From positions 1 through 35,426 of the IMG/VR virus record IMGVR_UViG_3300014502_000019: a stretch of 35,426 nt of DNA; one strand, written 5' to 3'. The stretch comes from a virus. A program made the translations under genes and the position numbers. Below the pieces are notes generated by a model, which did not search any database, was not told where the DNA came from, and saw nothing but the letters and a program-made list of their open reading frames with translations. This document shows positions 1 through 35,426 of the stretch, in pieces; within the stretch, counting starts at the first letter, position 1, and every line of letters begins with the position of its first letter.

Positions 1-133
1 GAAGTTGCTTACGCTTGCTTTCGTAGGTAGTCTTCTTGCTATCGAGTGCGTTGCCCAGCTCGATTAATTCAGAGTGAGTATTATCAAGTTGGTCAAACGT
101 CTGTTGCATTTCAATTTGTGTTGGTATAGGCAT
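1..133 (-). CDS. Partial hypothetical protein at left edge (N-terminal 44 residues)
   Basis: An open frame starts with ATG at 133 and runs off the left edge. A ribosome site (TAGGAGA) lies about eight bases before the start. The visible part begins MPIPTQIEMQQTFDQLDN and is polar, rich in Gln, Glu and Lys, and likely helical or coiled-coil. It follows the three collar-type adhesin genes on the same strand, so it probably belongs to the tail module, perhaps as a small fibre-associated or chaperone protein. The function is not recognised. Confidence 0.7.
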   Translation of the reverse strand, partial: MPIPTQIEMQQTFDQLDNTHSELIELGNALDSKKTTYESKRKQL

Positions 134-155
134 TTCAATTTCTCCTAAATTATAT

Positions 156-920
156 CTAAGGCGACCAAACGCCACCAGAATAATTTCCAAACTGAACAGG
201 GATGAGAGCCATGAACGGAGGTAATAGATTCGCCGCACTTCCTTCAAATGTCGCGTCATGAACATGTGGCTGGGTAGCATAAACTCCGCCTACCAGTTTT
301 CCGCCAACAGATGATGTAATTGATGGCGTTAAATTCTGCACATACGAAGCACAGGGCCCCGATCCCGCCGCCGATAACTCCGTATTACCGCCATGTGCTG
401 CATAATCATCTTCTAAATTATGAATATGCATGATCTCGGCTATTGTAAGAATATGAGATGAGATTAAGACGGAACCAGCAGGCTTAAATGTTTTGTTTCC
501 CATCTGAGTGCCGACCTGATAACCAGAACCAACTGCAGATGCTCCTATCGGAAATTGGTCTGTGAGATCCTCGCTGCCATCAGTACCATCTGCAATATGC
601 CAGTTTAGATAACCTGTGAGAAGTTTCCCGGTGAAGTTCGCCAAGGTACCATACCAGAAGCCAATGACTCCATTTTCTATGCCACTACTAATTGCACTCC
701 CTTCGAATCCACCTAGGAGATCTGCGTTTAGGGTACTGCCGGAACCATCACTATCAGCGGTCCAAAAGTAAGAATCCATTGTTGCTTTTAAATAGTATCT
801 TGAATTATGATTATGCACCGCAAGATAGTCTAAAATTGCTTGGTACTGTGTCTGCAAGTGATTTAAGTCCGAGGCGAGCACTGGAGTTCCCGAAGACCAT
901 GTTTTTGGGACGTATGCCAT
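156..920 (-). CDS. Tail collar-type adhesin / fibre tip, copy 3
   Basis: 254 residues. The N-terminus MAYVP, a helical segment with a Q-rich stretch, and an H-N-H...YY motif are shared with the next two genes upstream. They are followed by a short NADLLGG segment that resembles the fibre motif N-A-D-x-L-D-G. The centre (about 85-175) matches the layout of phage tail collar domains: G-x-W-x-G, then NWHIADGT, then a D-x-x-x-x-F-P-I-G-A segment, and then HILTIAEIMHIH, equivalent to the L-T-x-x-E-M-P-x-H-x-H signature. The start has a strong ribosome site (AAAGGTGAGC). It probably forms a trimeric receptor-binding tip at the distal end of the virion. Host specificity cannot be read from the sequence. 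Confidence 0.72.
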   Translation of the reverse strand: MAYVPKTWSSGTPVLASDLNHLQTQYQAILDYLAVHNHNSRYYLKATMDSYFWTADSDGSGSTLNADLLGGFEGSAISSGIENGVIGFWYGTLANFTGKLLTGYLNWHIADGTDGSEDLTDQFPIGASAVGSGYQVGTQMGNKTFKPAGSVLISSHILTIAEIMHIHNLEDDYAAHGGNTELSAAGSGPCASYVQNLTPSITSSVGGKLVGGVYATQPHVHDATFEGSAANLLPPFMALIPVQFGNYSGGVWSP

Positions 921-1619
921 TTAGCTCACCTTTATAATTAAATATTTCGAAAAGTAAAGTGGAATTATCGAGAATGGATTTAAGGTTATTGCTTTAGTCC
1001 CAGCGCCATGGGCCTCGTCTACAGCGGCGTGGTTATATTCTGTTGTTCCGCTTCGTGTGGATGTTGTGGCGCATTGGCTGCCGCCGCCTCCGCCATAACC
1101 TGGGCTATTGTTATCTTGCCAATCATGGTAATGGTAAGGAATTTCCTCCAATGTTAGCACATGACCAACTATATTCACCGTTCCGCCAGCGGCCGTCAAT
1201 GAGGCCACGCCCCCGATGCTCCGGGCAACATGAAGTGATCCGGCTCCCATAAGAGCCAGCCCCCTGCAATCGGGCAGGACAATACCATTCACGGTACTCC
1301 CGTCTGCTATATGCCAGTTCGTAGGAACATTCACATCAGTTCCATTCCAACCAAAACCCATCCCGATAGGTATCAGACCGCCAATTAACTCATTATAATG
1401 CTTACCGTCAATTTTATCGGCATCCGGCCCGATCCCAGGACCCATATGATTCAGACTAAAAAATCTGGCATCTGATAACGATTTATTGTAATAAAGATCT
1501 TCATGGAGATGGATATCGATATCTAGCTTAGCTTCGGAGAATTGTGTCTCCAATAGGCTCATATTTCTAGCCGTAAGAGGCGTAGAGCCATCGATGAATG
1601 TAATAGGAACGTAGACCAT
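921..1619 (-). CDS. Tail collar-type adhesin / fibre tip, copy 2
   Basis: 232 residues with the same plan as its neighbours. It has MVYVP at the N-terminus, an H-x-H...YY...FF segment at about 35-55, a DADKIDGKHYNEL fibre motif at about 65-78, NWHIADGS at about 102-109, a D-C-R-G-x-A-L-M-G-A-G segment, and HVLTLEEIPYHYH near 153-165. The last motif matches the collar signature closely. A GGGGGS glycine run follows it. The gene ends one base from the start of the next and has GAGGT four bases before its ATG. It is a likely virion adhesin. The divergent C-terminal thirds of the three copies are what would differ in target binding. Confidence 0.74.
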   Translation of the reverse strand: MVYVPITFIDGSTPLTARNMSLLETQFSEAKLDIDIHLHEDLYYNKSLSDARFFSLNHMGPGIGPDADKIDGKHYNELIGGLIPIGMGFGWNGTDVNVPTNWHIADGSTVNGIVLPDCRGLALMGAGSLHVARSIGGVASLTAAGGTVNIVGHVLTLEEIPYHYHDWQDNNSPGYGGGGGSQCATTSTRSGTTEYNHAAVDEAHGAGTKAITLNPFSIIPLYFSKYLIIKVS

Positions 1620-1621
1620 TT

Positions 1622-2374
1622 TTACCTCTTCAATATCCAGGCGTAGGCCCTACTTTTTACCAATAATGGTAAAGATCCAGCATGATAAACATTGTTTTCG
1701 TCATAATAGCCGGTCCACGTGAACGTATTATTTTCATGCGGATGCCCAATGGGATCTATATTCGGAATTCCGGAAACGCTTGATGTAGCTACTGTTCGTG
1801 GAGTAGGATATATATGCGATCCCCCAGTTGATCCGGGCCCCCAGGGATTATATTTGTCGCTATATGTATGTTGATGCCTCGGTATCTGGTTTGTGGTCAA
1901 AATTACAGGATCTAGATCGAAAGCATTAGCATAGGGCGTGACACTTGCCGCACCTCCTAAAGTTCCTGGGGAATATCCATTCCCGGAACATATTAATATT
2001 CGTCCTCTGGTGTCTATAGTTCCATTTTGACCGTTCATGAACAACCAAGAAGCAGAGATTGAGGCAACTGACTTACCCCATAATGCAATCGCCCCGCTGG
2101 GTATCGCAAGGGCTTGGAGCTGAGCCAATGTATAGCCATCTACACTAGCGGCATTGAGGCCAGAACCGGGGCCATCGTTTCTGCCACTTGGATGAGCAGC
2201 AGTTCGGAAGAAGGTTGAAGTGGCTAAGGCTTGAATATAATAGGTGTCATCATGCAAGAAAGCATCTATGTAAGCTAGGCCATCAGCAGCTTGAGTCTCA
2301 AGATTATTCAGACCGTTGATTTTTTGGGTCTGGGTCATTGCATTTTCTTGCCAGATGGTAGGGACGTAAGTCAT
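1622..2374 (-). CDS. Tail collar-type adhesin / fibre tip, copy 1
   Basis: 250 residues and the first of three tandem paralogues in transcription order. It begins MTYVP and carries LHDDTYYIQAL at about 41-51, NAASVDGYTLAQL at about 75-87, and G-A-I-A-L-W-G-K at about 94-101. SWLFMNGQ and a DTRGRILICSGNG segment then replace the usual D-G-T and D-L-R-G-R-F motifs. ILTTNQIPRHQHTY at about 158-171 is the histidine-containing collar motif. The start is supported by GAGGC before ATG. It lies directly downstream of the hub-like gene in the tail operon, and a role in host attachment is inferred from family and position. Confidence 0.74.
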   Translation of the reverse strand: MTYVPTIWQENAMTQTQKINGLNNLETQAADGLAYIDAFLHDDTYYIQALATSTFFRTAAHPSGRNDGPGSGLNAASVDGYTLAQLQALAIPSGAIALWGKSVASISASWLFMNGQNGTIDTRGRILICSGNGYSPGTLGGAASVTPYANAFDLDPVILTTNQIPRHQHTYSDKYNPWGPGSTGGSHIYPTPRTVATSSVSGIPNIDPIGHPHENNTFTWTGYYDENNVYHAGSLPLLVKSRAYAWILKR

Positions 2375-2414
2375 GTGGCCTCTTCTATCTTGTTTTTATA
2401 TTCTTTCCGGCGTT

Positions 2415-4352
2415 CTAAGAGAATGAATCAGTTATTTCGATCTGGAGAGCTTCGAGAGAATTCTTGGTGTATGCAAATACAAATTCATCAAACTTAATTC
2501 CCGTGCCCGCAACCGCAGAAGCACCATAACCTCCATAGATCCTAATCTTCGCTATGGCGCCATTGCCTTCTTGTGATGTCACGAAGAAAGTCGTATCGAC
2601 CTCGCTTGCTGAAACCGTTTGCTCGGTTCGATAGATCCTGGCCAACTCATTGTTTCCAGCATCCAAGAGGACACAATACTTTTGAGCATCATTATCCGGA
2701 TCAACACAAGGCCAAAACGCCGTTCCAGGATAAGTCGATGCCCCTGGATAGACCTGATTGAATAGGTTCGGATTATTGGCCGCATGCCAGGCCTGGGCGA
2801 ACTGATGCAATCCTATGACCTCAGACCCTTCCGAGATGTTCTCCTGAATTATTTGCTGCTGGGGTCGAGAAGCTATTTTGCAGAAAATGTTATCCCACGA
2901 ATCCTCTACAGGGCCCTCTGCGCATTCCACATCTCGATAAATCAAATCATTCTGCTCAGTGATATCAATAGCAGTAATAAGAAATTCTATATCAGATATG
3001 CCATATTTGGGATAGTCTATTGTCTGAAGCTGGCCCGCCGCTATACCATCATCTCGAAGCGTCCTGTATATGAACTTCCGGCCCATAGCGGAATAATGTG
3101 CCAGGAGAGCTGCCGCTCGGTCGAGGGCTGCTTCCTTGGTGTTCAGTGATGAGTCATCTATAATATCTTCTACGACTCCAGTCCCAATGCCTTCTGTCAG
3201 GGCGCGTAGTCCAACCTCAGCCGAATTCGTGACTTTTGCCATGACTGAATAGAGACCGTAGTAATCTACTTTTAGAAGATTGCCATCAGCGAGCGGAGTT
3301 CCCGAAGAATCCTGTGAAATCTCTTTTTCTTCTTTGTTCCAATACCAATCATATCCAGACTCTACCCCTCGGATTCCGACCGTCTTTATGGTCCAAGTGG
3401 ATCCACCATTCGTGGAGACGGAGACAACCGGCTCTTGGCCGATCGCCAGCCTCATGGTGAAAGTCTGGTTGTGGCCATCTCCAACTTTGGTTTCCGTCTG
3501 CAAGACGGTGGTTTCTTTCGATCCTCGGATGTACTGCACGTTTCGGTACTTCGGAGATGATCTCTCCACAGTAGGAACGCCAACCGTATCTTCGTGCGTG
3601 AGCGCCCAGGGACAGGCATAGGTGGTCCGATCGATGAAATAGAGCTTCCTGTAGGTGTCCACAAACCAAGTGAACGTGCCCATGTACTCTTTTCGGGCGT
3701 CCATAGCTTCATTGCCGTGAACATAGTTCGTGGCAGCCTCTAGGACCACATCACCGTCCTGAATCTCCCCTTCTCGGATTCCTTCAGCTCCGAAGTATTG
3801 ACCTAGCAAGTCTCTGACCTGCTCGCCTACGGTCGTGTTCTGCCAGGTGCCCTTTACGATGAGTTTGTCGATTCTGTAGTGTTCATCCGCGAATTCAACA
3901 TCATGCCAGATGAACGATTTGTTTCGAAGAAGCTCTTCCTTACTGGATGAGACTATCCCAGAGAAATGAACGTCTGCCCACTGGTCGTGGAAAGTCACTT
4001 GCTGACCTTCTTCGAAATGCCAGGGTACATCTCTTTCATAGCCCTGGGAATCTTTCACGGTGACCTCCGCCGTGGAGCGTTCTTCAACCCGATGATGTAT
4101 GCCCATCGATCCACGTTTCATCAGGAAATGAACGTCAGCCCAATCCTTGAGTGACATCTGAGCGAAAACCGAAAGGTCATAGTTTCCAGATCCTCCAAGG
4201 GTCATATTAGCGAAATCTGCTAACGAAAGCAAGGCGAAATCTACTAACGAAAGAGAGCCGAACGACCCTGAACTGGCCGATTCTAGAAGGCCAAAGCGAT
4301 GGCTAATGTTGCAGGATTCGTACAGTTTAACATCGCCTATCTGGATGAACAA
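2415..4352 (-). CDS. Baseplate hub / tail-associated protein
   Basis: 645 residues. The start is TTG at 4352, chosen because GGAG lies seven bases upstream and no ATG is near. Residues about 30-75 contain repeated L-S-L-x-D-F-A units, encoded by near-identical 23-base DNA repeats at about 4208-4255. The middle resembles tail hub proteins: R-S-T-A-E-V-T-V-K-D, then a helical VGEQVRDLLGQYFGAEGI segment, then TWFVDTYRKLYFIDR, a typical hub W-x-x-D-x-x-x-x-L-Y-F motif. The C-terminal 130 residues look like a lectin-like beta module (TEQTVSASEVDTTFFVTS). Its position after the tape measure and fibre fits a gp27/Tal-type tip protein. The family is inferred from motifs and order. Confidence 0.6.
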   Translation of the reverse strand: MFIQIGDVKLYESCNISHRFGLLESASSGSFGSLSLVDFALLSLADFANMTLGGSGNYDLSVFAQMSLKDWADVHFLMKRGSMGIHHRVEERSTAEVTVKDSQGYERDVPWHFEEGQQVTFHDQWADVHFSGIVSSSKEELLRNKSFIWHDVEFADEHYRIDKLIVKGTWQNTTVGEQVRDLLGQYFGAEGIREGEIQDGDVVLEAATNYVHGNEAMDARKEYMGTFTWFVDTYRKLYFIDRTTYACPWALTHEDTVGVPTVERSSPKYRNVQYIRGSKETTVLQTETKVGDGHNQTFTMRLAIGQEPVVSVSTNGGSTWTIKTVGIRGVESGYDWYWNKEEKEISQDSSGTPLADGNLLKVDYYGLYSVMAKVTNSAEVGLRALTEGIGTGVVEDIIDDSSLNTKEAALDRAAALLAHYSAMGRKFIYRTLRDDGIAAGQLQTIDYPKYGISDIEFLITAIDITEQNDLIYRDVECAEGPVEDSWDNIFCKIASRPQQQIIQENISEGSEVIGLHQFAQAWHAANNPNLFNQVYPGASTYPGTAFWPCVDPDNDAQKYCVLLDAGNNELARIYRTEQTVSASEVDTTFFVTSQEGNGAIAKIRIYGGYGASAVAGTGIKFDEFVFAYTKNSLEALQIEITDSFS

Positions 4353-4375
4353 AATTACTCTCCAAATACACTACA

Positions 4376-5866
4376 CTAAGCGAGCTTGCGACTTACGATC
4401 GATGCACCTTTGTACACCTTGGCGGTTCCGGAAGTTACTTTCAAAAATTGAATTTGAAGGTTTCCAGGAGTTGCACCATTGAAAACGGTTCCTTTGATTC
4501 TTACAATTCCATCCCCCGCGACGGTACAAACCGCGGTCAGCGCGGTTGCAAGTGCCGTACTTCTGGCATAGTTAGCCGCGGTTACGCCGGTTGTTGATCC
4601 ATCCTGTGACCATTCAATAGTGGCCCCAGATGGAGCCGTAATGCCGAATTGTATCCCCGCTGAACTGGTTGAGTTCATATCTATATTTACATCGAACGCC
4701 CATACTTCATTTGCGGCTAGAACTTGAGCTAATCCTGTGACATCTGTTAGGGTCTGGCCTGATGTGGTAACATCTCCGGTACAATATCCAGTCCCTCCTA
4801 ACAAAGTTCCGCGTAGGTTACCAGTGGCGTAGATATCGCCACCAACTTCCAGAGCGTAAGTCGCTGGTAAACGTCCGATTCCTAGCTTGGAGGATTGGAA
4901 ATATATCGATCCTGTGATACCCGCACCTGTTCCGAATCCCCAAACAATCGTTGTCCCTGTATCCTGAGAGTAGACTCCACACCTTCCGGCGCCGTCATGG
5001 AAAAGAATGCCCCCTCCATAAGTGCCTTCGACGATGATTGCGCTAGTGTCATTTATAGCTGGATTGAAATTTGGGCCATAAAAATGGAATTGCCGGAGGA
5101 CTTCATTATAATAGATAGTCTGAGCGGCGTCTAAACAGACGTTTCCTTTCGTTGCATGGGCCGTACTTGTTAATATGAGATTTCCACCGCTAGCAATATC
5201 TCCTTTAATAGTCTGTCCACCAGATCGACCTGCTAGAAGAGCAAATTCGGTTTCGTGTCTTCCATCGATTTTATCAGAATTTAGATTTCCGACCACCACA
5301 CCGCTAGTTACGGCAAGAGGTGAAATACCGCCATCTGCAAGAGTTGAAATTAATTGTCCCGTTGTCTCATTGTAATACAATGATGCTCCTAGATAGATCA
5401 ACCCTTTTGTCGCATGAAATGTGCTTCTCAAATAAAGGTTGTCTTGTGATCCTGTACCGCCATAGAGTATCTGACCACCTGCTCTGCCGTTGAGGAGAGC
5501 AACTGCTGTACCTATCGCAAAATAAGTATCTGCGTGACCATTTAGGGTGGTAGCGTTAATATTTCCGGCGATATCATCACCTTTTGTGGGCCAGACTTGC
5601 CGCCAGAGTGCCGCGCCGACACCTACGGATTCGGCTTGGTATAAGATGTGATTCGTGGTATCGCACCAGGGTTCGCCGTTGTAATGACCCAATGAGCTAT
5701 CATCTGATACCGTAGGCGCTCTGGTATGCCCTTTCGCAGAAAATAGAGCATCGATGGAGTCCATATCCTGGTTGAAGTCTAGCAGGAAATCTGCTCCGGT
5801 GTCTGGCGATCCGCCCTGCCAAGTAACCTTTTTCAGTTTCAAATTAGCCGTGTAAGCCTGAGTCAT
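4376..5866 (-). CDS. Tail fibre protein
   Basis: 496 residues. The N-terminal 90 residues begin MTQAYTANLKLKKVTWQGG. The centre carries two copies of a fibre repeat: A-L-L-x-G-R-x-G-G-Q, then a short G-G/G-D segment, N-L-x-L-x-S-T-x-H-A-T-K-G, and a Y-Y-N-E segment, at about 122-170 and 208-256. Each is preceded by an H-x-x-x-F-A unit, including DKIDGRHETEFALL. Such repeats are common in phage tail fibre shafts and form trimeric beta structure. The C-terminal part (about 380-496) looks like a compact beta domain that could be the tip. The start has AGGTG upstream. It lies between the tape measure and hub genes and is presumably a virion surface protein. Confidence 0.72.
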   Translation of the reverse strand: MTQAYTANLKLKKVTWQGGSPDTGADFLLDFNQDMDSIDALFSAKGHTRAPTVSDDSSLGHYNGEPWCDTTNHILYQAESVGVGAALWRQVWPTKGDDIAGNINATTLNGHADTYFAIGTAVALLNGRAGGQILYGGTGSQDNLYLRSTFHATKGLIYLGASLYYNETTGQLISTLADGGISPLAVTSGVVVGNLNSDKIDGRHETEFALLAGRSGGQTIKGDIASGGNLILTSTAHATKGNVCLDAAQTIYYNEVLRQFHFYGPNFNPAINDTSAIIVEGTYGGGILFHDGAGRCGVYSQDTGTTIVWGFGTGAGITGSIYFQSSKLGIGRLPATYALEVGGDIYATGNLRGTLLGGTGYCTGDVTTSGQTLTDVTGLAQVLAANEVWAFDVNIDMNSTSSAGIQFGITAPSGATIEWSQDGSTTGVTAANYARSTALATALTAVCTVAGDGIVRIKGTVFNGATPGNLQIQFLKVTSGTAKVYKGASIVSRKLA

Positions 5867-5885
5867 TTTTTACACCTAAATCAAA

Positions 5886-8800
5886 TTAAAATTTAGCCCC
5901 TTTCTGCGCCATCTTTTTCACTATCCTATGCCCTATAGAATCAGTAATCTCTTTGCCATCCAGGTACCAGTGATGTTCGGTGTGATCCTCTATGACAATA
6001 TTCTGAGAACTGCCTTTCACCTGATCGGCCATCCAATCCATGAGTTGGGTGTACTTGGTAGGCAGGACCATCTCCGGGCCTGCTTCGCCTGCTTCGATCA
6101 TCTGATGGTTCGGGATCAGGCCACCTCCGCCGTACTTTCCCCAAGAGGCAAAGGCATCAGAATGAACCGCGTCCCCAAATGCGTTTAGGCCATACCTCTG
6201 TTGAGATATTCCGCCCGCTGCTGCATATCCTCCAGGAGTGTTGTAGCCGGTTAGGGTCGAATTTGCAAAAGCAGCGTACTGAGATACTGTTGCTTGGACG
6301 GCTGCTATAGTTTTTTGAGTTGTGGCCAAGGTGTTTTGAACCGAAGAAGTGAGTGCGGTTAGTCCTGTATCATTATATGTCATCGGATTGACATAAGATA
6401 CCTCTCCCGTTGGTGATGTATATTTCAGAGTATTGATGCTCACCGGCCCGGTGCAGGTCATATCCGTTATATCTCCAGGATTAGCTGTAAATCCTGAACT
6501 TACTTCACCTTGAGATGAGTCTGAGCCGAGCCAATCACCACCTCCTCCTGATCCTCCAGAGCTTCCAGATATGCCACCCGAGCCACCAAGCGAAATCCCC
6601 AGTGAGTTCAGTTGATTGACGAGTGCGATTAATGCTCGCAATGATGTTGAAAGGGAATCAATAGTGTTGGTCATTGTACTAACGGAATTAGTAATATTCG
6701 TGAATTCTGTGGTCCATTCTGTATTAATTGCTGTTAGACTTGATACAATATTCGCTTTTAGTGAATCCATTTGAGCAGTTATAACACTGTTGGTTTCGGT
6801 GAAACTGGCGATCATTGAATCATGAACGGCAATTACTTGAGGTTGGATTGTAGGCCAGATCAGACCTACCTGGGTGCTGATGTCAGTTACTATCGCTTGC
6901 CATGTGGCGGTTGTAGTAGTGCGGATGTTGGTCATCGCAGACCAGATGGTATTTTGGGTTTGAGTGACAAGAGGCTGAACTTTCGAATAGAGATCTATCC
7001 ACGCTTGTTGCGACTCGGTTTTGATTATACCCCAGGTAGTTTTGAAGAATGCCTGCAATCCAGAGAGCTGTTTCTGAGTCTGAGCAACCAACTTTCCTAC
7101 ATCCCAGGCTACTGTGATCGAGGCTATGGCGGAAGTGACACTGGTGTCTGTTGGACTCGCGCCTATGGCATCTCCTTCTGCCAGGCCTCGAATACCGTAA
7201 GCTTTCATTGCGGCCAGTAGGAGATCCCACCGTTTGGTTTTCGTGGGAATGACAAACTCTTTCCCGGCTTCGCCGATCAACGCCAATTCGGGCCCAGACG
7301 TTTCGGTTCCTGAAGCGTACCCTCCAACATCAAAGCTATTCTTATTGAGGCTCGCTACGCGATTCATGAAAACGTTACCAGCCGATACTATCATCTGAGC
7401 CGCGTATTGTGCCCCTATGACTAGCTTAGTGGCTGGATCTCCAGCTCTACTAATGGCATCCATAGCCACCTGAGCGCCACTCTTGAGGCTGGACATAGCA
7501 GAAGTACCGCCAGACTGTAGGCTGCCCTGGGCCTGTGTGCCGCCCGCTTGTAGGCCGGTCTTGGCCTGATCTCCTCCGGTCTTGATGCCTGTTCCAGCCT
7601 GAGTCCCGCTGTCCTGGATGGCCTTGCCTCCGGTTCCCAATTGGGTTACGACAGATTTTCCTGCAGTATTCGAATCAGATAGCCATGTGTTGCCTGCGGC
7701 TGAAAAGTTCTTTTGGGCTACACTACCTATGACAGCTATCTCCTGGCCAGATGCCGTAAGGCCAATCCTGACAGCATTGCCGCCGTCTGTGGTGAACTGG
7801 GCTCCGACTTCGGCGCCTAAGCGAAGAGAGGTAGCGGCATAATCGCTGTACTTTTGAATCATCTGACCAGATGTCTGTGCACCGGTCGTTTGTGTCTTGA
7901 CGCTGGTTACAGTGCCTTGCGTCATCATATCGACTATTTTTTTGGTACTATCCTCTTGCTTTTTGGTGGTGTCATCCGCAGTCTTATTAGCGGTATCCTT
8001 AACGGTTTTAGCATTGGCAATAAGAGCGTCCTGCTCATCATCCCAGACTTTCTTATTTTTGGTCCAATCATCCGGGGTTGGCAAATCGGTCCATTTAAAT
8101 AAGTCTGCCGTGGAAGTAGTTGTATCTGGTGCAGTATACGGATTATTGGCTATATTCTGATCGGCTTGTGCGTTTCCTGCTGGCGTGTTTGGTAATCCAG
8201 ACGGATTTAATTTTGATGGTCCAGTTACTGGACCATTGCCAGTCAGAAGGTTGTTTAGATCAGGGCTAGTCTGCCATTCATTCTGATCATTTTTATAGTC
8301 CGGCGAGGTACCTGTTCCCCAACCATTCAAGTCTTGTGTTTGAACATAACTTCCGAGTTGTTCCGTTGGATTGGCCGCATAATAAGCCTTCAATTTTTTA
8401 TTATAGGCATCACGTTCGGCGTCTGTCATTCCGACCGTACCACCACTCGCGGTTGGAGTGGTCGGCACGATATAGGATGTCCCAGACGATCCAACTCCGA
8501 GAGAAGATAGTGCCGATTTTAGTCCTGGAATAGTATCAACTATTTTGTTAGCTACTTCTGTCCATCCTCGTCCGATGCCATTGTAGGCAGTATAAAAAGC
8601 ATACTGAACAATTTGGGCCAAATCATAAAAATTATCACCAATTTGTTTATTTATGGTAAGCATCGTAGGCATTAATTCAGTTTTCATTCCTTCCAAGATG
8701 CCTTTAATGATCGAAACGCCTATATCATCCCAATTTGGACCGCCTACGGATCCAGAAATTCCTAAGAGAGATACTATACCGTCTCCTATCCACTTGCCGA

Positions 8801-10337
8801 TCTGCTTACCTAGACCTTCGCCTCCCTTTGTGCCCCATGCCTGGACCTTAGCATCGACCCATCCGCCAATGTTCCATACCTGGTCTACGCTCCATTGCAG
8901 ACCTTTGCCTATCCAAGTGGCTATATTATTGCCCAGAGTTGCCGCACCACCCGAACTGATCCAGGATTCGGTTTTTGCTGCAATCCAGGTTCCTATTACT
9001 GTTGTGGCTTCGATAATTTCATGAATGCCATCGTCTACGCCCTTACCTATGAGTTGGCCTACTGCGTTCCAATCTTTGTTTTTCAAAGCAGTATCGATAT
9101 CCTTACCGAACTGGAGCACTTTATCAAGTACGGGATCTAGGATAGGTTCAATCGCTTTTCCAAAAGAGAGTGCTGCATCCTTGACGGTATTGATTATGTT
9201 TCCTACTTTGGTCCAGATCTCGGTAGACTTATCGCCGAGATCCTTTTGCTTGTCGCTGGCAATGGTGGTATCATCGCCAACGACTTTTAAAGCAGTGTCG
9301 AGGTAGCCTACTCCATTATCACCAAGCTTAATCAGGGCGTCCGTGCCTTGCCTGCCGAATACCTGATAAACGGCCTCTAGATCAGCAACGTCTCCCTTAT
9401 GTGATGCAACCGCTTTGGAAATCTTCATGATGGTGCCGGGAAAGTCGGTGCTTAAATCGTCAAGAGTCTGCTGCATCGACTCGCCGGTCATTTTTGTATA
9501 GGCGTCCATCGTGCCTTGCGCCTTCATAGCGCCATCGGTAAACTCTGTAAATTTCTGTTTGGTTCCTGCTATTGTTTTGGTAGTCGTTTTCTCTGATTCA
9601 TCACTCAGGGATTGGAGTTTCGTCATCAGAGACGCGCTGCCCCTGGTCAACTCCGACATGGCCGAATCGCCATCTACCCCCGCCTTCTGGAACGTTGCAG
9701 ACAACGCCTCCATCTGGTCGGATGTCATGCCGACTTGTTGACCGTATGCCCCCCAGGTGCCCACGAACGATAGTGTGGTCTGTTCGTTCGCTCCCATCGT
9801 ATCTTTTAGAGCGATGGCAGTATCATTGAGCTTAGAGATTCCTGGAACACCATTGTTCCAGACTTTGCCTATTTGAGTGTCAATGGCCGCAATATCGGTA
9901 TTGGTAGTGCCAGAGACGAGAGATAACTGAGCTACGCTTTTCGTGAGCTGATTGATGCCATCGGGTGTTTTCGTGATCGCGGCCAGTGAATTTGAAACAG
10001 CATCAAGGCTTCCTCTACTCTGATTGAATTGGGTTGAAAGGGTTCGATTTGCTTCGGTGACTTGATTAAGCGCCTGGCCCGTTAGTCCAGATGACCGCTG
10101 AAGATTGTACTGCTCATCCTGATAATCCGCCAGTTCTTTGGTGCCAGCGACAGTAGCACCGGCTAGGGCGGCCCCGGCGACCTCCATTCCTTTCTTGAAG
10201 GCGTCGCCTATCTTACCCAAACGACTCTCGACACCAGTGGCCCACGAGTCAACGTCGCCTTTGGCTGAATTCAGAGACTCTTTCAGCTTGTTATCGAGAC
10301 TCGCTGAGACATAAACGTCTCCGACTTGTAGGCTCAT
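5886..10337 (-). CDS. Tail tape measure protein
   Basis: 1483 residues, the longest gene of the tail operon. It sets tail length and is expected to pass from the tail lumen into the cell at entry. Residues about 50-350 fit the TP901-type core: an alanine/glycine-rich hydrophobic stretch, ELADYQDEQYNLQRSSGL, and then repeated helices. The middle is low-complexity Thr/Ser/Gln-rich. Residues about 900-960 hold short repeats built on G-G-x-Q-A. The tape-measure motif G-P-E-x-x-x-x-G-E-A-G-x-E or its variants occurs twice, near residue 1015 (ELALIGEAGKEFVIPTK) and near 1410 (IEAGEAGPEMVLPTK). GGAG six bases before the ATG fixes the start. At roughly 0.15 nm per residue the tail would be about 220 nm. 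Confidence 0.92.
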   Translation of the reverse strand: MSLQVGDVYVSASLDNKLKESLNSAKGDVDSWATGVESRLGKIGDAFKKGMEVAGAALAGATVAGTKELADYQDEQYNLQRSSGLTGQALNQVTEANRTLSTQFNQSRGSLDAVSNSLAAITKTPDGINQLTKSVAQLSLVSGTTNTDIAAIDTQIGKVWNNGVPGISKLNDTAIALKDTMGANEQTTLSFVGTWGAYGQQVGMTSDQMEALSATFQKAGVDGDSAMSELTRGSASLMTKLQSLSDESEKTTTKTIAGTKQKFTEFTDGAMKAQGTMDAYTKMTGESMQQTLDDLSTDFPGTIMKISKAVASHKGDVADLEAVYQVFGRQGTDALIKLGDNGVGYLDTALKVVGDDTTIASDKQKDLGDKSTEIWTKVGNIINTVKDAALSFGKAIEPILDPVLDKVLQFGKDIDTALKNKDWNAVGQLIGKGVDDGIHEIIEATTVIGTWIAAKTESWISSGGAATLGNNIATWIGKGLQWSVDQVWNIGGWVDAKVQAWGTKGGEGLGKQIGKWIGDGIVSLLGISGSVGGPNWDDIGVSIIKGILEGMKTELMPTMLTINKQIGDNFYDLAQIVQYAFYTAYNGIGRGWTEVANKIVDTIPGLKSALSSLGVGSSGTSYIVPTTPTASGGTVGMTDAERDAYNKKLKAYYAANPTEQLGSYVQTQDLNGWGTGTSPDYKNDQNEWQTSPDLNNLLTGNGPVTGPSKLNPSGLPNTPAGNAQADQNIANNPYTAPDTTTSTADLFKWTDLPTPDDWTKNKKVWDDEQDALIANAKTVKDTANKTADDTTKKQEDSTKKIVDMMTQGTVTSVKTQTTGAQTSGQMIQKYSDYAATSLRLGAEVGAQFTTDGGNAVRIGLTASGQEIAVIGSVAQKNFSAAGNTWLSDSNTAGKSVVTQLGTGGKAIQDSGTQAGTGIKTGGDQAKTGLQAGGTQAQGSLQSGGTSAMSSLKSGAQVAMDAISRAGDPATKLVIGAQYAAQMIVSAGNVFMNRVASLNKNSFDVGGYASGTETSGPELALIGEAGKEFVIPTKTKRWDLLLAAMKAYGIRGLAEGDAIGASPTDTSVTSAIASITVAWDVGKLVAQTQKQLSGLQAFFKTTWGIIKTESQQAWIDLYSKVQPLVTQTQNTIWSAMTNIRTTTTATWQAIVTDISTQVGLIWPTIQPQVIAVHDSMIASFTETNSVITAQMDSLKANIVSSLTAINTEWTTEFTNITNSVSTMTNTIDSLSTSLRALIALVNQLNSLGISLGGSGGISGSSGGSGGGGDWLGSDSSQGEVSSGFTANPGDITDMTCTGPVSINTLKYTSPTGEVSYVNPMTYNDTGLTALTSSVQNTLATTQKTIAAVQATVSQYAAFANSTLTGYNTPGGYAAAGGISQQRYGLNAFGDAVHSDAFASWGKYGGGGLIPNHQMIEAGEAGPEMVLPTKYTQLMDWMADQVKGSSQNIVIEDHTEHHWYLDGKEITDSIGHRIVKKMAQKGAKF

Positions 10338-10350
10338 TTAGAACTCCGAT

Positions 10351-10360
10351 AAGTATTTAT
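10351..10360 (+). promoter_or_regulatory. TATA-like promoter of the opposite-strand exported-protein gene
   Basis: AAGTATTTAT lies about 30 bases before the ATG at 10386, which puts a predicted archaeal start site within a few bases of the start codon. It sits inside an imperfect inverted repeat, GATAA-GTAT-TTATC (10348-10361), that could bind a regulator. This is motif-based only. Confidence 0.4.
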
Positions 10361-10385
10361 CCTCAGAACGAATAATGATCTTCTT

Positions 10386-10742
10386 ATGAAAATCATATTA
10401 GTCTTGTTGGCTGTACTGATGATTGGAATGGCATCCACAGCAAGTGATCAAGAGATTCTCGCTTATGCATCGGGAGCGGTCTCTGGGGCAAATCTTGGTA
10501 GTGGGAACACGGTTTCTTTCTCAAGCCAAAATGGACATGTTCAGATCAATACGACATTGGCAAGTTTTTATAATCCGAATTCGACTCGCGCAATTGGAGC
10601 AACAATGAATGATGCGTCTTCTGTAGCAGGATCAATCATAAATAAATATCCAAATGAGGTTAAAGCGGTTGGATTCTTCATTTATGACGGCGATGGTCAC
10701 GTTAAAGGAGTTGCAATTTTTCCGGGCAAAACCCAAAGTTAA
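10386..10742 (+). CDS. Small exported protein encoded against the tail operon
   Basis: 118 residues. The N-terminus MKIILVLLAVLMIGMASTAS is a clear signal peptide, with a probable cut after A-S-T-A near residue 19, so the product is exported or membrane-anchored. The mature part of about 98 residues has no family I recognise. It is soluble-looking, with SGNTVSFSSQNGHVQINT and a C-terminal FFIYDGDGHVKGVAIFPG beta segment. It lies on the plus strand between the chaperone genes and the tape measure, both minus, and its last four bases overlap the end of GT. It has its own TATA-like element and no clear ribosome site. This fits an independently expressed accessory (moron) gene. Confidence 0.72.
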   Translation: MKIILVLLAVLMIGMASTASDQEILAYASGAVSGANLGSGNTVSFSSQNGHVQINTTLASFYNPNSTRAIGATMNDASSVAGSIINKYPNEVKAVGFFIYDGDGHVKGVAIFPGKTQS

Positions 10743-11511
10743 TCCGGTTGCCGGAGGCCTTTTGCCTCGGCTTCTTTTCCTACATCTTCATCGCTTAGCG
10801 GTTCCACTTCATCTCCCGGCAATGGAAAAGCTTCTTCAAATGATGGTTTGTCTTCAGACATGGCAAACCAGGTTAGGGCTGCATGTCGATAAGTCAACCA
10901 CTGCTGATATCTTCGCTCATCATTGTAGGCTTTGACCTTCCAGGACAGTTCTTGAATCGTTAGTCTGCCTATCTGGAAAGGCAACAAGCCTATATCAATG
11001 CCGGCTTGAAGTGCTAAGTCATAGCTCCAGGGAGCTCGCTCTGGTTTGGGGTCTCTTCTTCTTTCTCTTTATCCTTCTCTTTGTCAGGTTCTTCTTCGAT
11101 TACCAGCCCGGCCCCGTACCTGGCAGCCATCGAGATAGTATCCATGAGCTTCGTCTGTTCGCCTCTCCATTCCTGGATGCTATGGGCCTTGCCCTTGACC
11201 ATGTCAAAATGGGCTTGTACGAGCTTCTTTACTTCATCCGTTGTGATCGGCTTGAATGATCCCGTACCCGCATCGTAACGACGCTTGCCGTTGATACCCG
11301 ATTGGATCATGATTACTATTTCTCTGATGTTATAAGGAGTGTCCAGGAGTTTGAAGAAATCTCCCCGAGCCTGGCCGAGTCCCATAGTCTGGACTAGCAT
11401 CTCGATCTCCATCATGGAGTCGATATCGAACCTGAGAGGATATCTCTGGCCTCCCAGGTCTACGGACTGTGTTGTTCCGCCTTTAGATTTCATAGTTGTG
11501 TTCGCCCTCAT
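10739..11511 (-). CDS. Tail assembly chaperone GT fusion (by -1 frameshift)
   Basis: Reading continues from gene G into the -1 frame at the CCCAAAC heptamer at 11050-11044, with base 11044 read twice. This gives a product of 257 residues: 156 from G and 101 from T. The T frame is open from an in-frame TAA upstream of the heptamer to 10739. Its sequence downstream of the slip is RAPWSYDLALQAGIDIGLLP and then a helical WKVKAYNDERRYQQWLTYRH segment, similar in character to other T domains. T has no well-placed start of its own; the first candidate is a TTG at 10987 inside the conserved part. In lambda-like tails GT bridges the tape measure and tube subunits, which matches its place just before the tape measure. 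Confidence 0.78.
11014..11511 (-). CDS. Tail assembly chaperone G
   Basis: 165 residues, expressed without frameshifting. The first 115 residues look like a tail chaperone domain: VDLGGQRYPLRFDIDSMMEI, followed by TPYNIREIVIMIQSGING. The C-terminus is a lysine/glutamate-rich linker (PDKEKDKEKEEETPN) that carries the slippery site and ends nine residues after it. The ATG has no convincing ribosome site. A 7-bp hairpin lies just before it and a TATA element about 50 bases upstream. It lies between the tail tube and tape measure, the standard place for this chaperone. Confidence 0.8.
   Translation of the reverse strand: MRANTTMKSKGGTTQSVDLGGQRYPLRFDIDSMMEIEMLVQTMGLGQARGDFFKLLDTPYNIREIVIMIQSGINGKRRYDAGTGSFKPITTDEVKKLVQAHFDMVKGKAHSIQEWRGEQTKLMDTISMAARYGAGLVIEEEPDKEKDKEKEEETPNQSELPGAMT
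11044..11050 (-). other. -1 programmed frameshift site CCCAAAC
   Basis: On the minus strand the G frame reads ACC CCA AAC CAG, so the heptamer is C-CCA-AAC, the canonical X-XXY-YYZ slippery form. After slipping, both tRNAs re-pair on CCC AAA. It is the only such heptamer in the window where the G and T frames are both open: the T frame is closed by TGA and TAA upstream, and G ends 28 bases downstream. No stimulatory structure was established. Confidence 0.8.
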
Positions 11512-11521
11512 AAGATTATAT

Positions 11522-11548
11522 CAAGGCAAGACATAACGCCCTGCCTTG
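11522..11548 (-). other. Hairpin in the leader of chaperone gene G
   Basis: CAAGGCA (11522-11528) and TGCCTTG (11542-11548) form a 7-bp stem with a 13-base loop. It lies 10-37 bases before the G start, where a clear ribosome site is lacking. It may shape initiation or be part of a processing site. Confidence 0.4.
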
Positions 11549-11560
11549 GTAACTACATAA

Positions 11561-11570
11561 ATTATAAAAA
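11561..11570 (-). promoter_or_regulatory. TATA promoter before the chaperone/tape-measure genes
   Basis: On the minus strand TTTTTATAAT lies about 55 bases before the G start, giving a predicted start site near 11540. The same ten bases occur before the plus-strand gene at 20611 and at 35343-35352. It would allow separate transcription of chaperones, tape measure and fibres. Confidence 0.4.
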
Positions 11571-11574
11571 TAAA

Positions 11575-11790
11575 TTAGGTAGCAGTTGGCGCGTCGTACT
11601 CTTCTGGAGATTCACCCGCGCGGATCTCTTCGGATTGATTCTCTTGGTCTGGCGGATCCTCGACTCCTATTAGTGGAGGGCGAGCCTCGGCCTCGATAGG
11701 AGTCGAGGTGTCATTGGCCTTCATCGCGCTCTCGTCGAGTTCTTCCTGAGTCGCTACTTCCTTGCCGCAATGTTCACATGTTCGTGGTAT
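11575..11790 (-). CDS. Cys-motif acidic ORF with no standard start codon
   Basis: An open frame directly follows, and is in phase with, the UAA stop of the larger tail tube gene. After the stop it reads GDDCIPRTCEHCGKEV, with a C-x4-C-x2-C cluster, followed by a Glu/Pro/Thr-rich acidic tail ending EYDAPTAT. It has no ATG, GTG or TTG before the Cys cluster. AUA at 11790-11788 lies eight bases after AAGGAG, a normal ribosome-site distance. It could therefore start at AUA, be made by readthrough of the UAA as a C-terminal extension of the tube protein, or be a remnant. The first internal ATG (11724) would give 49 residues without the Cys cluster. The coordinates assume the AUA start. Confidence 0.45.
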   Translation of the reverse strand: MPRTCEHCGKEVATQEELDESAMKANDTSTPIEAEARPPLIGVEDPPDQENQSEEIRAGESPEEYDAPTAT

Positions 11791-11802
11791 GCAATCATCT
11801 CC

Positions 11803-12756
11803 TTAGCCTGAATGATCGTAGAGTAACCCCTGTGATTTCCAGGAGATTGTCTTTCCAACCAGGTCCTTCTTGCCTGTCTTCAAGCTCACTTTCTCCAACT
11901 GGATCAACCCAGATGTCCGGATGAGCGACGCTCCCGAATCCCAATAGAAGACTGCTATTAGGTCGTTGCTGAACTGATTGAATGCTGCCGGAGCTACACC
12001 ACCGCTTAGATGCGTGTGTGCCAGAGCACCGAATATTCCTGAACCATCTTGACCAGGGGCTATTTTGACCTTGATCAAGGCCATAGCATCTGCTGAAGCC
12101 TCTAAAGCATCGCGGATGTCACTTGCGATGCTGGTCGCCGCTCCTGCGACACCGGTGGCGCTGTTGATAACGATGGCGGCTACAGTTACGACAACAGACA
12201 GAGGCGTATTGTTCCCAGCTACCACGCATTCTATCGAAGTTGCCGAAACGCCATCGTGGGCCGGGCCATCGCCAAGAGTTCGATCCGTGAAAAGCAGATC
12301 CTTGTTGGCACCTTTGGCAGTCAATAGTTGAGCGTCTACTGTGGTATAGAATCCATCCGCAGAACCAGATGCACTATATACCGTGGGTTCATAGACTTCT
12401 CCGGTATCTTCATAACATCCACACTCGACCAGAGTCATGTTCTCGTCTATATTATGAGATCGGAAACCTCCAACCTGAGCACAGGCAAAGTAGTAATGGT
12501 CTGCTGTGACGGCACCGACTGCGGCAGTCGCCAATCTCACGGCACCGGCGGCATAATCTATTTCTAGCGGAGTTACGGGCGTTGCGCCGTCTTTGATAGT
12601 GATTGTGTGGGCATTGTCCCAAAACGCTTTTGTCGCGCTAGTGACCATATACCATAAGGTAGTGCCCACTCTGCTCATCGCCGTCGCTGTAGCGGACTGA
12701 GATGCAGCCGATGTCTGCATGTAGATTGCAGACACCGCGCCGGTTTTCTTAGCCAT
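11803..12756 (-). CDS. Tail tube protein paralogue with inserted domain
   Basis: 317 residues. It shares two landmarks with the gene just upstream: D-E-N-M-x-L-V-E (here at about residue 101) and a C-terminal L-E-K-x-S-x-K-T-x-K-K-D segment. Between them it carries an extra region of about 100 residues (about 155-260) containing NNTPLSVVVTVAAIVINSAT and ending in H-L-S-G-G. That layout is often seen inserted in phage structural proteins. GGGGGT precedes the ATG. It is probably a virion tail protein, either the main tube subunit with a surface-exposed domain or a minor tube subunit. It ends in phase with a downstream open frame across its UAA. Confidence 0.66.
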   Translation of the reverse strand: MAKKTGAVSAIYMQTSAASQSATATAMSRVGTTLWYMVTSATKAFWDNAHTITIKDGATPVTPLEIDYAAGAVRLATAAVGAVTADHYYFACAQVGGFRSHNIDENMTLVECGCYEDTGEVYEPTVYSASGSADGFYTTVDAQLLTAKGANKDLLFTDRTLGDGPAHDGVSATSIECVVAGNNTPLSVVVTVAAIVINSATGVAGAATSIASDIRDALEASADAMALIKVKIAPGQDGSGIFGALAHTHLSGGVAPAAFNQFSNDLIAVFYWDSGASLIRTSGLIQLEKVSLKTGKKDLVGKTISWKSQGLLYDHSG

Positions 12757-12767
12757 CTCAGGACCCC

Positions 12768-13175
12768 CTACAGAGCGCTTGAATCAGTGATTACACCAGA
12801 GACCTTGCCGCTTGCAGTGAACTTCACCATGTCTTTCTTGCTGGTCTTCCTGCTGTACTTCTCCAGGGTCACAGTGCCTGTCACACCTATGGCCGTTCCT
12901 GATCCTTTGGTTCCCGAGAATATGCCGGTGAAACTTATGGGAGTGCCAGCTCGGAGTTTTGTGACACATGCCATCGTGGGAGAGTCGGCAGGATCAAAGA
13001 AACCATCGAAAGAGACCTGGGTACCAGTCATGTAAGTGGCGGTGAACTCTTCGCCAGAGTCTCCCTGCTCACTGGTCTCTACAAGATTCATGTTCTCATC
13101 AAGCGACCAGTTTTCTGTCGGAATTAAATTTGCACCGTCATATAATTTACAATTTATTCCTTTAAGTTTAGCCAT
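12768..13175 (-). CDS. Major tail tube protein (short paralogue)
   Basis: 135 residues. WSLDENMNLVETSEQGDSGE near 23-42, then QVSFDGFFDP, then TGTVTLEKYSRKTSKKDMVK near the C-terminus, give a compact beta-rich fold like tail tube proteins. Its size fits a minimal tube subunit. GAGGT lies seven bases before the ATG. It follows the tail terminator gene and precedes the larger paralogue. The gap before it holds a 20-bp perfect palindrome and a hairpin with a T tract, which may adjust expression of this abundant product. Confidence 0.65.
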   Translation of the reverse strand: MAKLKGINCKLYDGANLIPTENWSLDENMNLVETSEQGDSGEEFTATYMTGTQVSFDGFFDPADSPTMACVTKLRAGTPISFTGIFSGTKGSGTAIGVTGTVTLEKYSRKTSKKDMVKFTASGKVSGVITDSSAL

Positions 13176-13193
13176 TTGTCAACCTCTTTTACA

Positions 13194-13213
13194 TTTTGAT
13201 AGATCTATCAAAA
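13194..13213. repeat. 20-bp perfect palindrome before the tail tube gene
   Basis: TTTTGATAGATCTATCAAAA is a perfect inverted repeat with no spacer, 19 bases upstream of the tube gene start. It could be a protein-binding site or an RNA hairpin in the leader. Confidence 0.7.
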
Positions 13214-13226
13214 AGCCTCAAGGCTT
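13213..13226 (-). terminator. Candidate intrinsic-type hairpin between tail terminator and tube genes
   Basis: On the minus strand AAGCCT-TG-AGGCTT is followed by further T residues. This hairpin plus short T tract is terminator-like and abuts the 20-bp palindrome. It could partly separate head/connector from tail-tube transcription. Confidence 0.4.
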
Positions 13227-13245
13227 AGTGATCGTGAAATGAAAA

Positions 13246-13641
13246 CTAGCGCACCAAAATCGTCTCAAAGTCAATGCTGAACCTGAATATGGGCCCATTT
13301 ATGGCAACCAGGTCGTCGTCACTTGTAACATCCTGCGGCTCGCTTCTAGTGGTGAATATCGCGTAATTACCAACCGTTGTGTTGTTCAGTGCAAGCCGAA
13401 TAGCATCTGCGACGTCATGTGCTGTCTGGATGTTGGTATTGCGAACTTGAATCTGGAACGATGGGAAATCTATGCCGTTACCCCCCATCTCTTCTGCGGG
13501 CGGTTTGGCCCCTATGCCATCTTTGATCCAGATACAGTTTAGCGGCTCGGGAGGGAAGAAGTACGGAAAGATGTCCGTGCCTAATACAGTGGCATAGCGT
13601 AGCGATATTAGTCTGGTGATGATATCAGAGACGAGTGTCAT
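13246..13641 (-). CDS. Tail terminator / minor capsid-type protein
   Basis: 131 residues. The pattern is typical of small tail terminator proteins of the minor-capsid family: N-terminal helix (MTLVSDIITRLISLRY), proline-rich loop, SFQIQVRNTNIQTAHDVADA, a helix, and then a C-terminal strand FRFSIDFETILVR. This protein caps the tail tube and joins it to the head. It lies immediately before the tube genes, and its start overlaps the preceding gene by four bases (ATGA). Assignment is by pattern and position. Confidence 0.6.
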   Translation of the reverse strand: MTLVSDIITRLISLRYATVLGTDIFPYFFPPEPLNCIWIKDGIGAKPPAEEMGGNGIDFPSFQIQVRNTNIQTAHDVADAIRLALNNTTVGNYAIFTTRSEPQDVTSDDDLVAINGPIFRFSIDFETILVR

Positions 13642-14024
13642 TTAGGCCATATACCCCAATAGGCAGCTCTCATGATGAAGTCCATTGCTCCAAACGCTAA
13701 TATGATTGTCAAAGCCGCAAACCAGGGATGATCGATAGCGAATTTACAGATTTTCATGAACGTTTTAAGGTTTTCGGCATCAGTAGAGTATTCGTGAATA
13801 TCCTCATCGTTACATGTTTTGACGTCCTCAATTGCCTTAAGGATCTTCTCATAATCTTGCTGGCGTTTTGTTTCGGCGGTGGCGAAGGCCGTCTTGAGTG
13901 ATTGGATCTCATCACAAATTCTCTGCAAGATCGTGGGTAATGTCTCTAAAGTGATCTTCGAAAGGTCGATCGGGCCTACAAGAGATCCGGGACGGGCTTC
14001 TAAAAGGTATTGAGATTCCATCAT
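13638..14024 (-). CDS. Coiled-coil protein with C-terminal membrane segment
   Basis: 128 residues. Residues about 25-95 are helical and charged, with likely coiled coil (ICDEIQSLKTAFATAETKRQ). A single hydrophobic segment at about 101-121 (WFAALTIILAFGAMDFIM) leaves only about seven residues beyond it. GAGGT precedes two adjacent ATG codons, and the second (14021) is equally possible. No family is recognised. Its place beside another small membrane protein and the C1A peptidase suggests a lysis or membrane-remodelling role such as holin or spanin analogue. That role is inferred from context alone. Confidence 0.6.
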   Translation of the reverse strand: MMESQYLLEARPGSLVGPIDLSKITLETLPTILQRICDEIQSLKTAFATAETKRQQDYEKILKAIEDVKTCNDEDIHEYSTDAENLKTFMKICKFAIDHPWFAALTIILAFGAMDFIMRAAYWGIWPK

Positions 14025-14035
14025 GGAACCTCAAT

Positions 14036-14431
14036 TCATTTCTTGAACGACAACAGAGAGCCAAGTCCAAAGTCTGCCAGGACAGCATCAATCTTCGTTC
14101 CCATGTCGATCACATCAGGATCATTGGCGAACTTCTGCATGACCTTGTTCACTGTGTCTACCATTGCCGTTATATCAGCACCAATCTTCGTGATGCTGAG
14201 GATGTTCAATCCCAATACCATGTTTGTATCAACTCCGTTTTTATTTGACTTTGCCAATTTGTTACATTCACCCACAAAACTTTGTGCCGTGACCTTTCTC
14301 ATTCCAACCATTACTCCCGACGGAATGAGACCGGTCAGTACGTCAATATTCTTGGTGACGTACCAGAAAATGATGATAATGATAGCACACGCAACCGCCA
14401 TTATGTATGTGCGTTTGCCCGTGAATTGCAT
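14036..14431 (-). CDS. Small membrane protein, holin candidate
   Basis: 131 residues. One strong membrane segment at about 9-26 (YIMAVACAIIIIIFWYVT) is followed by a mostly helical soluble part, including VLGLNILSITKIGADITAMVD and a C-terminal LADFGLGSLLSFKK. It starts right after the peptidase stop codon with GGAGAAGGG upstream, so the two are translationally linked. The peptidase has no signal peptide, so a partner that lets it cross the membrane is expected. This protein and its neighbours are candidates. No known holin family was recognised. Confidence 0.55.
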   Translation of the reverse strand: MQFTGKRTYIMAVACAIIIIIFWYVTKNIDVLTGLIPSGVMVGMRKVTAQSFVGECNKLAKSNKNGVDTNMVLGLNILSITKIGADITAMVDTVNKVMQKFANDPDVIDMGTKIDAVLADFGLGSLLSFKK

Positions 14432-15790
14432 TTATTTCCCTTCTCCTGGAATGCCAAGAAAGTTAAGCATCGTTTCGGATGTCATTAGATTGTCAATGCC
14501 TTCGGTATCTGGAATGAACTTGAACTGGAAGGCATAATTATAGGCTCCAGATGTACCTAGCCTCATCCATACCAACCAAAGATTCTCTCCAGACGACTTT
14601 GCGATGATATTGTGATGCATTCCCTTGGTATCCGTGAGTTTGAATGTTAGATCACCGGCCGCAAAGTTTCCTAGACTCCGGGATTTGTAATTGGGCAGGG
14701 TCTTAAGAGGTACATCCAACTCTGGATAGCCCTTCTCCTGGATGATCAGGGCACCGGTCTTAGTACCCATGATTGACATGACCATCAAAACACCATCAGA
14801 AGGCAAAGCGATGTCTCCGAGAGGTGCCAACGGGACCATAGTCACGGTCAGCATCGTAACTTGCTTGTCTGTCACGGTGAACTGAAGGGGATAATCCTGG
14901 TAGCCTGCCTTCTTGAGGGTGACATTGTAGCTTCCTGCAGCAAGCGGGACTACCTCATCAGTCTGACCTAGAGTTGCCCCGGTGCCGTCCACTATGTTAG
15001 CCTTCTGGGTTCCTGTCGTGGTTATGTTGACTCCGGTTGTGCCCACTGGAGGCGTGCTTGTCACATCATAGGAGTAGCCCACATAGTCGCGGAATATGCC
15101 ACAGACCCCATAAGCTACCCAGGCATAGCCTTTGAATCCCCAGGTCGGCCCCCAAGAGTTCTTAACCAGCCAAGCTCCCATAGAGTCATCGTAACCTATG
15201 ATGCTCTGACAATGACCGCCTGCATAATCGCCGTACTCGGGAGAATAGACTTTATCCGAGTCAACATCAAAGTAGTCAGTATTGACATCCATGGCAAACT
15301 GAACGGCATGACCAGCAGCTATAGCAGCTTTAGCAGCAGCATCGGATGAGATCCTGTTTGCAGCGAGGATCTTAAAGCTTTTAGTAGCGGCACAAGCTTG
15401 CTTAGATCCATTGTAGGGCCAACAGGCTTCAGTACAGACACCTGTGTTCTGGAGCTTCGAATCTGCCTTCTCAAGGGTAGAACCGGCTGAACAAGTCCCT
15501 ATGCCATCGAACAGATCTGCCTCGGAGAGATCTATCAGCTCTGTTTTGTTTTGATCGAAGAATTTCTTGGTGACTTCGAAAGTTGCACATGAGCCGAAAG
15601 CGACGCAAGAACCACAGTCGCCCTGATCTTTGATTGGAGTATCGTAATCTTTCAGGCTAAACGTCGCTGGCGTAGCCATGAATCGGTGTCCTTTTATGCT
15701 CTTATCATTAGCATCTTCAGCATCGGTCCTCTTAATCTCTTCTGAGATAATGAGGCCTAGCTTCCTGATTTTGCCTTTACCTTTTTCCAT
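14432..15790 (-). CDS. C1A (papain-like) cysteine peptidase with PEGA-like domain
   Basis: 452 residues. Residues about 40-240 are a C1A peptidase. PIKDQGDCGSCVAFG gives the oxyanion Gln56 and catalytic Cys62, GGHCQSIIGYDD gives His193, and KNSWGPTWGFKGYAW gives Asn211, so the active site looks complete. Residues about 252-320 form a PEGA-like surface-layer beta domain (AAGSYNVTLKKAGYQDYPL). The final 130 residues are unrecognised. There is no signal peptide. GGAG precedes the ATG. The gene lies in a cassette of small membrane proteins between head-completion and tail genes. The role is inferred: lysis or entry through a protein cell wall (S-layer or sheath), since archaeal hosts lack murein. 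Host-protein processing is an alternative. Confidence 0.8.
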   Translation of the reverse strand: MEKGKGKIRKLGLIISEEIKRTDAEDANDKSIKGHRFMATPATFSLKDYDTPIKDQGDCGSCVAFGSCATFEVTKKFFDQNKTELIDLSEADLFDGIGTCSAGSTLEKADSKLQNTGVCTEACWPYNGSKQACAATKSFKILAANRISSDAAAKAAIAAGHAVQFAMDVNTDYFDVDSDKVYSPEYGDYAGGHCQSIIGYDDSMGAWLVKNSWGPTWGFKGYAWVAYGVCGIFRDYVGYSYDVTSTPPVGTTGVNITTTGTQKANIVDGTGATLGQTDEVVPLAAGSYNVTLKKAGYQDYPLQFTVTDKQVTMLTVTMVPLAPLGDIALPSDGVLMVMSIMGTKTGALIIQEKGYPELDVPLKTLPNYKSRSLGNFAAGDLTFKLTDTKGMHHNIIAKSSGENLWLVWMRLGTSGAYNYAFQFKFIPDTEGIDNLMTSETMLNFLGIPGEGK

Positions 15791-15807
15791 GAATTAGCTC
15801 CTATTAT

Positions 15808-15951
15808 TCAGTCATCTTTTCTAATTATAGTCTTTCTTTTAAATATCTCAGATTGTAATGGTCGTTTTCTGCGTTGGATTTGCAACTCAAGCCATTCCAA
15901 TTCTGCATAATCAAGACCGGCCAGAAGACCATCCCAAAAGGTAGTGTCCAT
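15808..15951 (-). CDS. Small hypothetical protein, 47 residues
   Basis: ATG at 15951, stop TGA at 15808-15810. It begins MDTTFWDGLLAGLDYAELEW and ends in a strongly basic stretch (QIQRRKRPLQSEIFKRKT). It is an acidic amphipathic helix followed by a cationic tail, with no membrane segment. It lies between a small membrane protein gene and the peptidase in the same direction. Function unknown; it could be a regulator of the lysis-like cassette. The ribosome site is weak. Confidence 0.5.
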   Translation of the reverse strand: MDTTFWDGLLAGLDYAELEWLELQIQRRKRPLQSEIFKRKTIIRKDD

Positions 15952-15984
15952 AAGATCACTCGTCTATTCAACGAATATAATCAG

Positions 15985-16179
15985 TCATTCAGGACACTCC
16001 ACCAGGGGGTGCCCCATTGCGTCTGTGCAACGGCCAATTAGTGGACACATAGCGCAAATAGTCTGCTGTGCTCTTTCTGCCTTGGACATTGGAGTTGAAT
16101 CACTCCAATTCCACAAGAGCCATGACAGACCGCCAATGAAAATAGCAAAAGCAGGAATGCACAATAGAATCTCATCCAT
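15985..16179 (-). CDS. Small membrane protein with Cys-rich tail
   Basis: 64 residues. A hydrophobic segment at about 4-23 (ILLCIPAFAIFIGGLSWLLW) acts as a signal anchor. The outer part has four cysteines in ICAMCPLIGRC and VEC, which could bind metal or form disulfides. AGGCGG lies upstream of the ATG. It is 14 bases from the gp10-like gene upstream and opens the membrane-protein/peptidase cassette. It has no recognised family. A lipoprotein- or spanin-like role at the membrane is possible. Confidence 0.6.
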   Translation of the reverse strand: MDEILLCIPAFAIFIGGLSWLLWNWSDSTPMSKAERAQQTICAMCPLIGRCTDAMGHPLVECPE

Positions 16180-16193
16180 TCAAGCCGCCTATT

Positions 16194-16559
16194 TCATTTA
16201 CTGCACGCTTCTTTCAGCCTTTTGGGAAGTTGGCCGGCCATCTTTTCAGCCGCGTTCTGAAGCCAATGGTCGGTCTGACCGTCGTGATGATGATAAGAAG
16301 CGTCCTCGTGTTGTCGTTTCGCGTACGGTGCAGCAGGACCGCCATAACCTAGAACTACTTCTCTTTCACCGCGCTTGATTTTATGCGTGCCACGCATGGT
16401 TCCGCCCGTCTTGCCAGAACCAGCCGGATATTTTCCCACGGGGCAATGAATTTGAGCCTCATAATCTACATCGGCCGTAAGCCACAATTCGGCACCATTC
16501 AGGAGCTTCTTTTCGTACTCGCTTGCTACCTCATCTCCATTCCATTTGATCGTAGCCAT
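16194..16559 (-). CDS. HK97 gp10-like tail completion / minor capsid protein
   Basis: 121 residues. The centre shows the gp10 pattern: CPVGKYPAGSGKTGGTMRGT, a strand, and then VVLGYGGPAAPYAKRQHED, in which the P-Y-A-x-x-x-x-E-like motif is typical. A C-terminal helix rich in Lys/Glu follows. Such proteins join the tail to the head-closure ring. The start overlaps the stop of the preceding connector gene (TGATG). Three adjacent histidines (YHHHDG) near residue 90 are unusual but probably fortuitous. Confidence 0.66.
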   Translation of the reverse strand: MATIKWNGDEVASEYEKKLLNGAELWLTADVDYEAQIHCPVGKYPAGSGKTGGTMRGTHKIKRGEREVVLGYGGPAAPYAKRQHEDASYHHHDGQTDHWLQNAAEKMAGQLPKRLKEACSK

Positions 16560-16840
16560 CAGACCCAGGCCTCGTATTCTAAGATTTCGCCGCCTATGCC
16601 TGTTTTTGCGTTCACATCGGAGACAACATAATCAATGCCACCGTAGATGATCCGATCCTTCGTGGTTATGGCCTCGTCGAGAATGATCTGAGCATGAGAG
16701 AGGATAGTACTTCCATCTCTGCTTCGGATAGTTCGGAGGACGAATCGACATTTTATAGCGCTGTTTGTATACGCGACTGGATAGCCACCCACGAATTTGC
16801 GTAGCGTAGCATCCTGAAGTTTTGGGGTCAATCCGGGCAT
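16559..16840 (-). CDS. Head-tail stopper / head closure protein
   Basis: 93 residues. It is small and beta-rich, with FVLRTIRSRDGSTILSHAQI, DRIIYGGIDYVVSDVNAK and a C-terminal GGEILEYEAWV. The order strand, turn, D-x-I-x-x-G-x-x-Y-x-V is typical of stopper proteins that plug the portal (gp16/minor capsid type). It overlaps the Sm-like gene upstream by 13 bases and the gp10-like gene downstream by one base. Called from pattern and position. Confidence 0.55.
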   Translation of the reverse strand: MPGLTPKLQDATLRKFVGGYPVAYTNSAIKCRFVLRTIRSRDGSTILSHAQIILDEAITTKDRIIYGGIDYVVSDVNAKTGIGGEILEYEAWV

Positions 16841-17058
16841 GGTGCTATGATCTCCGCTTGTTCAGTACAACTTATTCCGGAAATATCATCGATGTTCAGT
16901 AAATAATCACCATGCATGAAAGTAGGATATAAACACTCAATGACCACATGATAATCATCGAACGCCTTGATTCGACCCTCGATATCATCCGTGAATGGCA
17001 CGAAAATGATAACAAGTCGCTCTCCCACCGCCGTTAGAAAATCGTGAATCAGAGTCAT
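16828..17058 (-). CDS. Small beta-rich connector-region protein
   Basis: 76 residues, taking ATG 17058, where GGAG lies eight bases upstream and the codon overlaps the previous stop (ATGA). A further upstream ATG at 17088 lacks a ribosome site. The sequence LVIIFVPFTDDIEGRIKAF, then YHVVIECL, then LLNIDDISGISC resembles the strand order of Sm/SH3-like barrels, with G-R-I and a final L-x-I-x-D-I-x-x-I. That resemblance is only by eye. Given its neighbours it is more likely a head-tail joining accessory than an RNA-binding protein. Confidence 0.5.
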   Translation of the reverse strand: MTLIHDFLTAVGERLVIIFVPFTDDIEGRIKAFDDYHVVIECLYPTFMHGDYLLNIDDISGISCTEQAEIIAPCPD

Positions 17059-17837
17059 GCATTCTTCTCCACTATTGCCCTGCAGCATCGGTCTCGATTG
17101 TGAATCCTGCCAGGCTCATCACCGTTCTTGAATTTACCAAAAGGAATTTCTGCATGATCGTCTTCATGCTCTAGGCATCGATCACAAGTCCGGCCATCAT
17201 GCGTCAGAATCCAGACGTACTCGAATCGCTCGGGATCTATGACGCTTCGATCAACCGCCTGAGAGGTGCTTTCCATGTATCCCTCGTTCGATGCTATGTG
17301 GCCTTCTGTGAGGGCAATATTCAAGGCTCGATCTCTGAGAAGACGATTACCATATTTTTCAGTCATCTTCCAGGCCAGGTCCATGTCGTCTATGCCCAGA
17401 TTGTTGGCATAGTTCTCAAGAGCGGCAGCACGCCTGGGATCCAGGCCGATGTAAGGCTTGATTAGTTTAGCCTGCTGAACAGGCGTCATGCCTTCCTGGA
17501 AGCCTTGAAGGATGATCTTTTGAATGGTCTGTTTTGAGGCTTGATCGATATACTTGATCTCCTGGCCAGCATACTTCTCTATCCACGCTTCGGCGTTGGG
17601 AGATCGAATATTGAATGAAAAACCAGTTTGTGGCCCTCTCACCATCTTAACCAATTGCTTGACCTGAGCATCGCCCGATGCCTTGAACGTCTCTTTTATA
17701 ATTTCAGTTGGATCGAAGGGTGCTACGTGAATTATTCTGCTTGCTGGAAGCGTTGAAGCATTATCCCGCCAGTTGATGAACGCTCGCGCGATCTGCTTGG
17801 CATATCGATCTCCTATGATCGTGGTGGCGGGAATCAT
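17055..17837 (-). CDS. MuF-like minor head protein
   Basis: 260 residues. The C-terminal 55 residues carry the MuF/SPP1 gp7 signature: VWILTHDGRTCDRCLEHEDD, then a Pro-Phe-Gly segment, then PGRIHNRDRCCRA. The cysteines (218, 221, 251, 252) and histidines could bind zinc. The N-terminal part is helical, with FQEGMTPVQQAKLIKPYIGL and LENYANNLGI, as in this family. These proteins sit inside or at the portal and act in head assembly and DNA exit. In many phages this gene follows the portal directly. Here it lies after the capsid and adaptor genes. Confidence 0.82.
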   Translation of the reverse strand: MIPATTIIGDRYAKQIARAFINWRDNASTLPASRIIHVAPFDPTEIIKETFKASGDAQVKQLVKMVRGPQTGFSFNIRSPNAEAWIEKYAGQEIKYIDQASKQTIQKIILQGFQEGMTPVQQAKLIKPYIGLDPRRAAALENYANNLGIDDMDLAWKMTEKYGNRLLRDRALNIALTEGHIASNEGYMESTSQAVDRSVIDPERFEYVWILTHDGRTCDRCLEHEDDHAEIPFGKFKNGDEPGRIHNRDRCCRAIVEKNA

Positions 17838-18334
17838 ATTATTGGGAAGGATCTAGCCATGTATTTTGAGATCATATCATAGGCTTCTTTCGAAAGCAAT
17901 CCAGAATACCGATCTCCAGTCCCACTTTTGCCCTGCCCGCCCCCATAAGTCTCCGAAGTATCACCATAACTAACAGAAGTAACTCCTTCTCTCTGAAGTC
18001 TGAGTCGTTGAGATCTGTCTGGTGAGATCAAAACGTCATAAATGGCTAGGGCCTCTTCACAAACAGCGTCAATGACACAATCGGGTACTTCTGGAGCTCC
18101 CGTGGCTACATCCCAATCATAGCCATCTCTGTACTGTCTTGGAAAGGCTCTGTCCTGGGTGCCATCCAGGTAATACTTAGTGCCCCTGAGTGGAAGAGCA
18201 TCTATGGTTTTCGTGGCTCGCTTGAGATACCAAGCTATGCTAGTCAGAGCCAAGAAGGCAGTTGCTCTTGGATCTCCGGTGAAGTAAGTTCTTGCATCGG
18301 ATTCATTGAGGTAGCTGCCTTCTAGTTCTGCCAT
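17834..18334 (-). CDS. Head-tail adaptor (connector) protein
   Basis: 166 residues. The N-terminal 100 residues follow the adaptor plan: YLNESDARTYF, an A-x-x-Y-L-K-R-A-T-K-x-I-D helix, D-G-T-Q-D-R-A-F-P-R, and then VPDCVIDAVCEEALAIY. This pattern is shared with gp15/gp6-type ring proteins and with proteins named DnaT-like in phages. The C-terminus is glycine-rich (YGGGQGKSGTGDRYSGLLS). It would form the ring below the portal. Good ribosome site (GAGGAT). It overlaps the MuF-like gene by four bases. Confidence 0.72.
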   Translation of the reverse strand: MAELEGSYLNESDARTYFTGDPRATAFLALTSIAWYLKRATKTIDALPLRGTKYYLDGTQDRAFPRQYRDGYDWDVATGAPEVPDCVIDAVCEEALAIYDVLISPDRSQRLRLQREGVTSVSYGDTSETYGGGQGKSGTGDRYSGLLSKEAYDMISKYMARSFPII

Positions 18335-18342
18335 TCAATCCT

Positions 18343-19005
18343 CTAAGCCGTCACAAGATAGTAGATCTTCACAGGCTTGCCATTATATGCACTGTTGAGA
18401 TCAACGGTATTCAATGCCAGAACAGTGCTCGATGTCGTAACCGTTGCTCCAGTGCCTTCGAGTGTTCCATCCAGGAGAGAATAGAGAATGTTATTGAATC
18501 CCCGTTTCGTGTTTAAGGCCAACTTATCTGCAGTACCTACCTTGAACGTAGTTCCACTCGTGAAGTTCAAGAATCCGACTCTTGATACCGTTTTGAATGC
18601 CTTCGTTGTGGCCTGTGCAGGACTAGAGTTCGACCAGGTCAGCAATTCGGTTATGGTCGTTCCGGCAATATCAGTGCCATCAACTTCTGCGTATCCATCA
18701 CACTGTTTGCTATTGGTCAGCAAGATGGTCCTAGGATAATCCGGCTGAGCCAGGAACGTAGTATAGTTCTTCCAGTTCGTGGTATTTGTGGTAGTTCCTG
18801 CGTCCTTAAGTTGATTGTCATCAGATGCTTCCGGGCCCACAGTCGAGTTTCCTATGGTTTGGATAGCTATCAGGGCCTCTGTGTTGGTTACTCCTTTTGC
18901 ATCAGTCTGGAGAGTCGATCCGGTATTGATCTTCCCAGGATACAGAGCAGCTCCCGCCATTCCAGACACTATGAACAGAGCGAGAAAAATAGAGAAGAGT
19001 CTCAT
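18343..19005 (-). CDS. Head decoration-like protein carrying a signal peptide
   Basis: 220 residues. The start is ATG 19005 because AGGTGA lies five bases upstream; an in-phase GTG at 19014 would add three residues. The body resembles capsid decoration proteins: PRTILLTNSKQCDGYAEVDG, GTTITELLTWSNSS, ATTKAFKTVSRVGFL. Its position right after the major capsid gene is typical. Oddly it begins MRLFSIFLALFIVSGMAGAA, a convincing signal peptide with a cut near residue 19. Either the signal is removed or retained inside assembling heads, or the protein is exported and binds virions or cells from outside. Confidence 0.6.
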   Translation of the reverse strand: MRLFSIFLALFIVSGMAGAALYPGKINTGSTLQTDAKGVTNTEALIAIQTIGNSTVGPEASDDNQLKDAGTTTNTTNWKNYTTFLAQPDYPRTILLTNSKQCDGYAEVDGTDIAGTTITELLTWSNSSPAQATTKAFKTVSRVGFLNFTSGTTFKVGTADKLALNTKRGFNNILYSLLDGTLEGTGATVTTSSTVLALNTVDLNSAYNGKPVKIYYLVTA

Positions 19006-19014
19006 CTTTCTCAC

Positions 19015-20013
19015 CTATGTAGCCGGAGTAGCCGGAGTCAAGGCAGCGAATGGATATCTGGAGCCTTCAGTGCTCTGGATTCTGTTCACTGGATTGGGCA
19101 ACTGCCAGCCGAGACGCATGGTGCATCTTAGACCTATCATGTCCTGTTGCCAGAGAGCATAGACCAGGTTTCCGGAGCTATCGTAGATAGCTGCATCCTT
19201 GGACACGTCGAACTGCATGTCCTGCCTGATGCAATATACAGCCTTATCCCAGGCCCCGGCGATCATCAGAACATCATCGCTGTTGGCGTCCATGTTACCG
19301 AGGAGATCTGTTAGGACAGGTTTGCCCTTCAGTCGGTACTGACCTTCCTGGTTCTGGAAGTTGGAGAAGATTGGGATGCCGTTCTTGTCCCTCAGCCCGT
19401 CCAGTTTCGCCTCCATGCCCATGCCTGTGACGAATCCATTGGGGAAGTATCCGCATTTCCTGACCTTGTCCATGAGGCCACCAACGCCATAGATATCGTC
19501 GTACAGATCGACATCCACGGAACCTTCAGCGACAGTCATGCTCTTTGCAGCTACACTGGTCATGATAGCATCTGGCCAGGTTGATGGCTTGGCCGAGCCG
19601 AATATGATAGCATCATCTATCTCAGACGCGATCGCCTCGACGATGGCAGGCTTGACCTCGGCCCAGATATCATAGTCGGAGTCATCTAAGACCTGCTGAG
19701 AAACGGGAACAATGGCCGCTATCTCTTCGATGTAGATGTACTTGTTTGCCCACTCGAGTTTTGTGGTCTTCTTGAGACCTCGCTGGTAACTGGTGCCCGT
19801 GCCATCCCCGCCTTCTCCCGTCAAGAAGTAGGCTGTAGCAAGACTATTGAGCACAGGTATTCTGACCTGTTTCTTGCTTGCGTTGGAAAGCTTTCTCATC
19901 AGAGGAAGCACCGTAGACTGTACAGGAACTTCCTTTATAATTTCGTTCAGTACCTCCTCGTTTATTAGAGGAGTTACATTCGTGCGGCTTTCCGCATTAT
20001 CGTAATCAGTCAT
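19015..20013 (-). CDS. Major capsid protein, HK97 fold
   Basis: 332 residues. It has the HK97-type order: N-arm, VPVQSTVLPLMRKLSNASKK, then WANKYIYIEEIAAIVPVSQQ, the spine helix VKPAIVEAIASEIDDAIIFG, an A-domain with GFVTGMGMEAKLDGLRD, LKGKPVLTD, and then a C-terminal AGAWDKAVYCIRQDM and IGLRCTMRLGWQL. There is no protease gene nearby, and scaffold is encoded separately upstream, so capsid maturation need not involve cleavage. Start is ATG with AGGT upstream. This gene is the clearest structural marker of the window. Confidence 0.9.
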   Translation of the reverse strand: MTDYDNAESRTNVTPLINEEVLNEIIKEVPVQSTVLPLMRKLSNASKKQVRIPVLNSLATAYFLTGEGGDGTGTSYQRGLKKTTKLEWANKYIYIEEIAAIVPVSQQVLDDSDYDIWAEVKPAIVEAIASEIDDAIIFGSAKPSTWPDAIMTSVAAKSMTVAEGSVDVDLYDDIYGVGGLMDKVRKCGYFPNGFVTGMGMEAKLDGLRDKNGIPIFSNFQNQEGQYRLKGKPVLTDLLGNMDANSDDVLMIAGAWDKAVYCIRQDMQFDVSKDAAIYDSSGNLVYALWQQDMIGLRCTMRLGWQLPNPVNRIQSTEGSRYPFAALTPATPAT

Positions 20014-20019
20014 GAAAAG

Positions 20020-20535
20020 TTACCTACCCGCTTTACTTCTGATGAAATCATTGATCTCATCATGAGGATTCCTTTTCCCGGTCTTCGCTGGGTTGCTGCC
20101 AGTTCCGGTAGAATTGACCCCGAAGTCTTTTTTGAGTTGCTTGAGTTGATCCTTGATTCCCGACTCATCGATTGCAGTGACGTACTTGAGGTACTTTGCT
20201 TGCTCTGCCTTTGGAATCTTCAGATCATCAGCAACGGTCTCAGCAAGCTCTTTCGCCTTATATTTCGCCAATTCTTGCTCTAGCATATCAGCTCTCTGCT
20301 TGTGCTGTTGAGCTTCTGGAAGGTCCTTGTTTTTGAGAGCATCGAGTTCTTTCTTGATTGCTGCTGATTTCAGAGCTTCCTTTCGCCGCTCAGCCGCAAG
20401 CATGACGTTGACTTTTGCCTGCTGTTCGGGAGTTAATTCAGTATCAGCCTGCTCTTTCTGGCCCGCAGTTTGGCCCTCTATTTTTTCCTGCTCTTTATCG
20501 CCTGCAGTTTGGATCTTATCGTCTTTGTCTGCCAT
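20020..20535 (-). CDS. Capsid scaffolding protein
   Basis: 171 residues from ATG 20535, chosen because GGGTGAT lies four bases upstream. It is highly charged and helical: Glu/Gln/Lys-rich, LTPEQQAKVNVMLAAERRKE, MLEQELAKYKAKELAETVAD, then DQLKQLKKDFGVN and a Ser/Gly-rich tail ending NPHDEINDFIRSKAGR. This is the profile of scaffolding proteins of the DUF4355 kind, encoded just before the capsid gene. The first 12 codons and the leader are partly duplicated about 290 bases upstream. Confidence 0.82.
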   Translation of the reverse strand: MADKDDKIQTAGDKEQEKIEGQTAGQKEQADTELTPEQQAKVNVMLAAERRKEALKSAAIKKELDALKNKDLPEAQQHKQRADMLEQELAKYKAKELAETVADDLKIPKAEQAKYLKYVTAIDESGIKDQLKQLKKDFGVNSTGTGSNPAKTGKRNPHDEINDFIRSKAGR

Positions 20536-20575
20536 AGAAATCACCCAGAGTTAGGCATCTGGTAGCCGCGAATTG
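20528..20575. repeat. Direct repeat copy A (scaffold leader)
   Basis: 48 bases that match 20815-20862 at 45 of 48 positions. It covers the ribosome site and first codons of the scaffold gene. Confidence 0.9.
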
Positions 20576-20581
20576 GAAAAG

Positions 20582-20591
20582 TTTTTATAAT
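20582..20591 (+). promoter_or_regulatory. TATA promoter, possibly bidirectional
   Basis: TTTTTATAAT preceded by a purine-rich GGAAAAG stretch that could act as BRE. The ATG at 20611 is about 25 bases from its centre, so the plus transcript is predicted leaderless. Read on the minus strand the same bases give ATTATAAAAA, which could drive the scaffold gene starting at 20535. Confidence 0.5.
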
Positions 20592-20610
20592 TTGTGCACG
20601 AGTCCTAATT

Positions 20611-20757
20611 ATGTTTGAAAACTTGTATTCATCTCAATTAATCCAGGATTATTTTTCTGACGAGGAAAATTTTGCTTCGCTGTTATGCGAATGCCATAGA
20701 CGACATTTGTTACCACTTTCGATTATGAATGCGTTGGACTTCCATTTCGGAAAATAA
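20611..20757 (+). CDS. Opposite-strand 48-residue protein
   Basis: The product begins MFENLYSSQLIQDYFSDEEN and contains SLLCECHRRHLLPLSIMNAL. The C-E-C-H-R-R-H cluster could bind zinc. It has no ribosome site, but a TATA element lies at the distance expected for a leaderless mRNA, and a T7 tract at 20809-20815 may end transcription. It lies between two copies of the scaffold leader, against all neighbouring genes. No homologue is recognised. It is a candidate moron or regulator. Confidence 0.5.
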   Translation: MFENLYSSQLIQDYFSDEENFASLLCECHRRHLLPLSIMNALDFHFGK

Positions 20758-20783
20758 GGCAAACTCCGAAAACATGTCGAGAG

Positions 20784-20822
20784 CTAGTCACCAGATTGAC
20801 CTTTATCATTTTTTTCTGCCAT
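20784..20822 (-). pseudogene. Remnant of a duplicated scaffold gene start
   Basis: ATG 20822 with the same GGGTGA leader reads MAEKNDKGQSGD and then TAG. This matches MADKDDKIQTAGD of the scaffold protein in its first codons. It looks like the truncated 5' end of a duplicated scaffold gene. Confidence 0.6.
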
Positions 20823-20862
20823 AGAAATCACCCAGAATTGGACATCTGGTAGCCGCGAATTG
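20815..20862. repeat. Direct repeat copy B (scaffold leader)
   Basis: Matches 20528-20575 at 45 of 48 bases. An AT-rich tract (20861-20896) follows it in place of the TATA element next to copy A. Confidence 0.9.
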
Positions 20863-20888
20863 ATATTATAATAAAATATAAAATTATT

Positions 20889-21002
20889 TTATTTTTTAGT
20901 GATACGCACAATTTTTCCGCTGTGATTAGCTCTATCAGCGGCTGCTTGGCTCTTGAATATCTTATTTCCGTTACCGTGTTTGCATGTGGTTTTATTTGCC
21001 AA
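20889..21002 (-). CDS. Basic miniprotein, 37 residues, TTG start
   Basis: TTG at 21002 has GGAGGT eight bases upstream, an ideal site, so the start is well supported. The product (MANKTTCKHGNGNKIFKSQA, then AADRANHSGKIVRITKK) is strongly basic, with one C-x-H pair. It is placed just after the portal gene and overlaps the 32-codon gene by 11 bases. Function unknown; a nucleic-acid-binding or head-assembly accessory is possible. Confidence 0.55.
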   Translation of the reverse strand: MANKTTCKHGNGNKIFKSQAAADRANHSGKIVRITKK

Positions 21003-21090
21003 TCTTCTTAACCTCCGTCGTTTCTGGATTGGTTACCATATTCGGTTTCGGTTCCTTCTTTTTCTTCGCTTCCTTATTGTAGAACGACAT
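20992..21090 (-). CDS. Lysine-rich miniprotein, 32 residues
   Basis: ATG at 21090 lies inside the end of the portal gene, with GGTGG upstream. It reads MSFYNKEAKKKKEPKPNMVT and ends EVKKIGK. It is coupled to the 37-residue gene by overlap and supplies that gene's ribosome site. Coding status is plausible but short. Confidence 0.4.
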   Translation of the reverse strand: MSFYNKEAKKKKEPKPNMVTNPETTEVKKIGK

Positions 21091-22498
21091 TTGAACCACC
21101 GCCTAGAGCATCTTCTTTCATTTCCTGTTGTTCATTTTGAATTTGTTGTTCCGTATAGCCTTTCTCTCTCATGAGGCCCTGGGCGGATCGAACCTTTCCC
21201 ATAACCAGAGTAGACTCGCGTCGGGCTTCTTCATTGGGATCATCGGGAAGGCCATCTTTCCAGTCTATCGTGAAGTTTTGTACTTCGGTTGCACCTTCAA
21301 GACCATGAAAAACTTCCATCTGAGAGCATAGTTTGATAGCAAGTTTCAGGTTTGCATCGTACCGAAGTTTGATGCCTCCTGCTCTTGCGAGAGGACGAGC
21401 CATCATGAGCCTGAGCGCCGTGCCTGAAAGAGCAGATCCAGCCAAGGAAGCGTCAAAGGCCACTTTACAGGTCTCAGAGATCTCGTATAATCGCTGCATC
21501 AGTTCAGCAATGGTCGTGTAGCTGGTGACTGGTGGTCCACGGCCATCTATGACGCCTGGTGGTGCCTGGCCTTCATTCACAGTATAATATCTTGAACCAC
21601 CCTGAACTCTAAACTCTCCATCCCTCGGATCTTGCTCTTCAACGGGCGGACCATACATTGATGGATCCGCGAACTTGTCCTCAATCCTGAAGATCTGAGC
21701 ATATCGGATTTCAATCTCTTGAATCAGGCTACTGATATCGGTATAATCGTCAGTGCCTATCAGTTGGTCTGTCTCTGGTTTATTTTCGATATCTATTACA
21801 TCAAAATCGTCTAGGCCCGTCTCTTCGATCGACTCTAACGCGGCAAACTCCGGAAACGTGTTTAGAGGCAACTGAGAATCGATCTTGCATTTCTTGAGCC
21901 GGTAGAGACGATGCTCGATTACATAGCTAGTTGAAGTATCCTCTTCTTTCGGTGGTCTATGAATCTCCACTTTTAAATAGGAGATTTCCTTGCGCTTCTC
22001 AGCAGGATCTTGAAACGTATAGGCTATGATGTGAGCCTTGATTTGTTTGATATTCGAAATAGCAACAACAGGAAACCAATATTTCGGAGGTACATTTTCG
22101 ATTATGCCATAACCATCGAACCGGATCTTAAGAACGTTGGTACCGTTCTTGCTAAAGTCAATGATGCCATCCTGGGTGTTCAGCCAGAGAAGGTTATCTT
22201 GGATAATTCGCTTGAGCGCATCCAATTGGGCTTTGTCTTCACAATTAACACCTGGAATCTCTCCGCAGACCAGATCTGACCAGAGCCTAGAAAGGAGCTT
22301 ATGAAAGTTCAAGATAACTCTTATGTCGCCACTCTTATCGGATCGTAGTTGCCGAAGGACATCCTGCCAGACGGAGTTATGTTTGCCCTTGAAGAGCTTG
22401 CTATTATTCTCGTAGAGCTTGAGCCTATACTTAGTGTCCTCATCTGCGGGAGGCCATGGCTGTTTCGGAACGAAAATAGACTCATAATCTGTAAGCAT
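21074..22498 (-). CDS. Portal protein (SPP1 gp6 type)
   Basis: 474 residues. It follows the large terminase gene with one small gene between, the usual portal position. Features include LRQLRSDKSGDIRVILNFHK, ENVPPKYWFPV, an alpha-rich stem region, the DASLAGSALSGTALRLMMAR segment typical of SPP1-type portals, and DWKDGLPDDPNEEARRESTL near the C-terminus. It forms the dodecameric DNA channel and docking site for terminase and adaptor. Full length for the family. Confidence 0.88.
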   Translation of the reverse strand: MLTDYESIFVPKQPWPPADEDTKYRLKLYENNSKLFKGKHNSVWQDVLRQLRSDKSGDIRVILNFHKLLSRLWSDLVCGEIPGVNCEDKAQLDALKRIIQDNLLWLNTQDGIIDFSKNGTNVLKIRFDGYGIIENVPPKYWFPVVAISNIKQIKAHIIAYTFQDPAEKRKEISYLKVEIHRPPKEEDTSTSYVIEHRLYRLKKCKIDSQLPLNTFPEFAALESIEETGLDDFDVIDIENKPETDQLIGTDDYTDISSLIQEIEIRYAQIFRIEDKFADPSMYGPPVEEQDPRDGEFRVQGGSRYYTVNEGQAPPGVIDGRGPPVTSYTTIAELMQRLYEISETCKVAFDASLAGSALSGTALRLMMARPLARAGGIKLRYDANLKLAIKLCSQMEVFHGLEGATEVQNFTIDWKDGLPDDPNEEARRESTLVMGKVRSAQGLMREKGYTEQQIQNEQQEMKEDALGGGSNVVLQ

Positions 22499-22504
22499 GA
22501 TAAG

Positions 22505-22726
22505 TTATCCTTTCCGGGTCGCGGCGTTGGTCTTGAGGTTCTCCACAATGTATTTTGGGATTTCTTCGAAATGAAAAGTGCAAAAGATGATTCCCTTATG
22601 CTCCAAGAATTGGCCCGTTGGTTTGAGACCTTTCTTGAGAAGTTCGATCACTTCGCCTGATATCGAGCCTTTTACGTATCCTACGTCAGATTCAGTGAAT
22701 ATATGCCCACAAATAAGACACTTCAT
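22505..22726 (-). CDS. Small putative zinc protein between terminase and portal
   Basis: 73 residues. MKCLICGHIF gives a C-x2-C pair (3, 6), and IIFCTFHFEEIP gives C-x2-H (49, 52), which together can form one zinc site. The C-terminus is basic (ENLKTNAATRKG). It is translated directly after the large terminase with no gap. Function unknown. Its place suggests packaging or head assembly. Confidence 0.65.
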   Translation of the reverse strand: MKCLICGHIFTESDVGYVKGSISGEVIELLKKGLKPTGQFLEHKGIIFCTFHFEEIPKYIVENLKTNAATRKG

Positions 22727-24256
22727 TTACATTCCAACCGGTTTTGAACTTACTTTTGCCAGACCCATGAACAATCTAGCGCACATGTATCGGGTTTCGT
22801 CACAAGTATGGTCTCGCGCCTTGATCGGTTTATCTTCGCCTTTTGCTTGCGCTTTCTCATCCCAAAGATAATTGAAATGCTCTTCAAGCGTCTTCTTGCA
22901 GCCGCTCCAGATTTTTAGCCATCCTAAATACAGTGCTTGAGCTTCGGTTTGGATTCCGGGGATTACATCATTAATTGCTTTGTTTATGATCAATCCAGGA
23001 AAATCGTGTCTAAGTTGGGCTATAAACCCCAACGCAGATGGATCAACTTCTATCGAAACCGGTCTTATTGCTTTTCCTTCCCATTTCAAAAACTCTTTCA
23101 TGTCCTTCGAATATTCAGCATTGATCTTCTGACGACCCATCGCTTTTGAGTCCCAATAATACTCTTTCACCTTATACCAAACATTTTTGGCCCGACCATA
23201 CAGACCAAATACCGTAGGGTTTCCTGTGGCGTAATCTACAGCAACACGCCAACGATCAAAATTTCCTGGTAACTCATCAACGATTATCGGAAGGCCTTTT
23301 TCATCCTTTGCTTCCCTAGTTAGGAAGTCGTAGACCCTGCCTTCTGCTGCCACCCAGAGGCCAAGGATGAATCGTAAGTAATAAACGGTGCCCGGTGGGT
23401 TCTCTCTGATCAGGTCGTCCTTGTACTCCTGCGTGATCCCTGGGTTATCGCCTAGCACGAAGTGCCAAAGGGAAAGGCTGAGATCCTTGACACGCTCGAT
23501 ATAATCAGTATTCAGATAATGAAGCGGTTGGTCTGGGTTAGTCGTGCCACCGAACCACGCTCCCGGTCGAGATAGCCTGGTAAGGAGCATCTTGAAGACG
23601 GTCTTGGCCCAGGTCGTGACTTCATCACCATAGGCATCTACCAGAGTAGGGCCTCTGAATTTCTTCTCCTGCCCAACATCATTGGCTCCGCGGAGAACAA
23701 CCTTTCGACCAAAAAGGAAACAATGTCTCCATCCAGTAGTGTGCCGTATTGCGGCTGGCAAGAGATCCTTCAATGGTTCAAGGCAATTCAATTCTAAAGT
23801 CTCTGAGGTGTTCCCTACCATCATCCGTCGCCCTTTAGGACCGAACGCACAACGCCAGAGCCATTTTATCAGGCTCATGATGGTCTTGGAGCTCCTGACA
23901 GACCCATACCAGAGATTGAGCCTCTTGGTAGACTCCAGAATGCTTTGAGCCTGCTTTCCTTTGGGTAGGAACAAATCACCCTCTTCAATCGAAGGCTCAA
24001 GACCTTGAGCGAGCTTCCGAAGGCACCCAAAGATTAGACCCTGGTCCTTGTCTTCTTCTGCCTTTTGGAAAACTGGATAAAGCCCGTGATCTCTTGGAAT
24101 ATCGCCTAATCGAATCGCATCAAAGAAATAATCGAGAAGATCAATGGGTTCTATTTCTACTATTTTATTTAAATCTGGAAGTGTTGCAATTACCTGTGGC
24201 GTCTGAATAGCATGTCGAATCTGCCGAACATTTCTTCGCAAGGCATCAACATTCAT
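22727..24256 (-). CDS. terL: Terminase large subunit
   Basis: 509 residues. This is the ATPase-nuclease that packages DNA. The ATPase part has a P-loop YGSVRSSKT at 117-125, with Ser in place of the usual second Gly (SGKT to SSKT), and Walker B LVDAYGDE at 205-212. The nuclease part has acidic residues in AVDYATGNPTVFGLYG (Asp341), IEVDPSALGF (Asp405) and ARDHTCDE (Asp482/486). The N-terminal 90 residues are a helical extension. It overlaps the upstream candidate small subunit by four bases. Confidence 0.92.
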   Translation of the reverse strand: MNVDALRRNVRQIRHAIQTPQVIATLPDLNKIVEIEPIDLLDYFFDAIRLGDIPRDHGLYPVFQKAEEDKDQGLIFGCLRKLAQGLEPSIEEGDLFLPKGKQAQSILESTKRLNLWYGSVRSSKTIMSLIKWLWRCAFGPKGRRMMVGNTSETLELNCLEPLKDLLPAAIRHTTGWRHCFLFGRKVVLRGANDVGQEKKFRGPTLVDAYGDEVTTWAKTVFKMLLTRLSRPGAWFGGTTNPDQPLHYLNTDYIERVKDLSLSLWHFVLGDNPGITQEYKDDLIRENPPGTVYYLRFILGLWVAAEGRVYDFLTREAKDEKGLPIIVDELPGNFDRWRVAVDYATGNPTVFGLYGRAKNVWYKVKEYYWDSKAMGRQKINAEYSKDMKEFLKWEGKAIRPVSIEVDPSALGFIAQLRHDFPGLIINKAINDVIPGIQTEAQALYLGWLKIWSGCKKTLEEHFNYLWDEKAQAKGEDKPIKARDHTCDETRYMCARLFMGLAKVSSKPVGM

Positions 24257-24540
24257 TCCTTCTTCATCTTCTCTTTCAATTCGTCAACTTCGGCCTTCAG
24301 CTTCTTGAAATCATCGACATCAAACGTGAATTTTTGGCTGTTAGTCATTGCATTAGCAAGAGACGCATATTGTCCAGCATGAGAAAGCGGATCATCACAG
24401 TTCAAAATTCGATTCATCAGTTTATTTAGGCCGCGCCTTAGACCTTCAGGAGAGCCATGTTTAATATAGCGTCTTGTGTCTATCGGTTTATCCTCTTGTT
24501 TCTGTTTTTTTGCAGAAAGAGGGGGGGTATCCTTTGGCAC
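24253..24540 (-). CDS. Candidate terminase small subunit
   Basis: 95 residues from GTG 24540 (AAAGGA upstream). A charged N-terminus is followed by KHGSPEGLRRGLNKLMNRIL, a helical segment, and a C-terminal coiled coil (DFKKLKAEVDELKEKMKKE). No HTH is obvious. The call rests on its position directly before terL with ATGA-type overlap, and on a size and coiled-coil end usual for DNA-recognition subunits. A 9-bp inverted repeat lies 46-86 bases upstream. Confidence 0.5.
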   Translation of the reverse strand: MPKDTPPLSAKKQKQEDKPIDTRRYIKHGSPEGLRRGLNKLMNRILNCDDPLSHAGQYASLANAMTNSQKFTFDVDDFKKLKAEVDELKEKMKKE

Positions 24541-24585
24541 ATGCTTTCAATCCTTTGAATAATAATCTTGAGTTAGAGTTGTAGG

Positions 24586-24626
24586 GTGGGACCCTAGAGC
24601 TGTAACTACTCCGGCTCGGGTCCCAC
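24586..24626. repeat. 9-bp inverted repeat before the terminase genes
   Basis: GTGGGACCC (24586-24594) and GGGTCCCAC (24618-24626) are perfect arms around 23 bases in the 123-base gap before the terminase genes. It could be an RNA hairpin ending the upstream operon or a packaging recognition site. Confidence 0.6.
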
Positions 24627-24663
24627 TATAGTTTATGAACGCAATGCCGCCCCGAAGATCATA

Positions 24664-25170
24664 TCATGCCCTCCAGCAAAGCCTGTTAATGGCTTCCTGT
24701 TGGCTCACAGGGACATAATTAGAGCCTGACCTATATATTCCCCGATCTTCAGGCTTGCCTAGCTCTAGGGGTTTTAGGTCAACACGTGGACGATGAGAGG
24801 GTTCTGGTTCCTTGAACTCCGTGGGCATCTTCGTCTTCTTCCGTTTTGGAGGTTCTTTGTGGGAAATCTCTTCGCCAAATCTGCCCATAATGCTGTTTAT
24901 ATCGTTTTTCACTTTATCATCGACTTCTGAATATTTGGATTCTGGAAATTCAGCCACCGGAAGCCCGCAATAAGAACATCTTCGAATGCCTGATACTTCG
25001 GAACTGATCTGAATATTGCAATGAGGACAAAACCAATCTAAAACTTTAGATTGCTTAAGAATGGGCCGCCACCCGCCTCGGATAGATGAACCAAGGTTTG
25101 ATTCTTCTCCGGTGGCCTTATTGATGCCAGCAAGAAGATCGGGTCGACTTTGAGCAGTCACCAACAGCAT
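24664..25170 (-). CDS. Zinc-ribbon protein
   Basis: 168 residues. Two knuckles, FCPHCN (48, 51) and RRCSYCG (65, 68), form a zinc ribbon. The C-terminal half is Lys/Pro/Glu-rich and probably disordered (EPPKRKKTKMPTEFKEPEP). It ends RLCWRA. AGGAGGT precedes the ATG, and a TATATATTTATA tract lies just before that and may be a local promoter. It is the last gene of the early operon before terminase. A regulatory or nucleic-acid-binding role is possible. Confidence 0.6.
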   Translation of the reverse strand: MLLVTAQSRPDLLAGINKATGEESNLGSSIRGGWRPILKQSKVLDWFCPHCNIQISSEVSGIRRCSYCGLPVAEFPESKYSEVDDKVKNDINSIMGRFGEEISHKEPPKRKKTKMPTEFKEPEPSHRPRVDLKPLELGKPEDRGIYRSGSNYVPVSQQEAINRLCWRA

Positions 25171-25202
25171 CTATCTCAAACCTCCTATAAATATATACAT
25201 TA

Positions 25203-25433
25203 TCAAATCGCAACCCTCCTATAAGCATACCTGGGAAAATTACGCCCCGATCCACGATTTTTCATTGGTTTAGGCAAATTCACTCTCTCCACAATTTTTA
25301 GATCTATCCAAAAAGAAAGAGCCTTTCTTAGAGCAGTTTCGCCGATCTTAGTCTTGTGTTTTAGCTGAGCAAATGTGAGAGGCTCCTGGATAACATTTCG
25401 ATAAACCGTTTTTAGATTTGCATCGGTAGTCAT
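25203..25433 (-). CDS. Winged helix-turn-helix regulator
   Basis: 76 residues. PLTFAQLKHKTKIGETALRK is a helix-turn-helix, followed by a WIDLKIVERV helix-strand and a basic wing ending FPRYAYRRVAI. The N-terminus LKTVYRNVIQEP matches the first helix of MarR/wHTH-like domains. It is coupled to the upstream 49-codon gene by ATGA overlap. It is a likely transcription factor for viral promoters. Confidence 0.6.
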   Translation of the reverse strand: MTTDANLKTVYRNVIQEPLTFAQLKHKTKIGETALRKALSFWIDLKIVERVNLPKPMKNRGSGRNFPRYAYRRVAI

Positions 25434-25579
25434 CTCGGCCCCTCCAGCACGACGACTCTTGTTTTCTCGATCACTATGCTCTCGACCATGTTACACACAG
25501 TATCCCTGAGCAACTTACGATACTCCTGACCTCCTATCAAAAGAGCCAACTTGATAGCTGCTTTAACCCTGAAACTCAT
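25430..25579 (-). CDS. Small hypothetical protein, 49 residues
   Basis: ATG 25579 overlaps the stop of the upstream multi-HTH gene (ATGA) and its own stop overlaps the next start (ATGA). The product begins MSFRVKAAIKLALLIGGQEY and ends VIEKTRVVVLEGPR. It is a basic amphipathic helical protein. Tight coupling on both sides and a G-rich ribosome site support coding. Function unknown. Confidence 0.6.
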   Translation of the reverse strand: MSFRVKAAIKLALLIGGQEYRKLLRDTVCNMVESIVIEKTRVVVLEGPR

Positions 25580-26454
25580 TTCCTCAGCCCCCTCGCGATG
25601 TCATACAGATAGCAAGATATCTCGCCAGCACTCAAAACCATTCCATCATCTTCGTACAGTTGATCGCTTATGCCGGTCGGAGTCAACCCAGAAGCATCCA
25701 GCTTCTTGATCTTCTCTCCCAGGATCGAAGGTATCGCAGACTTCGAAGCTATACAGGCAGATTCTTCGATCCTGGCCCTTTCTGGCTGGGTCTGGATGGA
25801 TTGTACCTCTGGAATATTTCCTTCAGCCTTGGGGCCCATGCGGTCTTTCTGGGCCTTCATGCGACCCATGGATGCAAGTCTTCCCCGCACTCGTTGCCAG
25901 GGGAGGAAGATATTCTGCTTTGCCAGAATCTCTGAGATCTCCGGAGAATCCTTGCAAAGTCCCTTCAATCGCACTATTTCAGCATCAATAGCATCGGTAA
26001 TAGGAGTTTCAAATTCTTTAACCGTAACGTAGCTGCTCGATATCTTCTTGAAATGTTTCCCATCAGCTTCAAGTTCAGGAAGATTAGAAATTACCTTAGA
26101 TTCTACCTCTTTGTTTACCTCCTTTTTTACCTCTTGTTGCACCACCGCAATGTTTCCCAATCTCCTCTGAAATCGATTAGCTTCCTGTGCCCGTTTCTTG
26201 CAGGCACCTACACCTATCTTGACCTCTTCTGCTATTTTCACCCAGCTCGCGCCTGCACCCCGAAGCTCTACGATTCTCGCTGTGATCCTTTGGGATTCTT
26301 CGGGTGTACGATCCTGATGGAACGATAGCCCCTTGCCATCGATCACATCACAAAGTCGTTTTGCAGCCGCCACTATGTGAGGATAATATTTGGCTTGAGC
26401 AATAGTCAATCGACCATCTGGAAAGATCATCTCCAAAAGGTCAGTCGCTTCCAT
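25576..26454 (-). CDS. DNA-binding protein with up to three helix-turn-helix segments
   Basis: 292 residues. Three similar-looking HTH candidates are spaced along the chain. ARIVELRGAGASWVKIAEEV lies at about 60-85, EIVRLKGLCKDSPEISEILA with PWQRVRGRLA at about 160-195, and KIKKLDASGLTPTGISDQLY at about 248-285. A charged, helical linker with Glu/Lys/Val repeats joins the first two. GGAGGT lies seven bases before the ATG. It may be a regulator or an origin/packaging DNA-recognition protein. No known family is recognised over its full length. Confidence 0.55.
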   Translation of the reverse strand: MEATDLLEMIFPDGRLTIAQAKYYPHIVAAAKRLCDVIDGKGLSFHQDRTPEESQRITARIVELRGAGASWVKIAEEVKIGVGACKKRAQEANRFQRRLGNIAVVQQEVKKEVNKEVESKVISNLPELEADGKHFKKISSSYVTVKEFETPITDAIDAEIVRLKGLCKDSPEISEILAKQNIFLPWQRVRGRLASMGRMKAQKDRMGPKAEGNIPEVQSIQTQPERARIEESACIASKSAIPSILGEKIKKLDASGLTPTGISDQLYEDDGMVLSAGEISCYLYDIARGLRK

Positions 26455-26455
26455 C

Positions 26456-26632
26456 CTAAGGACCTCCTCTCCCTGCCTTTTGTCCTGCTGCTATCCTCAG
26501 TTCGTCCATCCTATTTCTCAGGCTCTCTTCCTTGGTTTCAAGAAGGTTCATGACAAAATGGAGGCTACGAAGAGCCTCCTCAATTCGCTGAAGCTCCTGA
26601 GAGGCTTTCAAGCGATCCAGAGAAGCGCTCAT
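26456..26632 (-). CDS. Small coiled-coil protein, 58 residues
   Basis: ATG 26632 overlaps the preceding stop (ATGA). The sequence is an almost unbroken heptad-like helix: LDRLKASQELQRIEEALRSL, then MNLLETKEESLRNRMDELRI. A Gly/Lys tail follows whose codons form the next gene's GGAGGT site. It could dimerise or act as an adaptor for neighbouring DNA-binding proteins. Function unknown. Confidence 0.62.
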   Translation of the reverse strand: MSASLDRLKASQELQRIEEALRSLHFVMNLLETKEESLRNRMDELRIAAGQKAGRGGP

Positions 26633-27129
26633 GTTACCTCTCTAAGTGCCTGAATTCTTGGATCATTGGCTATGACCTTTTCAACTGCCTTGATTTTTTC
26701 AGGAGTCATTTCAAGAAGCTTTCCATCATTAACTTGAATGGAAAATCCAGTGCCTTTTTCTTTCTCGAACTCCTGCAAGCAATGATCCTGCTGAGCCTTG
26801 ATCAGATCGAACGCAGACCTGCCCGCACCCTTGAGCCTGGCCTTCAAGCCTTCTTTGGCGAACTCGCTGATGGTGATCAGTTCGGATTCGCAGATGGTGT
26901 ACTTCTGAACCTTCTCTGCCGAAGATTGCTGGTACTGTGGAAGGTTGGCTACCAGGACTCCCAAATGCTCCTGGATGGTCTCTACGACTTCTCCCAGGAA
27001 CTCTATTGGATCTTCGTCGCTGGACTTGCGAAGCTGACCCAGGGCTTTGCCGACATACTTTTTGATCTCTATGGGATCGTGCTCTTCAGAGACGAACCCC
27101 AGATATTTCATTGCCTTTTCTCGACTCAT
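26629..27129 (-). CDS. Hypothetical early protein, 166 residues
   Basis: A mainly helical acidic protein: MKYLGFVSEEHDPIEIKKYV, then KVQKYTICESELITISEFAK and GAGRSAFDLIKAQQDHCLQE. It ends with a short MTPEKIKAVEKVIANDP motif. Not recognised. GGAG lies nine bases before the ATG. It sits between a 69-residue gene and the coiled-coil gene in the early operon, so it probably serves replication or takeover of the host. Confidence 0.55.
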   Translation of the reverse strand: MSREKAMKYLGFVSEEHDPIEIKKYVGKALGQLRKSSDEDPIEFLGEVVETIQEHLGVLVANLPQYQQSSAEKVQKYTICESELITISEFAKEGLKARLKGAGRSAFDLIKAQQDHCLQEFEKEKGTGFSIQVNDGKLLEMTPEKIKAVEKVIANDPRIQALREVT

Positions 27130-27132
27130 GAT

Positions 27133-27342
27133 TTAGGTCTCCAGGAACACAATGTTCTCTTTGTGAGGGTCTGTGATCATCTCATCGAGATCTCCTTCCA
27201 AGGTTATAGTTGCTTCATAGATCCGGCCATTGATGATAATATGTCCCACATAGTCTTTTAGACTGCTCGAAAATCGATCATTCTTTGCTTCTTTTTGGAT
27301 CTCTCCGAACACTTCAAGCAATTTTTCCTTTGCAGATACCAT
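27133..27342 (-). CDS. Hypothetical early protein, 69 residues
   Basis: ATG 27342 is preferred over an in-frame TTG six bases earlier because GGAGGAT is better spaced from it. It begins MVSAKEKLLEVFGEIQKEAK and continues with an antiparallel beta-like segment (HIIINGRIYEATITLEGDLD). Function unknown. Confidence 0.55.
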   Translation of the reverse strand: MVSAKEKLLEVFGEIQKEAKNDRFSSSLKDYVGHIIINGRIYEATITLEGDLDEMITDPHKENIVFLET

Positions 27343-27368
27343 TTTCAATCATCCTCCAAAAAGGAAGC

Positions 27369-27902
27369 TCAGTGGCTTCCTTGCGCTGCTCCTGCTTTTT
27401 GACCCTCTACCCAGGCTACTCCAGGATCTTGAGCTTGAGTTGGAGCTACTGGTGTAGCTGGTGATGTCAGGACCTGGCCAATTGGCTGCTGTGCTGACGT
27501 TGGCACCGGCTCGATGTAGAGCACTGTCCAGACTCGCTTCTTGCTATCTGCTCCATGAGTCTGGATTCTCAGCTTCTGACCTACCAGGGAAGAGAGCTTG
27601 TATCTCTTCACGATGGCCGAAACCTGTTTCATGACATCTTTCTGTCTGACGGACCAGGTTAGCTCCTCTCCTGAGATCTCATCCCTGACCTGGATGTTGA
27701 ACTCAGTCCTCTTCCTATCATAGTTCGGGTCGTTTCTTCGTTCGGCTGGTATGAACTGTAGAGCTAGCTCATAGGTGTTCTCGACCGCATCTTTCAGGAT
27801 AGTCACACACTTCTCGTCTGCAGGATGCTCTGGCGTGTTCAACATTTTCAAATACTGTCCAGATTTCTTTCCTTCCTCATCGATTCTGTCATAGACGCTC
27901 AT
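27369..27902 (-). CDS. Hypothetical protein, possible ssDNA-binding (OB-like)
   Basis: 177 residues. The central part has AERRNDPNYDRKRTEFNIQV, LTWSVRQKDVMKQVSAIVKR and LSSLVGQKLRIQTHGADSKK followed by RVWTVLYIE, a beta-rich run with basic and aromatic residues. The last 45 residues are a disordered Pro/Ala/Gln-rich tail. A beta core plus flexible tail, two genes from the primase-helicase, would suit a single-strand binding protein, but no family match is claimed. Strong ribosome site AAGGAGTGA. Confidence 0.45.
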   Translation of the reverse strand: MSVYDRIDEEGKKSGQYLKMLNTPEHPADEKCVTILKDAVENTYELALQFIPAERRNDPNYDRKRTEFNIQVRDEISGEELTWSVRQKDVMKQVSAIVKRYKLSSLVGQKLRIQTHGADSKKRVWTVLYIEPVPTSAQQPIGQVLTSPATPVAPTQAQDPGVAWVEGQKAGAAQGSH

Positions 27903-27977
27903 TTCTTATTCACTCCTTACTTTCGATATCGCCCCTGGAGCACTCGCTCGCGGAGCTACGACTCGAAAAAGGAAAAT

Positions 27978-28124
27978 CTAAGCTCCTTTTTTGATATGTT
28001 TACCTGTTCCACATTTTTTACAAATCCAATGTTCCCAATCTCCTCTGAACAGATGTATTTCGTTGAAATCATCATCTATCACCATCTTTTCACCACATGT
28101 TTTATCTCCGCCAGGGCAGTTCAT
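27978..28124 (-). CDS. Zinc-ribbon miniprotein, 48 residues
   Basis: ATG 28124 has GGAGAT upstream. MNCPGGDKTCG gives C3 and C10 (C-x6-C), and HWICKKCGTGKHI gives C35 and C38 (C-x2-C), a complete zinc-ribbon-like set. It starts two bases after the primase stop. It could help the primase, or act in transcription as small archaeal zinc ribbons do. Confidence 0.65.
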   Translation of the reverse strand: MNCPGGDKTCGEKMVIDDDFNEIHLFRGDWEHWICKKCGTGKHIKKGA

Positions 28125-28126
28125 TT

Positions 28127-30952
28127 TCAGATCTCCTTCAATCCTAAAATTTTCAAAACCGATTCAGGTGCCCACCAGATTCTAGCACCACTTCCAATTG
28201 CTCCAGAACACACCCAACCCATTCCTTCCAGGAATGGTGTGATTTGCTCCGCAGAGAGCTTCGTATCTCTGGACAGCTCCTCCAGGAGAAGCCCCAATTT
28301 GTCGTTTTCTTTTCTAGGTGTCTTCTTCAGAATGGAAACAATGGAATCGGAGAGATTTGCCTTCTGAATTTGGGTCAAACCAAAATTATCAGGACCATCC
28401 AGGACCATGGGGTCATTATCGGTCGACACATCACAGGACCTTAGGACATCAGATTCACATTCTTTTACCCCTATATGTATAGCTGAAGTTATGGGACTTA
28501 GTGGTCCCAATGTCCTGCTGCCGTTCTCTGCATCACGATTTCCATTATCCAAATGGTCCTGCTTCAAAACCACCGCCGATTTAAACTTCATTCCGAACCA
28601 ATAAATCAAACCTCCAATCTTGTCTCTTTTCAATCCACGTTCTGTTAATTTCATTCCAAACAATTTTCTAGTAATCGGTGTAACGGCTTCTCCTTCTGCC
28701 TTAGCTTGAGCTTGGCACCAAACATTATAGTGTTCGAAGAGGGTTCCGGACTGAACCTTATCGTTCCAGTCAAAGGTTAGCTCACAGATGTCATCCAGGA
28801 ATCCGCCTAGAATATCCATCTCTCCACGGTACTCTTCCGTTGCCTCGATGACCTTGAGAGGCGGTTTCAGACCCTCAGACTGCCATAGTCTGCAACCTTC
28901 GACCATCCACGCCAGAATGCCTTCAGATTCAGACTCAAGCTTTTTGTTGAGATCCTTGTCTACTTCCGCGTCAGGAATGGTTACGAGGAAGGGAATGAGC
29001 CTTACACGTCTCCAGAAGGCCTTAGTGGTCTCATGGACCGTTGGCTTATGGTTCGCTATCAACCAGAGCTTGTGGCTCGGTACGAACTCCTCAAATTCTG
29101 CATACAGATGCCTTGCACGGATCTTGTCCTCACCAGTCAGTTGCTTTAGAACCGTCTCGTCGAGTCTTTTGCCTTGCTTGGCTTCGATGGCGGCCACGAT
29201 CCTACAGCCTTTCATGTCTGCTAGGTCATTCCTGACGCCTTCGGACCGCTGGACCTGGAAAGTGTCAAACTTGGCCGTCATTCCATAGAGACCGAGAACG
29301 AACAGCAGGGCATTAATGAAAGTGCTCTTACCATTCTGCCCGGTACCATAGCATAAATACCAGATTTGCTCCTTGATACTGCCAGTAAGCGTGTAACCGC
29401 ACGACTTTTGAATATACCTTATAAGCTCTTGATCTCCTCCGAAAATCCTTTGAATCAGCGCATTCCAATAGGGAGCTTCTGCTCCTGGATTATAATCAAT
29501 TTCAAGTGCCTTTGTGATCAGATCTTCATGCCGGTGTTCTTGCAGTCGGCATGACCTCAGATCGAGCGTCCCATTTCTACAGTTCAAAAGCCAAGGATCT
29601 TGATCTAATTCTTTTGGGGAAATGGCAAGGTAGCCTTTTGCCAGATCAAGCATAGCGTCAATCTTGCCTCTCGACGCAGATACCAGGGCCCAACCGCCAA
29701 CCTCCCTGGATTTCTCTTTGCTTGGCGCGGTGGCGGCCTCTACGAAGATTGTCTTTGCTACTTCGATAGCTCGATTCTTAGACTCGTTGCTTTCATCAAT
29801 CTCCCAATACCTTCCATTCCATACAATCCATTTTTTCCATAATTGGCAGAACCTCATATCTTCGCCTTGGATATTGACAAGGCGCTCAGCATTTCCAATA
29901 TCAGTTAAGCTATGATCATCATACGAAATGGGGAACCGCAGAGGAGCTTTCTTTTCTTGTTTAGGCAGGTCCTCAGCCTTGATCAGACCCTTCTTGATTG
30001 CATACTCCTTCGTCTTCTGGAGCACTTCAGGGTCTCGGAGCGAGCCTTTACCGGCATCTTCCCATCTTACTAACCCTGCTTCGCAGGCCAACCAGGTCCA
30101 GGCGTCGCCGCCTTTCTTCAGGCCATTGTGCATGTAGGCATAGCAGCCCATCCCTGGGTGAACCACTAGATTGTGTCCAGTGGTGCTGTTTAAGATAGGG
30201 TGAGCCCCCATGAGCTGATCGCCGGAACGTTCGAACCCCGACGTGTTGATGACATCGAGAATGTCGAGTTTAGGTAGCCCTTGTCCCTTACAGGCCGCTT
30301 CCATTTTTGCCCAAACATCATTTAGATCCTGCGCAGGTTCAACGCACTCACTGCATATAATCTGCTCTAACTCGGCCTGTCTCTCCTGTAGTTCCATAGG
30401 AAACACATCTAGGAACCAACCCGTGAACGTGAAATGCCTAGGACCATCTTCATAGATCTCTAGGGAATTGCACTTAGGCGCATCTGGCTTTGCTGCCTTG
30501 ATATGCTCCCAGATCTCGCTGGGTAGCTTCCCAGGATCTTGCCCTTCTGAATAGATCGAATCCTTTCCTTCTGGCAACTTCGCGTAGATCCAGACATGGA
30601 ATCCAGTCTGAGAAGGCGTGATCTCTGAATAGCTGTTCAGCTTCTTCAGAAGTTCCAGAGCCCATTCTGAGACCCATCCAGTGATAGGATCTCGGCAGCA
30701 GTCCAAGTCCAAACCAATTATCTGCTTGTCTCCTCGACCTGGCTCACGGGCTATGATGAAGCCCAGGCCGTCAAATCCCTGACCATTTCGCTTGAGGACC
30801 TCACAGGCTTCCTGATAGGTAATCCAGCCATCTGGAACGTTCCAACCTTTTGGATTGCTATATTGATCACAAGGTTTTTTGCCATGTCGTAGGACCCAAT
30901 GTCGAGCATAGCCAAGCCCCCCCGGACACCTGGCGGGAATAGAGGCGCTCAT
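28127..30952 (-). CDS. Primase-helicase (PrimPol-like plus SF3 helicase)
   Basis: 941 residues. The N-terminal domain (about 1-200) is PrimPol-like: IIGLDLDCC with Asp82/Asp84, ITPSQTGFHVWIYA with His119, and LEIYEDGPRHFTFTG with Arg172. A linker and D5_N-like region (about 350-500) follows. The SF3 helicase has Walker A GTGQNGKST (536-544), an acidic IVAAIEAKQG segment, and a sensor/arginine segment in LWLIANHKPTVHETTKAFWR and RVRLIPF. The C-terminal 140 residues look like a winged-helix region. It would prime and unwind viral DNA, making the virus largely self-sufficient in initiation. No separate DNA polymerase was seen in the window. Confidence 0.88.
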   Translation of the reverse strand: MSASIPARCPGGLGYARHWVLRHGKKPCDQYSNPKGWNVPDGWITYQEACEVLKRNGQGFDGLGFIIAREPGRGDKQIIGLDLDCCRDPITGWVSEWALELLKKLNSYSEITPSQTGFHVWIYAKLPEGKDSIYSEGQDPGKLPSEIWEHIKAAKPDAPKCNSLEIYEDGPRHFTFTGWFLDVFPMELQERQAELEQIICSECVEPAQDLNDVWAKMEAACKGQGLPKLDILDVINTSGFERSGDQLMGAHPILNSTTGHNLVVHPGMGCYAYMHNGLKKGGDAWTWLACEAGLVRWEDAGKGSLRDPEVLQKTKEYAIKKGLIKAEDLPKQEKKAPLRFPISYDDHSLTDIGNAERLVNIQGEDMRFCQLWKKWIVWNGRYWEIDESNESKNRAIEVAKTIFVEAATAPSKEKSREVGGWALVSASRGKIDAMLDLAKGYLAISPKELDQDPWLLNCRNGTLDLRSCRLQEHRHEDLITKALEIDYNPGAEAPYWNALIQRIFGGDQELIRYIQKSCGYTLTGSIKEQIWYLCYGTGQNGKSTFINALLFVLGLYGMTAKFDTFQVQRSEGVRNDLADMKGCRIVAAIEAKQGKRLDETVLKQLTGEDKIRARHLYAEFEEFVPSHKLWLIANHKPTVHETTKAFWRRVRLIPFLVTIPDAEVDKDLNKKLESESEGILAWMVEGCRLWQSEGLKPPLKVIEATEEYRGEMDILGGFLDDICELTFDWNDKVQSGTLFEHYNVWCQAQAKAEGEAVTPITRKLFGMKLTERGLKRDKIGGLIYWFGMKFKSAVVLKQDHLDNGNRDAENGSRTLGPLSPITSAIHIGVKECESDVLRSCDVSTDNDPMVLDGPDNFGLTQIQKANLSDSIVSILKKTPRKENDKLGLLLEELSRDTKLSAEQITPFLEGMGWVCSGAIGSGARIWWAPESVLKILGLKEI

Positions 30953-31086
30953 GGCGAAGGGTACTCCTCAGACCGAAGGCAGCTTTCACAATCGCCCCGG
31001 CAACATGGTTGCCCACTTTCATTCTCTTTTTTATCCTCTGGATCATCAAGAATCCGGCGCGAGGCTTCGTAACAATAGGATGTCAA
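30949..31086 (-). CDS. Cys-rich miniprotein, 45 residues, TTG start
   Basis: TTG 31086 overlaps the HNH gene stop (TTGA), and its TGA overlaps the primase start (ATGA). Both are the coupling style used throughout this operon. AAGGCGG lies upstream. The product, MTSYCYEASRRILDDPEDKK, then ESGQPCCRGDCESCLRSEEY, has four clustered cysteines (C-C-x3-C-x2-C) that could bind zinc or an iron-sulfur cluster. An iron-sulfur accessory to primase is a speculation. Coding in this frame is preferred over a longer basic frame that overlaps it. Confidence 0.5.
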   Translation of the reverse strand: MTSYCYEASRRILDDPEDKKENESGQPCCRGDCESCLRSEEYPSP

Positions 31087-31382
31087 TGATACCGCCTTCT
31101 AGCCAGGTTCTCTTCCGGCGTGACCAACTCAAGATTAGCCATCCTGTTGTCCAGGCAGTCACCGTTGAGATGATCGACTTGAATTCCTGACGGTGCATTC
31201 GTCAAAAATCTGTGCAAATAAATCGCGATGACCTTTCGCTTGCCGTTTATCTTGACGGTCGTCGTTCTTGCGGCATAATGATCCGGTTTGCAATAGCGAG
31301 CATGCCAATGATACATGTCGATCCTTGGAAGGTCCTTAGCGTCGATGAGGGTCACGTAGCCATTGGATAGCGGGAATTCCAT
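31083..31382 (-). CDS. HNH endonuclease
   Basis: 99 residues from ATG 31382, chosen because GAGG lies six bases upstream; an in-phase GTG at 31394 adds four residues but lacks a site. The beta-rich N-terminal part (LSNGYVTLIDAKDLPRIDMY) precedes the HNH core, IYLHRFLTNAPSGIQVDHLN and then DNRMANLELVTPEENLARRR. The core has the H-R, V-D-H-L-N-G and N-R motifs of HNH_3 enzymes. It may be a free-standing homing nuclease or a nicking enzyme for replication or packaging. Location is two genes before the primase. Confidence 0.78.
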   Translation of the reverse strand: MEFPLSNGYVTLIDAKDLPRIDMYHWHARYCKPDHYAARTTTVKINGKRKVIAIYLHRFLTNAPSGIQVDHLNGDCLDNRMANLELVTPEENLARRRYH

Positions 31383-31390
31383 GCTCTCCC

Positions 31391-31651
31391 TCACAGGCTG
31401 CTTAATGCCGCTCGATGCTCGCCGTCAACCTTCGACAGTGCCACCCGAAGGCCGATCATCTTCCATAATTGGGCAGAGAGCGTCTTAGGCGTCTCAACGA
31501 CATGGCCATTGATGCAAGCCAGAATGATGTCCTTGTCATCTGGCTCGATGATGTCTTCCAGTATACCGATGATCAGGCTGCCATCCGGAAGTCGGACCGC
31601 GTCGCCTTCTGAAGGTAAGAGCGAGATACTATCAGAAACTTGTGAGGCCAT
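31391..31651 (-). CDS. Hypothetical early protein, 86 residues
   Basis: It begins MASQVSDSISLLPSEGDAVR, then a beta-hairpin-like LPDGSLIIGILEDIIEPDDK and an SAQLWKMIGLRVALSK helix. The ATG directly follows the stop of the small membrane protein gene, with GGTGGAT upstream. Function not recognised. Confidence 0.55.
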   Translation of the reverse strand: MASQVSDSISLLPSEGDAVRLPDGSLIIGILEDIIEPDDKDIILACINGHVVETPKTLSAQLWKMIGLRVALSKVDGEHRAALSSL

Positions 31652-31771
31652 TCAGATCCACCCCAGCCAAAATATAGCCACAAGCCAGGCAATGCACCCC
31701 GCAAGAACGAGAATGATAATGGCCTCGGTGCCTATGATGCTTTCTGCGGTAGCCATTCGATTAGTGGCCAT
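31652..31771 (-). CDS. Single-pass membrane miniprotein, 39 residues
   Basis: It starts with MATNRMATAESIIG, and then a hydrophobic helix TEAIIILVLAGCIAWLVAIF followed by WLGWI. Its start context GGAGGCCTAGAGTATGGC is identical to that of the next gene upstream. It is abutted by neighbours on both sides. Such early membrane peptides often act in exclusion or membrane signalling, but no function can be assigned. Confidence 0.6.
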   Translation of the reverse strand: MATNRMATAESIIGTEAIIILVLAGCIAWLVAIFWLGWI

Positions 31772-31774
31772 ACT

Positions 31775-32104
31775 CTAGGCCTCCTTCCACGCTCTATTGA
31801 TCAATAGTTTCAGTGTGTTATTCGGTGAATTTGCTCCCGGGCCATTCACCGCAATGTTCATCTTTTCCGGTTCTGTTTTCTGATCTTTTCTTCTTGCATA
31901 GATCAATATTTCATTCGTTGGCAACACTTCGCAAGATATGATAAGGCCATCTGCTTTCTTTGCGGTTTCGATATCAATTTCTGCTATCATTTTGCGACGT
32001 TCTCCAGTTGGTCGCATGTATTGTATTATTTCAATCTCATTCGGTTTCTTGTCCGCGTGAATATTGTCTATATCATACGGGCGACCATCTGGCGCGATTG
32101 CCAT
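31775..32104 (-). CDS. Hypothetical early protein, 109 residues
   Basis: It begins MAIAPDGRPYDIDNIHADKK, with beta-like segments NEIEIIQYMRPTGERRKMIA and LIISCEVLPTNEILIYARRK, and an N-G-P-G-A-N-S-P-N-N loop before a C-terminal helix. Ideal GGAGG site. Unrecognised. It lies between the winged-helix regulator and the membrane miniprotein, so it is expressed early with them. Confidence 0.55.
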   Translation of the reverse strand: MAIAPDGRPYDIDNIHADKKPNEIEIIQYMRPTGERRKMIAEIDIETAKKADGLIISCEVLPTNEILIYARRKDQKTEPEKMNIAVNGPGANSPNNTLKLLINRAWKEA

Positions 32105-32107
32105 ACT

Positions 32108-32353
32108 CTAGGCCTCCAACTTCGTGTACCGTCGCGCAAAACTCAAGCCTTCCGGGGTGGCAAAATAAATCCCGTCGGATGGATCTGTCAGAAAACCGCG
32201 ATCAATGAGTTCCTTAAGGTGATGCTTGAGACTCATAAAGTTCAAATTGGACTGATAAACGATTTGCGTCTTGTTCGCGCCACCCTTTGCGGCGACTAAA
32301 ATGTCTCGCTGAATAGCGAGCCGATCACGCTTTGTGTATTTTAGATCTGCCAT
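32108..32353 (-). CDS. Archaeal winged-helix transcription regulator
   Basis: 81 residues from ATG 32353; an in-phase TTG at 32371 is less well placed. YTKRDRLAIQRDILVAAKGG, then ANKTQIVYQSNLNFMSLKHH and LKELIDRGFL follow the common archaeal small wHTH plan K-T-x-I-V-Y-x-x-N-L-N-F. A wing (GIYFATPEGLSFARRY) completes the domain. It is the first gene of the long early operon. An 11-bp inverted repeat and a TATATAT element lie just upstream, so self-regulation is likely. Confidence 0.75.
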   Translation of the reverse strand: MADLKYTKRDRLAIQRDILVAAKGGANKTQIVYQSNLNFMSLKHHLKELIDRGFLTDPSDGIYFATPEGLSFARRYTKLEA

Positions 32354-32369
32354 TCCTTTCACCTTCTCC

Positions 32370-32490
32370 AAGAATGGCCGATCCGGAACCTAGATCCGAA
32401 GGCTATATATGCAACTTTCGAGCATATTAGCTATCGGTCGGGGGACTCTTCACACTTTCTGAGGGCGAGAAGGATTCACCGGCCATTCTT
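32370..32490. repeat. 11-bp inverted repeat bracketing the early promoter
   Basis: AAGAATGGCCG (32370-32380) and CGGCCATTCTT (32480-32490) are perfect arms 99 bases apart. The left arm overlaps the predicted start site of the early operon, consistent with an operator pair. Confidence 0.6.
32404..32410 (-). promoter_or_regulatory. TATA element of the early operon
   Basis: TATATAT is the only good TATA sequence in the 246-base gap before the wHTH gene. It predicts a start near 32378, with a leader of about 25 bases before ATG 32353. Confidence 0.45.
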
Positions 32491-32578
32491 AATTATGATT
32501 CGTTCCTATGTTACATTACTTTCTGCGTCTTGTTTTCTGTACTTATAATTCTTTTTCTTATGATTATGGTAAAGGAGG

Positions 32579-32601
32579 AGGGCGAAAGTAATATTCGCCC
32601 T
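32579..32601 (-). terminator. Hairpin at the end of the two-gene leftward operon
   Basis: AGGGCGAA and TTCGCCCT are perfect 8-bp arms with a 7-base loop, overlapping the stop codon of the 59-residue gene. No long T tract follows on the minus strand, so it may be a transcript-end or stability element. Confidence 0.5.
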
Positions 32602-32779
32602 AAGCTACTCCAAACTCCCTTTTCAATTGGGCATCGATTGCTTTGATCTGATCGATGATAGTCAATGGATCACTGCCTTTTATGCCAATCTCCCAGGCAT
32701 AGCCGCCCTTTTGTCCTTTCTCTACCTTAATATTGTAGGGCTCAGGGTTTGGGCCCTGTATATGCTGTACTTGTTCCAT
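32600..32779 (-). CDS. Hypothetical protein, 59 residues
   Basis: ATG 32779 overlaps the preceding stop (TGATG). It begins MEQVQHIQGPNPEPYNIKVE, then GYAWEIGIKGSDPLTIIDQI and AIDAQLKREFGVA. This gives a beta segment followed by an amphipathic helix, a small alpha/beta module. It has no recognised family. It is the second gene of a short operon facing the AbrB-like gene, so likely among the first expressed. Confidence 0.58.
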   Translation of the reverse strand: MEQVQHIQGPNPEPYNIKVEKGQKGGYAWEIGIKGSDPLTIIDQIKAIDAQLKREFGVA

Positions 32780-32913
32780 CAATACCTCTTGTCATTGTCA
32801 TGACTATAATTCAGTACATCTTTGGACTGGAATCGTTTCAATGCTTCTGCATTTTCGCTCGTTTCCTCGAGCCCCAATTTCTCCAGGATCTTTCTCTCTT
32901 GATAATTTGCCAT
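32779..32913 (-). CDS. Hypothetical protein, 44 residues
   Basis: ATG 32913 has AAGGTGAG upstream. It reads MANYQERKILEKLGLEETSE, then NAEALKRFQSKDVLNYSHDN, a charged helical protein. It heads the short operon downstream of the divergent promoter. Function unknown. Confidence 0.55.
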   Translation of the reverse strand: MANYQERKILEKLGLEETSENAEALKRFQSKDVLNYSHDNDKRY

Positions 32914-32943
32914 CTTATTACTCACCTTCTTGATTAGAGGGAT

Positions 32944-32998
32944 GACCGAGAGGCGTGAAAGGAGTTAGGAGGATGGGGTGATTGAGCGCCCCTCGGTC
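32944..32998 (-). other. Long hairpin in the leader of the short leftward operon
   Basis: GACCGAGAGGCG (32944-32955) pairs with CGCCCCTCGGTC (32987-32998) at 11 of 12 positions. Read on the minus strand the 31-base loop is pyrimidine-rich and contains ATCACC and CCTCCT, which resemble the 16S rRNA tail. It could mask the downstream AAGGTGAG ribosome site or be a stand-alone structured RNA. Confidence 0.4.
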
Positions 32999-33044
32999 GC
33001 TTTTGGTATTGCCCCGAACTCCAAATTCTATGTACAACTCCTGA

Positions 33045-33052
33045 GTATAAAT
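33045..33052 (-). promoter_or_regulatory. Leftward TATA element of the divergent promoter
   Basis: On the minus strand TATTTATA adjoins the left arm of the inverted repeat and would start transcription near 33022, about 110 bases before the 44-residue gene. Confidence 0.45.
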
Positions 33053-33099
33053 AGTTTTCCTAGTTTCATTAAGTAACTAAGAGTTACTAGGAAAACTAT
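33051..33099. promoter_or_regulatory. Nested inverted-repeat operator between divergent promoters
   Basis: ATAGTTTTCCTAGT (33051-33064) and ACTAGGAAAACTAT (33086-33099) are perfect 14-bp arms. Between and partly overlapping the right arm lies a second repeat, AGTAACT-AAG-AGTTACT (33072-33088). TATA elements overlap both outer ends. The arrangement fits a switch in which a dimeric regulator controls both directions. Confidence 0.65.
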
Positions 33100-33104
33100 A
33101 AATA
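33097..33104 (+). promoter_or_regulatory. Rightward TATA element
   Basis: TATAAATA is centred about 25 bases before ATG 33126, so the AbrB-like mRNA is predicted to be leaderless. Confidence 0.6.
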
Positions 33105-33125
33105 CTGAAATGCCTATATAGGATT

Positions 33126-33305
33126 ATGCGTGCAGTGCAAGTCATGGAGAACTTGAAGAAATACAAAGTAATTGCGAAGGTATTTAGTAATGGAAAAGTG
33201 ACCTTGCCGATTGAAGTAAGGAATTACCTTGGAGTAGTCGATGGGGACTATGTTGAATTAATAGTCTCAAAGATGGATATGTCAATACCGACGGAAGATC
33301 AATAA
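33126..33305 (+). CDS. AbrB/SpoVT-like regulator
   Basis: 59 residues. VIAKVFSNGKVTLPIEVRNY, then LGVVDGDYVELIVSK is the swapped-hairpin (AbrB) DNA-binding pattern: G-K-V-T-L-P-x-E-V-R-x-x-L-G-V-x-x-G-D-x-V-E-L. The N-terminus MRAVQVMENLKK and C-terminal KMDMSIPTEDQ are short. The first ATG is used because a TATA element lies about 25 bases before it. It probably binds the adjoining palindromes to control its own cassette and the leftward genes. A solitary antitoxin-like role is the alternative, but no toxin gene is recognised next to it. Confidence 0.75.
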   Translation: MRAVQVMENLKKYKVIAKVFSNGKVTLPIEVRNYLGVVDGDYVELIVSKMDMSIPTEDQ

Positions 33306-33324
33306 TAATCACCGAATAATCCCC

Positions 33325-33347
33325 GAAGGGCGCTAGAGACGCCCTTC
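33325..33347 (+). other. Hairpin just before a ribosome site
   Basis: GAAGGGCG (33325-33332) and CGCCCTTC (33340-33347) form an 8-bp stem with a 7-base loop. AAGGAG (33348-33353) of the next gene follows at once. It may attenuate, protect or process the transcript between regulator and exported-protein genes. Confidence 0.5.
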
Positions 33348-33359
33348 AAGGAGCTTTGT

Positions 33360-33947
33360 ATGTTAAAAGCAAACACAACATTGGCAGCTTTGGCTATAAT
33401 AGCCTTTGCTCTATCAGGAATGGCAAGTGCAAACTTGGGATTCAGTATCAGTATGGGCAGTGGAGCAACCACGTTCACAGACAATATGAACTTTGGTCCT
33501 AATACCTTCCAGCAGAATACGGGTACTACGTTCTCCAAGACTATCGGCATTGGCTCAGATCCCGCCGCTGGATTCTGTCACGGCTGGACAAATAACCAAG
33601 GCACCTTATCTGGACAGGCAATGTATCAGATGACTAATGGACAAATCCAGGCCCAGAGCCAATTTGATCAAGGTTCTGCCACTGCTCAGATGCAATTCCA
33701 AGACACCGGCGCGAAATTGATGCTTATTAGTGGCACCCAATCCGGTGACGATGTAAACAACGTGTGGACAAATGCCTGGACCACGAATTACAATGGGGTC
33801 ACTTCCTCATCTAGCGCAAACTGGCAATGGCAGAACGCGCAGGTTATCAATGGCATAACGATGGACAGGTCAACTGATACAATGTCCACTCAGTTCTATC
33901 TGGCGAGCCCAATTGTGACGCCTCTGACCAGACTACTGTTCGCTTAG
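33360..33947 (+). CDS. Exported protein 1, 195 residues
   Basis: A signal peptide at 1-24 (TLAALAIIAFALSGMASA) is followed by a mature part rich in Gln, Ser, Thr, Asn and Gly with alternating polar/apolar strands: GFSISMGSGATTFTDNMNFG, NGQIQAQSQFDQGSATAQMQ, SSSSANWQWQNAQVINGITM. This composition suggests an extracellular beta-solenoid or fibre-like protein. AAGGAG lies six bases before the ATG. First of four exported products in the cassette. No family recognised. One Cys is in GFCHGW. Confidence 0.7.
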   Translation: MLKANTTLAALAIIAFALSGMASANLGFSISMGSGATTFTDNMNFGPNTFQQNTGTTFSKTIGIGSDPAAGFCHGWTNNQGTLSGQAMYQMTNGQIQAQSQFDQGSATAQMQFQDTGAKLMLISGTQSGDDVNNVWTNAWTTNYNGVTSSSSANWQWQNAQVINGITMDRSTDTMSTQFYLASPIVTPLTRLLFA

Positions 33948-33959
33948 AAGGGCTTAGTC

Positions 33960-34211
33960 ATGAAAAAGGCAATTTGCGTAATGGTAGCATCAATAGCAAC
34001 GTTGGCACTGATGGGAATGAGTTGCGCTATGGATATGTCACCGAATGATGCCGCGTTTGGCAACGGAGGAAGCGATCCAGGATTTACCCCCGGAGACAAT
34101 AGCGCGGCTAACAATATCAACGATGCCTTTCCGGGCATCATAGGCGGTGACTATGGCAACGATGATAGCGTGGTAGATGATGGATTTGATACGAGCGACG
34201 GGGGATGGTAG
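33960..34211 (+). CDS. Exported acidic protein 2, 83 residues
   Basis: Signal peptide MKKAICVMVASIATLALMGM, with a cleavage region at S-C-A-M; the cysteine there might also be lipidated. The mature part is short, glycine/aspartate-rich and acidic: NGGSDPGFTPGDNSAANNIN, GDYGNDDSVVDDGFDTSDGG. It is probably unstructured or calcium-binding outside the cell. It lies 12 bases after exported protein 1 with AAGGG upstream. Confidence 0.65.
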   Translation: MKKAICVMVASIATLALMGMSCAMDMSPNDAAFGNGGSDPGFTPGDNSAANNINDAFPGIIGGDYGNDDSVVDDGFDTSDGGW

Positions 34212-34252
34212 ACGTCCCACGCGCTTTCTTTTCTTTTTAGGAGGATAAATAA

Positions 34253-34399
34253 ATGGTAATCAGCATTCGACCAAGCACGGTTAATCTCAGGAAACGGATG
34301 GGCCTAATTACCCAAAGAAGAGCAGGTCATAACCCAGAAAAAGGAATCAAAATTGAGATGGATAGACCAAAAGTATTTGAGGAATCTAATCATAGGTAA
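34253..34399 (+). CDS. Basic cytoplasmic miniprotein, 48 residues
   Basis: AGGAGGA six bases before the ATG makes the start firm. It begins MVISIRPSTVNLRKRMGLIT and continues QRRAGHNPEKGIKIEMDRPK. It is basic, with no signal peptide, and the only gene of the rightward cassette besides the regulator whose product stays inside. It could bind nucleic acid. Function unknown. Confidence 0.58.
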   Translation: MVISIRPSTVNLRKRMGLITQRRAGHNPEKGIKIEMDRPKVFEESNHR

Positions 34400-34416
34400 G
34401 TAACAGAGGTAAGTAT

Positions 34417-34713
34417 ATGAGAAACGTATTAGTCGTGTTGGCCATCGCAGCCCTTCTAGTGCCCGCGATGGGATTGAATCAGGTACAAACATCCTGGCTA
34501 GATGGCGTAAATAACGGATATCAATTGGGTGTCCTCGCATGGCAAGCCAGAGGTAACCAGACCGCCGCTGACTTATATAATGCTCAAGTGGACAAGTTGA
34601 ATGCCCTGTTCAAGGTCACGATGAATGAGACAGACTATAAAGTCAATGAACTGGGCCATATCCATCCGATCGTCACACAATCTGATCTGCCTGAGTTTTT
34701 GAGGTCTACATGA
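34417..34713 (+). CDS. Exported protein 3, 98 residues
   Basis: Signal peptide at 1-19 (MRNVLVVLAIAALLVPAMG). The mature 79 residues are helical: NQVQTSWLDGVNNGYQLGVL, TAADLYNAQVDKLNALFKVT. GHIHPIV lies near the C-terminus. GAGGT precedes the ATG, and the stop overlaps the next start (ATGA), so it is co-translated with exported protein 4. The two may work as a pair. Confidence 0.68.
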   Translation: MRNVLVVLAIAALLVPAMGLNQVQTSWLDGVNNGYQLGVLAWQARGNQTAADLYNAQVDKLNALFKVTMNETDYKVNELGHIHPIVTQSDLPEFLRST

Positions 34714-35180
34714 AACCAATGTTTGTTGCGATGGTAATTATAACGGTCATGGTTTTGCCCTCGGTGGCATCAGATAAAACGGTCTTTGGTCGCGATAATC
34801 TGACCAGTGATCCTTGGATGGTCCAAGGTCCGGCCCAAGCAAACAAACCTACTCATGTAATAGATGGATCTACAAAAGGTGTCAATATCGTGGTTGGTTC
34901 AATGGGCGAGATGGGGCAGGCCAACCTAGACGCTTATGAGGCCCAAAACGGCGTGAGCATAGATGCTAAAGGCACTCATACACTAGGACCGGGGATAACC
35001 CCGAGAAGCCAATGGGACAACTCACTTGGCGGCAGCATAGGCATGGCCCCGTTAGATTCGAATTATGGCATCTTCGGAGAACCCGCCCTTAAGACCACAG
35101 ATCCAGCATATCTGAGCATGGGTGCGCAACCTATCTCTAATCAGTCATCTCTTCCGCTCTCTTTACAAGGAGGTGTATAA
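34710..35180 (+). CDS. Exported protein 4, 156 residues
   Basis: Signal peptide MKPMFVAMVIITVMVLPSVA. The mature 136 residues are Gly/Ser/Pro-rich with few charges: KTVFGRDNLTSDPWMVQGPA, GVNIVVGSMGEMGQANLDAY, SLGGSIGMAPLDSNYGIFGE. Unrecognised; it could be surface-bound. It is the last gene of the rightward cassette and is translationally coupled to protein 3. The next gene is convergent, 40 bases away. Confidence 0.68.
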   Translation: MKPMFVAMVIITVMVLPSVASDKTVFGRDNLTSDPWMVQGPAQANKPTHVIDGSTKGVNIVVGSMGEMGQANLDAYEAQNGVSIDAKGTHTLGPGITPRSQWDNSLGGSIGMAPLDSNYGIFGEPALKTTDPAYLSMGAQPISNQSSLPLSLQGGV

Positions 35181-35220
35181 TTAGAAGATCGAGACAGAAA
35201 ACCCAATCAGTAAACTCTTT

Positions 35221-35426
35221 TTAAGAAATTCCGCTACGGTTCTCGTAAACTGGATGCTGGACACGGGTATGCTTGGAGATCAAACCATAATTCGACCGAT
35301 TAGCTAGGACGACCAAATCGACATTATAGTCATCCGCATAAGTTTTTATAATTCTTATTTTTTGATATAAATTTTTCAATCCAATAATCTGCATAACTTT
35401 TGCATTCTGCGAACCTGCAAAAAGAC
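35221..35426 (-). CDS. Partial hypothetical protein at right edge (C-terminal part)
   Basis: An open frame enters from the right edge and ends at TAA 35221-35223. The visible 68 residues read FAGSQNAKVMQIIGLKNLYQ, then KIRIIKTYADDYNVDLVVLA and NRSNYGLISKHTRVQHPVYE, ending NRSGIS. This looks like alpha/beta coding sequence. An internal ATG (35394) could start a 57-residue form, but the open frame continues upstream. No family is recognised. It may belong to another viral module or to flanking host DNA. Confidence 0.5.
   Translation of the reverse strand, partial: LFAGSQNAKVMQIIGLKNLYQKIRIIKTYADDYNVDLVVLANRSNYGLISKHTRVQHPVYENRSGIS

Follow-up and report, generated by a model that had tools for sequence, protein, structure and literature searches.

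A candidate protease-based lysis cassette in a tailed virus with a very probably archaeal host

How tailed viruses lyse archaea that have no murein-like wall has yet to be explained. A review of 2015 proposed that holins act together with S-layer-degrading proteases, at a time when a holin gene was known in no isolated archaeal virus and no S-layer-degrading enzyme was known (PMC4456609). A survey of 2025 (PMC12596118) covered 129 archaeal dsDNA viruses and could detect lytic proteins in no more than 10.9% of them; no C1A lytic protein appears in its main text and C1 peptidases go unmentioned, with an earlier mention in other work on methanogen viruses being possible. The window analysed here, a 35,426-nucleotide stretch of viral DNA, raises this question through a papain-like peptidase gene (PEP) that lies among genes for small membrane proteins, in a slot between a neck gene and the tail terminator gene. 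The slot and its flanks are as follows.

16194..16559, minus strand: gp10/neck-like gene, the upstream flank (weak PHROG neck match, 0.025; homologues in L080-L084)
15985..16179, minus strand: M64, 64 aa, with one N-terminal transmembrane (TM) segment at residues 4-22 and a cysteine-rich tail
15808..15951, minus strand: P47, a conserved small protein of 47 aa
14432..15790, minus strand: PEP, 452 aa, a C1A peptidase with a PEGA domain and a C-terminal module; proposed protease endolysin
14036..14431, minus strand: M131, 131 aa, with one N-terminal TM segment at residues 8-26; contiguous with PEP
13638..14024, minus strand: M128, 128 aa, with a coiled-coil-like N-terminal part and a C-terminal TM segment at residues 100-118
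13246..13641, minus strand: tail terminator (PF12691, E 2.6e-8), the downstream flank

The minus strand carries all five genes that the initial annotation had placed between the gp10-like gene and the tail terminator, and the annotation's three small membrane proteins around the peptidase, M64, M131 and M128, each have one TM segment in a hydropathy scan, the topology being given by hydropathy alone. Since the intergenic spacing runs from a 4-base overlap (M128/tail terminator) to at most 33 bases (M64/P47), the block reads as one operon. The assignment of P47 to the peptidase cassette was not upheld: P47 occupies the same slot in related viruses that carry no peptidase, including L002 and L003, and is therefore a marker of the slot that may have no part in the cassette. 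In these peptidase-free viruses the slot holds other, variable small TM and secreted proteins. M64 is a candidate member of the cassette, while M131 is proposed to be a holin-like partner, the analogue of small TM genes at the same place in the viruses L082, L088 and L104.

The peptidase itself divides into four parts.

15677..15790, minus strand: N-terminal arm, residues 1-38, without a predicted signal peptide
15056..15673, minus strand: catalytic domain, residues 40-245, with Gln56, Cys62, His193 and Asn211
14834..14980, minus strand: PEGA domain, residues 271-319
14435..14803, minus strand: C-terminal module, residues 330-452, fast-evolving, without a Pfam or PDB match

Peptidase_C1 matches residues 51-233 above the Pfam cut-off (E 4e-28), and a phmmer search of the PDB returns cathepsin K (1e-20). 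The residues Q56, C62, H193 and N211, described from the outset as an intact catalytic set, are invariant in an alignment of 16 viral C1 sequences. A structure model of residues 1-245 (pLDDT 89.1, pTM 0.89) was placed in the papain family by both Foldseek and VIA, the latter with Z scores of 24-26 to papain-family chains (for example 1xkg, Z 26.1, rmsd 2.7 over 224 residues). Judged by its modelled papain fold and its catalytic Gln/Cys/His/Asn, the predicted catalytic domain belongs to family C1A. Two other enzyme identities were considered and dropped: that of a pseudomurein endoisopeptidase, as PEP matches C1A and no transglutaminase family, and that of a prohead protease, which is of the wrong family and absent from relatives.

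The hydropathy scan agrees that PEP has no N-terminal signal. Residues 11-30, modelled with pLDDT 81-91, align to the pro-regions of pro-Der p 1 and procathepsins B and X, and the arm is possibly a short propeptide. Fusion of a PEGA domain to the peptidase was likewise borne out (PF08308, E 1.3e-5, 25.4 bits against a cut-off of 20.8), and the L082 homologue scores 25.7 bits. Alignment places no PEGA domain in the homologues of L085, L088 and L086; the domain appears dispensable, and the idea that it forms an essential part fell away. A weak W-x-V ... Y motif in the C-terminal module is common to L082, L085, L088 and L086. A full-length model built from 5 sequences reached pLDDT 44, with the PEGA region better at about 80; because it is poor outside PEGA, no claim about the C-terminus draws on it.

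Residues 1-245 are 75% identical to the L082 homologue and the remainder 35%, and this combination of a conserved catalytic part with a fast C-terminal part resembles the pattern of modular endolysins. For the catalytic part, comparison with the 75%-identical viral homologue gave pS 0.84 (saturated) and pN 0.16; for M128 the values are pS 0.91 and 0.74, with pN 0.18 and 0.20. By these estimates both are under strong purifying selection, and saturated synonymous sites at low pN argue that the cassette is not there by chance. They also speak against PEP being a captured host gene, carried as cargo without a selected viral role. C1 peptidases do occur in archaeal genomes (Methanosarcina acetivorans), and the L086 version resembles a cellular enzyme in having a signal peptide, but the purifying selection and the recurrence with fixed partners in several virus lineages, described below, make this origin highly improbable.

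With PEP alone as query, a scan of close relatives returned no viral homologue; these were reached only with an alignment that included two bacterial C1 peptidases. The homologues in IMG/VR are those of L082 (75% over residues 2-245), L085 (49%) and L088 (about 32%), and all three genes lie within the structural regions of their viruses. Confinement of homologues to host housekeeping loci, or absence of the insertion from every related virus, had been named beforehand as outcomes that would speak against the cassette; homologues instead lie among virus structural genes, and some related viruses do carry the insertion. The peptidase was not found among the nearest capsid-protein relatives (31 records, many of them fragments) and so not every virus of the lineage has it. 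The gene order varies too: the peptidase comes before the tail terminator in the window and after it in L082.

What recurs is the neighbour. In five of five viruses (the window, L082, L085, L088 and L104) the C1 gene is followed directly downstream by a gene for a TM protein no longer than 131 aa, while small TM genes make up 4-23% of the same-strand genes in the same viruses; the five cases are not independent, as two partner families are shared (M128, and a 2-TM protein of L082 and L088). The two 2-TM proteins are 60% identical, and as scan queries they led to no viruses beyond those already found. Homologues of M128 occur in L085 (70% identical) and L104 (66%), each beside a C1 peptidase; they adjoin a C1 peptidase at every locus examined and were found nowhere else among them. 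L104, retrieved through M128 only, carries just upstream of M128, and in a row with it, a C1 peptidase of divergent type (Pfam 1e-12) followed by another small TM protein. The C1 enzyme has therefore been swapped while the M128 partner was kept.

Hydropathy predicts a signal peptide for the L088 homologue, which should therefore act outside the cytoplasm. For the L085 peptidase, two hydrophobic stretches are visible by eye; both fall below the hydropathy threshold, and a fused TM tail, suggestive as it was, was dropped. In bacterial phages, a C1 peptidase directly follows a GH24-type endolysin in L087 and L089 (phrog_7, E below 1e-49) and stands beside holin-like TM genes in L096 and L097.

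Searches of Pfam and PHROGs with M131, M128 and the 2-TM proteins matched no holin family, holins being too diverse for this absence to count. M128 and its homologues gave no Pfam match to XhlA (PF10779) at E 1, the similarity being one of layout alone. A search of an anti-phage defence library returned nothing relevant; an AbiTi match to M128 (E 0.0084) looks like a coiled-coil match and was set aside.

The arrangement of a lysis cassette, in which a lytic-enzyme-type gene adjoins a small TM gene of holin type, is thus found in all five viruses (TM segments by hydropathy). We consider it probable, with appreciable room for doubt, that PEP and its downstream membrane proteins constitute an endolysin/holin-like lysis cassette in which the protease acts on a protein envelope. 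Late in infection PEP would be made in the cytoplasm, perhaps kept inactive by its N-terminal arm. M131, as the holin-like protein, and M128, with its coiled coil and C-terminal TM segment, would then open or depolarise the membrane; PEP would get outside through their action and, if proteolytically active as we infer, would cut S-layer or sheath proteins, so that the cell breaks open. The PEGA domain and the variable C-terminal module may aid binding to the envelope.

The initial annotation had left lysis and entry side by side, and of the two it is lysis that gains, through the recurrent TM partners, the retention of M128 beside a swapped C1 enzyme, the L088 signal peptide and the lysis neighbours in phages. 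As an entry enzyme, PEP would be a virion-associated neck or tail protease that makes a local opening in the S-layer or sheath through which the DNA is delivered. Neck and tail genes do surround the peptidase gene in the window, L082, L085 and L088, the window enzyme has no predicted signal peptide, and the C-terminal modules could dock to tail or envelope. We nevertheless regard entry as unlikely: the L088 signal peptide fits secretion and not virion assembly, the genes directly downstream encode small TM proteins instead of tail proteins, and the gene was not found in related records and shifts in position relative to the tail terminator. The slot as such sits amid virion genes, among which genes for entry proteins could also lie.

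The patchy distribution of the peptidase, the variable small secreted and TM genes in the slot of relatives and the several other secreted proteins of the window would also suit a moron-like accessory function, in which PEP would cut host receptors or surface proteins against superinfection or re-adsorption of progeny and the TM proteins would serve as anchors. Recurrence of the same enzyme class with the same TM partners, and replacement of the C1 subfamily beside M128, fit an essential pair better, and the C1 genes of bacterial phages sit in lysis modules; such a role seems quite unlikely.

The proposed lysis cassette has counterparts of several kinds. The xhlA-xhlB-xlyA genes of the Bacillus phage-like element PBSX form a phage endolysin/holin cassette, and the window has a like layout: the gene of the putative lytic enzyme is accompanied by one for a small TM protein and one for a coiled-coil protein that has a single TM segment. 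The enzyme is modular, as in phage endolysins, with a conserved catalytic and a variable C-terminal part. In contrast to that cassette, PEP is a C1A protease and not a murein hydrolase, the window TM proteins match neither known holins nor XhlA in sequence, and the genes are placed between neck and tail genes. The baculovirus cathepsin V-CATH is a viral C1A protease that aids progeny release by breaking host protein barriers, as is proposed for PEP, but it belongs to an insect virus, acts in dead host tissue and is a pre-proenzyme for the secretory pathway. PEP also shares its Pfam family with phrog_16701, the phage C1 peptidases, which is the best PHROG for L087 and L096 and whose type the L104 enzyme resembles; PEP matches it weakly (7.5e-6) and looks instead like a cathepsin-like C1A enzyme with PEGA, and PHROGs files this family under 'other: peptidase', not lysis.

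Among archaeal viruses, PeiW, PeiP and PeiR are pseudomurein endoisopeptidases of methanogen viruses (PMC4592898, PMC6189367), whose transglutaminase-like Cys-His-Asp enzymes cut pseudomurein cross-links (PMC4592898). They share with PEP a catalytic cysteine and, as proposed for PEP, a lytic role, whereas PEP is a papain-like Gln-Cys-His-Asn protease. Methanophagales virus GBV302 encodes a C39-like endopeptidase put forward as a lytic protein by structure, at a weak TM-score of 0.556 (PMC12596118); it too is a cysteine peptidase proposed as an archaeal-virus lytic protein, of the C39-like and not the C1A type.

The host is very probably archaeal, judged by a gene for a chromatin protein:

32108..32371, minus strand: Sso10a-family chromatin protein (NCBIfam NF053610, 64.8 bits against a cut-off of 60)

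An Sso10a-family protein is also encoded in the record of L082. The suggestion of an archaeal, murein-free host is thereby supported indirectly. The nearest capsid-protein relatives in a scan of sequenced genomes are bacterial prophages, and a scan with the portal protein gave one match, which was irrelevant.

A protein envelope as target brings in the SH-like proteins of viruses of sheathed archaea. These are proposed egress tools against such an envelope and act as structural decoys, not enzymes; amyloid-degrading proteases were raised merely as a possibility (PMC11576556). The window has a candidate of this kind:

33360..33947, plus strand: candidate sheath-like (SH-like) protein, 195 aa, secreted, Gly/Ser/Thr/Asn-rich

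It consists to 44% of G+S+T+N, and its hydrophobic N-terminus reads as a signal peptide by simple hydropathy, so that it has the signal peptide and the 150-350 aa of an SH-like protein. Searches of viral contigs, phages and related records gave no sequence match, and its likeness to sheath proteins therefore lies in composition and signal peptide only. Secreted proteins rich in Gly, Ser, Thr and Asn and 182-308 aa long occur in the window, the records of L082 and L088, and L104, where the gene (2797-3345) lies only three genes upstream of the C1 peptidase; they could be of the SH-like kind. The proposed role in egress would be common to these proteins and PEP, an enzyme-type protein in place of a decoy.

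Several other signal-peptide proteins occur in the window and its relatives, and papain-like enzymes frequently have maturation roles; PEP might accordingly process secreted or structural viral proteins, decoration-like or SH-like, and spare the host envelope. L002, L003 and L005, however, encode the secreted decoration-like protein although no peptidase was found in them, and the linkage to TM partners would be left unexplained. We hold this to be very unlikely.

The protease cassette fits the published and hitherto ungrounded hypothesis of a holin with an S-layer protease, and it makes a direct test feasible, with genes that can be named, a partner protein and an active-site residue as a target for mutation. 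If the lysis reading is true, PEP would also provide an enzyme against the methanogen envelope, where few tools exist. More tentatively, as a possibility we would not yet bet on, tailed viruses of protein-enveloped archaea may have a lysis system of their own, in which a papain-like protease freed by holin-like partners cuts the S-layer or sheath along with the action of secreted sheath-like proteins, the C1 subfamilies being exchangeable and M128 kept. In that case no earlier enzyme would be known with which a virus lyses such cells.

The 35,426-base IMG/VR virus record carries on its minus strand genes for terminase, SPP1-type portal, scaffold, HK97-type capsid protein, adaptor, Mu F-like and gp10-like proteins, tail terminator, tail tube, tape measure and tail proteins. 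Lying almost contiguously between the gp10-like gene and the tail terminator are genes for a C1A peptidase (PEP), a 47-residue protein (P47) and three small transmembrane (TM) proteins (M64, M131 and M128); M131 starts directly at the end of PEP, and M128 overlaps the tail terminator gene by 4 bases. The gene coordinates bear out the insertion described in the initial annotation:

16194-16559, minus strand, gp10-like gene, upstream flank
15985-16179, minus strand, M64
15808-15951, minus strand, P47
14432-15790, minus strand, PEP
14036-14431, minus strand, M131
13638-14024, minus strand, M128
13246-13641, minus strand, tail terminator, downstream flank

PEP combines a C1 domain (Pfam, 4e-28), a PEGA domain (Pfam, 1.3e-5, above cut-off) and about 120 C-terminal residues without a match in Pfam or the PDB. 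The Gln56, Cys62, His193 and Asn211 set, first read as intact, was upheld by an alignment of viral C1 domains, where it is kept in 16 of 16. Among solved structures, cathepsins and plant papains come nearest in sequence, and papain-family chains take the top Foldseek and VIA ranks for a model of residues 1-245 (pLDDT 89.1, pTM 0.89). In VIA, residues 1-38 align to the pro-regions of pro-Der p 1 and procathepsins B and X; judged from these alignment ranges, PEP may be a zymogen with a short pro-arm. Clear purifying selection acts on the catalytic part (window versus L082, another virus with a PEP homologue), and likewise on M128. Outside the catalytic part the same two peptidases are just 35% identical, and PEGA is absent from the L085, L088 and L086 homologues: as in endolysins, the enzyme part is conserved and the parts attached to it are interchangeable.

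PEP homologues in other viruses were reached by scans with an alignment. L080-L084 represent one virus type, 75% identical to PEP in the catalytic part, in which the tail terminator is followed directly by the PEP homologue and then by an 86-residue protein with two TM segments, with a 152-residue coiled-coil/TM protein further on. The L085 homologue (49% identical) stands in the order P47, a 145-residue gene product, peptidase, M128. That of L088 (32% identical), whose record has terminase, portal, tape measure and primase genes in common with the window, carries a signal peptide and is followed by a 73-residue two-TM protein, 60% identical to that of L082, and then by a 131-residue coiled-coil/TM protein. 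With TM segments assigned by hydropathy, a small TM gene lies immediately downstream of the C1 gene in all five viruses of this group (window, L082, L085, L088 and L104, the last described below), a count that represents about two independent partner lineages rather than five, against a background of 4-23% of same-strand genes in their records.

These genomes offer further observations. In L088 a Mu F-like head protein (12225-13817, plus strand) is apparently split by an intein-like (Hint) insertion, and the window's three related tandem tail-tip/fibre genes (gA, gB and gC; 156-2374, minus strand) all have their matches in one and the same set of genes of L088's record, which suggests duplicated adhesins. 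In its tail region L082 encodes a secreted transglutaminase-like protein (12827-13504, plus strand; very weak Pfam match, E 0.13), which might be a second envelope-active enzyme beside the C1 peptidase. Among bacterial plasmid C1 peptidases, those nearest to the viral enzyme adjoin genes for I42 (chagasin-type) protease inhibitors (L077 1243-3157, L078 1-2584); no match to such an inhibitor was detected within the window's cassette.

A scan with an M128 alignment recovered L085 and one new virus, L104, in which a 66% identical M128 homologue lies downstream of a 97-residue TM protein and a 270-residue protein, identified as a C1 peptidase that belongs to a different type (Pfam, 1e-12). By this comparison the M128 partner is kept while the peptidase is exchanged, within one enzyme class; at all loci compared, M128 homologues adjoin C1 peptidases only.

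In capsid-protein relatives at 64-70% identity the same slot is filled by other small genes, in two of them preceded by P47. Their products are Zn-ribbon proteins, short secreted proteins, a small protein that is either rich in glycine and alanine or has a TM segment, and a coiled-coil-like protein with a single TM segment. Since, in addition, a C1 peptidase occurs in 0 of 31 related records, many of which are fragments, the slot is a variable cassette site.

C1 genes also occur in bacterial phages, directly after a GH24-type endolysin in two (L087 and L089; PHROG lysis, E <1e-49) and, in two more (L096 and L097), after small TM genes that are laid out like holins but match no holin family significantly. 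Going by database names, BFVD structure neighbours include one phage protein called peptidoglycan binding-like and one called N-acetylmuramidase. Taken together, C1 peptidases may be a little-noticed part of lysis modules more generally.

The host is very likely an archaeon and likely a methanogen. An Sso10a-family chromatin protein, archaeal in type, is encoded in the window (32108-32371, minus strand; NCBIfam, above cut-off) and in L082's record (G032; 46501-46692), both viruses carrying the peptidase. The window's primase aligns over 56% of its length with the one from Methanoculleus virus Blf4, at 36% identity, and bacterial phages match it too. The capsid protein does not settle the host, since its nearest cellular relatives are bacterial (an Armatimonadetes bin, 46%; Clostridia and other Firmicutes, at most 44%).

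The window, L082's record, L088's record and L104 each encode a secreted protein whose length and composition would suit a sheath-like protein. The window's candidate is the first of four consecutive plus-strand genes with predicted signal peptides (33360, 33960, 34417 and 34710; 33360-35180). L104's candidate (2797-3345, plus strand), a secreted 182-residue Gly/Ser/Thr/Asn-rich protein, lies upstream, three genes away from the C1 peptidase and near the putative lysis cassette. The L003 record (40,000 of 40,874 bases) has neither such a candidate nor a C1 peptidase. Co-occurrence comprises few cases, with candidates chosen by length, composition and predicted secretion. Separately, a head-decoration-like protein encoded directly behind the capsid gene or near it, recognized by eye, starts with a predicted signal peptide that is conserved across relatives; in several of these the protein is rich in N-glycosylation sequons:

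Window 18343-19014, minus strand, decoration-like protein with predicted signal peptide
L002 3557-4240, relative
L003 10982-11653, relative
L005 3365-4024, relative
L085 4535-5215, relative

The observation of a peptidase, small membrane proteins and a 47-residue protein at this place stands as a whole. Of the two roles proposed for it, lysis gained support and entry became less likely. The best-supported reading is an endolysin/holin-like cassette whose enzyme would cut protein instead of murein. The peptidases of the window, L082, L085 and L104, which have no predicted signal peptide, would depend on their membrane partners, while that of L088 may take the Sec pathway. Such a combination of holin and protease was proposed for archaeal viruses in a 2015 review, according to which neither the holin genes nor the proteases had been identified (PMC4456609), and a 2024 study suggested that viruses of sheathed archaea use secreted sheath-like proteins for egress, naming amyloid-degrading proteases as a possibility (PMC11576556). 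The cassette makes the question of how tailed viruses lyse archaea without a murein-like wall directly testable.
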